Source: Helianthus annuus
Taxonomy: Eukaryota > Streptophyta > Magnoliopsida > Asterales > Asteraceae
DNA length: 64,000 nucleotides
Reading direction: 5' to 3'
Assembly: GCF_002127325.2 (NCBI RefSeq)
Contig: NC_035438.2
Coordinates: 147,139,207-147,203,206 of the forward strand
In this document: in pieces, positions 1-64,000 of the stretch
How positions within the stretch are numbered: the stretch's first letter is position 1
Layout: every line of letters begins with the position of its first letter
The notes under the pieces: generated by a model
What the model saw: the letters and a program-made list of their open reading frames with translations, nothing else
Databases searched by the model: none
What the model was told of the DNA's origin: nothing
Translations under genes and position numbers: made by a program

Positions 1-139
1 GGTGGTTTTACTTTCATAAACATTTCCTAACTACGGTCCTGATGTAATTTCCGCTGCCAAATTAACAAGCTGATACCACCAGATATCTGAGTTCGCGTCC
101 GCCTGTTCCCGGGACAAATAAGGATCAAGGGTTGCAACA
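1..139 (+). repeat. LTR 3'-end fragment, TE-A family, inverted
   Basis: The minus strand of this stretch matches the plus strand of about 3208-3352, which is the end of the TE-A LTR. This fragment is therefore the same LTR end in the opposite (plus) orientation. It ends in GTTGCAACA at 139 and runs directly into minus-strand protease/pol coding sequence. The simplest reading is the 3' end of a second element (or solo LTR) of the same family inserted opposite to TE-A. The remainder lies left of the window. Confidence 0.7.
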
Positions 140-1944
140 TTGGCAATCGGTGCCGTTCCTGGTAAGAGGTGGATTCTGAATTCAACTTCCCTATCTGGCG
201 GCAGTCCTGGCAATTCTTCTGGAAATACATCTGAAAACTGAGACACTACTGGAATGTCTTTTAGTTCTTTTCCTTTAGTGTTAGTGATTATAGAAATCAA
301 ATACACTATAGATCCTTTTCTTATACAACTTGCAGTTTTCATCACATAGATGAATTTCGTGGATCTAAATGGTTTATCTCCTTTAATTGTGATCTTTTCA
401 CCTTTTGGTGAATTTACTTGGATTGACTTTTGATCACACAAAATACTGGCTTTATTGGCTATTAACCAATCCATTCCTAATACAACATCAAATCCTGCTA
501 GATTTATTGGATAAAGGTTTGCAATAAATTTTTGATTTAAAATTTCTATTCTTGCTCCCTGCAAGATTTTAGAAATCCTAACTGTTTCTCCATTTGCTGT
601 CTCTACTAGACATTCTTGTGGGAGTTTAGTTAATGATTGATTTAGAAGTTTGCAAAACGAAGTATTAATAAAACTTTGGTTTGCACCAGAGTCAAATAAT
701 ACTTTAGCAAAAACGTCATTAACTAAAAACGTACCAGCTATCACGTCCGGAATCATCTTGGCTTCATCTGTAGTCAGAACAAATGCTCTAGCATTTTTAG
801 GGTTCTTGTCGTTCGCAGCTGGAGCCAATTTTGGACAATTCGGCTTATTGTGACCTTTTTCTCCACAATTGAAGCACAGTGCATTAGTAGGTTTCCTTCT
901 GCAAGTTTCTTCCTTGTGCCCTGGTACTTTGCAGAAATTGCAGTAAGTGGAGCATCTTCCTGAATGCTTCTTTTTGCAGGCTTTGCAGTATGGTGCAGAG
1001 GTAGAACCTACATTCCTACGGTTAGAATTTCCAAAACGGAATTCTTGGGTAAGTCTTTGGGTTAGGTTTCTCCTCTGGTCTTCTTCTCTAGTACGGATTA
1101 ATTCATCTGTCAAGGTATTGGGTAGTTCTACAGCTTCTTCTATGGTTTGGAGCCTAGCTGCCTTGACTACATGTCTAATCTCTCCAATTAATCCCTAGAT
1201 GTATCAGGAGATTAATACCGGCTCAGGTGATGCAAGGGTTGGCACTATTCTAGCATATTTAAAGAATGTAGTAGTATAACCCTTACTATCTACCCCGGTC
1301 ATTCTGAGGTTCAGAAACTTATTCGCTATTTGTTCCTTTTCATTGGGAGGGCAAAATTTCCTTTCTACCATATTTCTAAATTCCTCCCACTCCATGTTGT
1401 ATACCCTATCACTTCCTCTTGACTGGAGGATAGTGTTCCACCACTCCAAGGCTGAGTTCTTAAACAGATTAGAAACAAACATTATCTTGTCTTCTTCAGC
1501 ACACTTGCTTATTTTTAAAACAGCCTCAGTCTTTTCTATCCAGCATAGAGCTGCAATGGGTCCTTCATTGCCCGAGAATTCTATTGGTTTGCAGGACTAT
1601 AATTCTTTATAAGAACAACCATATGGCATAGTTCTTCTTCTTTTGGGAGTGGGCACTTGAAGTACGGGTCCATTGTTTACACTGTGTTCTGGTTCAGTTG
1701 GTCGCTTACTGCTATGTTTACTTTTATTTTCTGCTTCCTTAACAGTTTGAATAATAAATGGGATTGCATCTATGATTCCTTGTGCCACTATGTGTTGGAT
1801 GACACTATTATCCACTTGGTTTCCATTGTTATTGTCGTTCGGATTCTCATTATTCAGATTATTGTTATTCGGGTGGTTGGCGTTCTAGGTGTTATCATTC
1901 TGGTTTTCTTGATTCGCTTCGTTGTCCATCTGAATTTTAGACAT
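140..1944 (-). pseudogene. TE-A gag-protease, decayed Ty3/gypsy
   Basis: Degenerate gag-protease of TE-A, read right to left. ATG at 1944 opens an Asn/Gln-rich N-terminus. Then come a retrotransposon gag domain (KPIEFSGNEGP, ALEWWN), two CX2CX4HX4C zinc knuckles (CNFCKVPGHKEETC and CFNCGEKGHNKPNC), and an aspartic protease with LFDSGA near 680-700 followed by the flap-side MDWL motif. In-frame stops interrupt the gag near 1195-1235, near 1600 and near 1890. The frame ends at 140 where the inverted LTR begins, so reverse transcriptase is absent from the window. In the family this polyprotein forms the particle and processes itself in the cytoplasm. This copy is non-functional. Confidence 0.85.
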
Positions 1945-2197
1945 TTACCACATATTAATATTATGAATAATATTGAATATAGCCAATCACATGTCACGCA
2001 CTTTGGTCAAAAGCGTCGATCATTGCAACTTTACTCTATTCATATAATATGCATCTATTACACACTAGTACCGAAATAAAAATTACAATACCAACTGGAA
2101 TTTAAAGTTACACTAATAAATATAGGCATCCGTAGTTTTTTTTTAACACACATATTTTATTATTATTATATTATTACTACCATTTTCACCATCTCAT

Positions 2198-3022
2198 TCA
2201 TGGATATGGATTCATCCAAAAATCCATATTGCGTTCGTCGTATTTCCATACGAGACGCTCTCCCACCTGTCTCATTCTCTCACTGCTTTCTAAAATTTCC
2301 TCACCAAATGTCCTAAGTTCTTATACGTTTTCTGCACTCATTGGGGGTGCAGGTTCTAGGACTGGGTTAGGAGTCTGGGGTGCGGGTTCCTGGTATGGAG
2401 GTGTAGGGGCCTGAAATGGGTAAGGATTCTCTAAGATCTCTCTAATGTATACATCGTTATCGAAATAGGGATCTAGAGGATCTAAACCTGGGTAGGCTCC
2501 TAGGTTCTGCATTGGCATGTCTTCTTGAATAGGGTAGCATTGCACATAGTCCCTGTTGTCGTCCCACCATTGGTCGTAATTTGGGTCTAAGGGATTTGGT
2601 GTGGGTACCCTAGGTATTTCCTCTGGATCGAAGTCATGCATTTCTACTTGGTTTTCAGGGTTTTCTATCTCCATCGGTTGGTCAGGAATTGGCGGTTGTG
2701 GTTGGGGTGCTAACATTTGCTCCAGGTTAGGGTCTGCTGCAGTGGTTGCTAAGATGTAGATATTCTCTATACCCCTATTAAGCATATCCTGGGCATATGC
2801 ATCAGTTTTTCTTTTGGCTGCAGCTAATGCTCTCTGCTCTTGTAACTTTTTCATACGCTTCCTACGCTCGTGTGCTCCCCTACTGAACCATCCCCTCTTT
2901 TTCTGAGGAAATGGCTCTTCAGATTGAGCCTTAAATACGAATATTCCTTCTTCCGTATCAGCAGAGTACCCCGAAAGGGCAGTCTGAGAAGAGGCACCTT
3001 CGCTTCTAGGTGAACCAGACAA
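2198..3022 (-). pseudogene. TE-A extra ORF upstream of gag
   Basis: ATG at 3022, open for 233 codons to an in-frame TAA at 2321-2323, then the same frame continues 41 more codons to a TGA at 2198-2200. Original length was therefore about 274 residues with one acquired nonsense codon. The product is acidic and proline/aspartate-rich, with a basic patch near residues 41-60 (KKRGWFSRGAHERRKRMKK) and many DP-containing turns (LDPNYDQWW, LDPYFDN). No zinc knuckle, protease or polymerase motif is visible. It lies between the primer-binding site and the gag ATG, like the leader ORF of some plant Tat/Ogre-type elements. That assignment is inference. Function unknown. Confidence 0.6.
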
Positions 3023-3190
3023 TTGACGGTACGCGTCAGATGGTCCTTAGTCGCTCATACTGTAAACTAACAGATAGTCAAATAACACATAACAAGAAAA
3101 TACAATTATGCACGTATTCCCATAATTTATTTCCTAACACTTTGAATTTTGGTGTCAGCAGAACACTTCTGTGGCTGAATCAGTGGCTTA

Positions 3191-3202
3191 GCTCTGATAT
3201 CA
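3191..3202 (-). other. TE-A primer-binding site, degenerate
   Basis: The minus strand reads TGATATCAGAGC five bases after the LTR end at 3208. This matches the initiator tRNA-Met complement TGGTATCAGAGC except for one G-to-A change. It fixes TE-A on the minus strand and identifies 3208 as the 3' boundary of its 5' LTR. Confidence 0.75.
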
Positions 3203-3207
3203 CCTTC

Positions 3208-3393
3208 TGTCGCAACCCCCGTCCCCCTAGTACAAACCCGGGAACGGGCGGCCACGGCCAGTTTTGGTGGTATCTTGTTTTTGTCTAATTTGGCAGCGGA
3301 TGTTACATCAGGACCGTAGTTAGGAAATATTTTATCAGAGTAAAATACCACACTTTCATAATATTAAACACATTGGATAAAACCCAAGTTTTT
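3208..3393 (-). repeat. TE-A 5' LTR, left part
   Basis: On the plus strand this begins TGTCGCAACC, the complement of an LTR ending GGTTGCGACA, next to a primer-binding site. It is cut at 3393 by insertion of TE-B and resumes at 21199. Flanking bases TTTTT (3389-3393) and TTTTC (21199-21203) are an imperfect target duplication (4 of 5). Confidence 0.75.
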
Positions 3394-4479
3394 TGTCACA
3401 CCCCCAAAATCCACATGCGGAGTGCCACCGCCTGGGGGCGTGACTGACCAGGATCCAGCCACCAATTATACTGAGCATTTCAATTCATATCATAAGTAGT
3501 ATTCACCAACCACAAGGTTAGCAAATATCATAACCAAGGTTCAAAAGATTTAGATTCAAATAGTAGTTTAGGTAAGTAGCGGAAGCATAGACAAAATAGT
3601 TTAAAACAAGGTTCTTAGTTCAAGTTTGTTTAGAACCCAACACAAGAGTTAGACGACCACTACACATCCACAAGCTGCAAGCTCCTGAGTCACTGGGTAC
3701 CTGCAAAGCATGCAGTAGGGTATCAACATAACGTTGGCGAGTTCACGAGGTGTCAAGTTTTAGTTTTCGAAAACGTAAGTTGTTTAGATAAAGCATTTAT
3801 AATCACGTTATGGGGAGCTACCCCATCTGTAAGCTCACTAAACTGTAGATACCGAAACTGTTAACGTAAAGTTGTTGTGCCCCGAGTCAATGTCTATCGT
3901 CATTGACCAAGATGCAAGGTCTACTAGTTCACGCCCGATCCCCCCGGTCACGGTGTGAGGTTGTCAAACCTAATAGCGCTATCAACTAATAACCCGTTCG
4001 CCCCCGGCGATTAATCGGTACTGTAAGCAGGGACTTAATGTGATAGAGTTTCGTTTAGCTGGGCTAGTTGTGATTTATAAATAATATCCAAACGTATCTC
4101 CCCTGGAGATAGTAATTTAAAAGTACCCAGTCGTATTTCCCCCGGAAATAATAGTTCAAAAGTATTTTCCCCAAAGTTGGCAGTTTGTCTGTGTCCCTCC
4201 CTGGGACGCATGCTTTTAGTGTGTGAACTCACCTTGGGTTGCTCGGAAGATTAGGTTACTTGGTCAAGCACGCTGGTCACCACGTCCTAGCATGGTTACC
4301 AGCATAGGTCAGGTTTGGGTACAGAGAAGTCACGTATATTCTACACGTATCTATCACACAGTACACATAACATATACGGTTATTGGGCCAGTCCTATCAC
4401 CTGATCCGTTAATAGTAACACATAGTCCAGTTAAACAGTAGCAAGCACGAACGGTCCGCACAATTCGGCCCAATAACGG

Positions 4480-4765
4480 AGACAAGCAGCCCAGTCGAGA
4501 CCAGGCGGTCTTGACTCAAGAACATGCGGTCTCGAGTCGCATTCAGGAGATCTCGAGTTGTAAATGGCTGGTCTCGAGTGGTGCAGGCATGACTCGCAAC
4601 CTCGGAGGTCTCGAGTCCCGTCTCGAGCCGAGACTATGTGATCTCGAGTCGAGACCTTGATGGTCTGGAGTCCCTGAAGTCTGTTTTGAGTTGCTTGGTC
4701 TAGGTCCCGAGTCCCAATCGCTGCGGTCTCGAGTTGTAGCTCCATGGTCTCGAGTCGACACCAAG
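4480..4765. repeat. CTCGAG-rich imperfect repeats in TE-B LTR
   Basis: About a dozen imperfect repeats of roughly 21-25 bp built around GGTCTCGAGTC, whose core CTCGAG is palindromic. The same block occurs at about 19860-20145. A related outlier copy (CTCGAGACCGAGTGG) lies near the LTR's 5' end at about 5628-5670. TE-E carries a cleaner 21-bp version. Confidence 0.75.
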
Positions 4766-5675
4766 GGTGTCGACTTCACCACCTGTTGTTTCCTGCATGT
4801 CTGCACAAGTCGTACTATCCAATAGAATTCCCATGTCATGCTCCTATGTACTATCCAATGAAAATGCACAAACATGTTTCTTTGTCTAACAATTAACCAA
4901 AATGGATCAAACAACATGTTTTTCAAATCTTCATATCATATTCAACACATATTCATCTAGTTCATCTTTAGGGTTTTTCATCCTAGACAAACATGTTCCT
5001 TTAAACCGATTTATGCTAGTATAATACACCTAGTTTAATGTATTATCAATCATCATCATTTACACACATCCGAAAACATGATGACACCATATTCATACAT
5101 TTTTCTACTTATTCATGTGTCAAGTTAGCATGATAATAAATCACTCTATTCTTCCTAACCATAACTTTATCTAGAATCAAGCATCTACATCATAGATAAA
5201 CAACAATCTTCATGTATTTCATGATTTTTACTCACTAAATCAATCAAGATCATGCAAAAGAGGTTAAGCATATATTTCATCCATCAAGCACACATGACAT
5301 CTAGTACACATATAACACCTAGTACACATTAGAACACTAACCGGTAGAGACTCGAAGTGTGAGGGTATGAAGGGTCGATGAGTGAGCTTCCGAATGATGA
5401 TTCCGAGCTTGAACCGAGCCGAGGGTCCTTGTTGCCACCGGTTTGGTCTGAGAGAAAGGAGAGGAGGTTTTGTAGTTCTAGGGTTTTAGTGAGGGAGAGA
5501 GTGTGTGAGAGTGTAAGGGAAAAGGTGGATGATGGGTTTTTATACTCGGTTTGGGTGGTGCACCCTACAAGGGTTTCGAGTGGGCTCAAAGGGGTTTGCA
5601 GCCCAACCGGCCCAACTATTTACTGTTCACTCGAGACCGAGTGGTCTCGAGTCATGGTCTCGGCCTAGTAGTATT

Positions 5676-5812
<137 letters not shown>

Positions 5813-5910
5813 TACATACACGTTATCAACAACACATAGCATATCAAGATAATTCATACGTACACATTGTCGCTACAAGATATGTGCTCGAGAAAACCCA
5901 GAGTGTCACA

Positions 5911-5947
5911 TTATCCCCAAGTTTTAAGAACTTTCGTCCCGAAAGTT
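5911..5947 (-). other. TE-B polypurine tract and GGA hairpin
   Basis: The minus strand has a purine-rich CTTGGGGATAA immediately before the 3' LTR, preceded by the perfect hairpin AACTTTCG-GGA-CGAAAGTT (5929-5947). A second hairpin plus purine tract plus LTR-like start lies about 80 bp further in (5994-6039). The polypurine tract primes plus-strand DNA synthesis. Confidence 0.75.
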
Positions 5948-5985
5948 AAGGCAGTCACTGTCAAGCTAGTATGAGTGAGAGTGTT

Positions 5986-7935
5986 TCAACGGGGTGTCAC
6001 ATCATCCCCCCGTTGGTTTGGAATTTCGTCCTGAAATTCGGTTGTAGCTTCAGTGCTGGGGGTTTCATTTGGGAACAACTGGGGATACTTGCACTTCATC
6101 TGGTCTTCCCGCTCCCAGGTAAACTCTGGGCCACATCGCGAGTTCCAACGAACTTGCACGAGAGGTATCTGGCTACGTTTGAGGGTTTTGATCTCTCGAT
6201 CCGTGATCTCAATCGGTTCCTCAGTAAAGTGTAGCTGTTCATCAATAGTGAGTTCCTTAAAGGGAATGATGAGTGTTTCATCTGACAGACACTTCTTCAG
6301 ATTAGACACGTGAAAGACGTTGTGCACCGCACTCAGCTCTTCAGGCAGATTCAATCTATGCGCAACCCTACCGATTTTCTCAGTAATTTCGAATGGTCCA
6401 ACATATCGCGGATTAAGCTTGCCCCGTTTACCAAAACGAACCACACCCTTCCAGGGTGAGACTTTAAGTAGAACCCGGTCCCCGACCTGGAATTCTAGCG
6501 GTTTCCTACGCTTATCAGCGTAACTTTTCTGACGGTCACGAGCTGCCGCCATGCGTTGTCTGATCTGGGCAATCTTTTCCGTTGTGTTTACCACTAATTC
6601 CGGGCCTGTGACCTGGCTGTCACCAACTTCCGCCCAGCAAAGTGGTGATCGGCATTTACGACCGTACAATGCCTCAAAGGGTGCTGCCTGAATGCTGGTG
6701 TGGTAGCTGTTATTGTAGGAGAATTCCACTAGCGGTAGATGCTTCTCCCAATTCTTGCCAAAATCGATCACACATGCCCTAAGCATGTCTTCCAGGGTTT
6801 GGATGGTGCGTTCCGACTGCCCATCCGTTTGTGGGTGATAAGCGGTGCTCATGTCCAAACGCGAGCCAAAGGATTTGTGCATAGCTTGCCACAACTCAGA
6901 AGTAAAACGTGCGTCCCGATCGGAAATAATGGAGGTTGGCACCCCGTGCCTCGAAACCACTTCTTTTAAGTAAACATCTGCCAAGGTAGAAAACTTGTCT
7001 GTTTCTTTAATAGCCAAAAAGTGTGCAGATTTAGTTAATCGGTCTACTATCACCCAGATAGTGTCGTTTCCGCGTTGGGATCTAGGTAGGCCAGTGACGA
7101 AATCCATGGAAATTTGCTCCCATTTCCATTTCGGGATTCTTGGTTGTTGGAGTAGGCCCGCTGGTTTCTGATACTCAGTCTTGACTCTCGCGCAAGTCAA
7201 ACATTTGCTGACATATGTTTCTATGTGGGCTTTCATGCCAGGCCACCAATATGTGGTCCTTACGTCGTGGTACATCTTATCCGAACCAGGATGTACTGAG
7301 TAACGGGACTTATGGGCTTCATCCATCACAAGTTCACGTAGACTTCCATAGAGTGGAACCTAAATGCGCCCTGTCACATAGTAAGCGCCATCTTCTTTTT
7401 GATCTATTCGCTGCCTCGATCCTCGCAGGGACTCAGCCCTGATGTTCTCTGGTTTCAGTGCTTCAACCTGAGCATTTCGAATCTGAGTAGGGAGGTTAGA
7501 CTGGATGGTAAGTTGTAGCGCTCTCACGCGCTTGGGCGTAGTGTCTTTTCGGCTGAGGGCGTCTGCCACGACATTGGCCTTGCCCGGATGGTACTTGATT
7601 GCGCATTCGTAATCATTCAAGAGTTCGACCCATCGACGTTGTCGCGTGTTTAATTCCTTTTGCTTGAAGATATGCTCGAGACTCCTGTGATCGGTGTAAA
7701 TAGTGCACTTGGTACCGTACAGGTAATGTCTCCATATCTTAAGAGCAAAAACCACTGCTCCCAGTTCCAAGTTGTGCGTAGTGTAGTTCCTTTCGTGAGT
7801 CTTAAGTTATCGAGAAGCGTAGGCAATAACCTTCTCGCGTTGCATCAACACGCAACCGAGCCCATGAATAGACGCATCACAGTAGACCGCAAAGTCGTCG
7901 GTACCTTCAAGTAACGAGAGAATAGGAGCACTACA
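5986..7935 (-). pseudogene. TE-B pol 3' part: RNase H end, integrase
   Basis: Downstream part of TE-B pol. From 7935 leftward: RNase H ([13 protein letters not shown], then [10 protein letters not shown] and YTDHRSLEH), integrase zinc-binding region ([10 protein letters not shown] and KCLTCARVK), catalytic core with [15 protein letters not shown] and GQSERT (Asp, Asp, Glu), GPF module, then a chromodomain-like tail ([18 protein letters not shown]). The last residues overlap the inner purine tract and end at 5986. Stops occur at about 7807 (Gln to TAA after YASR) and at about 7361. The 447-codon integrase block 5986-7329 is otherwise open. It was separated from the upstream half by TE-C. Originally it would integrate cDNA in the nucleus. 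Confidence 0.9.
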
Positions 7936-10377
7936 TGTAACGCCCTGCTTTTTCATACTTTCCATAATTAGAAAGCTCGCCTTGTAATGCTATTTTTGGA
8001 AATCTTGTATTATTGTAGTCGTCTTTTCGTTGTAAAATCCAAGACTCGGATCATAAATAAAATTCGTATTTCTTTAAATTCACCATCTACATATTCATAC
8101 ATGTTCATACGTTCGAATTCATTGTACATCGAATCCTTATTTGTAATTCATACTTATACGATACTTATTCACGATGCATGTCCATGCTTATCCTTAAATT
8201 GTTGATACCTAGAAACCCCTAATAATATGCTTATTTATACAACGGTTAATCATCTAATATGTGACATATACTTGTCACTTACAAACATGTTACATACTTG
8301 TACATTACACTTTTTACCTAGTTAAATCATGTTTTATTTCATATTTTACCTTGTTACAAGTTAGGGGAAACATTGTTGCATATTATTACACAACTTCATT
8401 AACAAAATTACTCGTTATAATGTTTTAAAAATAAAAAAATAAAGAAATATGGCAGCCCCAATTCAGCAAAATTCAGCCCCATATAGTTGGGTTTTGTGGG
8501 CTAGTTTCAAGGTGTAACCCCTTCTAAACACTTCCAAAGCCCAACCCATTGAAACCCTAATCCTTCTCCCTATAAATACCACTTATAACCAGCCTCCCTA
8601 CCACTTTTGCAACACTAAAAACTCTCAAAACATCCTCCAAACCGTAGCTGAAAGCAAGGGTTCGAGCAGATTGACACCCCTTCACGAAAATGAGCATAAC
8701 TCAATCAATTCTTATCCGATTCACTCGATTCTTTTTCCTACTACTTTGTATTGACCTTATCTACGTTTCCATGGGTTTTTCACAGTAAATAAGTCCCTGG
8801 AATGTCCCCAAATAGGCTCCAAAGTGGGCTGTTCGTTTCTGTTTTTATCTAAACTTTGTTAAACTCATCCAACTTGAGTCTATCTCATCTCAAACCTATG
8901 TCCTAATGCTTACAACCTCACTTATGGTTGGTTAAGCTTAAAAACAAGGTTGAGACACTATAAATCAGAGGTTAAAACCTCAAATACTTTCTGTTTTGTT
9001 AGGGTATTTAACCCACAAATCATGTCAAGCTTAGATCTTGATGAATGAGTGATTATGGAACAACTTGGGTTGTTCTACATACAATCCTCACATGATTTGG
9101 TGATTTCTCTGTAGTTAGGTTGTTTATGTTATTGTGCTAAACCTAGTTCGTGACCCTTCTTGGTTGTTTTTACATCAAGTGAAGTGGTGAACATTCAAGG
9201 GGTTCCTAAATGGAAGCATGTTCTTCCTACCCCATACATGACATCTATGATAACACGAGGTGCCTAAATGAAGATCCTAATCTTCTACCTCATACTTGAA
9301 TTATTGGACTAAATAATATGTAGTACTTAACCTAGATATATATATACGCTCATTCGAACCTTTGATGTTGAACTTGTGTTTATATGTTAAAGTAGTAGAA
9401 CATCACCTAAGACCTAAACTTTGTTGTGATTCTTATGGGTGTTCAACTCATGAAAACATTATCATAACCCTTGTGGTTACCAAGTGTCATACAAGTGTTA
9501 AGTGTTGAAGATGATTATTTTCACATGCTATTCTCATATCTTACTTTTATGTTGTTTTAAATACCGAATCTCGACTCTAAGCATACTTGAACTTTAACCC
9601 TACACATTCAATCTTCTAACCTCATCAACTCGTCAATAATTGGATAATTGGAAAGCATATGCAAACTTTGTGAGTATACTCGTATTTCCCCTTTTTTTAC
9701 TTTTACCACTTTTGGGGTATAACATGTTTACTTATCAAAAACTTACACATGAACATTTTGCTTAAACACATGAACATTCCTATAACATGCTTGTATACGT
9801 GATGGCTTGATACTTTAAACTTGGGTGAAACTTATGTGTTGAATTTATCATTAACTTCGTACGAGCCAAACCGTGACATATGTAGCGCTATAGGATTAAC
9901 GACCCGCCCTTTATCATCGGTAATGTCATGAGCATATTGCGTTTTCTTGGTTTGATATGTTAGACACATGCCATGTTTAAATGTTTATCTTGAATCACAT
10001 GCTTGCTATGAGGAATTGTTTAAAACTTATATTTTGTTATGTACGTACCAAACTTGTATACTCGCCTTTGCTTTTGCATTGAATTGTATTTTAAACATGT
10101 TACAGGTTGATGATGACGATGCCATGGAAAGAAGTAGCGTTGATGCCTAGATACACACATAGACGTTTAGGTTTAATATGTCGTATCAATTTTGCTTATG
10201 TTATCATGTATTTCTTTTGAAGTTGTTGTTACTTGAGTTTATGTAATGTTGACAACTGAAAGTTATGAAATGAAATGGGAATTATTTAATTATCGTCACA
10301 AATAGTGTTATGATGTCTCGAGCTATCTTCACACTTCGTCTCATCCCGATGTTTCCGCCATTGGTTGGGGTGTGACA
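7936..10377 (+). repeat. TE-C 5' LTR
   Basis: 2,442 bp, TGTAACGCCC to GGGTGTGACA, with TATAAATA at 8571-8578. Nearly identical to the 3' LTR except for a 297-bp segment (8818-9114) missing from that copy. No coding sequence seen. Confidence 0.95.
8571..8578 (+). promoter_or_regulatory. TATA box of TE-C 5' LTR
   Basis: TATAAATACC about 635 bp into the LTR. The same box occurs at 14260-14267 in the 3' LTR and at 61610-61617 in TE-G, so it is conserved between copies. Confidence 0.7.
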
Positions 10378-10380
10378 GAT

Positions 10381-10393
10381 TGGTATCAGAGCC
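10381..10393 (+). other. TE-C primer-binding site
   Basis: TGGTATCAGAGCC, an exact complement of the plant initiator tRNA-Met 3' end, three bases after the LTR. It primes minus-strand DNA synthesis. Confidence 0.95.
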
Positions 10394-10731
10394 ATAACTA
10401 TAGGGAATTAGGAAAAGTAGGAATGCTTTAGCCTAGTCTATAGTTTTAGAGCCTTATTCTTATGTTTTACTTGAAACTACTTGCATGCTACCTTATTTGC
10501 TCTTATTCATTCTCTTTTGATCTTTTAAGCATATATGGCGCTTATGTGTTAACACTTGACATGCTATACTTGCTTTATTATGTGCTAATACATGTTTTAT
10601 TGTCCCACTCATTATGTGCTATTCTTAATATGCTTCATTGTGCGTTTATATTTGTTGTTTATTCCTTTAACATACTCTTTCCCTCATGCATTTTACTCGA
10701 CTATTCTAAATCCGTAAACACTCGAGACGAA

Positions 10732-11467
10732 TTCACCAAAATAGGCGTGAAACCCACAATTTGGTGAACGACTCACAATCTACCTATTCTTCTTTTTACA
10801 CGAGATATCGCCATTAAGCTAGGAGTGAAATCCACATCTTAATGGTAAATCTCAAATTTCAAATTCTAGTGGACCCTCGTCAACATGTCGAAATTAAATT
10901 TTGACCCGACGAGTACCAACCACACTTAGGATACGAAATCGTCAAGTTAGGGGTGAAACCTGCACCTTGGCGACTAGTTCCACTCCTTGATATTTTTTTT
11001 AATCCCGCCAAGTCTCGAAATTTCGATTGATTTGGGACATGTAGTAACCGGAAGGGTAAATACCGTTAACCGACTTGTAGGCAAGAGTATTTTACCTATT
11101 AGGCCAAAGCATGCTCCTCAAATTCAAAAGACTTTTCGACCACTTTGGTTAGTCAAAGTTCCGTTTTGGAACCATCCAAATTTTGATCAAACATGTGTTT
11201 CTATTATTTATTTATACGATGCAATCTTTCAAACTCGAGTTTACTTTCGATTTCTTTTTTCACACGCACAACATATCGAACCTTTTCCATACATTTATAT
11301 ATATGCATGATTTCATATAATTTAAATTCGTATTCCTTGTAACGACGACTGGAGACATATCATTAAGATTGGAGTGATTTCCTTACCTTGACGATTAACT
11401 CCACTCCCCTTTTCTTAAAAAAAACGACCTCACCAACGAGTTAGGGGTGATTCCCTTACCTAGGTGA
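10732..11467 (+). ncRNA. Array of 19-nt-loop hairpins, candidate RNA element
   Basis: Five hairpin-like units share a 19-nt loop of the form NtaggNGTGAaayCcacaN while their stems differ. Unit 1: TTCACCAAA/TTTGGTGAA (10732-10740, 10760-10768). Unit 2: CCATTAAG/CTTAATGG (10811-10818, 10838-10845). Unit 3: TCGTCAAG/CTTGGCGA (10939-10946, 10966-10973, one G-U pair). Unit 4: TCATTAAG/CTTGACGA (11360-11367, 11387-11394, one mismatch). Unit 5 is imperfect (11430-11440, 11460-11467). Units 1 and 2 recur in TE-G. The position downstream of the primer-binding site would suit a packaging or dimerisation signal; that role is inference. Confidence 0.6.
10876..10913 (+). ncRNA. Long hairpin with compensatory changes
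   Basis: Outer arms CTCGTC (10876-10881) and GACGAG (10908-10913) enclose a second complementary pair GTCGAAATT / AATTTTGAC. In TE-G the outer arms are CTTGTC and GACAAG (63958-63963, 63990-63995): both sides changed and pairing is preserved. The inner arm also changed to restore pairing. Confidence 0.55.
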
Positions 11468-12823
11468 TCGCTACCAAAACGCCTCTTCAAAATATCTTAT
11501 TATGCAAACTCGATCATATTTTATACCCAAATTGTTTATCATTATTCAAAATACCCACTCATACCGATTTCAAAATACATTGTTTTATCAAACGTACTTC
11601 TTATTCTACAATCTATTTTCACTCAACTCATATACACGAGATTCTTAATCATATCTTAAAACGTCTTATTACTCGAACTCCAAAACCTTACGAAATGCCA
11701 CCTATCAATTAACTCGGTCCAACGAAACTCTTGCCCATGAACTTCATATTCGACTTAATCACTAAAACTTGCTCACATTATATCGTCATACTAGAGACTT
11801 CCATTCTTAATTGAAACCAAACCAACCTTTCTCAATTACTTATAGGATCTTATAGATATTATGAGATCGTTTTACCAAAGAATATTTCCAACATCAACGA
11901 ACCATTTGTCAAAACCCTTTAAAATGAACACTAAGACCTTTGATAAATCCCTTTTCCAAGGATCAACGTATTCAAAAAAACTCCAAAATTTCTTGTTTTG
12001 ATGAAACGAACTTACTTTTTCGAAGACCTTTTCCTACACCTATTTTCCAAAACATGTGGGCAAGAAGACTTCATAGGGACCGACCATTTTTTTCGGATTA
12101 CGTAAACCCTTTTAAACAAAATTAGCATTTCTATTTGTTACAAAATACGTTATGCATAACCAACGAGTACTTTATGTTCCTTTACATATACAAACTATAT
12201 TCTACCTTTCAAACCAAGCTCAATCTAATTTTGATTCGACAAACTCAACGTTTTGTTTAAACAACTATACATGCACATCATCATACACATTTTAGTCGAT
12301 ATCTCGCGACAACATCATTTATATCGTTCGTATCTACATACTTAACCTTTTTTTCCGCAATGTCTCAACGTACACTATATACGCAATATTTATTATTCAT
12401 ACCTACACCTATGTTCATACGTTTATGTTTGTACTTATACACATACTACTTACACGTTTATGTTTATGCTCATACATACATGCGTATTCATACTTAAACT
12501 TATGCTCATACTTTCATCCATACTCATGATTCATACATTCGTACCAATACGCGAGGGTAATCCAAGAGATTTGCTTGCGTGGGTCCCATACATACTTAAG
12601 CATGGAATTGCTTACATACTATATTCTTATACGTACACATTCTTATTCTTTTTATGTATACCCTGATTCATACACAACTAGTACAAGCTATGCAGATCAT
12701 GCGACGATCAAAATAATCGCGGGTGCACACGGGATTATAGTGATAGGCGTATGAGAACCATAGAGTGTACTACAGTGTATGGTAAGACACGGAACGTAAC
12801 CTGACACCGAATACGAGACAGGC

Positions 12824-12891
12824 GTGACATGGTCAAAACATGGTGGATACGCCGCTGGTACTTCCTATATATAAGTGTTTCACCATGTTAC
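12824..12891 (+). ncRNA. Conserved cassette between complementary arms
   Basis: The core GGTGGATACGCCGCTGGTAC followed by TTCCTATAT is flanked by imperfect complementary arms (12824-12839 and 12877-12891, with ACATGGT/ACCATGT perfect). The same core with different, mutually complementary arms lies in LTR-H (22468-22542) and in both TE-F LTRs, always in the sense orientation of the host element. Confidence 0.6.
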
Positions 12892-13588
12892 CAAACCGTC
12901 GTAAAACGTGCCACGAGAAATTCAGTGTTTTGCAGACCCTTTGACCTAATACAAACTTTAAATAACTCACAAACGCATTATATCCGATTATCCATGACGA
13001 GACTTCATCTTTAACACGCTACTTTCATCATATACTTGCATTCATTTAGTGTCAATTGTTCACCCCATACTCCTATTATTCTCCATTATCCTTTCTTTCA
13101 TATGAACCCCGTTCGCAATCAAGCTTGTTTAAACATTCAAATCCTAACTTATCTCATTACCTTTAAAACCGTCTTCCTATTCTCTTTTCTTATGTAAATG
13201 TACTTAGTATACCTTTAACAAATCTTTTCGTTACTCTCAATAAACAATTTTTACGAAAATGTGATTTTTATACTATCCTTTAGACTCCCCATGCAAACTA
13301 CCACACTTTTCATCGAAATACTAAACGCATTATACGAAAGTTATACTTCTTGGATATCATATTTTAAAGATACCTCTCCATTCTGGGACATTCAAACTTA
13401 TTTAAACTCCTTTGCCTATGCGCACGCATACACGTTTTACCTATGCTTAAATGCCTCAACTCATTTTAGTCAAACAAATTCCTATCCTATCGTTCTTCAA
13501 AATTTCGTACTTTTCTAAACGTTTCAAAACTCCCAAGTCTCGATTCTTTTAGCCAAAATGCTTTTTCTCCAAGGTCTTCCTCTTGAAT

Positions 13589-13624
13589 AAATTTCGGGAC
13601 GAAATTTCCTAAAGGAGGGGAGAC
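13589..13624 (+). other. TE-C GGA hairpin and polypurine tract
   Basis: AAATTTCG-GGA-CGAAATTT (13589-13607), then the purine-rich AAAGGAGGGGAGAC ending at the 3' LTR start. Plus-strand DNA synthesis primes here. The hairpin is shared by all gypsy families in the window whose 3' end is visible. Confidence 0.85.
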
Positions 13625-15790
13625 TGTAACGCCCTGCTTTTTCATACTTTCCATAATTAGAAAGCTCGCCTTGTAATGCTATTTTTGGAAATCTTGTATT
13701 ATTGTAGTCGTCTTTTCGTTGTAAAATCCGAGACTTGGATCATAAATAAAATTCGTATTTCTTTAAATTCACCATCTACATATTCATACATGTTCATACG
13801 TTCGAATTCATTGTACATCGAATCCTTATTTGTAATTCATACTTATACGATACTTATTCACGATGCCTGTCCATGCTTATCCTTAAATTGTTGATACCTA
13901 GAAACCCCTAATAATATGCTTATTTATACAACGGTTAATCATCTAATATGTGACATATACTTGTCACTTACAAACATGTTACATACTTGTACATTACACT
14001 TTTTACCTAGTTAAATCATGTTTTATTTCATATTTTACCTTGTTACAAGTTAGGGGAAACATTGTTGCATATTATTACACAACTTCATTAACAAAATTAC
14101 TCGTTATAATGTTTTAAAAATAAAAAAATAAAGAAATATGGCAGCCCCAATTCAGCAAAATTCAGCCCCATATAGTTGGGTTTTGTGGGCTAGTTTCAAG
14201 GTGTAACCCCTTCTAAACACTTCCAAAGCCCAACCCATTGAAACCCTAATCCTTCCCCCTATAAATACCACTTATAACCAGCCTCCCTACCACTTTTGCA
14301 ACACTAAAAACTCTCAAAACATCCTCCAAACCGTAGCTGAAAGCAAGGGTTCGAGCAGATTGACACCCCTTCACGAAAATGAGCATAACTCAATCAATTC
14401 TTATCCGATTCACTCGATTCTTTTTCTACTACTTTGTATTGACCTTATCTACGTTTCCATGGGTTTTTCACAGTAAATAAGTCCCTGGAATGTCCGATTC
14501 ACTCGATTCTTTTTCCTACTACTTTGTTAGGTTGTTTATGTTATTGTGCTAAACCTAGTTCGTGACCCTCCTTGGTTGTTTTTACATCAAGTGAAGTGGT
14601 GAACATTCAAGGGGTTCCTAAATGGAAGCATGTTCTTCCTACCCCGTACATGACATCTATGATAACACGAGGTGCCTAAATGAAGATCCTAATCTTCTAC
14701 CTCCTACTTGAATTATTGGACTAAATAATATGTAGTACTTAACCTAGATATATATATACGCTCATTCGAACCTTTGATGTTGAACTTGTGTTTATATATT
14801 AAAGTAGTAGAACATCACCTAAGACCTAAACTTTGTTGTGATTCTTATGGGTGTTCAACTCATGAAAACATTATCATAACCCTTGTGGTTACCAAGTGTC
14901 ATACAAGTGTTAAGTGTTGAAGATGATTATTTTCACATGCTATTCTCATATCTTACTTTTATGTTGTTTTAAATACCGAATCTCGACTCTAAGCATACTT
15001 GAACTTTAACCCTACACATTCAATCTTCTAACCTCATCAACTCGTCAATAATTGGATAATTGGAAAGCATATGCAAACTTTGTGAGTATACTCGTATTTC
15101 CCCTTTTTTTTACTTTTACCACTTTTGGGGTATAACATGTTTACTTATCAAAAACTTACACATGAACATTTTGCTTAAACACATGAACATTCCTATAACA
15201 TGCTTGTATACGTGATGGCTTGATACTTTAAACTTGGGTGAAACTTATGTGTTGAATTTATCATTAACTTCGTACGAGCCAAACCGTGACATATGTAGCG
15301 CTATAGGATTAACGACCCGCCCTTTATCATCGGTAATGTCATGAGCATATTGCGTTTTCTTGGTTTGATATGTTAGACACATGCCATGTTTAAATGTTTA
15401 TCTTGAATCACATGCTTGCTATGAGGAATTGTTTAAAACTTATATTTTGTTATGTACGTACCAAACTTGTATACTCGCCTTTGCTTTTGCATTGAATTGT
15501 ATTTTAAACATGTTACAGGTTGATGATGACGATGCCATGGAAAGAAGTAGCGTTGATGCCTAGATACACACATAGACGTTTAGGTTTAATATGTCGTATC
15601 AATTTTGCTTATGTTATCATGTATTTCTTTTGAAGTTGTTGTTACTTGAGTTTATGTAATGTTGACAATTGAAAGTTATGAAATGAAATGGGAATTATTT
15701 AATTATCGTCACAAATAGTGTTATGATGTCTCGAGCAATCTTCACACTTCGTCTCATCCCGATGTTTCCGCCATTGGTTGGGGTGTGACA
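13625..15790 (+). repeat. TE-C 3' LTR with internal deletion
   Basis: 2,166 bp and nearly identical to 7936-10377. At 14494 it jumps from the equivalent of 8817 to the equivalent of 9115, and about 32 bp of upstream LTR sequence (14405-14437) is copied into the gap (14494-14526). TATA box at 14260-14267. No coding sequence seen. Confidence 0.93.
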
Positions 15791-18299
15791 CTACAGAGGT
15801 TATCCTTCAGATTCTGAAATGCGGACTCCTGAGCTTCATTCCATTTGTAAGCCATGCCCTTTTGGGTGAGAGCCGTGAAGGGCTGAGCAATCTTCGAAAA
15901 TCCTTTGATAAATCTACGATAGTATCCTGCCAATCCCAAGAATTGGCGAATTTCGGTCGGAGTTTTAGCTGTAGGCCAGTTCTTTACAGAGTCGATCTTA
16001 GTTGGGTCGACGTGAATTCCGTCCTTGTTGACCACGTGCCCAAGGAAATGGACTTCTCGAAGCCAGAAGTCACATTTCGAGAACTTGGCGTACAGTTGTT
16101 CATTGCGAAGGAGTTCGAGAATAAGACGCAGGTGTTGTTCATGCTCCTCTTGGCTTTTCGAGTATATCAGGATGTCGTCAATAAACACAATTACGAATTT
16201 GTCGAGGTAAGGCTTGCATACTCGGTTCATGAGATCCATGAAAACCGCAGGTGCGTTAGTCATTCCAAAGGGCATGACAAGGAATTCGTAATGTCCATAA
16301 CGAGTTCTGAACGCAATCTTGGAGATGTCTTCATTACGGACTCTTAGCTGATGATAACCTGATCGTAGGTTAATCTTAGAGTAGTAGCTCGATCCTTGCA
16401 ACTGATCGAATAGGTCGTTAATACGTGGGAGAGGGTAGCGATTCTTGATGGTAACCTTGTTCAGCTCACGCTAGTCGATGCACATTCAGAATGTGCCATC
16501 CTTCTTCTTAACAAAGAGCACTGGTGCTCCCCAGGGTGACGAACTAGGACGGATAAATCCTTTATCCAATAGTTCCTGTAGTTGCGTAGAGAGTTCCTTC
16601 AGTTCTGCGGGGGCTAGTCGATAGGGCGCACGAGCTATAGGTGCTGCTCCGGGAGCTAGCTCGATTTGGAATTCGACCTGACGGTGGGGAGGGAGTCCAG
16701 GCAGTTCTTCAGGAAATACCTAGGGGTAGTCGCGTACCACTGGAAAATCTTCAATCCTCTTTTCCTTCTCCTGTGTGTTGGTGACAAGTGCTAAGATAGC
16801 GGTGTGCCCCTTTCGTAAACACTTCTAGGCTTTTAAGAACGAGATGATGCCCGTGACCTCTCCGCCTTTGTCACCTTGAATGATGAGGGGTTTGCCAGAA
16901 CAGCGGGGGATGCGAACCTTTTTCTCTTGACAGAGGATTTCAGCGCGATGTTTGGATAACCAATCCATACCGATGACGACGTCGAAGCTTCCAAGAACGA
17001 TAGAGAAAAGATCGATGTTATAGGTCTGTCTAGACAGTACTAGTTTGCAGTTGCTGATAACATGTGAGGCCTCGATGTTTCTACCATTAGCTAACTCGAC
17101 GATATACTTAGAACTTAGTATCGTAGGCGGGTGCTTAAGCTTCTTACTAATACGTAGGGATACATAACTAGCATCGGCTCCAGAATCAAATAATATGGAA
17201 ACATAACGATCATCGAGTAGGAACTTACCCGCCACGACGTTGGGGTCATTCCTTGCTTCTCCAGCTCCAATCACAAAAGCCCTTCCTCTTGCACCATTCC
17301 CGGCATTGTTGTTTTGATCGTTGTTTCCAGCTCCCTGATTGTTGTTGCGGTTCTGGTTCAGTTCAGGGCAATTCCTCTTAATGTGTCCCTCAGCTCCACA
17401 CTGGAAACATCCCTTGACATTCCCATGATGTTGCTGCTACTGTTGCTGGTTCTGCCCCGTGGGACGTGGACTCCTACAGTCCTTGGCCTCATGCCCCATC
17501 TTGCTACATCGCTGACACTGACCTTTCCCACAAGGCCCGCTGTGGTGCCGGTTGCACTTGTTGCACTTGGGGTGGTTTCCGCGATAGCCACCTTGTTGTT
17601 GAGGGCCCTTGTTGTTTTCAGTTTTCCTTTGCTGGGTTGGAGCCTGAGTGGGGTTAGCATCCTTGCTTTGATTTCCTTCCCACTTACGCTTGTTGTCACT
17701 AGAAGTTCCAGCAGTAGCACTGATCCTTTTGGGCAACTTGCCCTGTTCCACAGCCTGATCAGTGAGTTTGTGAGCAAGACGAACAACTGGCTGAATGGTA
17801 TTGAGGTTGGCTACGGTTACATGGCTCCGGATTTCCGGGGCCAAACCCTTGATGTACAATTGGATCCTTCGATACATAGGTCGAGACATGTTTGGGCAAA
17901 GAGCAGCATAGTCGTTGGACTGTTTGGTGTATGCCTCGATCTCTGATCCAACCATCTTGAGCTCAAAGTACTCGTTTTCGAGCTTGTGGATGTCATCCCT
18001 GTGACAATACTCTTCCTTAATCATGTCCTTGAAATCTTCCCACGCAGTAGCATTAGCAGTTTCCAAACCAAAAATCTGAATTTGCGCCTTCCACCAGGAA
18101 AGCGCGTTCCCTTCGAGCGTACCAGTAGCAAACTTCACCCAATTCGCAGGGGGACACTCACAGACAGCAAAGACGGCTTCGACTTTCTCAATCCAGTGTA
18201 GGAGACCTATGGCACCCTCAGTGCCATTGAAAGGGAGAGGCTTGCAATCCATAAAGGTTTTGAAGGTACAAACATGTGGTTGCGCAGGCGCGTGCTGAC
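15791..18299 (-). pseudogene. TE-B gag exon 2, protease, reverse transcriptase
   Basis: Upstream half of the TE-B polyprotein, read leftward from the acceptor at 18299. It holds the gag domain ([18 protein letters not shown]), zinc knuckle [14 protein letters not shown], protease with LFDSGAD (about 17190), and RT with [10 protein letters not shown] (about 16165) and SPWGAPVLF (about 16530). Nonsense codons lie at about 16480 (two, around MCID), about 16722, about 16828 and in the inter-knuckle Gln-rich stretch near 17438. The frame is interrupted at 15791 by TE-C. Non-functional; an intact homologue is TE-E. Confidence 0.9.
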
Positions 18300-18385
18300 C
18301 TGTTGTGAGAAGCGAAGCGAATAGGTTTAGGGGTGAAAAGACGATGTGACGGTAGGATCTAAACATCCTAAAATAACGAGTTTAC
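18300..18385 (-). other. TE-B gag intron (predicted)
   Basis: 86 nt between donor GGAG|GTAAAC and acceptor ACAACAG|GTCAGC on the minus strand. Removal joins the frame as ...HPG-G-QHAP... (split Gly codon). Unspliced reading shifts frame and stops. Same position and length in TE-E, same position but 99 nt in TE-D. Confidence 0.7.
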
Positions 18386-18491
18386 CTCCAGGGTGAGCTG
18401 CGAAAGCTGCAGCCACCGTGTTAAGCAGGTTAGTGAATTGAGCCTGAGTCATGTTAATGTTTCCTCTTCCACGTCCACTCGTTGTCTTCAT
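18386..18491 (-). pseudogene. TE-B gag exon 1
   Basis: ATG at 18491 opens 35 codons plus one base ([16 protein letters not shown] start, ending AAHPG) up to the donor at 18385. A short N-terminal exon rich in Arg/Gly. Equivalent exons are 39922-40027 (TE-E) and 47593-47692 (TE-D). Confidence 0.75.
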
Positions 18492-18755
18492 AATCAGAAA
18501 ACATAGTATGAGTGTGATGTCGTAATGTAGCGAGAATGAGATAGAGGAGGGAGGTGTATCTATCTAACTAGGCACACTAGTACGTATAGCAGAACAGAAA
18601 GCATAAAGCAAGAAAGCAAGTAAACACTAGTCCGAGCTATGAGGTCTAATGTGTTGAGTCTTGCACTTGGAGTATAGTGTCGTCACGAGTCACGGGTTAT
18701 AGTCTGGTTTTCCTCAAAAAGATTCCCTTTTTAAAACCAAGTTCACTATAACCAA

Positions 18756-18769
18756 TGGCTCTAATACCA
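18756..18769 (-). other. TE-B primer-binding site
   Basis: The minus strand reads TGGTATTAGAGCCA beside the 5' LTR: the initiator tRNA-Met complement with one transition. Confidence 0.85.
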
Positions 18770-18772
18770 ATC

Positions 18773-21198
18773 TGTCACACCCCCAAAATCCACATGCGGA
18801 GTGCCACCGCCTGGGGGCGTGACTGACCAGGATCCAGCCACCAATTATACTGAGCATTTCAATTAATATCATAAGTAGTATTCACCAACCACAAGGTTAG
18901 CAAATATCATAACCAAGGTTCAAAAGATTTAGATTCAAATAGTAGTTTAGGTAAGTAGCGGAAGCATAGACAAAATAGTTTAAAACAAGGTTCTTAGTTC
19001 AAGTTTGTTTAGAACCCAACACACGGGTTAGACGACCACTACACATCCACAAGCTGCAAGCTCCTGAGTCACTGGGTACCTGCAAAGCATGCAGTAGGGT
19101 ATCAACATAACGTTGGCGAGTTCACGAGGTGTCAAGTTTTAGTTTTCGAAAACGTAAGTTGTTTAGATAAAGCATTTATAATCACGTTATGGGGAGCTAC
19201 CCATCTGTAAGCTCACAAAACTGTAGATACCGAAACTGTTGACGTAAAGTTGTTGTGCCCCGAGTCAATGTCTATCGTCATTGACCAAGATGCAAGTCTA
19301 CTAGTTCACGCCCAATCCCCCCAGTCACGGTGTGAGGTTGTCAAACCTAATAGCGCTATCAACTAATAACCCGTTCGCCCTCGACGATTAATCGGTACTG
19401 TAAGCAGGGACTTAATGTGATAGAGTTTCGTTTAGCTTGGCTAGTTGTGATTTATAAATAATATCCAAACGTATCTCCCCCGGAGATAGTAATTTAAAAG
19501 TACCCAGTCATATTTCCCCCGGAAAAAATAGTTCAAAAGTATTTTCCCCAAAGTTGGTAGTTTGTCCGTGTCCCTCCCTGGGACGCACGCTTTTAGTGTG
19601 TGAACTCACCTTGGGTTGCTCGGCAGATTAGGTTACTTGGTCAAGCACACTGGTCACCACGTCCTAGCATGGTTACCAGTATAGGTCATGTTTGGGTACA
19701 GAGAAGTCACGTATATTCTACACGTATCTATCACACAGTACACATAACATATACGGTTATTGGGCCAGTCCTATCACCTGATCAATTAATAGTAACACAT
19801 AGTCCAGTTAAACAGTAGCAAGCACGAACGGTCCGCACAATTCGGCCCAATAACGGAGACAAGCAGCCCAGTCGAGACCATGCGGTCTTGACTCGAGAAC
19901 ATGCGGTCTCGAGTCGCATTCTGGAGATCTCGAGTTGTGAATGGCTGGTCTCGAGTGGTGCAGGCATGACTCACAACCTCGGAGGTCTCGAGTCCCGTCT
20001 CGAGCCGAGACTTTGTGATCTCGAGTCGAGACCTTGATGGTCTCGAGTCCCTGAAGTCTGTTTTGAGTTGCTTGGTCTAGGTCCCGAGTCGCAATCGCTG
20101 CGGTCTTGAGTTGTAGCTCCATGGTCTCGAGTCGAGACCAAGGGTGTCGACTTCACCACCTGTTGTTTCTTGCATGTCTACACAAGTCGTACTATCCAAT
20201 AGAATTCCCATGTCATGCTCCTATGTACTATCCAATGAAAATGCACAAACATGTTTGTTTGTCTAACAATTAACCAAAATGGATCAAACAACAAGTTTTT
20301 CAAATCTTCATATCATATTCAACACATATTCATCTAGTTCATCTTTAGGGTGTTTCATCCTAAACAAACATGTTCCTTTAAACCGATTTATGCTAGTATA
20401 ATACACCTAGTTTAATGTATTATCAATCATCATCATTTACACACATCCGAAAACATGATGACACCATATTCATACATTTTTCTACTTATTCATGTGTCAA
20501 GTTAGCATGATAATAAATCACTCTATTCTTCCTAACCATAACTTTATCTAGAATCAAGCATCTACATCATAGATAAACAACAATCTTCATACATTTCATG
20601 ATTTTTACTCACTAAATCAATCAAGATCATGCAAAAGAGGTTAAGCATATATTTCATCCATCAAGCACACATGACATCTAGTACACATATAACACCTAGT
20701 ACACATTAGAACACTAACCGGTAGAGACTCGAAGTGTGAGGGTATGAAGGGTCGATGAGTGAGCTTCCGAATGATGATTTCGAGCTTGAACCGAGCCGAG
20801 GGTCCTTGTTGTCACCGGTTTGGTCCGAGAGAAAGGAGAGGAGGTTTTGTAGTTCTAGGGTTTTAGTGAGGGAGAGAGTGTGTGAGAGTGTAAGGGAAAA
20901 GGTGGATGATGGGTTTTTATACTCGGTTTGGGTGGTGCACCCTACAAGGGTTTCGAGTGGGCTCAAAGGGGTTTGCAGCCCAACCGGCCCAACTATTTAC
21001 TGTTCACTCGAGACCGAGTGGTCTCGAGTCATGGTCTCGGCCCAGTAGTATTTATACACATACATATATATATATTTATTACATACACGTTATCAACAAC
21101 ACATAGCATATCAAGATAATTCACATCTTTCATTTAATAATTCATACGTACACATTGTCGCTACAAGATATGTGCTCGGGAAAACCCAGAGTGTCACA
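18773..21198 (-). repeat. TE-B 5' LTR
   Basis: 2,426 bp, sense-strand TGTGACACTC to GGGTGTGACA, matching 3394-5910. It contains the CTCGAG-rich block at about 19860-20145 and a TATA-like box on the minus strand at 20914-20921. No coding sequence seen. Confidence 0.92.
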
Positions 21199-22333
21199 TT
21201 TTCAGTACACATATTTTCATAGGGGTAACTTTATTGCCACTTTTCCATGCCTTCAGTGCTGTCCAGCTGGCTTCTATTTGGCTTTCACATTTTGTTACCT
21301 GAAACGCGTTTTAAAAATATTTTGTCAGTGGGAAATGCTGGTGAGTGAATCCCAGTTCAATCAAGTTTTAATAAAAACCATTGTACAGTATTGAGGGCGA
21401 TTCAGCAATTACATTTGTTTCCAAGTCATATCTATTAACACCCACGGTACTGTCAACCCGACTTGTGGAAATGTTACTCCTCGCAAGGCAGTAACAAATT
21501 TTGTATACAAAACCCCAACATACCGACGATAATTATATCCTTACAAATACTCAATAACTGCTTAATATATAATTAATTGTGTGAGGTTTTGTAAAAACAA
21601 TTTACAAAGAGGAGATTACTCACATTGCTGTCTTTGATTATCCTTTAGGGTTTCCTGGTGACAATCTATAAATTACACAAATGCATGCGTGTTAGTATAA
21701 TAACCCATTTTAACATTAGCAATACCCTCCCCGAGACGGCATTCCAATGACTACGTCGGGCAGAACCACGACAGCCGTTACGGAACCCTAGATCAATCGG
21801 GTAGAGTATCTAATACGTATCCAGGGGTTATAATACTTACAACGGAGCAGAATCTCGTTATTTAGGGGGGGTGGGGTATTAGACCCGAGTATAATGCCTA
21901 CTATTCAGAATTTAGAGAAGGAAAATTTTTGTAAGCGATTTCGGACTGAAGGCCGATGCCTCCTTTATATAGGGCCTGATTCTCACTTTCTCGCGGCTCG
22001 CGTAAATGTAAGCAAAGGCTTACGCGACCTTTTGGCCTAGGGGTCTAGGTATAGCTGATCCGGGTCATCGACTAGGTTCAACACGCGTCGGCCACGTGTC
22101 AGGACCGGAGCTCGCCTGGTTTTTAAGTTGTCGCGGCCCGCGTAAGGGTTAACTAAGGTTTACGCGGCCCGCCTGAAACCAATTTTCTTTGTTTTTTATT
22201 TATTTTTAATATTATAACGTATTTTGGGCTCGTTTTTTCACATACGGGGTGTATTTTAGGACATATTAGGATATTTTAAATATTTTTAGGGTGTCGGAAA
22301 ATATTACAAGGGTGTCGGTTTAGGGTTGTTATA
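21199..22333 (-). repeat. TE-A 5' LTR, right part
   Basis: Continuation of the LTR split by TE-B. A minus-strand TATA box (TATATAAA, 21964-21971) lies in a GC-richer promoter region, as expected for a minus-strand LTR. The outer end reads GGGTTGTTATA at 22333, one change from the usual complement of a TGTAACAACCC start, so the boundary is approximate. Joined length is about 1.32 kb. No coding sequence is seen. Confidence 0.6.
21964..21971 (-). promoter_or_regulatory. TATA box of TE-A LTR
   Basis: The minus strand reads TATATAAAGG about 360 bp inside the LTR start, in the position expected of the U3 promoter. Confidence 0.5.
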
Positions 22334-23115
22334 TTGGTTTACACATTACATGATTTACATTTTGACATTAAACATTTTGACATGGTTTATACAACAACAA
22401 AATTGGTTTAAACATGAACATTTTACATTGGTGGTTTGTTTGGGTAAGTGATTTAAGTAACGAGGTGTGTGTAATATGATACAAGCATGGTGGATACGCC
22501 GCTGGTACTTCCTATATAAAAGTACTTGTATGATATTACACATCGTAGCGTTATTTAAATCATTTCAATTTAGACATATAACATTTTACATAAATAACAT
22601 ATTTTTCACAAAACACTGTTTTACAAAACAGTTTGTTTTATACAACTCATTTTACTTGGTTATATTATTAACCATACACCTTTCTTTTATATAATCTGAT
22701 TTCTTATCGTGTTTTCATATGATTTATAAATGAAAACACTTAACAAGATTCATGACAAATTTTTGTTAAACATTTCTTTAAACCTAAGTCATGAATCCAA
22801 TTTTCATAAAACCTATGTATCTCACAGGCATTTTTATGCTGACGTACCTATCCTCACATGTGTTTTTCAGGAGCTCGTGCATAGGTTTGAGAAGGATACA
22901 CTAGGGTGGACTCGGGCCTTAGTGACATAAAATGAAGCTAGACTAGTTAAATAATGTTATGTACTCTTGTTTTCTTTCATTTAAGACAATGTAACTCTCA
23001 TGTTTGATAAATAAAACATAACTTTAAATGCCATGGTTGTGAAACAATAATTCTGTTACAACACTCCCCGACGTTTCCACCACGATTTGATGTTTTACGT
23101 GGTCGGTGTGTGACA
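22334..23115 (+). repeat. LTR-H: right part of a plus-strand LTR
   Basis: The end reads CTCCCCGACGTTTCC followed by TGGTCGGTGTGTGACA at 23115, matching in sense the end of the TE-F LTR. No primer-binding site follows, so it is a 3' LTR or solo LTR. The left part is not in the window, consistent with TE-A having inserted into it. It contains the conserved cassette at 22468-22542. Confidence 0.7.
22468..22542 (+). ncRNA. Conserved cassette in LTR-H
   Basis: Arms TGTGTAATATGATACAAG (22468-22485) and CTTGTATGATATTACACA (22525-22542) pair over 17 of 18 positions around a 39-nt segment with the GGTGGATACGCCGCTGGTAC core. The arm sequence differs from those in TE-C and is partly shared with TE-F. 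Confidence 0.65.
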
Positions 23116-23516
23116 ATATTCTTGTATAAAATTTACAGAAAAAGGAATTATATTCAAAGCAGAGTATTTTTCTGGTATTGTAATATATACTGAGCATCGT
23201 TGCCATAACGAACCGACCCACTACAAGTGCTAATACCATACCCGCGCCATAGGCCAATGTGAAAAATGATTTTTTTAGGTTTCAGTTTCACCCCTTATAT
23301 TACAAATAATATATGTTTTTAACCATTTCATTTTCATTAAATTTGATTTTTATATAATAACTTGCATTCTTAACTTTAAATAAAAATTGAATACACAATT
23401 GTATCCCGATAAAAATGTTTATTAAAAACAGAGTGCTATTCAAATTTCATATTGTAAACCAATGTTTTTAAGGCCGGACTGGACCGGCCAGCTTACTCTA
23501 TATATATATATATATA
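23116..23516. other. Unassigned AT-rich stretch
   Basis: About 400 bp with no coding, repeat or RNA signal I can support. It ends in a short TA tract that borders the following foldback element. Confidence 0.5.
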
Positions 23517-23848
23517 GGGGATGGTTCAAATGAAAACCACTTTTATTGTGAAAACTCGAAAACTAACTAAAATAGCCTAAAAAGCACACCAAAAATTTTT
23601 TTCAATTTTTTTTATAAAAATCGCAGGTTTTTTTATATAAAAAAAATTCAAAAAAAAATTGTAGTACACATACACATGTGTAGTATTACACATGTGCACT
23701 ACAAATTTTTTTTTTTTTTTTTTGAAAATTTTTTTAATATATTAAAGGTGGCGAAAATTGGTATGCAAAAAAAATTTGGTATGTTTTTTTGACTTTTTAA
23801 TTAGTTTTCAAGTTTTCACAATAACTAGTGGTTTTCATTTGAATGTTC

Positions 23849-23851
<3 letters not shown>
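23517..23851. mobile_element. Foldback MITE-like element, TA target
   Basis: 335 bp with terminal inverted repeats: left GGGGATGGTTCAAATGAAAA continuing to the GTGAAAAC region; right is its near complement ending CATTTGAATGTTCCCC. TA dinucleotides flank both ends inside TA microsatellites. The centre holds further inverted sequence (GTAGTACACA / TGTGCACTAC). No ORF. A non-autonomous DNA transposon; superfamily not determined. Confidence 0.75.

Positions 23852-23918
<67 letters not shown>
23852..23918. repeat. (TA)n microsatellite
   Basis: About 66 bp of uninterrupted TA next to the foldback element. Probably an expanded target. Confidence 0.97.
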
Positions 23919-23921
<3 letters not shown>

Positions 23922-23924
23922 CAG

Positions 23925-24692
23925 GTAGAGGTTCCTGTAAAAAAAAGTTTTTTTTTTGTGAGAAAGGTAAGAAAGATTCTACACCATTAGATCAAACTAA
24001 TGGTTGAGATCATAATGGCAAAATTGTAAATAATGTTTACTATTAAACATGTTAATTTTTTAGATTAAGGGTATATAGGTAAATTTAACATTTTTAAATT
24101 AAGAAACTAACATTAATGCACATGTAATTTCCCTTCGTCTTTTTTAAACGTCAATAACTAACTTTTTATACGTAACTTTTAAAAAAAATTACACCGTAAT
24201 AACAACGAGCGTTTTTTTATGTTTAATATGAGTACCATATTGCTATACATATATTGAGAAAAAATATGTTTCGATCAGATGTTTAGTCATTTAGTCCGTG
24301 AATGGTGTTATATACTTATTGAATTGTGTTATATACTTACTGAATGGTGTTATATACTTGCTGAATTGTGTTATATACTTGTTGAGTGGTGTTATATACT
24401 TACTGAATGGTGTTATATACTTGCTGAATGGTGTTATATACTTACTGAATGGTGTTATATACTTGTTGAATGGGGTTATATACTTGCTGAATGGTGTTTA
24501 TAGAGATCTTTAAAAAAAATCCAGTTCCTATAATTAAGGTGGCGGTTATGAGAAGTTTTTAATTAATTGAATTAATGATAAAATTACTTATTTACCCTTT
24601 TGAATTAATTTAGATTTAGGACACATGTCATTTCCACAATATTTCTCACCTTTCTCACACTTTTAACTTTTTTTACAATAACCTTACCCATT
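23925..24692. mobile_element. Second foldback element with internal minisatellite
   Basis: Imperfect terminal inverted repeats of about 50 bp: left AGGTAGAGGTTCCTGTAAAA through GTGAGAAAGGTAAG; right, in complement, GGGTAAGGTTATTGTAAAA through GTGAGAAAGGTGAG. Similar AATTAC bases lie outside both ends. It carries the 21-bp minisatellite. No transposase. Superfamily unknown. Confidence 0.6.
24298..24500. repeat. 21-bp minisatellite
   Basis: About nine tandem copies of a unit like GAATGGTGTTATATACTTGC plus one base. Because 21 is a multiple of three, two overlapping frames stay open (heptapeptide repeats). I do not consider them genes. Confidence 0.92.
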
Positions 24693-24716
24693 AATTACAT
24701 ATCTAACTAGGTTAAT

Positions 24717-24735
24717 GCCCGCGTAATACGCGGGC
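24717..24735 (-). other. Helitron terminal hairpin
   Basis: GCCCGCGTA-A-TACGCGGGC, a perfect palindrome with GC-rich stem, six bases inside the CTAGT terminus. In Helitrons this hairpin acts as the rolling-circle termination signal. Confidence 0.75.
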
Positions 24736-25519
24736 TTCAACCAAAACCATAATATTTACTTTAAAATGAAATGTTGTGTACACATACATACATTGGAAGA
24801 AAAAAACAGAAAACTATTCAAATGCCGAAAAAAACTTCCTTGTAGACTACATTTGTTGTTTTACTCGTTACATATTTCGGTACATTACACTAAATATGGG
24901 TGTCAATTCGCACCCAGAAAAATCCATTTAGTTAACAGATTAAATATAAAATTTCTTCTTACTTGGGCAAACCGTTAAGCGGGTCAAGAAGAGCTTTCGT
25001 TTCAACAGACTTTTCATAAAGTTAATCACAGGTATAAATTTATTGATTGCTTAGGATTCGTGTTTAAAAATTACTTTGTAAAAGGAACAATAATCACTTT
25101 CATCAAATAACTTCAACAAATGGCATCATACCTAAAAGGAACAAAATATTATAAATACTTATATTTATTAATAAGCCGTGTATAATTATTAATTATAAGT
25201 ATATAAATTATCTGACTCACTATTCAAGATTAAAAGTTCCAAATGAAATGGTGGCATGACACATGTAACTGAAGCATCGACACATGAACCATTTTTAGTA
25301 AAATTTCAACATTGGTAAGGAATATGGGATGCATGGCGGACTTATCCATAGTCGTGGATGGACAGGGATACCACTTGAAAAAAAAACTAATGTATATTTT
25401 AGGAAACAAAATCCGACCGCACCCCTGAAAAATATGGTTGAACGCTTCATCCGCACCCCAGCAATCATGAGTTTCATGATATTTCTCTATTTCATCCTCT
25501 GCACACCAAAATTGTGTCT

Positions 25520-25520
25520 A

Positions 25521-25573
<53 letters not shown>
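25520..25573. repeat. (ATT)n microsatellite
   Basis: About 18 uninterrupted ATT triplets. Any ORF through it is poly-Ile and spurious. Confidence 0.97.
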
Positions 25574-25576
<3 letters not shown>

Positions 25577-25689
25577 ACATTAAATTGAGTGATAAAAAAC
25601 ACTATAATTAATCCTTAAAGAATGTGACATACCCGCATGTCAGCTCAATCAAAGTGAGCAATTATGTCTGGTATAACACAAACTTGCTC

Positions 25690-25950
25690 ATATAATGAGG
25701 TGTCTTTTGTAATATCTCGCTCGGTCGCTCGGTCCCATGTAATGTTGTTGAGCTCTTTATTAACCTTCAAAAGAGTTCTTAGACAACTATGTTATCCTCG
25801 GACATACGAAAGCACACCTCGACTAAACTTGAGACAGTGCACAAGCCAATGTCTGCATACATTTCAAGGTGGAGGTTGCTTTACATTTAACTGTTTGACC
25901 TTGAGTACGCAACGCCCGAGCCCTCTCAGAGCACGCAACGCCCTCCAAGC
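25690..25950 (-). pseudogene. IQD (IQ67-domain) exon fragment
   Basis: After an acceptor TTTTCAG at 25951 the minus strand encodes AWRALRALRGL, then after a frameshift KCKATSTLKCMQTLA and, after another shift, RMSEDN. This is the order of the plant IQ67 domain (RRALRALRGLVRLQ, QA.STLKCMQTLARVQ, RRIRMSEEN), which binds calmodulin on microtubule-associated scaffold proteins. The intron position within the IQ67 domain also fits. Frameshifts and stops make it a pseudogene. The lower limit is approximate. No other IQD exon is seen nearby. Confidence 0.75.
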
Positions 25951-26036
25951 CTGAAAACAATATTAGCAAAGAGATCAAAAAAATGTTTTATAGCTTTTTA
26001 AAATGGAGGTCTAAAGTTCATGAGATAATATTTTAC

Positions 26037-26229
26037 CAAGTGCCATATGGATGGCTGAATCTCGGGATGAAGCCATTTCTTCTGTGAATTTTGCAGATAA
26101 ATTGGTAGTGGATGTCAAGCAAAACTGATTACTACAATTTGCATGTGTGAGATTCATCAAGAGAACAGAAGGTATCATACTCTCACCCCAGGCAAAACGT
26201 CTCACCTCTTGCAGTGCATCCTTATAATC
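26037..26229 (-). pseudogene. Unidentified exon-like fragment
   Basis: 193 bp, fully open in one minus-strand frame (starting DYKDALQEVRRFAWGES), bounded by acceptor CTTCATAG and donor GTAAAATA. Composition and the precise splice signals suggest a real captured exon, but I do not recognise the protein family. No membrane segment or catalytic motif is obvious. It sits between the IQD and SDH1 fragments on the same strand. Confidence 0.45.
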
Positions 26230-26985
26230 CTATGAAGTATGAAGTAAAACATCCTACTATATTCAATGCATCCTAAAAACGAACCTTAGAGAAGTTTTCT
26301 TTATCGCTCATAAGAGAATCCAGCATATTAACAAAATAAATATATGAAAAACTCATAGGCTCATCGTACAAAAGTCAACTTTATTATGTCAAGTTCTGCC
26401 CTCTTTTCCAGCAATTGAAAAACTCATATTAACTTGTGACAGAATTAATAGTCTGTGACGAAAGTAAGAACCAGACCCAGACCCAGACGGGTAGGGTTTA
26501 TATCAAGATGATTCAACTACAGAAACGTGTTGGCACAAATAGACACCGTATCACACCGGGTCGGCAGCGACCCGGGCACCCGACCCTTCCACTTGTCTAA
26601 ACGGAGTGACCCAACAATGTTGAATAGGTCACCCATCTCGATCCCATCGTCACGTTGCATACCCTTGAAAATTCATTTGTTCATCACGAATTGAAGAGAT
26701 ACCCAGATGTGATTAATCCGAATAGAGCTGAATTTGAAGAAAGAACTCAAGAGTTTGCAAGTTTATGTTAATCATAAAAGAAAATAAAAGACCAAGACAT
26801 ACCTTTAAGCTTTGCCGTATATATAAATGAAACACCTGATGACCTTCTCCATGCTAATGCTTATCCACTGTTGCATGAAAAACCTTGCTATCAAACCATG
26901 AGGCGATAACAAATTAACATATCCTTCATGCTTCCTTAATGATAATCAATATTCAAAAACATGTATTATATGTATCAAAATAAAC

Positions 26986-27100
26986 CTGAGCAGTGACAGT
27001 GTGTGATCGAGTCGGTAAGCAATATTAAATCCATGCTCAGACAGCCATATATCAACTCGAAGTCCAGCACTTCCTGCCCTAACCACCACCGCATCATAAA
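26986..27100 (-). pseudogene. SDH1 exon fragment (succinate dehydrogenase flavoprotein)
   Basis: A 115-bp exon between acceptor TTCATGCAG and donor CAG|GTTTAT encodes YDAVVVRAGSAGLRVDIWLS followed by EHGFN and, after an apparent short internal deletion, a HTLSLL remnant. This matches the FAD-binding N-terminus of mitochondrial succinate dehydrogenase subunit 1 (YDAVVVGAGGAGLRAAIGLS, EHGFNTA..., SHTVAAQ). The dinucleotide-binding GxGxxG motif is damaged (R and S replace two glycines). Only this exon is recognised. It is a non-functional captured fragment. Confidence 0.75.
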
Positions 27101-27630
27101 CTGCATGAATATATACAGACATCCACATATGAGATATATTCTTGCTAAAACACTTAAACACAATTTGGGTTCATAATAATTCAACTAATTATGGCCGTGG
27201 TAATTTTAATTGGCCATGTATCGTGTGTCACACTTCCACAATGATCAGGTGGTACAATAATTTACCCTTCATAAAATTATCTAAATTACCAAAAAGCCCC
27301 TTAAAGCACCAGCTATGTAGGTTTTTCTCATGCAAGCAATCTTGTTAATGCTCCTCGACTCCTATAGTGGACATCATTACCAGAATGGTCATTCAGATGC
27401 AAACTCAGGGTATTCAGGTAAACTACAATGGTTACAATGGTTATTATGGTCAATGTTTATATTTTCAATACTATTGTAGTGGACATCATTACCTTCTCGT
27501 AATCATCTTTAACAATTATATTAGTTGCAAAAAATGTTATGGGCCAATCCGGCCCATATATATTGACTGGTACAAAAACTTACCCATTTTGACCCATTAC
27601 CCGCCCGGTCAATGAACTAAAGAAAACTAC

Positions 27631-28623
27631 CCAAGGGCGGCCCGGCTGATCTAGCATCCATCTGGCAAGAAACACAGCCGCTGCAGTGATATTTGATGGA
27701 ACAAATACCAAGAAATTATAGTCAATCAGGGTCAACTCAGCCAGATAACTTGCCAAACACTACAATTCAAGACTCGGGCTCTAACAAAAAGTAGAAAACA
27801 ACAATTAAAACTGCGAACAAAAAGGATTATTAAACCCACATTACAAGCAAAGAGACAATATGTACCTGATGGGAAGCTTGTGCTGCTCTTATAAATCTCC
27901 TGCAAACAATAAGTATTCATAATGGTGCTCTCTTTACAAATAACGTACGCAAAACATAACTTTTTTACGCTTACCTGAGAAATATTTGTGATGTTCGTGG
28001 TGAAAGGTGAAAATTCAAAATGTTCAGAACTTGACTCTCCATTTTCAGAACCTACAAAACTTATTTGACTAAATACTCTGATGATATAGTTAAATAAGTT
28101 ATACAAGAGTCAAATAATTATAGAAACTAAACCTCTTATTTTGTGTAAGTACCGTCTATGATGCTACAAAAATCCTCAACACTTGGTGCAATGGTTTTTT
28201 CATATTTCCTTCAAACGAAAAGTTTTGTTAATATAGTAAGAAGCACCGAAAGATAGTTTAATGCAAGAAAAAAAAGATGTTAGAGCTTACGAAGCTATTA
28301 GCATACAAATGATGCCTAACAGTTGAAGTTTTTGTCGTTCAATATAGTTTTTAGAAAGAAACATGTCAATGAGATAAATCGTGCGATGGAGTGTGTATGG
28401 CTCCGGTTTATATTCCACACTTACCTGAAAGTAAAAAATATACACACGAAAAACAACTATTGATTCGAACCTAACTCAACTTTTTATCAGCCCGTTTAAG
28501 ATTAAACAAACAACCCAAATCGACCGATATATAACTTATAAGTAAATGGGTTAAAACTAATTTCGTATAAATAGAAGTAAAACTAACCTCTACAAGCCAA
28601 TCAACTAAGACTCCCCTCATACT
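27631..28623 (-). pseudogene. A-type cyclin gene fragment, six exons (CYCA2-like)
   Basis: Six consecutive cyclin-box exons with splice signals and compatible phases: 28588-28623 (SMRGVLVDWLVE), 28291-28424 (VSVEYK..., IERQKLQLLGI), 28133-28208 (KYEKTIAPSVEDFC), 27975-28051 (VLKMESQVLN), 27866-27899 (RFIRAAQAS) and 27631-27780 (YLAELTLIDYNFL, VFLARW). A-type cyclins activate CDKs in S/G2 in the nucleus; the wording is closest to the CYCA2 group as I recall it. Two in-frame stops (Glu to TAA near 28136-28138; TAG at 27760-27762) kill it. N-terminal and last exons are absent. A short duplication (about 28604-28690) lies just upstream of the first exon. Confidence 0.8.
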
Positions 28624-29299
28624 CTGAGTTACATAAGACACTTGTTTAAAACTAAGACTCCCCTCAACTAATGCACTATAAGACGTTTGTTTAAAACTAA
28701 AAGTTCCAAAGTACAAATTGTATTTAAGGAAAAAAAAAGAATTATGTTAAAATGCCAGATAAAATCCAGTAAATACATGAGGATAGCAGTGCTATCAAGC
28801 TGCATATTTGTTAACTTACTCAACAAATGCTTGAATTGTTTCAGTTGCAGTATCTCCAAAAAATTCAAGATATGGCTGCCATATAAAGTTACCATATAAT
28901 TTTAAATGCAGAAATGACCAAATAATATTCAACTATCGTAAACTTGATGAATATTCAGTTCAGTTTTATGGGTTTTACCATTTGTAGACCGAGAACCTGA
29001 ACTCATATAAAATGCAAATTACAAGACCATAAGCATATATATTCATCCTGATATCGATATTGAGTCACTGGTCCATTCAACTTCAACCAGGCAGCAACCA
29101 CCTATCACCATCAAGGCCCAGACCTGTAGAATTCAGAAATGAGTAAACCAAAACCCATCTAATTCTTTAGAAATTATATGAGACCCGACAATAAAAAAAA
29201 AAGATGACTAACGAACAAAATCAACTTCCATATGAGTTTAAATTACAGCCTACTTGTAACATCACCACTACAAACATTATCCTTTTCTTAAAGCTAAAA
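28624..29299. other. Unassigned upper part of the Helitron region
   Basis: AT-rich. One exon-like minus-strand stretch lies at about 28818-28878 (frame PYLEFFGDTATETIQAFVE, then GTAAGT) and another possible exon starts after TCTACAG near 29126. I cannot assign either. The Helitron 5' end should be here but is not identified. Confidence 0.4.
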
Positions 29300-29560
29300 T
29301 GTAGCACCTCGTAAAATCGTGTCCAATGATGTGGTGACACGTGTAATAAACCCTAATAAAGTCAAACGTTGACTATGAGGGACTAATTTTGTCAAAAATC
29401 GAAAACCATGATTATAGAAGGACTGAAAGTGTCAACATGCCTAAACTAGGCCCCTGAGTGACCTTATACGGTGTCCGTATTCTCAAATGAGCCACTTGTC
29501 GGATGAGAGGAGCCGTTTGCGTAATTATGTGAAAGTTTGCACGTCAAAGGGTTAAGAGTG

Positions 29561-30196
29561 TCAACATGTTAATTCTTACCTCTGAGTGACCTTTTAACAT
29601 ACCGAGAGCTTCATTATGTTTCATCATATTCTCGGGAATGCCTAATATTGGCTATGCAAGGCTTTTATGCCAATAAGTGATGTTGCGCGCAAGTTTGTAA
29701 GTTAGAGGGATTAAAAGTGTCAACATGTTTAATTATACCTCTGAATGACCTTTTAACGAACCCGAAGCATCGTGATGTATTATAATACTCTCAAGAATGC
29801 CTAACATGGACTAGATAAGGCTTCGATGCTATTAAACGATGATATGCGCAAGTTTGCGCATTAAAGGGACCAAAAGCGTCAACTTTTGAATCTACGCCTT
29901 TCGGTGACCATTTAAGAAAACGGGAGTGTAGAAATAACTAAACACATGCTTTGGAATACCCATTAGGGTCCATGGAAGGCTTGGATATGATTAAATGACA
30001 TTTCGCGCTACTTTGTGCGATTAAAGGACTAATTGCGTCAAACGCCAAAAATATACCGATTCGTATGGTATCGAACCTTCCGGAATATGATCATAAGGTA
30101 AACATGCCCTAGATATCCTTTACATAGCTTAGAAATAGGCTTAGAGGTGTTTGGTGCGCAAAAATAAACTTATTTGATCAACAGGGGCTAAAAGCG
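29561..30196 (+). repeat. 159-bp tandem repeat in LTR-I
   Basis: The marker GTCAA recurs with its T at 29561, 29720, 29879, 30038 and 30197: four intervals of exactly 159 bp. Units have diverged strongly but keep the same order of motifs (GCGCAAGTTTG, GGGAC...AAAAG.GTCAAC, GAATGCC.A). An extra partial unit starts at 29432. Confidence 0.8.
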
Positions 30197-30764
30197 TCAA
30201 AAAGTGCCTAAGTTTGCATTTTCGCGCATATCTTACGTTCTGAATATATCTGGGCATCCAAAATTTATGTAAGCATTAAAATATTTTATTTTAGTGTTCG
30301 GTATGATAATATTTCATTCGTCGCGTTGGATCGTTTTTCGCGTCCGTTCGTGTTTCGTCGTAATTAGCCGAACAACGCGACGGTACGACCAAACGAAACG
30401 ACATCCGACATGTTTTTGAGCATGTTTTATGTTCCCTATGCTTAGGCATCATTGTAGAGCCTTGAAAATGGCTTAACGGGCTTTAAACATGTCAAATAAG
30501 GGCTTAAACACATGCAGGGACCAAAACTGCAACTTCTGCAAGTTGTTTGATCTGTGCAGGCCGTAGCCTACGCCCCCAGCAGCGTAGCCTACGCCCAGGT
30601 CTAGGCAACTTTGTTTTTTTTGCTTGCAGCCCACTCCATTCACTTCTTAACCAATCAAAAACGATTCCTTGGGCTCCAAATCAAGTTGGACAGCTGGGGT
30701 AACACCTGTAGTGATCCTAAAGATCCATCTAACACTTGTCTCAATCCAAATCATATCCAAAACC

Positions 30765-30772
30765 TATAAATA
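30765..30772 (+). promoter_or_regulatory. TATA box of LTR-I
   Basis: CCTATAAATAG on the plus strand, which sets the orientation of this LTR. Confidence 0.6.
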
Positions 30773-31449
30773 GTTCAAGCTTTCATTCATTTCATTGCAC
30801 AATTCTCATTCTATCATCACATCTCTCAAATCTGGAGCTTCCAAAGCTGAATCGAACTTGTATTCTTGTAGAAAAGTTAGCATGGACCCTTTGTAAGTAC
30901 CTTAGCCCACCTTATAGTTCAGTTTCATAGTTTTATAAACCGAAATGTCACACCCCCAAAATCCACATGCGGAGTATCACCGCTTGGAGGTGTGACTGAC
31001 TAGGATCAAGCCACCAATCATATAGAACAATGTAAATAGTAAAAGTAAATGTAATTAAACCAAACCAATCCATATGAAAGGTGTTCCAAAACATAAGTAT
31101 AATAACAAAGTTTAGCGGAAGCGTATGAGTAAAAGCCCATTCACAGATAGAGTATGTAATGTCATAATGTTTAAATCAAGCATTCACGATCCTTGTCCAC
31201 AACGACCGCGCCTTCTAGTGTAAGCTCCATGTATACCTAACGACCTGCAAGGCATGTAACAGAGAGTCAACAACTAGTTGAGCGAGTTCACAGTAAGTAA
31301 GTTTGTTATAGTAAGTTCCTTTTGTAACGTGTGGCTCTACTGGGCCGACAGTATGTTCTATTGGTGGGGGCTTCCCATAATTGCATATACACCAAACTAT
31401 TTGTAACCATAAGTGTTCTTCTTAATCTGAGAACGGTAGTACGTACAAG

Positions 31450-31680
31450 GTTTACGTAGGCTTTACGTAAGTGTCCTTCACAACCGAGGACAGTGGTACG
31501 CGGGGGTTTACGTAGGTTTTACGTAAGTGTCCTTCACAAACCGAGGACAGTGGTAGGTGTAAGTTTACGTAGGTTTTACGTAAGTGTCCTTCGCAACCTG
31601 AGGACAGTGATGAGTACAAGTATACGTAGGTTTTACGTATGTATCCTGCGCATCCGAGGACGATGGTAGATAGTCTAGTA
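31450..31680. repeat. 56-57-bp tandem repeats in TE-D LTR
   Basis: Four copies of a unit with TTTACGTAGG, TTTTACGTAAGTGTCC and CGAGGACAGTGG. Marker starts at 31451, 31507, 31564 and 31621. The same block is at about 48500-48735 in the 5' LTR. Confidence 0.88.
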
Positions 31681-32049
31681 ACAGTGTAAGTACAGGTATC
31701 TATTCAATCTCATTTCTTCAATCCCATCCCCAAATCCCGGGAATCCCATGCCTTGGTAAGAGTGTGAACTCACCTTGGTTTGCTCGGTATGTTATTTCTT
31801 CTAGTGTTAATTTATGATTAGGTCCGTTACACACGACCTAGGGTACATTGCACATAAACCCAATGTAAGTGTTTACGTTCAATTAGGGTTTACAAGTCCT
31901 TGATGTCCAAACAACTGTGATTCGTGTGATAGTTGTGTACAGAATGATAACACACAGATTGTTCGTACATACAGCATCATAAGTAAACTCAGACTTTTCA
32001 AGCATTAACAGAACTCGAAGTATGTATCATTACTACAATCCGGATCATG

Positions 32050-32730
32050 TATTCAATCAAAAATTCAGACAATTCATCGACAAAAGTCGGATCATTCATC
32101 AAGCATAAAGCTCAGACAAGGCATCAAGGCATAAAAGTTCCGACAGGGCATTAAGCATAAAATTCGGACAATAGATAACAAGTAAAAAGTCGGACCATAT
32201 ACAACAAGCAAAATTCAGACCTTGTAACATCATATAAAGTTCGGACCTTTTTTTTATATCTTTCAAAAAAAGTCGGACCCCCTTATAACTTTCAAAAAGT
32301 CGGACCTCCTTATCTTTCAAAAAGATCGGACTCTTTAATCATACAAAAGTCGGACCTCATATGATTATCACAAAGTCGGACTCAACATTAACTCATATAA
32401 ATCGGACCATTCACATATCATAAACTCGGACAAGGCACTATATTAAGCATTTAAAAGTCGGACCCTTCTCTTTATTCATAAAAGTTCGGACCATGTTAAG
32501 CCAATAAAGGTCGGACCTTTATTTTCATGCTAAAAGTCGGACCCCCTTTATGATCATACAAAAAGTCGGACATGGTATCATACTATAATTCAGACTATTC
32601 TTTAAATCATAAGAAACTCGGACTCCTTCATATACATAAAGTTCGGACTCTTGTTTAATTAATAAAGTTCGGATAGCATCAAGTAAACAAAGCTTGGACT
32701 TTACATGCAATCAAGAGTCGGGCCAACTAT
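32050..32730. repeat. AAAGTCGGAC dispersed-motif array
   Basis: About 25 occurrences of a decamer close to AAAGTCGGAC (variants AAAGTTCGGAC, AAACTCGGAC, AAATTCAGAC) every 20-35 bp, separated by unrelated AT-rich spacers. Duplicated at about 49125-49795. Spacing is irregular, so it is not a simple tandem repeat. Confidence 0.85.
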
Positions 32731-33071
32731 CAATCATGCGAACATTCAACTTCATTGCAACAGTTATGTTTTTACGATCAAGAAACCCTAGTTTTCATAT
32801 ATTCAAAGTGCAGTAATCTAATCAGCAAATCAAACATCTCTATCTTACAAGCATTTCATTGTCAAGCATTTGATTACACTACTAATCACAAACCATTTCA
32901 CAATAATCAGAATTGACCAAAACACAGAGCCATTATATGTAGAACTAGGGTTTTGCATGAATCACATAATCAAAGATTAACAACAAGAAATCATAAAACG
33001 ATTACCTTGGATTGATTCTAGATAAAGAGAGGAATCAAGAGTGATGATTGAGAGCTTGTGCCAATGATGAA

Positions 33072-35322
33072 TGTCACACCCCCAAAATCCACATGCGGAA
33101 CACCACCGCTTGGAGGCGTGACCGACCAGGATCCAGCCACTAATCATACTGAGCATTGATTTAATAATAGACACTATTCAAAGTAGTTAGCAACATCGCA
33201 GTTTAAGTTCGATGATTAGTTTAACAAAACAGCGGAAGCAAAAACCAAATAGTTTTAAAGATAGTTCTTAGTTCAAGATAGTTAAACCCAACACACGGGT
33301 TTTGACGAACACTACACATCCCCAAGCAGCAGCTCCACAGTCACTGATTACCTGCAAAGCATGCAGTAAGGGGTCAACAATAATGCTGAGTGAGTTCACT
33401 AGATGTCCAGTTTTAGTTTACCAAAAGCTTAAGTTATTTAGATAAAGCATTTAAAACCACGTTGTGGGGAGCTACCCCAACTGTAAGCTCACTAAACTGT
33501 AGATACCGAAACTGTTGACGGAATGTTATTGTGCCCCGAGTCAATGTCTATCGTCATTGACCATGTTGCAAGGTCTACTAGTTCACGCCCGATCTCCCCC
33601 GGTCACGGTGTGAGGTTGTCAAACCTAATAGCGCTATCAACTAATAACCCGTTCGCCCCCGGCGATTAATCGGTACTGTAAGCAGGGACTTAAAGTGATA
33701 GAGTTTCGTTTAGCATGGCTAGTCGTGATTTATAAATAATATCCAAACGTATCTCCCCCGGAGATAGTAATTACCCATTCTGTTTTCCCCCGGAGTAATG
33801 GGTCAACAGTGTTTTTCCCAAAGTTGGTAGTTTGTTCGTGTCCCTCCGCGGGACGCATGCTTTTAGTGTGTGAACTCACCTTGGGTTGCTCGGCAGATTA
33901 GGTTACTTGTCAAACACGTTGGTCACCACGTCCTAACATGGTTACCGGTATAGGTCAGGTTTGGTGTACAAGTAATCACGTAAAAATCTACACTTAACTA
34001 ACACGTAGCACGCATGAAATCAGACAGTGGGTTATTGGGCCGGCCTTAACATTTACACAATCAAACAGTAACACGTAGATCAGTCAACAGGTAGCCCATA
34101 TTAAACACATTATGGCCCAATAACCAAAGTGGACAGCCCAGTCGCAACCAGGTGGTCCCGAGTCGCAACCAGGAGGTCTCGGCTTGTCACGCTGTGGTTG
34201 CGAGTCGCAACTGTGTGGTCTCGAGTTGTCACGCTGTGGTTGCGAGTCGCACCCGTCGTAGTCTCGAGTCGCAACCGTTGCGGTTTCGAGTTGTCACGCT
34301 ATGGTTGCGAGTCGCAACCGTGTGGTCTCGAGTCGCAATGCTGTCCTTTTCTTGTTCACGTGTTGATGCTGATTTAACAGTCAAATGATGTAATGCACAG
34401 ACCCATATCAGGAAACAACCAATAGGGTCTAACTAACAACTTACCCAAACTATCTATTAATCAAAAATGGATCAAATCCTAAGGGTTTTCCTATCTTTAA
34501 CTATTATTCAATCATGTTCATCCCAAGTTCATCTTTTTAGGGTTTTCTCATTCACACAAAGTAATTATAAACATGCATTTTATGAGTCCCAACACATGTT
34601 TTAACAAGATCATTATGCAAGAAAGCAAAAGAAACATACTTTTGTAACATCAAGCATGAATTTGGTTGATTTATCATTCCTAAAATATCATTCTTTAGCC
34701 ATTTTGAATCATGTTATCAAATGTTATCACATAATGATTTACACATATCATTAAACCCACAAATCACTTCAAAGATCATGCATAACATTTCTAACCCTCA
34801 TCTTTCTAGCATTCAAAGTAGGCATCATAGTTCATATATCATTTAGTAAATCTCAAAACTAACCGGTTTGTGAAAAAGGCACCGAATAGAAGGAAGAAAC
34901 CTAGAGTTAAAGTATCCGAGTAATGATGATGAACTTGGCCGAGTTTCCTTGTGAGATCCGAGCTTGAACCGAAAGTTGGAAGAGATGGGATGTTGTTGAA
35001 GGTTTTCTAGTGAGAGAGAATAGAAGGAGTGTGGATATGTTTGTGTAACAAATGAGGGAAGTGGGGAAATGTTGGAGATTATATACCAAGTATCAAATAG
35101 GCTAAGGGGGTTTCGGCCCAAACCGGTTACGGCCCACTCGAGACCGAGTGGCCCACTCGCAACCGAGCGGTTGCGAGTCATGGTCTCGACTCACATACAC
35201 ATATATACATATATATATATATATATAACACATATCATACAAAAGTCACGTTTCCATTTAATAGCATATATATGCACAAAGATATTACAAGGTGTTCGTT
35301 CAGAAAAACCTAGAGTGTCACA
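33072..35322 (-). repeat. TE-E 3' LTR
   Basis: 2,251 bp, sense TGTGACACTC to GGGTGTGACA. Related to the TE-B LTR at both ends and over the central region (TAATCGGTACTGTAAGCAGG), but a distinct subfamily. TATA-like TATATAAT on the minus strand at 35079-35086. No genes. Confidence 0.95.
34141..34340. repeat. 21-bp minisatellite in TE-E LTR
   Basis: Nine to ten units of about 21 bp alternating GTCGCAACCGTGTGGTCTCGA and GTTGTCACGCTGTGGTTGCG types. Copied at 41393-41592 in the other LTR. Overlapping heptapeptide frames through it are not genes. Confidence 0.92.
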
Positions 35323-35359
35323 TTATCCCCAAGTTTTAAGAACTTTCGTCCCGAAAGTT
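35323..35359 (-). other. TE-E polypurine tract and outer GGA hairpin
   Basis: Minus-strand CTTGGGGATAA abuts the 3' LTR, with hairpin AACTTTCG-GGA-CGAAAGTT at 35341-35359. A second module (hairpin GAATTTCG-GGA-CGAAATTC at 35423-35441, GGGGGATGA, then TGTGACA at 35397-35403) lies just upstream. Confidence 0.8.
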
Positions 35360-35570
35360 AAAGCAGCCACTGTCAAGCTAGAGTGTTTCAGCGGGGTGTC
35401 ACATCATCCCCCTGTTAGTTTGGAATTTCGTCCCGAAATTCGATTGTAGCTTCAGTGCTGGGGTTTTCGTTTGGGAACAACTGGGGATACTTGGACTTCA
35501 TCTGGTCTTCCCGCTCCCAGGTAAACTCTGGGCCACGTCGTGAGTTCCAACGAACTCGCACGAGAGGTAT

Positions 35571-38500
35571 TTAGCTACGTTTGAGGGTTTTGATCTCTCG
35601 ATCCGTGATCTCAATCGGTTCCTCAGTAAAGTGTAGCTGTTCATCGATAGTGAGTTCCTTGAAGGGAATTATGAGTGTTTCATCTGACAGACACTTCTTC
35701 AGATTAGACACGTGAAAGACATTGTGCACTGCACTCAGCTCTGCAGGCAGGTTCAATCTATAAGCAACCTTACCGATTTTCTCGGTAATTTCGAATGGTC
35801 CAACATATCGCGGGTTCAGCTTGCCCCGTTTACCGAAACGAACCACACCCTTCCAGGGTGAGACTTTAAGTAGAACCCGGTCCCCGACCTGGAATTCTAG
35901 CGGTTTCCTACGCTTATCAGCGTAGCTTTTCTGGCGGTCACGAGCTGCCGCCATGCGTTGTCTGATCTGGGTAATCTTTTCTGTCGTATCCACCACCAGT
36001 TCTGGGCCTGTGATTTGACTGTCACCGACTTCCGCCCAGCAAAGAGGTGATCGGCATTTACGACCGTACAATGCCTCAAAAGGTGCTGCCTGAATGCTAG
36101 TGTGGTAGCTGTTGTTGTAGGAGAATTCCACCAGCGGTAGATGCTTCTCCCAGTTCTTGCCAAAATCGATCACACATGCCCTAAGCATGTCTTCCAGGGT
36201 TTGGATGGTGCGTTCAGACTGCCCATCCGTTTGTGGGTGGTAAGCGGTGCTCATGTCCAAACGTGAGCCAAAGGATTTGTGCATAGCTTGCCACAACTCG
36301 GAAGTAAAACGAGCGTCTCGGTCGGAAATAATAGAAGTTGGCACCCCGTGTCTCGAGACTACTTCCTTTAAATAGATTTCTGCCAAGGTAGAAAACTTGT
36401 CTGTTTCCTTAATGGCCAGAAAGTGTGCAGACTTAGTCAATCGATCTACTATCACCCAAATAGTGTCATTCCCGCGTTGGGATCTAGGTAGCCCCGTAAC
36501 AAAATCCATGGAAATTTGTTCCCATTTCCACTTCGGGATTTCTGGTTGCTGGAGTAGGCCTGCTGGTTTCTGATGCTCAGTCTTGACTCTTGCGCAGGTC
36601 AAACATTTGCTAACGTATGCTGCTATGTGGGCCTTCGTGCCAGGCCACCAGTAAGTGGTCCTTAAGTCGTGGTACATCTTATCTGAACCAGGATGTACTG
36701 AATAACGAGACTTATGGGCTTCGTCCATCACAAGCTCTCGTAGATCTCCGTAAAGTGGGACCCAAATGCGCCCTGCCACATAGTAGGCGCCGTCTTCTTT
36801 TTGCTCTAGTCGTTGTCTCGATCCTCGCAGGGACTCAGCCCTGATGTTTTCCGGTTTCAGAGCTTCAGTCTGAGCATTTCGGATCTGGGTAGGGAGATTA
36901 GACTGGATGGTAAGTTGTAACGCTCGCACGCGCTTGGGCGTAGTGTCTTTTCGGCTGAGGGCGTCTGCCACGACATTGGCCCTGCCCGGATGGTACTTGA
37001 TGGCGCATTCATAATCATTCAGGAGTTCGACCCATCGACGTTGTCGCATGTTTAATTCCTTTTGCTTGAAGATATGCTCGAGACTCCTGTGATCGGTGTA
37101 AATGGTGCACTTGGTACCGTACAGGTAATGTCTCCATATCTTAAGCGCAAAGATCACTGCTCCTAGTTCCAAGTCGTGCGTAGTATAGTTCCTTTCGTGC
37201 GTCTTAAGTTGTCGAGAGGCGTAAGCAATAACTTTGTCGCGTTGCATTAACACACAACCGAGCCCATGGATGGATGCATCGCAGTAAACCACAAAGTCGT
37301 CAGTGCCTTCAGGCAACGAGAGAATGGGAGCACTACAGAGGTTATCCTTTAGTTTCTGAAATGCGGTTTCCTGAGCTTCACCCCATTTGTAAACCATACC
37401 CTTCTGAGTAAGAGCCGTGAGAGGCTGAGCAAGCTTTGAGAATCCCATGATAAATCTTCGATAGTACCCTGCTAGTCCCAAGAATTGGCGGACTTCGGTC
37501 GGAGTCTTAGGGGTAGGCCAATTCTTTATAGAGTCGATCTTTGCAGGGTCGACGTGAATTCCATCCTTGTTAACCACGTGCCCAAGGAAATGGACTTCTC
37601 GAAGCCAGAAGTCGCATTTCGAGAACTTGGCATACAGTTGCTCATTGCGAAGGAGTTCGAGGATAAGGCGTAGGTGCTGTTCATGCTCTTCTTGACTTTT
37701 CGAGTAGATCAGGATGTCGTCTATAAACACGCTCACAAATTTGTCGAGGTAAGGTTTCCACACTCGGTTCATGAGATCCATGAATACCGCGGGCGCGTTG
37801 GTCATTCCAAAGGGCATAACAAGGAATTCATAATGGCCATAACGAGTTCTGAATGCAGTTTTGGAGATGTCTTCATTACGGACTCTTAGCTGATGATAGC
37901 CCGATCGTAAGTCGATCTTAGAGTAGTAGCTCGATCCTTGCAACTGATCGAATAGGTCGTCGATTCGCGGGAGAGGGTAACGATTCTTGACGGTAACCTT
38001 GTTCAGCTCACGATAGTCAATGCACATTCGGAACGTGCCATCCTTCTTCTTAACAAAGAGTACCGGTGCTCCCCAGGGTGATGAACTAGGGCGGATAAAC
38101 CCTTTATCCAATAGTTCCTGTAGTTGAGTGGAGAGTTCCTTTAATTCTGCGGGGGCTAGTCGATAAGGCGCACGAGCTATATGCGCTGCTCCGGGAGCTA
38201 GCTCGATTTGGAATTCGACCTGACGGTGGGGAGGGAGTCCAGGTAATTCTTCAGGAAATACCTCGGGGTAGTCACGCACTACTGGAAAATCTTCAATCCT
38301 CTTTTCCTTTTCCTGCGTGTTGGTGACAAGTGCTAAGATAGCGGTGTGCCCTTTTTGTAAACACTTCTGGGCCTTCAAGAATGAGATAACGCCGGAGATT
38401 TCTCCGCCCTTGCCACCTTGTACAATGAGGGGTTTGCCAGAACGGCGGGGAATACAAACTGCTTTCTCTTGACAGAGGATCTCCGCGCGATGCTTGGATA

Positions 38501-40027
38501 ACCAATCCATGCCGATAACGACGTCGAAGCTTCCAAGTGTAACAGGGAAAAGATCGATACTAAATGTCTGACCGGACAATTCTAGCTTGCAACCTTTGAT
38601 AACATGTGAGGCCTCGATGTTTCTACCATTAGCTAACTCGACGATATGGTGTGAACTTAGTAACGAAAGCGGACGCTTAAGCTTCTTACTAATACGTAGG
38701 GACACATAACTAGCATCGGCTCCAGAATCAAATAATACAGAAACATAACGATCATCGAGTAGGAACTTACCCGCCACGACATTGGGGTCATTCCTTGCTT
38801 CTCCAGCTCCAATCACAAAAGCCCTTCCTCTAGCACCATTCCCAGCGTTGTTGTTCTGATCGTTGTTTCCAGCTCCCTGATTGTTGTTGCGGTTTTGGTT
38901 CAGTTCAGGGCAATTCTTCTTAAAGTGCCCCTCAGCTCCGCACTGGAAACAACCCTTAGCATTCCCGTGATGTTGTGGCTGCTGGTTCTGCCCCACGGGG
39001 CGTGGACTCCTACAGTCCTTGGCCTCATGCCCCATCTTGTCACATCGCTGACACTGACTTTTCCCACAAGGCCCACTGTGATGCCGATTGCACTTGTTGC
39101 ACTTGGGGTGGTTACCGCGATAGCCACCCTGTTGTTGAGTGCCCTTGTTGTTTTCAGTTTTCCTTTGCTGTGCTGGGGCCTGAGTGGGGTTAGCATCCTT
39201 GCTTTGATTCCCTTCCCACTTACGCTTGTTGTCACTAGAAGACCCGACAGTAGCACTGATCCTTTTGGGCAACCTGCCCTCTTCTACGGCCTGATCAGTG
39301 AGTTTGTGAGCAAGTCGAACGATCGGCTGAATGGTAGTGAGGATGGCTGAAGTTACATGGCTTCCAATTTCTGGAGCCAAACCCTTGACGTACAATTCGA
39401 TTCTTCGATACATAGGTCGGGACATGTTTGGGCAAAGAGCAGCATAGTCATTGGACAGCTTGGTGTAGGTTTCAATCTCTGACCCAACCATCTTAAGCGC
39501 ATAGTACTCGTTTTCAAGTTTGTGGATGTCATCTCGGTGACAGTACTCCTCCTTAATCATGTCCTTGAAATCCTCCCACGCAGTAGCATTAGCAGTTTCC
39601 AAACCAAACATCTGAATTTGCGCCTTCCACCAGGAAAGCGCGTTTCCTTCAAGCGTAGCAGTAGCAAACTTCACCCAATTCGCAGGGGGACACTCACAGA
39701 CAGCAAAGACAGCTTCAACTTTCTCAATCCAATGCAGAAGACCTATGGCACCCTTAGTGCCGTTGAAAGGGAGAGGCTTGCAATCCATGAAAGTTTTGAA
39801 AGTACACACGGGTGGTTGCGCAGGTGCATGCTGACCTGTTCGAGAGAAGCGAAGCGTATCGATTTAGGGATAAAAGACAATGTGGCGGTAGGATCTAAAC
39901 ATCCTAGGGTAACGAGTTTACCTCCAGGGTGAGCTGCGAAAGCTGCAGCCACCGTGTTAAGCAGGTTAGTGAATTGAGCCTGAGTCATGTTGATGTTTCC
40001 TCTTCCACGTCCACTCATTGTCTTCAT
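35571..40027 (-). CDS. TE-E gag-pol polyprotein, two exons
   Basis: Proposed exons 39922-40027 and 35571-39835; intron 39836-39921. Splicing gives about 1,456 residues; exon 2 alone is open for 1,412 codons from 39809, which is a GTG, not a start. In that numbering: gag domain 1-150, zinc knuckles C253-C266 and C287-C300, protease D361-S-G, RT FIDD 695-698, RNase H D844/E881/D906/D949, integrase zinc site around H1032-C1072, core D1102, D1163, E1199 (D-D-35-E spacing), GPF near 1337. All catalytic residues are present. A TAA at 35571 replaces the Gln codon found in TE-B and removes about 65 residues of chromodomain-like tail. The family packages its RNA, copies it to DNA and integrates it. 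Probably still competent enzymatically; targeting may be impaired. Confidence 0.88.
39836..39921 (-). other. TE-E gag intron (predicted)
   Basis: 86 nt, donor GGAG|GTAAAC, acceptor CGAACAG|GTCAGC. Retention gives a 94-residue product ending at 39743; removal restores the full polyprotein. Homologous position in TE-B and TE-D. Confidence 0.72.
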
Positions 40028-40296
40028 AATCAGAAAACATAGTATGAGTGTGATGTTGTAATGTAGCGAGAATGGGATAGAAGAGAGAGGCGTATCTATC
40101 TAATTAGGCACACTAGTACGTATAGCAAAAATAGGAAGCATACGGTAAGCAATCAAGTAAACACTAGTCCGAGCTATGAGGTCTAATGTGTTGAGCCTTG
40201 CACTTGGAGTGTAGTGTCGTCGCGAGTCACAGGTTATAGTCTGGTTTTTTCCCAAAAAGATTTTCCCCTTTTTAAAACCAAGTTCACTATAACCAA

Positions 40297-40310
40297 TGGC
40301 TCTGATACCA
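40297..40310 (-). other. TE-E primer-binding site
   Basis: The minus strand reads TGGTATCAGAGCCA, exact to initiator tRNA-Met, three bases from the 5' LTR. Confidence 0.95.
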
Positions 40311-40313
40311 ATC

Positions 40314-42558
40314 TGTCACACCCCCAAAATCCACATGCGGAACACCACCGCTTGGAGGCGTGACCGACCAGGATCCAGCCACTAATCATAATGAGCATTG
40401 ATTTAATAATAGACACTATTCAAAGTAGTTAGCAACATCGCAGTTTAAGTTCGATGATTAGTTTAACAAAACAGCGGAAGCAAAAACCAAATAGTTTTAA
40501 AGATAGTTCTTAGTTCAAGATAATTAAACCCAACACACGGGTTTTGACGAACACTACACATCCCCAAGCAGCAGCTCCACAGTCACTGATTACCTGCAAA
40601 GCATGCAGTAAGGGGTCAACAATAATGCTGAGTGAGTTCACTAGATGTCCAGTTTTAGTTTACCAAAAGCTTAAGTTATTTAGATAAAGCATTTAAAACC
40701 ACGTTGTGGGGAGCTACCCCAACTGTAAGCTCACTAAATTGTAGATACCGAAACTGTTGACGGAATGTTATTGTGCCCCGAGTCAATGTCTATCGTCATT
40801 GACCATGTTGCAAGGTCTACTAGTTCACGCCCGATCTCCCCCGGTCACGGTGTGAGGTTGTCAAACCTAATAGCGCTATCAACTAATAACCCGTTCGCCC
40901 CCGGCGATTAATCGGTACTGTAAGCAGGGACTTAAAGTGATAGAGTTTCGTTTAGCATGGCTAGTCGTGAGTTATAAATAATATCCAAACGTATCTCCCC
41001 CGGAGATAGTAATTACCCATTCTGTTTTCCCCCGGAGTAATGGGTCAAAAGTGTTTTTCCCAAAGTTGGTAGTTTGTTCGTGTCCCTCCGCGGGACGCAT
41101 GCTTTTAGTGTGTGAACTCACCTTGGGTTGCTCGGCAGATTAGGTTACTTGTCAAACACGTTGGTCACCACGTCCTAACATGGTTACCGGTATAGGTCAG
41201 GTTTGGTGTACAAGTAATCACGTAAAAATCTACACTTAACTAACACGTAGCACGCATGAAATCAGACAGTGGGTTATTGGGCCGGCCTTAACATTTACAC
41301 AATCAAACAGTAACACGTAGATCAGTCAACAGGTAGCCCATATTAAACACATTATGGCCCAATAACCAAAGTGGACAGCCCAGTCGCAACCAGGTGGTCC
41401 CGAGTCGCAACCAGGAGGTCTCGGCTTGTCACGCTGTGGTTGCGAGTCGCAACTGTGTGGTCTCGAGTTGTCACGCTGTGGTTGCGAGTCGCACCCGTCG
41501 TAGTCTCGAGTCGCAACCGTTGCGGTTTCGAGTTGTCACGCTATGGTTGCGAGTCGCAACCGTGTGGTCTCGAGTCGCAATGCTGTCCTTTTCTTGTTCA
41601 CGTGTTGATGCTGATTTAACAGTCAAATGATGTAATGCACAGACCCATATCAGGAAACAACCAATAGGGTCTAACTAACAACTTACCCAAACTATCTATT
41701 AATCAAAAATGGATCAAATCCTAAGGGTTTTCCTATTTTCAACTATTATTCAATCATGTTCATCCCAAGTTCATCTTTTTAGGGTTTTCTCATTCACACA
41801 AAGTAATTATAAACATGCATTTTATGAGTCCCAACACATGTTTTAACAAGATCATTATGCAAGAAAGCAAAAGAAACATACTTTTGTAACATCAAGCATG
41901 AATTTGGTTGATTTATCATTCCTAAAATATCATTCTTTAGCCATTTTGAATCATGTTATCAAATGTTATCACATAATGATTTACACATATCATTAAACCC
42001 ACAAATCACTTCAAAGATCATGCATAACATTTCTAACCCTCATCTTTCTAGCATTCAAAGTAGGCATCATAGTTCATATATCATTTAGTAAATCTCAAAA
42101 CTAACCGGTTTGTGAAAAAGGCACCGAATAGAAGGAAGAAACCTAGAGTTGAAGTATCCGAGTAATGATGATGAACTTGGCCGAGTTTCCTTGTGAGATC
42201 CGAGCTTGAACCGAAAGTTGGAAGAGATGGGATGTTGTTGAAGGTTTTCTAGTGAGAGAGAATAGAAGGAGTGTGGATATGTTTGTGTAACAAATGAGGG
42301 AAGTGGGGAAATGTTGGAGATTATATACCAAGTATCAAATAGGCTAAGGGGGTTTCGGCCCAAACCGGTTACGGCCCACTCGAGACCGAGTGGCCCACTC
42401 GCAACCGAGCGGTTGCGAGTCATGGTCTCGACTCACATACACATATATACATATATATATATAACACATATCATATAAAAGTCACGTTTCCATTTAATAG
42501 CATATATATGCACAAAGATATTACAAGGTGTTCGTTCAGAAAAACCTAGAGTGTCACA
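40314..42558 (-). repeat. TE-E 5' LTR
   Basis: 2,245 bp, near-identical partner of 33072-35322. It drives transcription toward lower coordinates. No genes. Confidence 0.95.
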
Positions 42559-42563
42559 ATGAA

Positions 42564-42882
42564 GAAGATGATTGTAGAGAGGATTGGAGGATGTGAAAGT
42601 ACGTATGTTGATTGTGAGAATGATTAGGGTTAAGGGTTTTGTTTTATTTTCACTATTAACACTAAACACCCTTCAGTATTATCTATTACATAATACATGC
42701 ACAAGACATACAATTTACAGTTTCATCACCAAGTTCATGTATTTGACAAATCATTCGTAAAACTTTATCAAATCAAAACGTATACAGTTACAAAGCAAAC
42801 AAATTGTATAAGTAAGCAACTAAACAAACAGTTAACGTGCAATAAATGCGAAAGTATAATCTCGGAAACTCGAGTTGTCACA
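42564..42882 (-). repeat. TE-D 3' LTR, right part
   Basis: Continues the sequence broken at 33071; ends GTTGTCACA at 42882. It preserves the empty target sites for TE-F (ACACC, about 42665) and TE-G (CATAC, about 42707). Confidence 0.9.
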
Positions 42883-43021
42883 TTATCCCCAACTTGAAAA
42901 AAAATTCGTCCCGAAATTTAGCATGCGGTTACTGAGGAAGCTAGGTAAGTTGTATCGTTTACTGGTTTTCCTGGGGTGTCACATCATCCCCCCGTTGACT
43001 TGGAATTTCGTCCCGAAATTC
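42883..43021 (-). other. TE-D polypurine tract, two hairpin modules
   Basis: Outer module beside the LTR: GTTGGGGATAA and an imperfect AAATTTCG-GGA-CGAATTTT hairpin (42901-42919). Inner module: TGTGACA (about 42977-42983), GGGGGGATGA and the perfect hairpin GAATTTCG-GGA-CGAAATTC (43003-43021). The inner one lies inside the pol reading frame. Confidence 0.72.
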
Positions 43022-46000
43022 TGTAGTAGCTTCAGCCTCAGTAGTGGTTGCACGGTTTTGAAATAACTGGGGATATTTGAGTTCCATTTGGTCTTCTCGT
43101 TCCCAGGTATACTCTGGGCCACGACGGGAGTTCCAACGAACTCGAACAAGAGGTATTCTAGTGTTCTTGAGGACCTTAACATCCCGGTCCGTGATTTCAA
43201 CAGGTTCCTTGACGAAATGCAACCGTTCGTCGATAGTGAGTTCCTTCAAAGGAACTATGAGGGTCTCATCTGACAGACACTTCTTCAGATTCGACACGTG
43301 AAATACGTTGTGAACTGCACCGAGTTCAGCTGGTAGATTCAGTTTGTAGGCCACTTTGCCTATTCTTTCAATGATCTCGAACGGTCCAACGTACCACGGA
43401 TTGAGCTTGCCCCGTTTACCAAAACGAACCACACCCTTCCAGGGTGAGACTTTGAGTAGTACTCGATCCCCAACTTGGAACTCGAGCGGTTTCCTGCGCT
43501 TATCCGCGTAACTTTTCTGACGGTCACGAGCTGCCGCCATGCGTTGTCGTATCTGTGCAATTCGTTTTGTAGCATCAACTACCATTTCTGGACCGGTGAT
43601 CTGACTATCCCCCACCTCTGCCCAACAGAGAGGTGACCGGCATTTACGTCCATACAATGCCTCGAATGGAGCGGCCTGAATGCTGGTGTGGTAACTGTTA
43701 TTCTATGAGAACTCCACTAACGGAAGATGTTTTTCCCAGCTGTTGCCGAAATCGATAACACATGCCCGAAGCATGTCTTCTAGAGTCGGGATAGTGCGCT
43801 CAGACTGCCCATCTGTCTGAGGGTGGTAAGCTGTGCTCATGTCTAACCGAGAGCCAAAAGATTTGTGCATTGCTTGCCATAGTTCTGAAGTGAATCATGC
43901 ATCCCGATCCGAAATAATAGAGGTTGGCACTCCGTGCCTCGAAACAACTTCTTTCAAGTAGACGTCTGCTAAGGTAGAGAACTTATCCATTTCTTTGATA
44001 GCCAAGAAATGAGCAGACTTTGTGAGTCGATCCACGATCACCCAAATAGTATCATTCCCACGCTGGGATCTAGGCAGGCCAGTAACAAAATCCATGGAAA
44101 TTTCTTCCCATTTCCACTGTGGTATCTTGGGTTGCTGAAGTAGGCCTGAGGGTTTCTGGTACTCCGTCTTGACCCTTGCACAGGTCAAACACTTGCCGAC
44201 GTAAGTTGCTATGTGGGCCTTCATGCTAGGCCACCAATATGTAGTTCTGAGATCGTGGTACATTTTGTCCGAACCTGGATGTACCGAGTAGCGAGACTTA
44301 TGTGCTTCGTCCATTACAAGTTCTCGTAAACCGCCATACAGTGGGACCCAAATGCGCCCCGTTACGTAGTAGGCGCCGTCTTCCTTCTGTTCTAATCGTT
44401 GCCTTGAGCCACGTAAGGCTTCAGCCCTCACGTTTTCTGGTTTCAATGCTTCTACCTGAGCATCTCGTATCTGAGCAGGAAGACTGGATTGGATAGTGAG
44501 TTGCAAGGCTCGTACACGCCTAGGTAAAGTATCTTTTCAACTGAGAGCATCAGCCACCACATTGGCTTTGCCTGGATGGTACTTGATGGCACATTCATAA
44601 TCATTCAGTAGTTCAACCCATCGACGTTGCCGCATGTTCAATTCCTTCTGCTTGAAAATATGCTCGAGACTCCTGTGATCGGTGTAAATAGTGCACTTGG
44701 TACCGTACAGGTAGTGTCGCCATATCTTAAGCGCGAAAACAACAGCTCCCAGCTCTAAATCGTGCGTTGTGTAGTTCCGTTCATGAACTTTGAGTTGTCG
44801 CGAAGCGTAGGCAATGACTTTATCTCTTTGCATCAATACACAACCAAGACCCTGAATCGACGCGTCGCAATAGACCACAAAATCATCCGTGCCCTCTGGC
44901 AATGAGAATAGGTGCGCTGCATAGCCTATCCTTTAGGTACTGAAAAGCCGTTTCTTGTGTATTACCCCAACGTTAGGTAACCCCTTTCTGTGTCAACAAT
45001 GTAAGCGGCTGTGCGATCTTTGAGAAGTCTTTAATAACCGTCTGTAATAACCCGCCAAACCCAAGAATTGGCGTATTTCCGTTGGTGTACGCGGTGCAGG
45101 CCAGTTCCTGATCGAATCTACCTTGGATGGATCAACATGAATCCCATCCTTGTTTACCACATGGCCCAAAAAGTGAACTTCACGAAGCCAGAAGTCGCAT
45201 TTTGAAAACTTAGCGTACAGTTGTTCCTTTCGAAGAAGTTCCAAGATAAGTCGTAAGTGCTGCTCGTGTTCCTCCTGACTCTTGGAATAGATCAGGATGT
45301 CGTCGATGAAAACAATGACGAACTTGTCTAGATAAGGCTTGCACACTCTGTTCATAAGATCCATGAAGACTGCCGGTGCGTTTGTTAACCCGAATGGCAT
45401 GACTAGAAACTCGTAGTGGCCGTAGCGAGTTCTGAATGCTGTTTTGGAGACGTCCTCATCCCGGACTCTCAGCTGATGGTAACCTGACCTCAAGTCTATC
45501 TTGGAGTAGTAACTCAACCCTTGCAACTGGTCGAATAAGTCATCAATACGGGGAAGAGGGTAGCGGTTCTTCACTATGACCTTGTTCAGTTCGCGGTAAT
45601 CAATGCACATCCTGAAGGTTCCATCTTTCTTCTTCACAAATAGTACCGGAGCTCCCCAAGGCGAAGAGCTAGGACGAATGAAGCCCTTATCCAAGAGCTC
45701 TTGCAATTGCTTTGACAGCTCTTCCAGTTCGGTTGGAGCTAAACGATACGGTGCGCGGGCTATTGGTGCTGCTCCTGGAGCTAGCTCGACTTGAAACTCG
45801 ACCTGGCGATGAGGCGGTAGCCCGGGTAAATCTTCAGGAAACACTTGAGGAAATTCACGTACAACTGGGATATCCTCTATTCTTTTCTCTTTCGATGATG
45901 CATCAGTAACTAGTGCCAAAATGGAAGTATGACCCTTTCGTAAACATTTCTGAGCCTTCAGGAAGGAGATGATGCCAACCATAGCACCACTCTTATCGCC

Positions 46001-47493
46001 TTGAACTTCGAGAGGTTCTTTACCAGAACGAGGAATACGGATGATCTTCTCCTTACATAGGATCTCTGCTTGCTGCTTGGATAACCAATCCATACCAATG
46101 ACGATGTCGAAACTACCCAGAACTATAGGAATGAGGTCGATGGAGAAAGCTTGACCAGCGAGGATAAGATTACAACCCTGAACTATGTGTGTGGCCTCTA
46201 GACTTTTACCGTTAGCTAACTCTATGACATGTTTGGTGTTTAGGGGAGTTGGTGCACGTTTTAACATTTGACTGACTTTAAGAGACACATAACTTGTATC
46301 CGCACCCGAATCAAACAATACTGTAACATAAAAGTCGTCGAGAAGAAACTTACCCATAACTACGTTGGGATCATTCCTGGCATCACCCTGCCCTAGCACA
46401 AATGCACGACCCCTAGCGTCATTGTTCCCATCATTGTTGTTTCCTCCATTATTGTTCTCGTTGTCGTGGTTATTGTTGTTGTTGTTGTTTTTCTGGTTTC
46501 GGTTTAACTGAGGGCAGTGCCTTTTGAAGTGACCTTCAGCGCCACAATTAAAACATCCCTTGTTGCCCTGTTGCTGATTCTGCGGTGGTTGGTGCTGCTG
46601 CTGATTCTGATTCGCAGGCCGCGGGCTTCTACAATCCTTGGCCTCATGACCCATCTTGAGGCACCTCTGACAGTGACCCTTGTTGCACTGGCCACTGTGA
46701 TGTCTGTTACAGTTGTTACACCTTGGAAGGTTCCCTCGATAACCACCCTGCCTGTGACTGCCCGAAGATTGCTGACTAGGGCTCTGATAGTTGTCAGTCT
46801 TTCGCTCCTGCACCTGAGACTGAACTGAATCTGAACCTTTGCTGGAATCCCCCTCCCATTTTCTCTTGTTGTCACTGGGGGTAGCAGGAGTAACAGAAGT
46901 GGTAACGGTAGCAGTAGCGCTGACGCGCTTAGGCAGCCTGTCTTGTTCCACTGCCTGATCCGTGAGGCGATGAGCAAGGCGCTGAATATCCTGGATGTTA
47001 GCAAGGTTGGCCGATGTCACGTGGCTTTGAATTTCTGGTGCCAACCCCTTGAGATATAACTCAATGCGTCAGATAGGAGGGTCCACCATAGTTGGACACA
47101 GAACGGCCAGCTCGTTTGACCTTTTAGTATAAGCCTCAATTTCTGACCCAGTCATCTTCAAATGAAAGAACTCCACTTCTAACTTGTCGATGTCGTCGCG
47201 TGAGCAGTATTCTCGCTTAATCAGCTCTTTGAAATCATTCCAAGGAGTGGCGTTAGCAGCTGCCAATCCCAAAAGTTGGACTTGCGCATTCCACCAAGTC
47301 AGCGCGATTCCTTCCAGTGTGCCAGTGGCGTACTTCACCCTGCGAGCCTCAGGGCATTCACACATTTCAAACATAGACTCGAGCTTTTCAAACCAATGGA
47401 GGAGTCCTAGTGCTCCCTCCGTGCCACTGAACGTGCTTGGACGACAGTCCATGAAATTCTTGAAAGTGCAAACAGGTGGCTGAGCATGTTGAC
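42959..47493 (-). pseudogene. TE-D gag exon 2 to integrase, decayed
   Basis: Exon 2 opens at 47493 ([10 protein letters not shown]). Gag domain to 47069, TGA near 47066, then 683 codons (47044-44993) with zinc knuckles [14 protein letters not shown] and [14 protein letters not shown], protease [10 protein letters not shown] and RT with [11 protein letters not shown] frameshift follows GYYRR near 44995-45060. RNase H is 44537-44902, the integrase zinc site and core 43895-44506, with TGA replacing Arg in RDARF near 43898 and a stop near 43705. GPF and the chromodomain-like tail ([18 protein letters not shown]) lie in 42959-43657. Closely related to TE-E but more diverged in gag (Asn-rich linker). 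Non-functional. Confidence 0.9.
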
Positions 47494-47592
47494 CTGTTGT
47501 GTATATAAGAATAGGACAAGGTTAAACACAGGAGTTGGTTTAGGAATGTAGGATCTAAAGATCCTAGTGTGAGTTACGACTGCAGGGTATAC
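47494..47592 (-). other. TE-D gag intron (predicted)
   Basis: 99 nt, donor GGAG|GTATAC, acceptor CACAACAG|GTCAAC. Length and sequence differ from the 86-nt introns of TE-B and TE-E, but the flanking residues (Gly | Gln-His-Ala) and phase are the same. The unspliced frame stops inside the intron. Confidence 0.7.
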
Positions 47593-47692
47593 CTCCTGCT
47601 TGTGCGGCTGCAAGTGCCGCAGCAACTTCTTCGTTGATAAGAGCCGTCAACTGGGCTTGTGTCAAGTTAATACGTCCAGCCATGATCTTCAT
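47593..47692 (-). pseudogene. TE-D gag exon 1
   Basis: ATG at 47692 (MKIMAGRINLTQAQ...), 33 codons plus one base to the donor. Corresponds to exon 1 of TE-B and TE-E, with an Ala-rich end. Confidence 0.72.
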
Positions 47693-47986
47693 AGCAAATA
47701 TAACATAAGTGAGAGAGGTTCGCGAATAGTGCGATGACAGAAGAGAGTAAGCACACAAGTGTTCTCAAGCAATAACAAATAGTAAGCAATGTAATCTAAG
47801 CATACCACGAGCAAAGTTCTACGCAATTCTCGCATGTAGGCCATAAACATAAACCTTATTACCTAGGATGTTGAGTCTTGCACGTGGAGCGAGGCGTCAT
47901 TGTGGATCGTTGAGCACTGTACTGGTTATAGTCTGGTTTTAATAAAAACGTTTTCCCCATATTAAAACCAAGTTCTCTATAGCCAA

Positions 47987-48000
47987 TGGCTCTGATACCA
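47987..48000 (-). other. TE-D primer-binding site
   Basis: The minus strand reads TGGTATCAGAGCCA three bases from the LTR end at 48004. Confidence 0.95.
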
Positions 48001-48003
48001 ATC

Positions 48004-50244
48004 TGTCACACCCCCAAAATCCACACGCGGAGTATCACCGCTTGGAGGCGTGACTGACCAGGATCAAGCCACCAATCATATAGAACAATGTAAATAGTAA
48101 AAGTAAATGTAATTAAACCAAACCAATCCATATGAAAGGTGTTCCAAAACATAAGTATAATAACAAAGTTTAGCGGAAGCGTATGAGTAAAAGCCCATTC
48201 ACAAATAGAGTATGTAATGTCATAATGTTTAAATCAAGCATTCACGATCCTTGTCCACAACGACCGCGCCTCCCAGTGCAAACTCCATGTATACCTAACG
48301 ACCTGCAAGGCATGTAACAGAGAGTCAATCACTAGTTGAGCGAGTTCACAGTAAGTAAGTTTGTTATAATAAGTTCCTTTTGTAACGTGTGGCTCTACTG
48401 GGCCGACAGTATGTTCTATTGGTGGGGGCTTCCCATAATTGCATATACACCAGACTATTTGTAACCATAAGTGTTCTTCTTAATCCGAGAATGGTAGTAC
48501 GTACAAGGTTTACGTAGGCTTTACGTAAGTGTCCTTCACAACCGAGGACAGTGGTACGCGGGGGTTTACGTAGGTTTTACGTAAGTGTCCTTCACAAACC
48601 GAGGACAGTGGTAGGTGTAAGTTTACGTAGGTTTTACGTAAGTGTCCTTCGCAACCTGAGGACAGTGATGAGTACAAGTATACGTAGGTTTTACTTATGT
48701 ATCCTGCGCATCCGAGGACGATGGTAGATAGTCTAATAACAGTGTAAGTACAGGTATCTATTCAATCTCATTTCTTCAATCCCATCCCCAAATCCCGGGA
48801 ATCCCATGCCTTGGTACGAGTGTGAACTCACCTTGGTTTGCTCGGTATGTTATTGCTTCTAGTGTTAATTTATGATTAGGTCCGTTACACACGACCTAGG
48901 GTACATTGCACATAAACCCGATGTAAGTGTTTACGTTCAATTAGGGTTTACAAGTCCTTGATATCCAAACAACTGTGATTCGTGTGATAGTTGTGTACAG
49001 AATGATAACACACAGATTGTTCGTACATACAGCATCATAAGCATCATAAGTAAACTCAGACTTTTCAAGCATTAACAGAACTCGGAGTATGTATCATTAC
49101 TACAATCCGGATCATGTATTCAATCAAAAATTTAGACAATTCATCGACAAAAGTCGGATCATTCATCAAGCATAAAGCTCAGACAAGGCATCAAGGCATA
49201 AAAGTTCGGACAGGGCATTAAGCATAAAATTCGGACAATATATAACAAGTAAAAAGTCGGACCATATACAACAAGCAAAATTCGGACCTTGTAACATCAT
49301 ATAAAGTTCGGACCTTTTTTTTATATCTTTCAAAAAAGTCGGACCCCCTTATAACTTTCAAAAAGTCGGACCCCCTTATCTTTCAAAAAGATCGGACTCT
49401 TTAATCATACAAAAGTCGGACCTCATATGATTATCACAAAGTCGGACTCAACATTAACTCATATAAATCGGACCATTCACATATCATAAACTCGGACAAG
49501 GCACTATATTAAGCATTTAAAAGTTGGACCCTTCTCTTTATTCATAAAAGTTCGGACCATGTTAAGCCAATAAAGGTCGGACCTTTATTTTCATGCTAAA
49601 AGTCGGACCCCCTTTGTGATCATACAAAAAGTCGGACATGGTATCATACTATAATTCAGACTATTCTTTAAATCATAAGAAACTCGGACTCCTTCATATA
49701 CATAAAGTTCGGACTCTTGTTTAATTAATAAAGTTCGGATAGCATCAAGTAAACAAAGCTCGGACTTTACATGCAATCAAGAGTCGGGCCAACTATCAAT
49801 CATGCGAACATTCAACTTCATTGCAACAGTTACGTTTTTACGATCAAGAAACCCTAGTTTTCATATATTCAAAGTGCCGTAATCTAATCAGCAAATCAAA
49901 CATCTCTATCTTACAAGCGTTTCATTGTCAAGCATTTGATTACACTACTAATCACAAACCATTTCACAATAATCAGAATTGACCAAAACACAGAGCCATA
50001 TTATGTAGAACTAGGGTTTTGCATGAATCACATAATCAAAGATTAACAACAAGAAATCATAAAACGATTACCTTGGATTGATTCTAGATAAAGAGAGGAA
50101 TCAAGAGTGATGATTGAGAGCTTGTGCCAATGATGAAGAAGATGATTATAGAGAGGATTGGAGGATGTGAAAGTACGTATGTTGATTGTGAGAATGATTA
50201 GGGTTAAGGGTTTTGTTTTATTTTCACTATTAACACTAAACACC
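48004..50244 (-). repeat. TE-D 5' LTR, main part
   Basis: Partner of 30946-33071/42564-42882. It carries the same 56-57-bp repeats (about 48500-48735) and motif array (about 49125-49795). Broken at 50244 by TE-F; resumes at 60889-60929 before TE-G. No genes. Confidence 0.92.
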
Positions 50245-50836
50245 TGTCACACCCCGACCACATAGGACAACAAACCGTGGCGGAAACGTCGGGGAGTGTT
50301 GTAACAGAAGCTATCATTTCACAACCATGGATACAAAAAGTGTTTCGTTTTATTGATATAATTAAACATTACATTGTTTTAACACATAGAACAACAAGTT
50401 TCATATCGACTATCATAGTTTTAAAGTCACTAAGGCCTCGTCCAGGTCCTATGTGACGCATGCATCCTAGAAAATCACATCATTCAACCACACCTGAAAC
50501 ATATGTAAAAACTTAGTCACCAAAGAAATTGCTGGCGAGTACATAGGTTTTATAAGGGTATTGGAATCATCGCTCGTTTATATGGTGCAATACTTTATTA
50601 GACTACAAAAGTCAAAATACAAACCTCGTTTTGAAAAGTGTATTGCAACATAGTTAACCAACTCAAATCAAGTTGATTACAGTTTATAAAATCTCGTAGC
50701 CATGATTCTTAACCCAAAAACATTTTGTTTTAGAAAAACGTCTTGTAAAACATCTAGTAAAAACTCGTTAATAAAACATTATTGTGTGACATCGTTTTAA
50801 AAATCGTTTACCCAAGTGAACTAATACGCCACGGTA

Positions 50837-50907
50837 TGTAATATGTTGAAAACACTTATATATAGGAAGTACCAGCGGCGTATCCACCATGCTTTCAACA
50901 TATTACA
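50837..50907 (-). ncRNA. Conserved cassette in TE-F 3' LTR
   Basis: Perfect 15-bp arms TGTAATATGTTGAAA (50837-50851) and TTTCAACATATTACA (50893-50907) enclose 41 nt containing, on the minus (sense) strand, the GGTGGATACGCCGCTGGTAC core. It lies about 600 bp from the LTR 3' end, the same distance as in LTR-H. Confidence 0.65.
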
Positions 50908-52512
50908 CCCGTCTCATTATCTAAACACTAACCAAAAACCAATCGTTTACCCAAATCATTTAACTCGTTAAAATCGTTTCAAAATCGTTAACTCGTTTAA
51001 AATCGTTTAAATCATCCTCGTTTTAATTTGTGAAAAACTATATATGGTCGTCTCGCTAACAACATTCAAACCTTCGTGACTCGATCACCTCGCTTCTCGC
51101 TTCTCGTATTAACAAACCACCAAAGGGTAAGTTAACAAACATCAGATTCAGTCGCTACCCACAACCCCCACACATAACCATGGGTGTAGTAAAGTAACGG
51201 GATTTGTCAGATCCTATGGTACCATAACCTAATACTGGTCGGCTTGATTAATGCTAATGAATGTCATTTGTTATGTAACTACAACCATCAAGTTTTGTTC
51301 ACATTATTAAAATCGTTATTAGTTTAGTAAAAATCGTTTTAATCGTTTTTGAAATCATCGTTTAAACCTTGAAAACATTTCATACATATGAATCACCCCA
51401 AAACATTTGAAAAAGGTAAAATAGGGGAACTAAGTACTCACATGAAGTGCAAAGTATCCTCAATCAATAGAACTTCAAACAACCTCAAGCAAACCAAAGG
51501 AATCAAGTAGCACCTAGTAATCGAACCACTAGTCAAACAATAGACGCCTAAATCGGACGATCGGATAGGATGAGGTCTTGTAAACCAAATGAGTGTTGGA
51601 ACTCGTGTGATATGGTTTAACAAAGCCTACATCCTAAGTTGAAACCTAACCTAAGTGCTTTCGACCCATCGCGACCCATTAAGGTAGCTTACGCTACTTT
51701 AACGTGTCGTGCGCGCAAATGCGTGTTCGAGACGTCTAACTAGTCCTATGACAAGTATTATATGCCAAAACATGTTTTAAATATGTTACAAAATCAGTTA
51801 TGTGACAAATGTTTAGGTTACATATGTTTAATTACCAATTACGCATGAAAAGGGTATTTTGGTAATTTACTTAAGGCATATAAACTACTTATCATACAAC
51901 TATTTAAACTAGGAGACCATAAGGTATAACCTTGGAAGGTTATTCCCTATGCTATTATGGTCACAAAACATGTTTGGTCGGATCCTAATGATTGACCAAA
52001 CGGGTCGTGTTCGGAAGTCTAAGCGGGTGTTTAGTCCGCTTGACTTACGACTCTACACAAGCACTAAACTAAAAAGTGACGAGCTAAACATGTCGAAACA
52101 TGTTTAGTTAAGTTAGAAAACAGGTTTGGTATCAAAACAAACGGTTTTGATACCTAAAAGTAGCTTGGTTACAAAATACGTGAGAAAACGCATTCTGGCC
52201 GAAGCTACGACTTGTCACTGAGCCTAGATAACGTGGTAATCAGTAGGTATAGTTACTAGGGACTATAACCATCGTGATTACACTCACGTTATGAAGTTCA
52301 AACGAACTTTGCGTTGACCATAAACTGGTCAAAGCAGAAAGTCAAACACAGTTTGACTTTAACGATATTTACGAATGAAAAGAATGAAAGAATACTTACA
52401 GAAGGTCCCCGCAAGCTCTTGATCCGATTTACTCTCAGGTATGAAGCATAAACTTCAACTTAGAGAGGCAAAATCAGATTCAAGTGTGCTTTGGGAGTGA
52501 AATGGGTTTGGG

Positions 52513-52520
52513 TATTTATA
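52513..52520 (-). promoter_or_regulatory. TATA box of TE-F LTR
   Basis: The minus strand reads CCTATAAATACCC about 1.06 kb from the LTR start. The same box lies at 59817-59824 in the 5' LTR, which drives the element. Confidence 0.65.
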
Positions 52521-53070
52521 GGAATTCAAGTACCGTTAAGATCGTTCGTCGAAAAACGTGCTTTGATCTAGACCTTACATGTGGGCACATGGTTTTCAAA
52601 ACCATGGGAATACTTAAAACCATCAAATGGTATTGCAAAACAAGGATCAAAACCATCCATGTGTGGCACATTGTTTTGAAATACCATGGATGCCAAAAAA
52701 ATGGACCAAGTTCAATGTATCTGCCAGAAATTTCAAAAATGGTCCATGCACTTGTAAAACTTGATTTTTTGGCACTTTTAAACCCCTTTAACCTCATTTC
52801 AAGGCTCTAAAATGATGTTAAAGTATAGGGAACTTAAAATATGCTCAAAGACATCACGGATGTCGGTTCATTTGGCCGTACGGTTGCGTTATTCGGTTAA
52901 TTACGACGGAAGTCGTAACGAACGCAAAAACGATCCAAATTACGCGACGAATGGAATTTTATCATGCCAATCACTAAAATACAACATTTTAATGATTTCA
53001 TAAATTTTTTGGAAGTCCGGATATATTCAGAACGTAAGATATGCGCGAAAATGCAAACTTATGCACTTTT

Positions 53071-53389
53071 TGACGCTTTTTGTCCATATTGATCAAATAA
53101 GTTTATTTTTGCGCACTAAACACCTCAAAGCCTATTTCTAAGCTATGTAAAGGTTATTTAGGGTATGTTTAACTTATGATCAAGTTCCGGAATGTTCGTT
53201 ACTACACAAATCGGTATAGTTTCGCAGTTTGACACAAAAAGTCCCTGCGATCGAACAAACTTGATTTCAACACACCAAACCATCCAGAACTTATTTCTAA
53301 GTTATGTGGAGGTTATTTAAGGTATGTTAAGCCTATTTCACTATTCCGGAGTGTTCGTTGCATTGAACTGGTTATATTTACGCATCGGC
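53071..53389 (-). repeat. 159-bp repeats in TE-F LTR
   Basis: The TTTGAC marker at 53071 and 53230 is exactly 159 bp apart. The same spacing occurs at 60376 and 60535 in the other LTR. Units share motifs with the LTR-I array in inverted window orientation, meaning the same sense orientation. Confidence 0.7.
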
Positions 53390-53577
53390 GCGCGTATAAC
53401 CTTCCAAAAAGCGATTTAGAGCTTGAAATTGGAATCGAATCAAATTGAAAAAAATCACCAAACACAAATACACACATAATAACACAAAAACACATATAAT
53501 AACACCAAAGCACATTGTTTTATTAATAACTAACATTGTTTTACATTGAACCACGACTATAGAACACAGTTGTCACA

Positions 53578-53613
53578 GTCTCCCCTACTTCAGGAAATTT
53601 CGTCCCGAAATTT
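53578..53613 (-). other. TE-F polypurine tract and GGA hairpin
   Basis: Minus-strand GAAGTAGGGGAGAC abuts the 3' LTR; the perfect hairpin AAATTTCG-GGA-CGAAATTT lies at 53595-53613. Single module, as in TE-C. Confidence 0.8.
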
Positions 53614-56600
53614 TTAACTAGAGGAAGCTTGTGAAAACAAATGAGGATATTTCGCCTTCATCTGGTCCTCACATTCCCAAGTAAACTCTGGGCCACGTTT
53701 GGACTCCCAACGAACTTTGACTAATTTAATCCGTTTGTTCTTCAACTGTTTGAAAGTACGGTCCACGATCTCCACGGGTTTCTCGACAAAGTGCATCGTT
53801 TCATCGATTTGGATCTCGTCGAGAGGAATGTGAAGATCAGCGTCAGCTAAAAACTTTCGCAAATTGGACACGTGAAAAGTCGGATGAATATTACCAAGCT
53901 CTGGAGGTAGCTCTAGTCAATAGGCAACCTTCCCAATTCTTTTCACAATCTTGAATGGTCCCACATATCGAGGTGCAAGTTTTCCTTTCTTTCCAAATCT
54001 CACGACTCCTTTCCAAGGTGAAACCTTGAGTAGAACACGATCTCTGACTTGTAATTCTAAGGGCTTGCGTCTCATATCCGCATAACTCTTTTGACGGCTT
54101 CGAGGTGTCAGAAGATTATCGCGGATTTTCTTGATTTTGTCTGTTGTTTCCAGAACGAGCTCAGGTCCAGTAAGCAAAGCTTCACCGATCTCATTCCAAC
54201 AGACAGGTGAACGACATTTTTGACCGTAGAGAGCTTCGAATGGTGCCATATTAATGCTAGCATGATAGCTATTGTTGTAAGAGAATTCTATCAATGGCAG
54301 ATGAGAATCCCAATTACCACCAAAGTCTATCATGCATTCTCTAAGCATATCCTCCAAAGTTTGAATCGTTCTCTCCGATTGACCATCTGTTTGGGGATGA
54401 TAAGCAGTGCTTAGATTTAGTTGGGTTCCCATAGCAGATTGCATGGTCTTCCAGAAATGAGATGAAAATCAGGCATCACGATCAGAGATGATATCCAAAG
54501 GAACACCATGTCGTGTCACAATCTCATCAACATAAATCTTTGCAAGTTTATCAGCAGATAGGTCCTTGCGAATTGGAATAAAATGAGCTGATTTAGTTAA
54601 TCGATTGATAACAACCCAAATAGCATCATGACCTTTAGACGTACGCGGTAACTTAGTGATGAGATCCATTGCAATGTTCTCCCACTTCCAAACCGGTGTC
54701 TCTGGTTGTACAAGCAACCAGAAGGTCGTTGATGTTCAGCCTTAACTTTAAGACAACTTAGGCATTTCGATACGTACAAGGCAACATCCTTCTTCATACC
54801 AAGCCACCAGCACTGAGTACGAAGATCCTTATACATTTTATCAGCACCAGGATGGATAGAATATCGAGACTTATGAGATTCATTCATTACCAAGGTGCGA
54901 AGATCGTCTTGTTTCGGAATCCACAAACGATCCTTGAAATAGAGCAAACCATCTCCTTTCGCTTCGAGCTTAAGCTCAAGCTGACGTGGTAATTCCTTAC
55001 CAATTAAATTTTGTGAAACACAAAATTGCTGAGCTTGAAGGACACGAGATTGAATATCAGATAGAGTTCGAACAGAATGAAGCTTGACTCGCTCCTTTCG
55101 ACTAAGCGCATCGGCTACGACATTCGCCTTACCAGGGTGGTAGCGAATCTCGCAATCGTAATCGCTCAAGAGCTCGTCCCAACGTCGTTGCCTCATGTTC
55201 AGCTCTTTCTGATTAAGAATATGCTGGAGACTTTTGTGGTCTTTAAAACCACACACTTCGTTCCATAGAGGTAGTGTCTCCAGATTTTCAGCGCGAAAAC
55301 CACGGCTCTTAACTCAAGATCATGAGTCGTGTAGTTCTTCTCATGAATTTTCAGCTGTCTAGATGCATATGCAATAACTTTACCTCGTTGCATGAGGACG
55401 CAAGCAAGGTCTAAGTTGGACTCATCGCAGTAGACAACGAAATCATCGCTTCCCTCGAGCAAAGATAGAACAGGAGCATTACAAAGCTTCTGCTTCAGCG
55501 TTTGGAATGCTTCTTCTTGCTTGGGTCCCTACTCAAAAGGCTTATTCTTCTGAGTCAAAGCAGTGAGTGGAACCGCAATCTTCGAGAAATTTGAAATGAA
55601 TCGACGATAATAACCAGCAAGACCAAGAAAAGATCGAATCTCTGTCGGCGTTGTCGGTGTATTCCGCTCCTTAATAGCAGCAATCTTGGATGGATCCACA
55701 TGAATACCCTGCTCGTTGACTATATGACCCAAGAATTGAACTTCTTTAAGCCAGAATTCACACTTGGAGAATTTAGCAAAAAGTTGTTCCTCCTTCAGGA
55801 GTTCCAAAGTCAAACGAAGGTGTTGCTCGTGCTCGGCTCGAGACTTCAAATAGACAAGGATATCGTCGATGAACACAATAATGAACTTGTCTAAATAAGG
55901 TTTACAGACCCTATTCATTAAGACCATGAAGATGGCTGGGGCATTTGTCAAACGAAAAGGCATGACTGTAAACTCGTAATGGCCATATCTTGTGCGGAAA
56001 GCAGTTTTGGGAATATCTTCTTCGAGAACACGAAGTTGATGATACCCAGAACGCAGATCGATCTTGGAAAAGCATGAAGCACCTTGCAGCTGGTCGAAAG
56101 ATCATCAATTCGAGGTAGGGGATATCGATTCTTGATGGTAAGCTTATCCAGCTCACGATAATTGATACACATTCAAAAAGACCCATCTTTCTTTTTCACA
56201 AAGAGGACAGGAGCTCCCCAAGGTGAAAAGCACAGTCGGATGAATCCTTTATCAGATAACTCTTGAAGCTCCTTCGATAATTCTTGCATCTCCGACGGTG
56301 CAAGTTGATAAGGCACTTTTGCAATTAGGTTGGCATTGGGTACGAGGTCAATATGAAACTCGACTTGATGAACTGGAGGTAAACCAGGCAGTTCATCAGG
56401 AAACACCTCTGGATAATCCCGAACAATCCGGAATATCCTGAATACTCTTGCTCTTGATTTTCTCCTCGGTGACATGTGCTAGAAAAGCGACATATTCTTT
56501 TCGCAAATACCTTTGGGCTTCCATACATGACATAAGCTTCAATCCACCGGAAGGTTTATGGCCACGAACTTCCAAAACATCGCCAGAAGACAAAGGAATG

Positions 56601-57045
56601 CGAACTATCTTATCAAAACAAACCACCTCAGCATGATGTTTGGTTAACCAATCCATCCCCACGATAATATCGAAACTCCCAAGTTGCATCGGCGTGCGGT
56701 CAATAGGAAAAAGATGGTTATCAAGGTTCAATTGACAACCATGAATAACAGAATCGAGAACAAGAGGTTTATTAGAAGCAACTTCGACAGATAAGGGTTT
56801 CCTCAGTTTAGTTCTAGGTATCGCAAGCAAAGGCTCAAAAGACAAAGAAACAAAACTTCTATCGGCTCCAGAATCAAAAAAAGAATAGAAGCAGGTCGAT
56901 TGTTAACAAGAAACATACCGTTCACCAGAAAGGTACCATCGACAACGAGGTGGTTAGCTCGGGCCTCGTTTGCATTCAGATTGAATGCTCCTCCATGAGC
57001 GGGATCGACAATTGGAAAAACACAAGAGGCATCGACAAAACGCAA
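53614..57045 (-). pseudogene. TE-F protease to integrase, decayed pol
   Basis: Read leftward: protease remnant 56396-57045 (FLVNNRPASILF then a frameshift in the DSGA region, MDWLTKHH); RT start 56173-56475 ([14 protein letters not shown]), then a stop and frameshift near 56100-56170; RT core 55529-55963 (VFIDDILVY); RNase H 55199-55462 (VVYCDESN); integrase zinc site 54597-55256 ([19 protein letters not shown]); core 53917-54717 ([21 protein letters not shown]); chromodomain-like tail 53614-53871 (KVRWESKRGPEFTWE). At least eight disruptions. A lineage distinct from TE-B/D/E by sequence. Non-functional. Confidence 0.9.
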
Positions 57046-57550
57046 GAGAGGCGATCATTTGTTCGTTACCTCGAACAAACAAACGACGCGCAGAGATTAA
57101 TCAAAGTAAATGGGTTAATATAATGTGTCGCCGAAGACATGCTCGCCTATTAGTGGACACTCACCCCAAGAGTTCCCATGTAAGAGTGACTGGTCCGATA
57201 CTGCGGATTTGTACGAACACTCTAGCCTTAGACAGAAGACCCAGGGTACAGGCACCCACTCTTCCAGTTCGCACGTGTTCACACTATTTAGACCCAAACT
57301 TTGACGAGATTTTGAAAACTTAAAGGGTTCGAAACCTTATAACAAAGGGTTCAAAACCTAGTAATCAATCATCCTAGAACAGATGATTAGTTTTCAAAGC
57401 GGATTCGAATTTTGTGTTCTCATTGTGGTTATCACCTAAGGATAGGTGACCGTATTGTTTTAAAATCTAAACGCAAAGAAACTTGCTTTGGGGTCCTAAA
57501 GTTATAGTCTAGGTCAATGCATTACTAAAAACCTAATTCCCTATAACCAT
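57046..57550 (-). other. TE-F leader with deleted gag
   Basis: About 500 bp between protease and primer-binding site. No gag domain, zinc knuckle or long frame in any reading. Probably residual leader fused to the protease region by deletion. Confidence 0.65.
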
Positions 57551-57564
57551 TGGCTCTGATACCA
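57551..57564 (-). other. TE-F primer-binding site
   Basis: The minus strand reads TGGTATCAGAGCCA, eight bases from the 5' LTR end. Confidence 0.93.
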
Positions 57565-57572
57565 ACTTCTTC

Positions 57573-60500
57573 TGTCACACCCCGACCACGTAGGACAACA
57601 AACCGTGGCGGAAACGTCGGGGAGTGTTGTAACAGAAGCCATCGTTTCACAACCATGGATACAAAAAGTGTTTAGTTTTATTGATATAATTAAACATTAC
57701 ATTGTTTTAACACATAGAACAACAAGTTTCATATCGACTATCATAGTTTTAAAGTCACTAAGGCCTCGTCCAGATCCTATGTGACGCATGCATCCTAGAA
57801 AATCACATCATTCAACCACAGTCACCAAAGAAATTGCTGGCGAGTACATAGGTTTTATAAGGGTATTGGAATCATGGCTCGTTTATATGGTGCAATACTT
57901 TATTAGACTACAAAAGTCAAAATACAAACCTCGTTTTGAAAAGTGTATTGCAACATAGTTAACCAACTCAAATCAAGTTGATTACAGTTTATAAAATCTC
58001 GTAGCCATGATTCTTAACCCAAAAACATTTTGTTTTAGAAAAACATCTTGTAAAACATCTAGTAAAAACTCGTTAATAAAACATCATTGTGTGACATCGT
58101 TTTGAAAATCGTTTACCCAAGTGAACTAATACGCCACGGTATGTAATATGTTGAAAACACTTATATATAGGAAGTACCAGCGGCGTATCGACCATGCTTT
58201 CAACATATTACACCCGTCTCATTATCTAAACACTAACCAAAAACCAATTGTTTACCCAAATCGTTTAACTCGTTAAAATCTTTTCAAAATCGTTAACTCG
58301 TTTAAAATCGTTTAAATCATCCTCGTTTTAATTTGTGAAAAACTATATATGGTCGTCTCGCTAACAACATTCAAACCTTCGTGACTCGATCACCTCGCTT
58401 CTCGCTTCTCGTATTAACAAACCACCAAAGGGTAAGTTAACAAACATCAGATTCAGTCGCTACCCACAACCCCCACACATAACCATGGGTGTAGTAAAGT
58501 AACGGGATTTGTCAGATCCTATGGTACCATAACCTAATACTGGTCGGCTTGATCAATGCTAATGAATGTCATTTGTTATGTAACTACAACCATCAAGTTT
58601 TGTTCACATTATTGAAATCGTTATTAGTTTAGTAAAAATCGTTTCAATCGTTTTTGAAATCATCGTTTAAACCTTGAAAACATTTCATACATATGAATCA
58701 CCCCAAAACATTTGAAAACGGTAAAATAGGGGAACTAAGTACTCACATGAAGTCAAAGTATCCTCAATCAATAGAACTTCAAACAACCTCAAGCAAACCA
58801 AAGGAATCAAGTAGCACCTAGTAATCGAACCACTAGTCAAACAATAGACGCCTAAATCGGACGATCGGATAGGATGAGGTCTTGTAAACCAAATGAGTGT
58901 TGGAACTCATGTGATATGGTTTAACAAAGCCTACATCCTAAGTTGAAACCTAACCTAAGTGCTTTCGACCCATCGCGACCCATTAAGGTAGCTTACGCTA
59001 CTTTAACGCGTCGTGCGCGCAAATGCATGTTCGAGACGTCAAACTAGTCCTATGAAAAGTATTATATGCCAAAACATGTTTTAAATATGTTACAAAATCA
59101 GTTATGTGACAAAAGTTTAGGTTACATATGTTTAATTACCAATTACGCATGAAAAGGGTATTTTGGTAATTTACTTAAGGCATATAAACTACTTATCATA
59201 CAACTATTTAAACTAGGAGACCATAAGGTATAACCTTGGAAGGTTATTCCCTATGCTATTATGGTCACAAAACATGTTTGGTCGGATACTAATGATCGAC
59301 CAAACGGGTCGTGTTCGGAAGTCTAAGCGGGTGTTTAGTCCGCTTGACTTACGACTCTACACAAGCACTAAACTAAAAAGTGACGAGCTAAACATGTCGA
59401 AACATGTTTAGTTAAGTTAGAAAACAGGTTTGGTATCAAAACAAACGGTTTTGATACCTAAAAGTAGCTTGGTTACAAAATACGTGAGAAAACGCATTCT
59501 GGCCGAAGCTACGACTCGTCACTGAGCCTAGATAACGTGGTAATCAGTAGGTATAGTTACTAGGGACTATAACCATCGTGATTACGCTCACGTTATGAAG
59601 TTCAAAAGAACTTCGCGTTGACCATAAACTGGTCAAAGCAGAAAGTCAAACACAGTTTGACTTTAACGATAGTTACGAATGAAAAGAATGAAAGAATACT
59701 TACAGAAGGTCCCCGCAAGCTCTTGATCCGATTTACTCTCAAGTATGAAGCATAAACTTCAACTTAGAGAGGCAAAATCAGATTCAAGTGTGCTTTGGGA
59801 GTGAAATGGGTTTGGGTATTTATAGGAATTCAAGTACCGTTAAGATCGTTCGTCGAAAAACGTGCTTTGATCTAGACCTTACATGTGGGCACATGGTTTT
59901 CAAAACCATGGGAATACTTAAAACCATCAAATGGTATTGCAAAACAAGGATCAAAACCATCCATGTGTGGCACATTGTTTTGAAATACCATGGATGCCAA
60001 AAAAAATGGACCAAGTTCAATGTATCTGCCAGAAATTTCAAAAATGGTCCATGCACTTGTAAAACTTGATTTTTTGGCACTTTTAAACCCCTTTAACCTC
60101 ATTTCAAGGCTCTAAAATGATGTTAAAGTATAGGGAACTTAAAATATGCTCAAAGACATCACGGATGTCGGTTCATTTGGCCGTAAGGTTGCGTTATTCG
60201 GTTAATTACGACGGAAGTCGTAACGAACGCAAAAACGATCCAAATTACGCGACGAATGGAATTTTATCATGCCAATCACTAAAATACAACATTTTAATGA
60301 TTTCATAAATTTTTTGGAAGTCCGGATATATTCAGAACGTAAGATATGCGCGAAAATGCAAACTTATGCACTTTTTGACGCTTTTTGTCCATATTGATCA
60401 AATAAGTTTATTTTTGCGCACTAAACACCTCAAAGCCTATTTCTAAGCTATGTAACGGTTATTTAGGGTATGTTTAACTTATGATCAAGTTCCGGAATGT

Positions 60501-60883
60501 TCGTTACTACACAAATCGGTATAGTTTCGCAGTTTGACACAAAAAGTCCCTGCGATCGAACAAACTTGATTTCAACACACCAAACCATCCAGAACTTATT
60601 TCTAAGTTATGTGGAGGTTATTTAAGGTATGTTAAGCCTATTTCACTATTCCGGAGTGTTCGTTGCATTGAACTGGTTATATTTACGCATCGGCGCGCGT
60701 ATAACCTTCCAAAAAGCGATTTAGAGCTTGAAATTGGAATCGAATCAAATTGAAAAAAAAACACCAAACACAAATACACACATAATAACACAAAAACACA
60801 TATAATAACACCAAAGCACATTGTTTTATTAATAACTAACATTGTTTTACATTGAACCACGACTATAGAACACAGTTGTCACA
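57573..60883 (-). repeat. TE-F 5' LTR
   Basis: 3,311 bp, partner of 50245-53577. TATA at 59817-59824, cassette at 58142-58212 (same arms, one loop substitution), 159-bp marker pair at 60376 and 60535. No genes. Confidence 0.94.
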
Positions 60884-60888
60884 ACACC

Positions 60889-60929
60889 CTTCAGTATTAT
60901 CTATTACATAATACATGCACAAGACATAC
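60889..60929 (-). repeat. TE-D 5' LTR, fragment between TE-F and TE-G
   Basis: 41 bp matching the sequence that follows the empty TE-F site in the TE-D 3' LTR (about 42669-42709). Ends CATAC (60925-60929), the expected left copy of the TE-G target duplication. Confidence 0.85.
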
Positions 60930-61366
60930 TGTAACGCCCTGCGTTTTCATACTTTCTATATTAAAAAAAAAAACGTTGTTCGTATTCCTATTTTTGGAAA
61001 ACTTTGTATTCTCGTATTCGTTATAATTGTCGAAAAATCTTTATTTTTTTATTTTATTTCAGTCGTTATAAAAATGGTTATTTATTCATGGTTTAATTTA
61101 TTTAAATAAATTAATTAATAATTAAAAATTTTATTTTTTTAAACTAGTTAGTCTTGTTAATTTTTGAAGTTAGTAAATACAAAATAACCTAGTTAGTTTA
61201 AACAAAAAAAGTTAGTTCCTTTAAAAATAACATAACTTGAGTTTTAATTAAAGTCAAAGGGTGTTAGAGTCAATTTTTGAAACTTTAAACTTACAGGGGC
61301 CATTTGGGTAATTACTGAAAGTATAGAAATTAAGAATGGAAAAGAAAAAAAATAAATAAACAAAAC

Positions 61367-61439
61367 TGCTGCCCGCGGGATTCGAACCCGTGTCACCAGA
61401 TCCAGCAGCTGCGCGCCCAACCAACTGAGCTACAGCCTT
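61367..61439 (-). tRNA. tRNA-like pseudogene inside TE-G LTR
   Basis: A-box TAGCTCAGTTGG and B-box GGTTCGAATCC are intact and spaced as in a 73-nt tRNA (G18G19, T33, T54T55C56, A58 all in place). The D-stem pairs fully. The acceptor stem is largely unpaired and the anticodon stem has two mismatches, with nominal anticodon GCT. A run of four T follows shortly, as a Pol III terminator would. Best read as a tRNA-derived, non-functional relic or SINE head. Confidence 0.55.
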
Positions 61440-61609
61440 TTCAGTGAACTAACCCAGCTTTTAAATCATTTAACAACTCTCTCTCAGATGCCTGATCAGC
61501 GCAAACAGCTTGGTTTCAGCTCCATTTTAGCGCGATTTTTGCTTGTTTTTGAGTTTTAAACTCACTTATAACATTAAATACATAACCACCAACTACCTAA
61601 ACTCTTCCC

Positions 61610-61617
61610 TATAAATA
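61610..61617 (+). promoter_or_regulatory. TATA box of TE-G LTR
   Basis: CCCTATAAATACCAC, same context as in TE-C, although surrounding sequence differs. Confidence 0.65.
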
Positions 61618-63377
61618 CCACACCTCTTCCAAGCTTCATACACTTTTCAAACACCTCAAAATCACTCTCAAACACCCTCAATCAGCTGCAAATTCGGAGT
61701 CTTGGACAGATTCAACACAAGTTCTTAAAACAAGCATAACTTCTTCATTTCTTGTCCGTTTTCGTCGATTCTTCTTCCTACTTGTTTGGATTGACCTAAG
61801 GAACAATTCCACAGGTTTTCTATGGAAAACCAAGGTCTGGAATGTCCCCAAATAGGCTCCAAAGTGGGCTGTTCGTTTCTGTTTTTATCTAAACTTTGTT
61901 AAACTTAATAAACTTGAGTTAATCTCATCTCAAACCTATGTCCTAATGCTCATAATCAAATGAATGGTTAGTTGGGCTTAAAAACAAGGCTGAGAAATGT
62001 TAAATTAGAGGTGTAAACCTCACATATTTTCTGTTTTTATTCAAGGGTTTAACCCACAAGTGATGAACAAGCCTAAAGCTTGAAATTGTGTGATTATTTG
62101 GATAGCTTGGGCTATCCTACCTTCAATCCACACATCGCTTGATGATTTCCCTAGTTAGATAGTATGTATTTCTATTCCTTAACGTATGTATTCATGACCA
62201 TCCTTGTTTTCTATGACAACTCGTGCATTGGTGAAACACAAGAGGTACCTAAATGGAAGATTTATCTTCCTACCTCCTACATGAATTCTATGACACAATA
62301 GAGGTACCTAAATGAAGATTTATCTTCTACCTCATGCTTGATTATTGGACTACATAATACATATAATACTTATACATATATTTACTATTCGAACCCTTGA
62401 TGGTGGACTTGTGTTCATTCGTCAAAGTATTAGAATACATCATCCAAGACATAAGACTTGTTACGATTCTAATGAGTATACTACTCATGAAAACATTCAC
62501 CCTTGAGGTTTCATAGTGTCAAGAACAAGTACTTGATGTCAAAAGATGATTACTTTCGAATACATATATTCTTGTGTTTTAACTTCCTAAATTCCTAAAC
62601 GAACATATTCAACCTTCTAACCTCATCAACTTCGTCACATTGGATAATCGGAAAGCATATGCAAATTTGTGAGTATACTCGCATTTTTCCCCTTTTTACT
62701 TTTACCACTTTTGGGGTGTAACATGTTTACCTATTGAAAAACTTACACATGAACACTTTGTTAAACACATGAACGTTCCTATAACATGCTTGTATACGTG
62801 ATGACTTGATACTTTAAACTTGGGTTATTCTTATGTGTTGAACTTATCATTAACTTCGTACGAGCCAAACCTTGACATATGTAGCGCTATAGGATTAACG
62901 ACCCGCCCGTAAACTTGAGGTTATGTCTTGAGCATATTGCGTTTTCTTGGTTTGATATGTTAGACACATGTCATATTTAATGTTTATCTTGAATCATATG
63001 CTTGCTATGAGGAATTGTTCACACTTTTATCTTATGCTATGTATGTACCAAACTTGTATACTCGCCTTTGCTTTTGCATTGAACTTTATTTTAAACATGT
63101 TACAGGTTGAGGATGATGATGCTATGAAAAGAAGTAGCGTTGATGCCTAGATACACATATAGACGTTTAGGTTTAACATGTTGTATCAATTTTGATTATG
63201 TTGTTATGTATTTCCTTTGAACTTGTTGTTATTTGTATTTCTTGTATTGTTGACAATTTACTTATGAAATGAAACCGGTTTATTAAATATTGTCACAAAT
63301 AGCGTTATGAAGTCTCTTGCAATCTTCACACTTCGTCTCATCCCGATGTTTCCGCCATTGGTTGGGGTGTGACAGAT

Positions 63378-63390
63378 TGGTATCAGAGCC
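63378..63390 (+). other. TE-G primer-binding site
   Basis: TGGTATCAGAGCC three bases after the LTR, exact to initiator tRNA-Met. Confidence 0.95.
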
Positions 63391-63813
63391 ATAACTATAG
63401 GGAATTAGGAAAAGTAGGAATGCTTTTACCTAGTCTATAGTTTTAGAGCCTTATTCGTATGTTTTGCTTGAACTACTACATGATACTTTATTTGTTTCTT
63501 ATTTATGCTCTTCTAAACATGTATGTCATTCGTGGGTAATATTCGACATGTTATTCTTATGCATTAATGCTTGTCTTTTTATGTGTTAATACTTGTTTCG
63601 TTGTTCGATCCTTTACGTATTATTCTTGACCTATTTCTCTATGTATTAATACTTGTTTTATTGTTTCATTCTTTATTCTTTATGTACCATTGTTGATATG
63701 CTTTCTTATATGTTTATACTTGTTTATGTATTCTTTTGACGTACACTTTTCCTCATGCATCTTACTTGACTATTCTAAATCCGTAAACCCTCACATTATA
63801 CAAATGGGACGAA

Positions 63814-63995
63814 TTCACCAAAATAGGCGTGAAACCCACAATTTGGTGAACGACGCTCAATCTATATATTCTTCTTTTTACACGAGATATCGCCATTAAG
63901 CTAGGAGTGAAATCCACATCTTAATGGTAAATCTCAAATTTTAAATTCTAGTGGACCCTTGTCAACATGTCGAAACTAAATTTCGACCCGACAAG
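63814..63995 (+). ncRNA. TE-G copies of the 19-nt-loop hairpins
   Basis: Unit 1 arms 63814-63822 and 63842-63850; unit 2 arms 63893-63900 and 63920-63927, both with 19-nt loops identical to TE-C. The long hairpin at 63958-63995 has compensated outer arms CTTGTC/GACAAG. Confidence 0.6.
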
Positions 63996-64000
63996 TACCA

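Follow-up and report, generated by a model that had tools for sequence, protein, structure and literature searches.

The window, by which we mean the whole 64,000-nucleotide stretch of DNA analysed here, contains a young LTR retrotransposon nested inside another element. Its 5′ and 3′ LTRs are 99.4% identical over two aligned blocks in a self-alignment, and an array of hairpin units lies in its leader. The features are as follows:

7931-7935 and 15791-15795: TSD CTACA, flanking the 5′ LTR and the 3′ LTR
7936..10377, + strand: 5′ LTR (sequence; self-alignment to the 3′ LTR)
10381..10392, + strand: primer-binding site (PBS) TGGTATCAGAGC (sequence)
10396-10403 and 10438-10445, + strand: PBS-adjacent stem AACTATAG/CTATAGTT (RNAalifold on 10 leaders)
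10732..10768, + strand: unit 1, arms TTCACCAAA/TTTGGTGAA, in relatives TTTACCAAA/TTTGGTAAA (covariance model, RNAalifold)
10810..10846, + strand: unit 2, arms GCCATTAAG/CTTAATGGT, inner stem GGA/TCC (covariance model, ViennaRNA, RNAalifold)
10876..10913, + strand: extra hairpin CTCGTC/GACGAG, without a GUGA core (RNAalifold)
10938..10974, + strand: unit 3, arms TCGTCAAG/CTTGGCGA, inner stem GGG/CCT (covariance model, RNAalifold)
11054..11096, + strand: extra stem GGGTAAATACC/GAGTATTTTACC (RNAalifold; two-sided changes, also unpaired cells)
11359..11395, + strand: unit 4, a late unit, loop GUGAUU (covariance model, ViennaRNA)
11432..11468, + strand: unit 5, a weak late unit, core GGGGTGATTCCC (core match, 29.0 bits)
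13611..13622, + strand: polypurine tract (PPT) AAAGGAGGGGAG (sequence)
13625..15790, + strand: 3′ LTR (self-alignment, sequence)
63814..63928, + strand: second element copy with units 1 and 2, truncated at the window end (covariance model match)

We take the PBS to be of the initiator Met tRNA type. The earlier note had described the element as devoid of protein-coding capacity, and zero ORFs of at least 150 aa were indeed found in the internal region (10378-13624). With two LTRs, a PBS, a PPT and an internal region without coding capacity, the element has the make-up of a LARD. Its PPT/LTR junction has 5,484 matches in the genome (≤2 mismatches). Two arrays of a 21-bp tandem repeat elsewhere in the window (24299-24502 and 34140-34338) bear no relation to the hairpin units.

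Four clear units and one weak unit had been proposed downstream of the PBS, and this description holds. All five lie on the + strand and start at least 351 nt 3′ of the PBS at 10381. The core GGNGTGAWWYCY occurs seven times in the window, compared with 0.48 expected from dinucleotide shuffles (largest 3), and these seven are the five leader units and two cores in the second copy (63826 and 63904). A covariance model built from 13 units, with units 1-4 in the training set and unit 5 outside it, scored units 1 to 5 at 55.3, 52.6, 49.2, 46.1 and 29.0 bits, and its only matches in the whole window at E values up to 1 were the seven units and, on the reverse strand, the images of four of them.

The constant part of each unit is 19 nt long, as had been claimed, but it is not an open loop. 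It consists of 3 nt, GGN, GUGANN, N′CC and 4 nt, and the unit is better read as a predicted outer stem, an internal loop (3 nt on the 5′ side and usually 4 nt on the 3′ side), a 3-bp inner stem GGN/N′CC and a hexaloop GUGANN. The third inner pair N/N′ covaries, being A-T, G-C or T-A in 51 of 66 representative units, and the middle pair of unit 3 is changed on both sides in two relatives (L050 and L061; GGG/CCC to GAG/CTC in the RNAalifold alignment). In unit 1 of the window N/N′ is C-C, and ViennaRNA and RNAalifold close the tip otherwise (GG.GT...AC CC). A GTG/CAC inner pairing was considered in place of GGN/N′CC and rejected, as the 3′ bases vary and CAC is not kept (by eye), whereas GGN/N′CC covaries. 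The outer stems range from 4 bp in some units to 13 bp, where scoring stopped. A second unit class, in which the 3′ side has 6 nt and one arm is TCGAGA-like, forms the first unit of many gag-bearing families.

The claim that each stem pairs with its own partner stood for most of the array, where the arms differ between units and are compensated. ViennaRNA folding in the leader context gave outer-stem probabilities mostly of at least 0.8 for units 1, 2 and 4, the stem of unit 4 carrying one mismatch and one G-U. Unit 3 folds less firmly (outer pairs 0.54-0.87, the end pair excepted; inner stem 0.37). The claim does not extend to unit 5, whose standard hairpin was not formed in the window leader (outer pair probabilities ≤0.1). 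By eye, TCACC and GGTGA, the arms of unit 5, could pair around an internal loop that is asymmetric.

Hairpin structure in the leader and selection on its pairing are supported by comparison among units. Of the pair cells in the training alignment (13 rows), 91.7% were standard; column shuffles gave 80.1%, and slid versions gave 54.5% or less. The count of further pair types, one of the five measures taken, was not above shuffles (14 compared with 15.3). A larger set of 379 units (194 distinct, from 93 sources including the window), which includes a few chance matches on the strand without the PBS, was reduced to the 66 representatives. Inner pair 18-25 and outer pair 9-35 ranked first and second in covariation among all column pairs of these representatives, and by corrected mutual information ranks 1, 2 and 4 went to expected pairs, although several column pairs outside the stems scored high as well.

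We then compared the covariation with a tree null, in which substitutions were re-dealt on a FastTree tree in 400 replicates. The units were sorted into two classes solely by the two final bases of the 5′ arm. Class A (89 units after thinning of 169) scored 5.45 over the 14 pairs counted, compared with a null of 2.01 (sd 0.48, maximum 3.35), and was reached in 0/400 replicates. Class B (21 units of 25) scored 3.55 compared with 1.89 and was reached in 2/400, with five misplaced rows left among its 21: four of the unit 5 type (L004, L061, L099 and L103) and one chance match (L049). Slid controls of the ten outer pairs of class A scored 1.73 for a slide of +1 (reached in 20/400) and 2.18 for a slide of −1 (reached in 3/400); therefore, the tree null leaves some relatedness uncorrected. 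The true class A register lay well above both slid controls. Most single pairs were nominally significant at best.

One pair of unit 2 could be followed genome-wide, where T-A occurs 1,700 times, C-G 82 times, T.G 7 times and CxA 13 times, three of the CxA cases lying within a single array, at intervals of 6.5 kb. The double change is far above the expectation from independent single changes, a figure for which few events may account, and wobble was not enriched among the single-change intermediates. Unguided RNAalifold folding of ten leaders recovered units 1-3, the PBS-adjacent stem and two more stems with two-sided changes. In leader A2, the loop core was conserved at 0.91-0.94 compared with 0.75 elsewhere, and it was not the most conserved stretch, as 43-71 of 402 windows scored higher. 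The reading of conserved loops on complementary stems as selected RNA structure is thus upheld by covariation above the tree null in both classes and by the unguided folding. The units are also not copies of one MITE with shared arms, since their arms differ between units, pair with their own partners and are compensated. They may nonetheless be descendants of an old duplicated module.

Other structures accompany the units in the leader. The PBS-adjacent stem was invariant among the 10 leaders aligned, so it offers no covariation there. By eye, GGTTATAG/CTATAACC-like arms also follow the PBS of three other families in the window (40299, 47989 and, on the − strand, 57553), and TATAG/CTATA-like arms directly 3′ of the PBS are common to all four families. 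Judged from sequence, the PBS-adjacent arms may be an older and wider feature than the GUGA units. In relatives, the hairpin at 10876..10913 is changed on both sides, to CTTGTC/GACAAG or to CTCATC/GATGAG. Most aligned families have, 3′ of unit 3 at about 11003-11018, a conserved motif that looks unpaired, (C/T)CGCCAA(A)GT(C/T). A 10-nt complementarity between leader CCAAGTCTCG (11008-11017) and U3 (13729-13738) was considered as a candidate for 5′-3′ circularisation and rejected as chance, because it is not kept in five relatives (L069, L097, L048, L072 and L103); other perfect leader-U3 matches of 9 to 11 nt (at least 9 nt required) sit elsewhere.

The units belong to a very abundant family. 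In the one genome counted (3,010,006,569 bases in 334 contigs), the pattern of PBS and downstream leader has 15,350 sites (≤3 mismatches) and its reversed control 0, and the loop pattern (≤1 mismatch) has 13,511 matches compared with 165 for its reversed control. The leader pattern had 0 matches in viral and prokaryotic contig collections, which is uninformative on other plants. For closer study, 60 loci were drawn from 100 listed PBS sites, all within the first 33 Mb of contig C1 and hence not genome-wide random; 20 were chosen for having no strict loop match listed nearby, and 40 were others. A strict core pattern found at least one core within 1,300 nt 3′ of the PBS in 58 of the 60 loci; the two without were L051, with one distant match at 2,450, and L096. 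The prediction that units would lie downstream of the PBS in many elements was thus borne out in 58/60 sampled copies of the PBS family within the same genome. A second scanner, with a slightly looser core and stems required, misses most unit 5 copies and found at least one unit in 59 of 60 loci, L051 having none and L084 and L096 one each, the latter possibly by chance. This scanner counted 199 units on the sense strand up to 1,400 nt from the PBS, compared with 3 antisense matches over the whole loci, and the first units start about 180-450 nt 3′ of the PBS. Both the 58/60 scan and the covariation sets presuppose the core, so the invariance of GTGA in such counts is by construction; regex-free support comes from RNAalifold and from k-mer counts, in which GTGAAACCC occurs in 16 of 21 diverged leaders and the loop core is among the top motifs.

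The earlier note had tied the units to a non-coding element. This applies to the element in the window, but the units are not special to it, as copies with gag usually carry three. A tblastn search with three Gag fragments (L066, L069 and L057; self-matches included; weakest match 48 bits) found gag sequence, not necessarily an intact gene, in 29 of the 60 loci; since 40 of the loci extend for just 1.6 kb, a late-starting gag can be missed. In 25 of the 29 gag-bearing loci there were exactly three units in the first 900 nt and no late unit; in the remaining four, the counts of early plus late units were 1+1 (in two), 2+0 and 3+1. Of the 31 loci without detected gag, 26 had late units (900-1,400 nt), compared with 3 of 29 with gag. 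Among those 26, the 3+1 layout was seen in 17 loci, 3+2 and 2+1 in four each, and 4+2 in one, and the other five loci without detected gag had 0+0, 1+0 (two) and 3+0 (two).

Copies of both kinds can be related by their size and ends. By listed PBS and PPT positions, the internal region is about 5.6 kb in L001, L069 and L097 and about 3.1-3.4 kb in nine window-type copies (L048, L072, L075, L081, L086, L090, L098, L102 and L103). L069 and L097 combine gag sequence with the window-type PPT/LTR junction without mismatch, and they are plausible candidate helpers for the window-type copies. L066 encodes Retrotrans_gag and zf-CCHC domains, and its pol piece keeps an RT-RNase H-integrase frame open for 764 aa. 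One or two CCHC motifs were present in 14 of 20 loci scanned (L047-L066). L107 has RT, RNase H, integrase zinc-binding and Tf2-1-like SH3 domains, with rve below the cut-off and no chromodomain match at 1e-3. We infer that the unit carriers form a large chromovirus-like LTR retrotransposon superfamily, with Tekay as its putative lineage name. A chromovirus-like relative in the window (35571-39809), which is 68% identical in pol over 733 residues, has a leader of roughly 0.5 kb without units; therefore, the units are not required in the wider lineage. Simple hairpin scans found no GUGA units in the leaders at 40.3, 48.0 and 57.6 kb.

These observations bear on what the units might do. Three kept hairpins with compensated stems, together with extra ones where gag would begin, argue for a function used by the RNA itself. 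Since cis signals are all that a non-coding copy requires, a role in packaging, dimerisation or reverse transcription is favoured over one in the translation of gag. We consider it somewhat probable that the units are docking sites for Gag and that the array is a packaging or dimerisation signal used in trans by non-coding copies. Recognition by Gag appears to be the best reading because it explains the position, the repetition and the fixed loop, and the packaging or Gag-binding hypothesis of the earlier note is strengthened by how the units are laid out in gag-bearing copies and in those lacking gag. Gag as the binder and packaging as the outcome are both inferred.

In the putative mechanism, an outer stem of free sequence would present the internal loop, the inner stem and the GUGANN hexaloop of each hairpin, and each hairpin would dock the Gag of the element through its capsid and CCHC zinc knuckles. 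The array of three hairpins and the PBS-adjacent stem would together form the packaging or dimerisation signal of the genomic RNA. Non-coding copies, which retain the array, would be packaged by Gag from coding relatives, and one or two extra units might, speculatively, give them competitive help. A bolder version, which we put forward tentatively and rather doubt, is a modular packaging code in which three GUGA-hexaloop hairpins recruit Gag, with satellites having won thousands of copies through the array and its extra units in a dosage arms race.

It is unlikely, in our judgement, that the hairpins bind a host RNA-binding protein for export, stability or granule targeting and do not act in packaging directly. 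A conserved hexaloop on free stems would suit any loop-reading protein, and copies with and without gag would both need such binding. However, we know of no host protein partner for these hairpins, and three units before gag with extra units in its absence fit the dosage of an element-coded protein at least equally well. We regard it as distinctly improbable that the structures control gag translation, through reinitiation, shunting or internal entry, and are simply inherited in non-coding copies. The units do lie within a leader of roughly 1 kb ahead of gag in gag copies, but copies without detected gag keep both the units and their compensated stems (unit 2 of L048 compared with that of the window element) and carry extra units where gag would start. 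A role in primer placement, strand transfer or 5′-3′ circularisation would suit the conserved stem directly 3′ of the PBS; it seems very improbable for the units, of which the first lie about 180-450 nt from the PBS, and the sole leader-U3 complementarity seen in the window element is lost in the five relatives. Finally, units 3 and 4 resemble an old duplication (by alignment; the 3′ flank, reached in 49/500 shuffles, is weak), but, given the compensation in the stems, the covariation of the inner stem and the consensus folds obtained de novo, it is scarcely credible that the units are decayed copies of a single duplicated module, or a protein site acting at the DNA level, with their RNA pairing under no selection. 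Most flank comparisons between units did not exceed shuffled sequence, and the overlap of neighbouring windows inflates some whole-window flank scores.

A signal for Gag would have parallels in known systems. Retroviral psi consists of several stem-loops between the PBS and gag that are bound by nucleocapsid zinc knuckles. The array resembles it in its position, its several stem-loops and the CCHC-bearing Gag of its carriers; like packaging signals of the retroviral type it is a structured cis element between the PBS and gag, as judged from sequence and covariation. In contrast to psi, the array has three to five near-identical copies of one motif and a putative function, and we claim no sequence relation between the two. 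The 5′ region of yeast Ty1 holds sequences for dimerisation and packaging, according to the accessible text of PMC5454406, and shares its 5′ location with the array. However, Ty1 is described with kissing loops, and by eye GUGANN is not self-complementary.

Among plant elements, Tekay chromoviruses share Ty3-type gag and pol and high abundance (15,350 PBS-family sites here) with the unit carriers. The Ty3-type Gag with its CCHC knuckle is present in relatives such as L066, and the window element itself is without gag. Tekay is the largest sunflower clade in the accessible parts of PMC11728184 and PMC9784723, which also give Tekay group 2 an additional 5′ ORF of about 400 aa; here, of the two longest stop-free stretches listed for each locus, none was an ORF of that size ahead of gag. 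Leader hairpins are not mentioned for Tekay in the accessible parts of PMC11728184 ("hairpin", 0 occurrences) or PMC9784723. LARDs are LTR elements whose internal region lacks proteins and for which mobilisation in trans is assumed, and the closest published claim that we found is that LARDs and TRIMs specify conserved RNA secondary structures (both from the accessible part of PMC7215508). The window element, compared by architecture, shares LTRs, an internal region without proteins and assumed trans-mobilisation with the LARDs of grasses, whereas what we describe is a defined repeated hairpin with covariation, located in the leader and common to gag-bearing relatives.

A search of Rfam with 7900-15800 gave no match above the gathering score and four sub-threshold matches, none on the units. 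Full-text searches on packaging signals, hairpins and leaders of plant retrotransposons, in a collection with few subscription papers, yielded retroviral studies, reviews and surveys of elements, among which no such array was found described; this does not prove novelty. In the accessible text on BARE (PMC3735527), packaging signal, DIS, stem-loop and hairpin have 0 occurrences as whole words. The accessible part of a review (PMC12786077) treats packaging via capping, decay factors and granules and names no RNA signal, with 0 occurrences of hairpin, stem-loop, secondary structure and dimeri-. Little seems to be known of how particles select the RNA of plant LTR retrotransposons or of how protein-less copies are mobilised. 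A short, repeated and covarying hairpin that occurs thousands of times in one genome provides a defined RNA for tests with a defined protein, and the units could serve as a structural marker that shows on which coding elements particular non-coding ones depend.

Two further arrangements of PBS sites were noted on contig C1. Four PBS sites lie in a row at steps of about 5.4 kb (C1:27557548-27573822), which suggests tandem LTR-internal-LTR arrays of the non-coding element. Separately, the PBS and the start of the leader are repeated two to four times at steps of about 85 bp at C1:1327144-1327341, 1332709-1332991, 6651395-6651591, 6656488-6656599 and 31653313-31653506.
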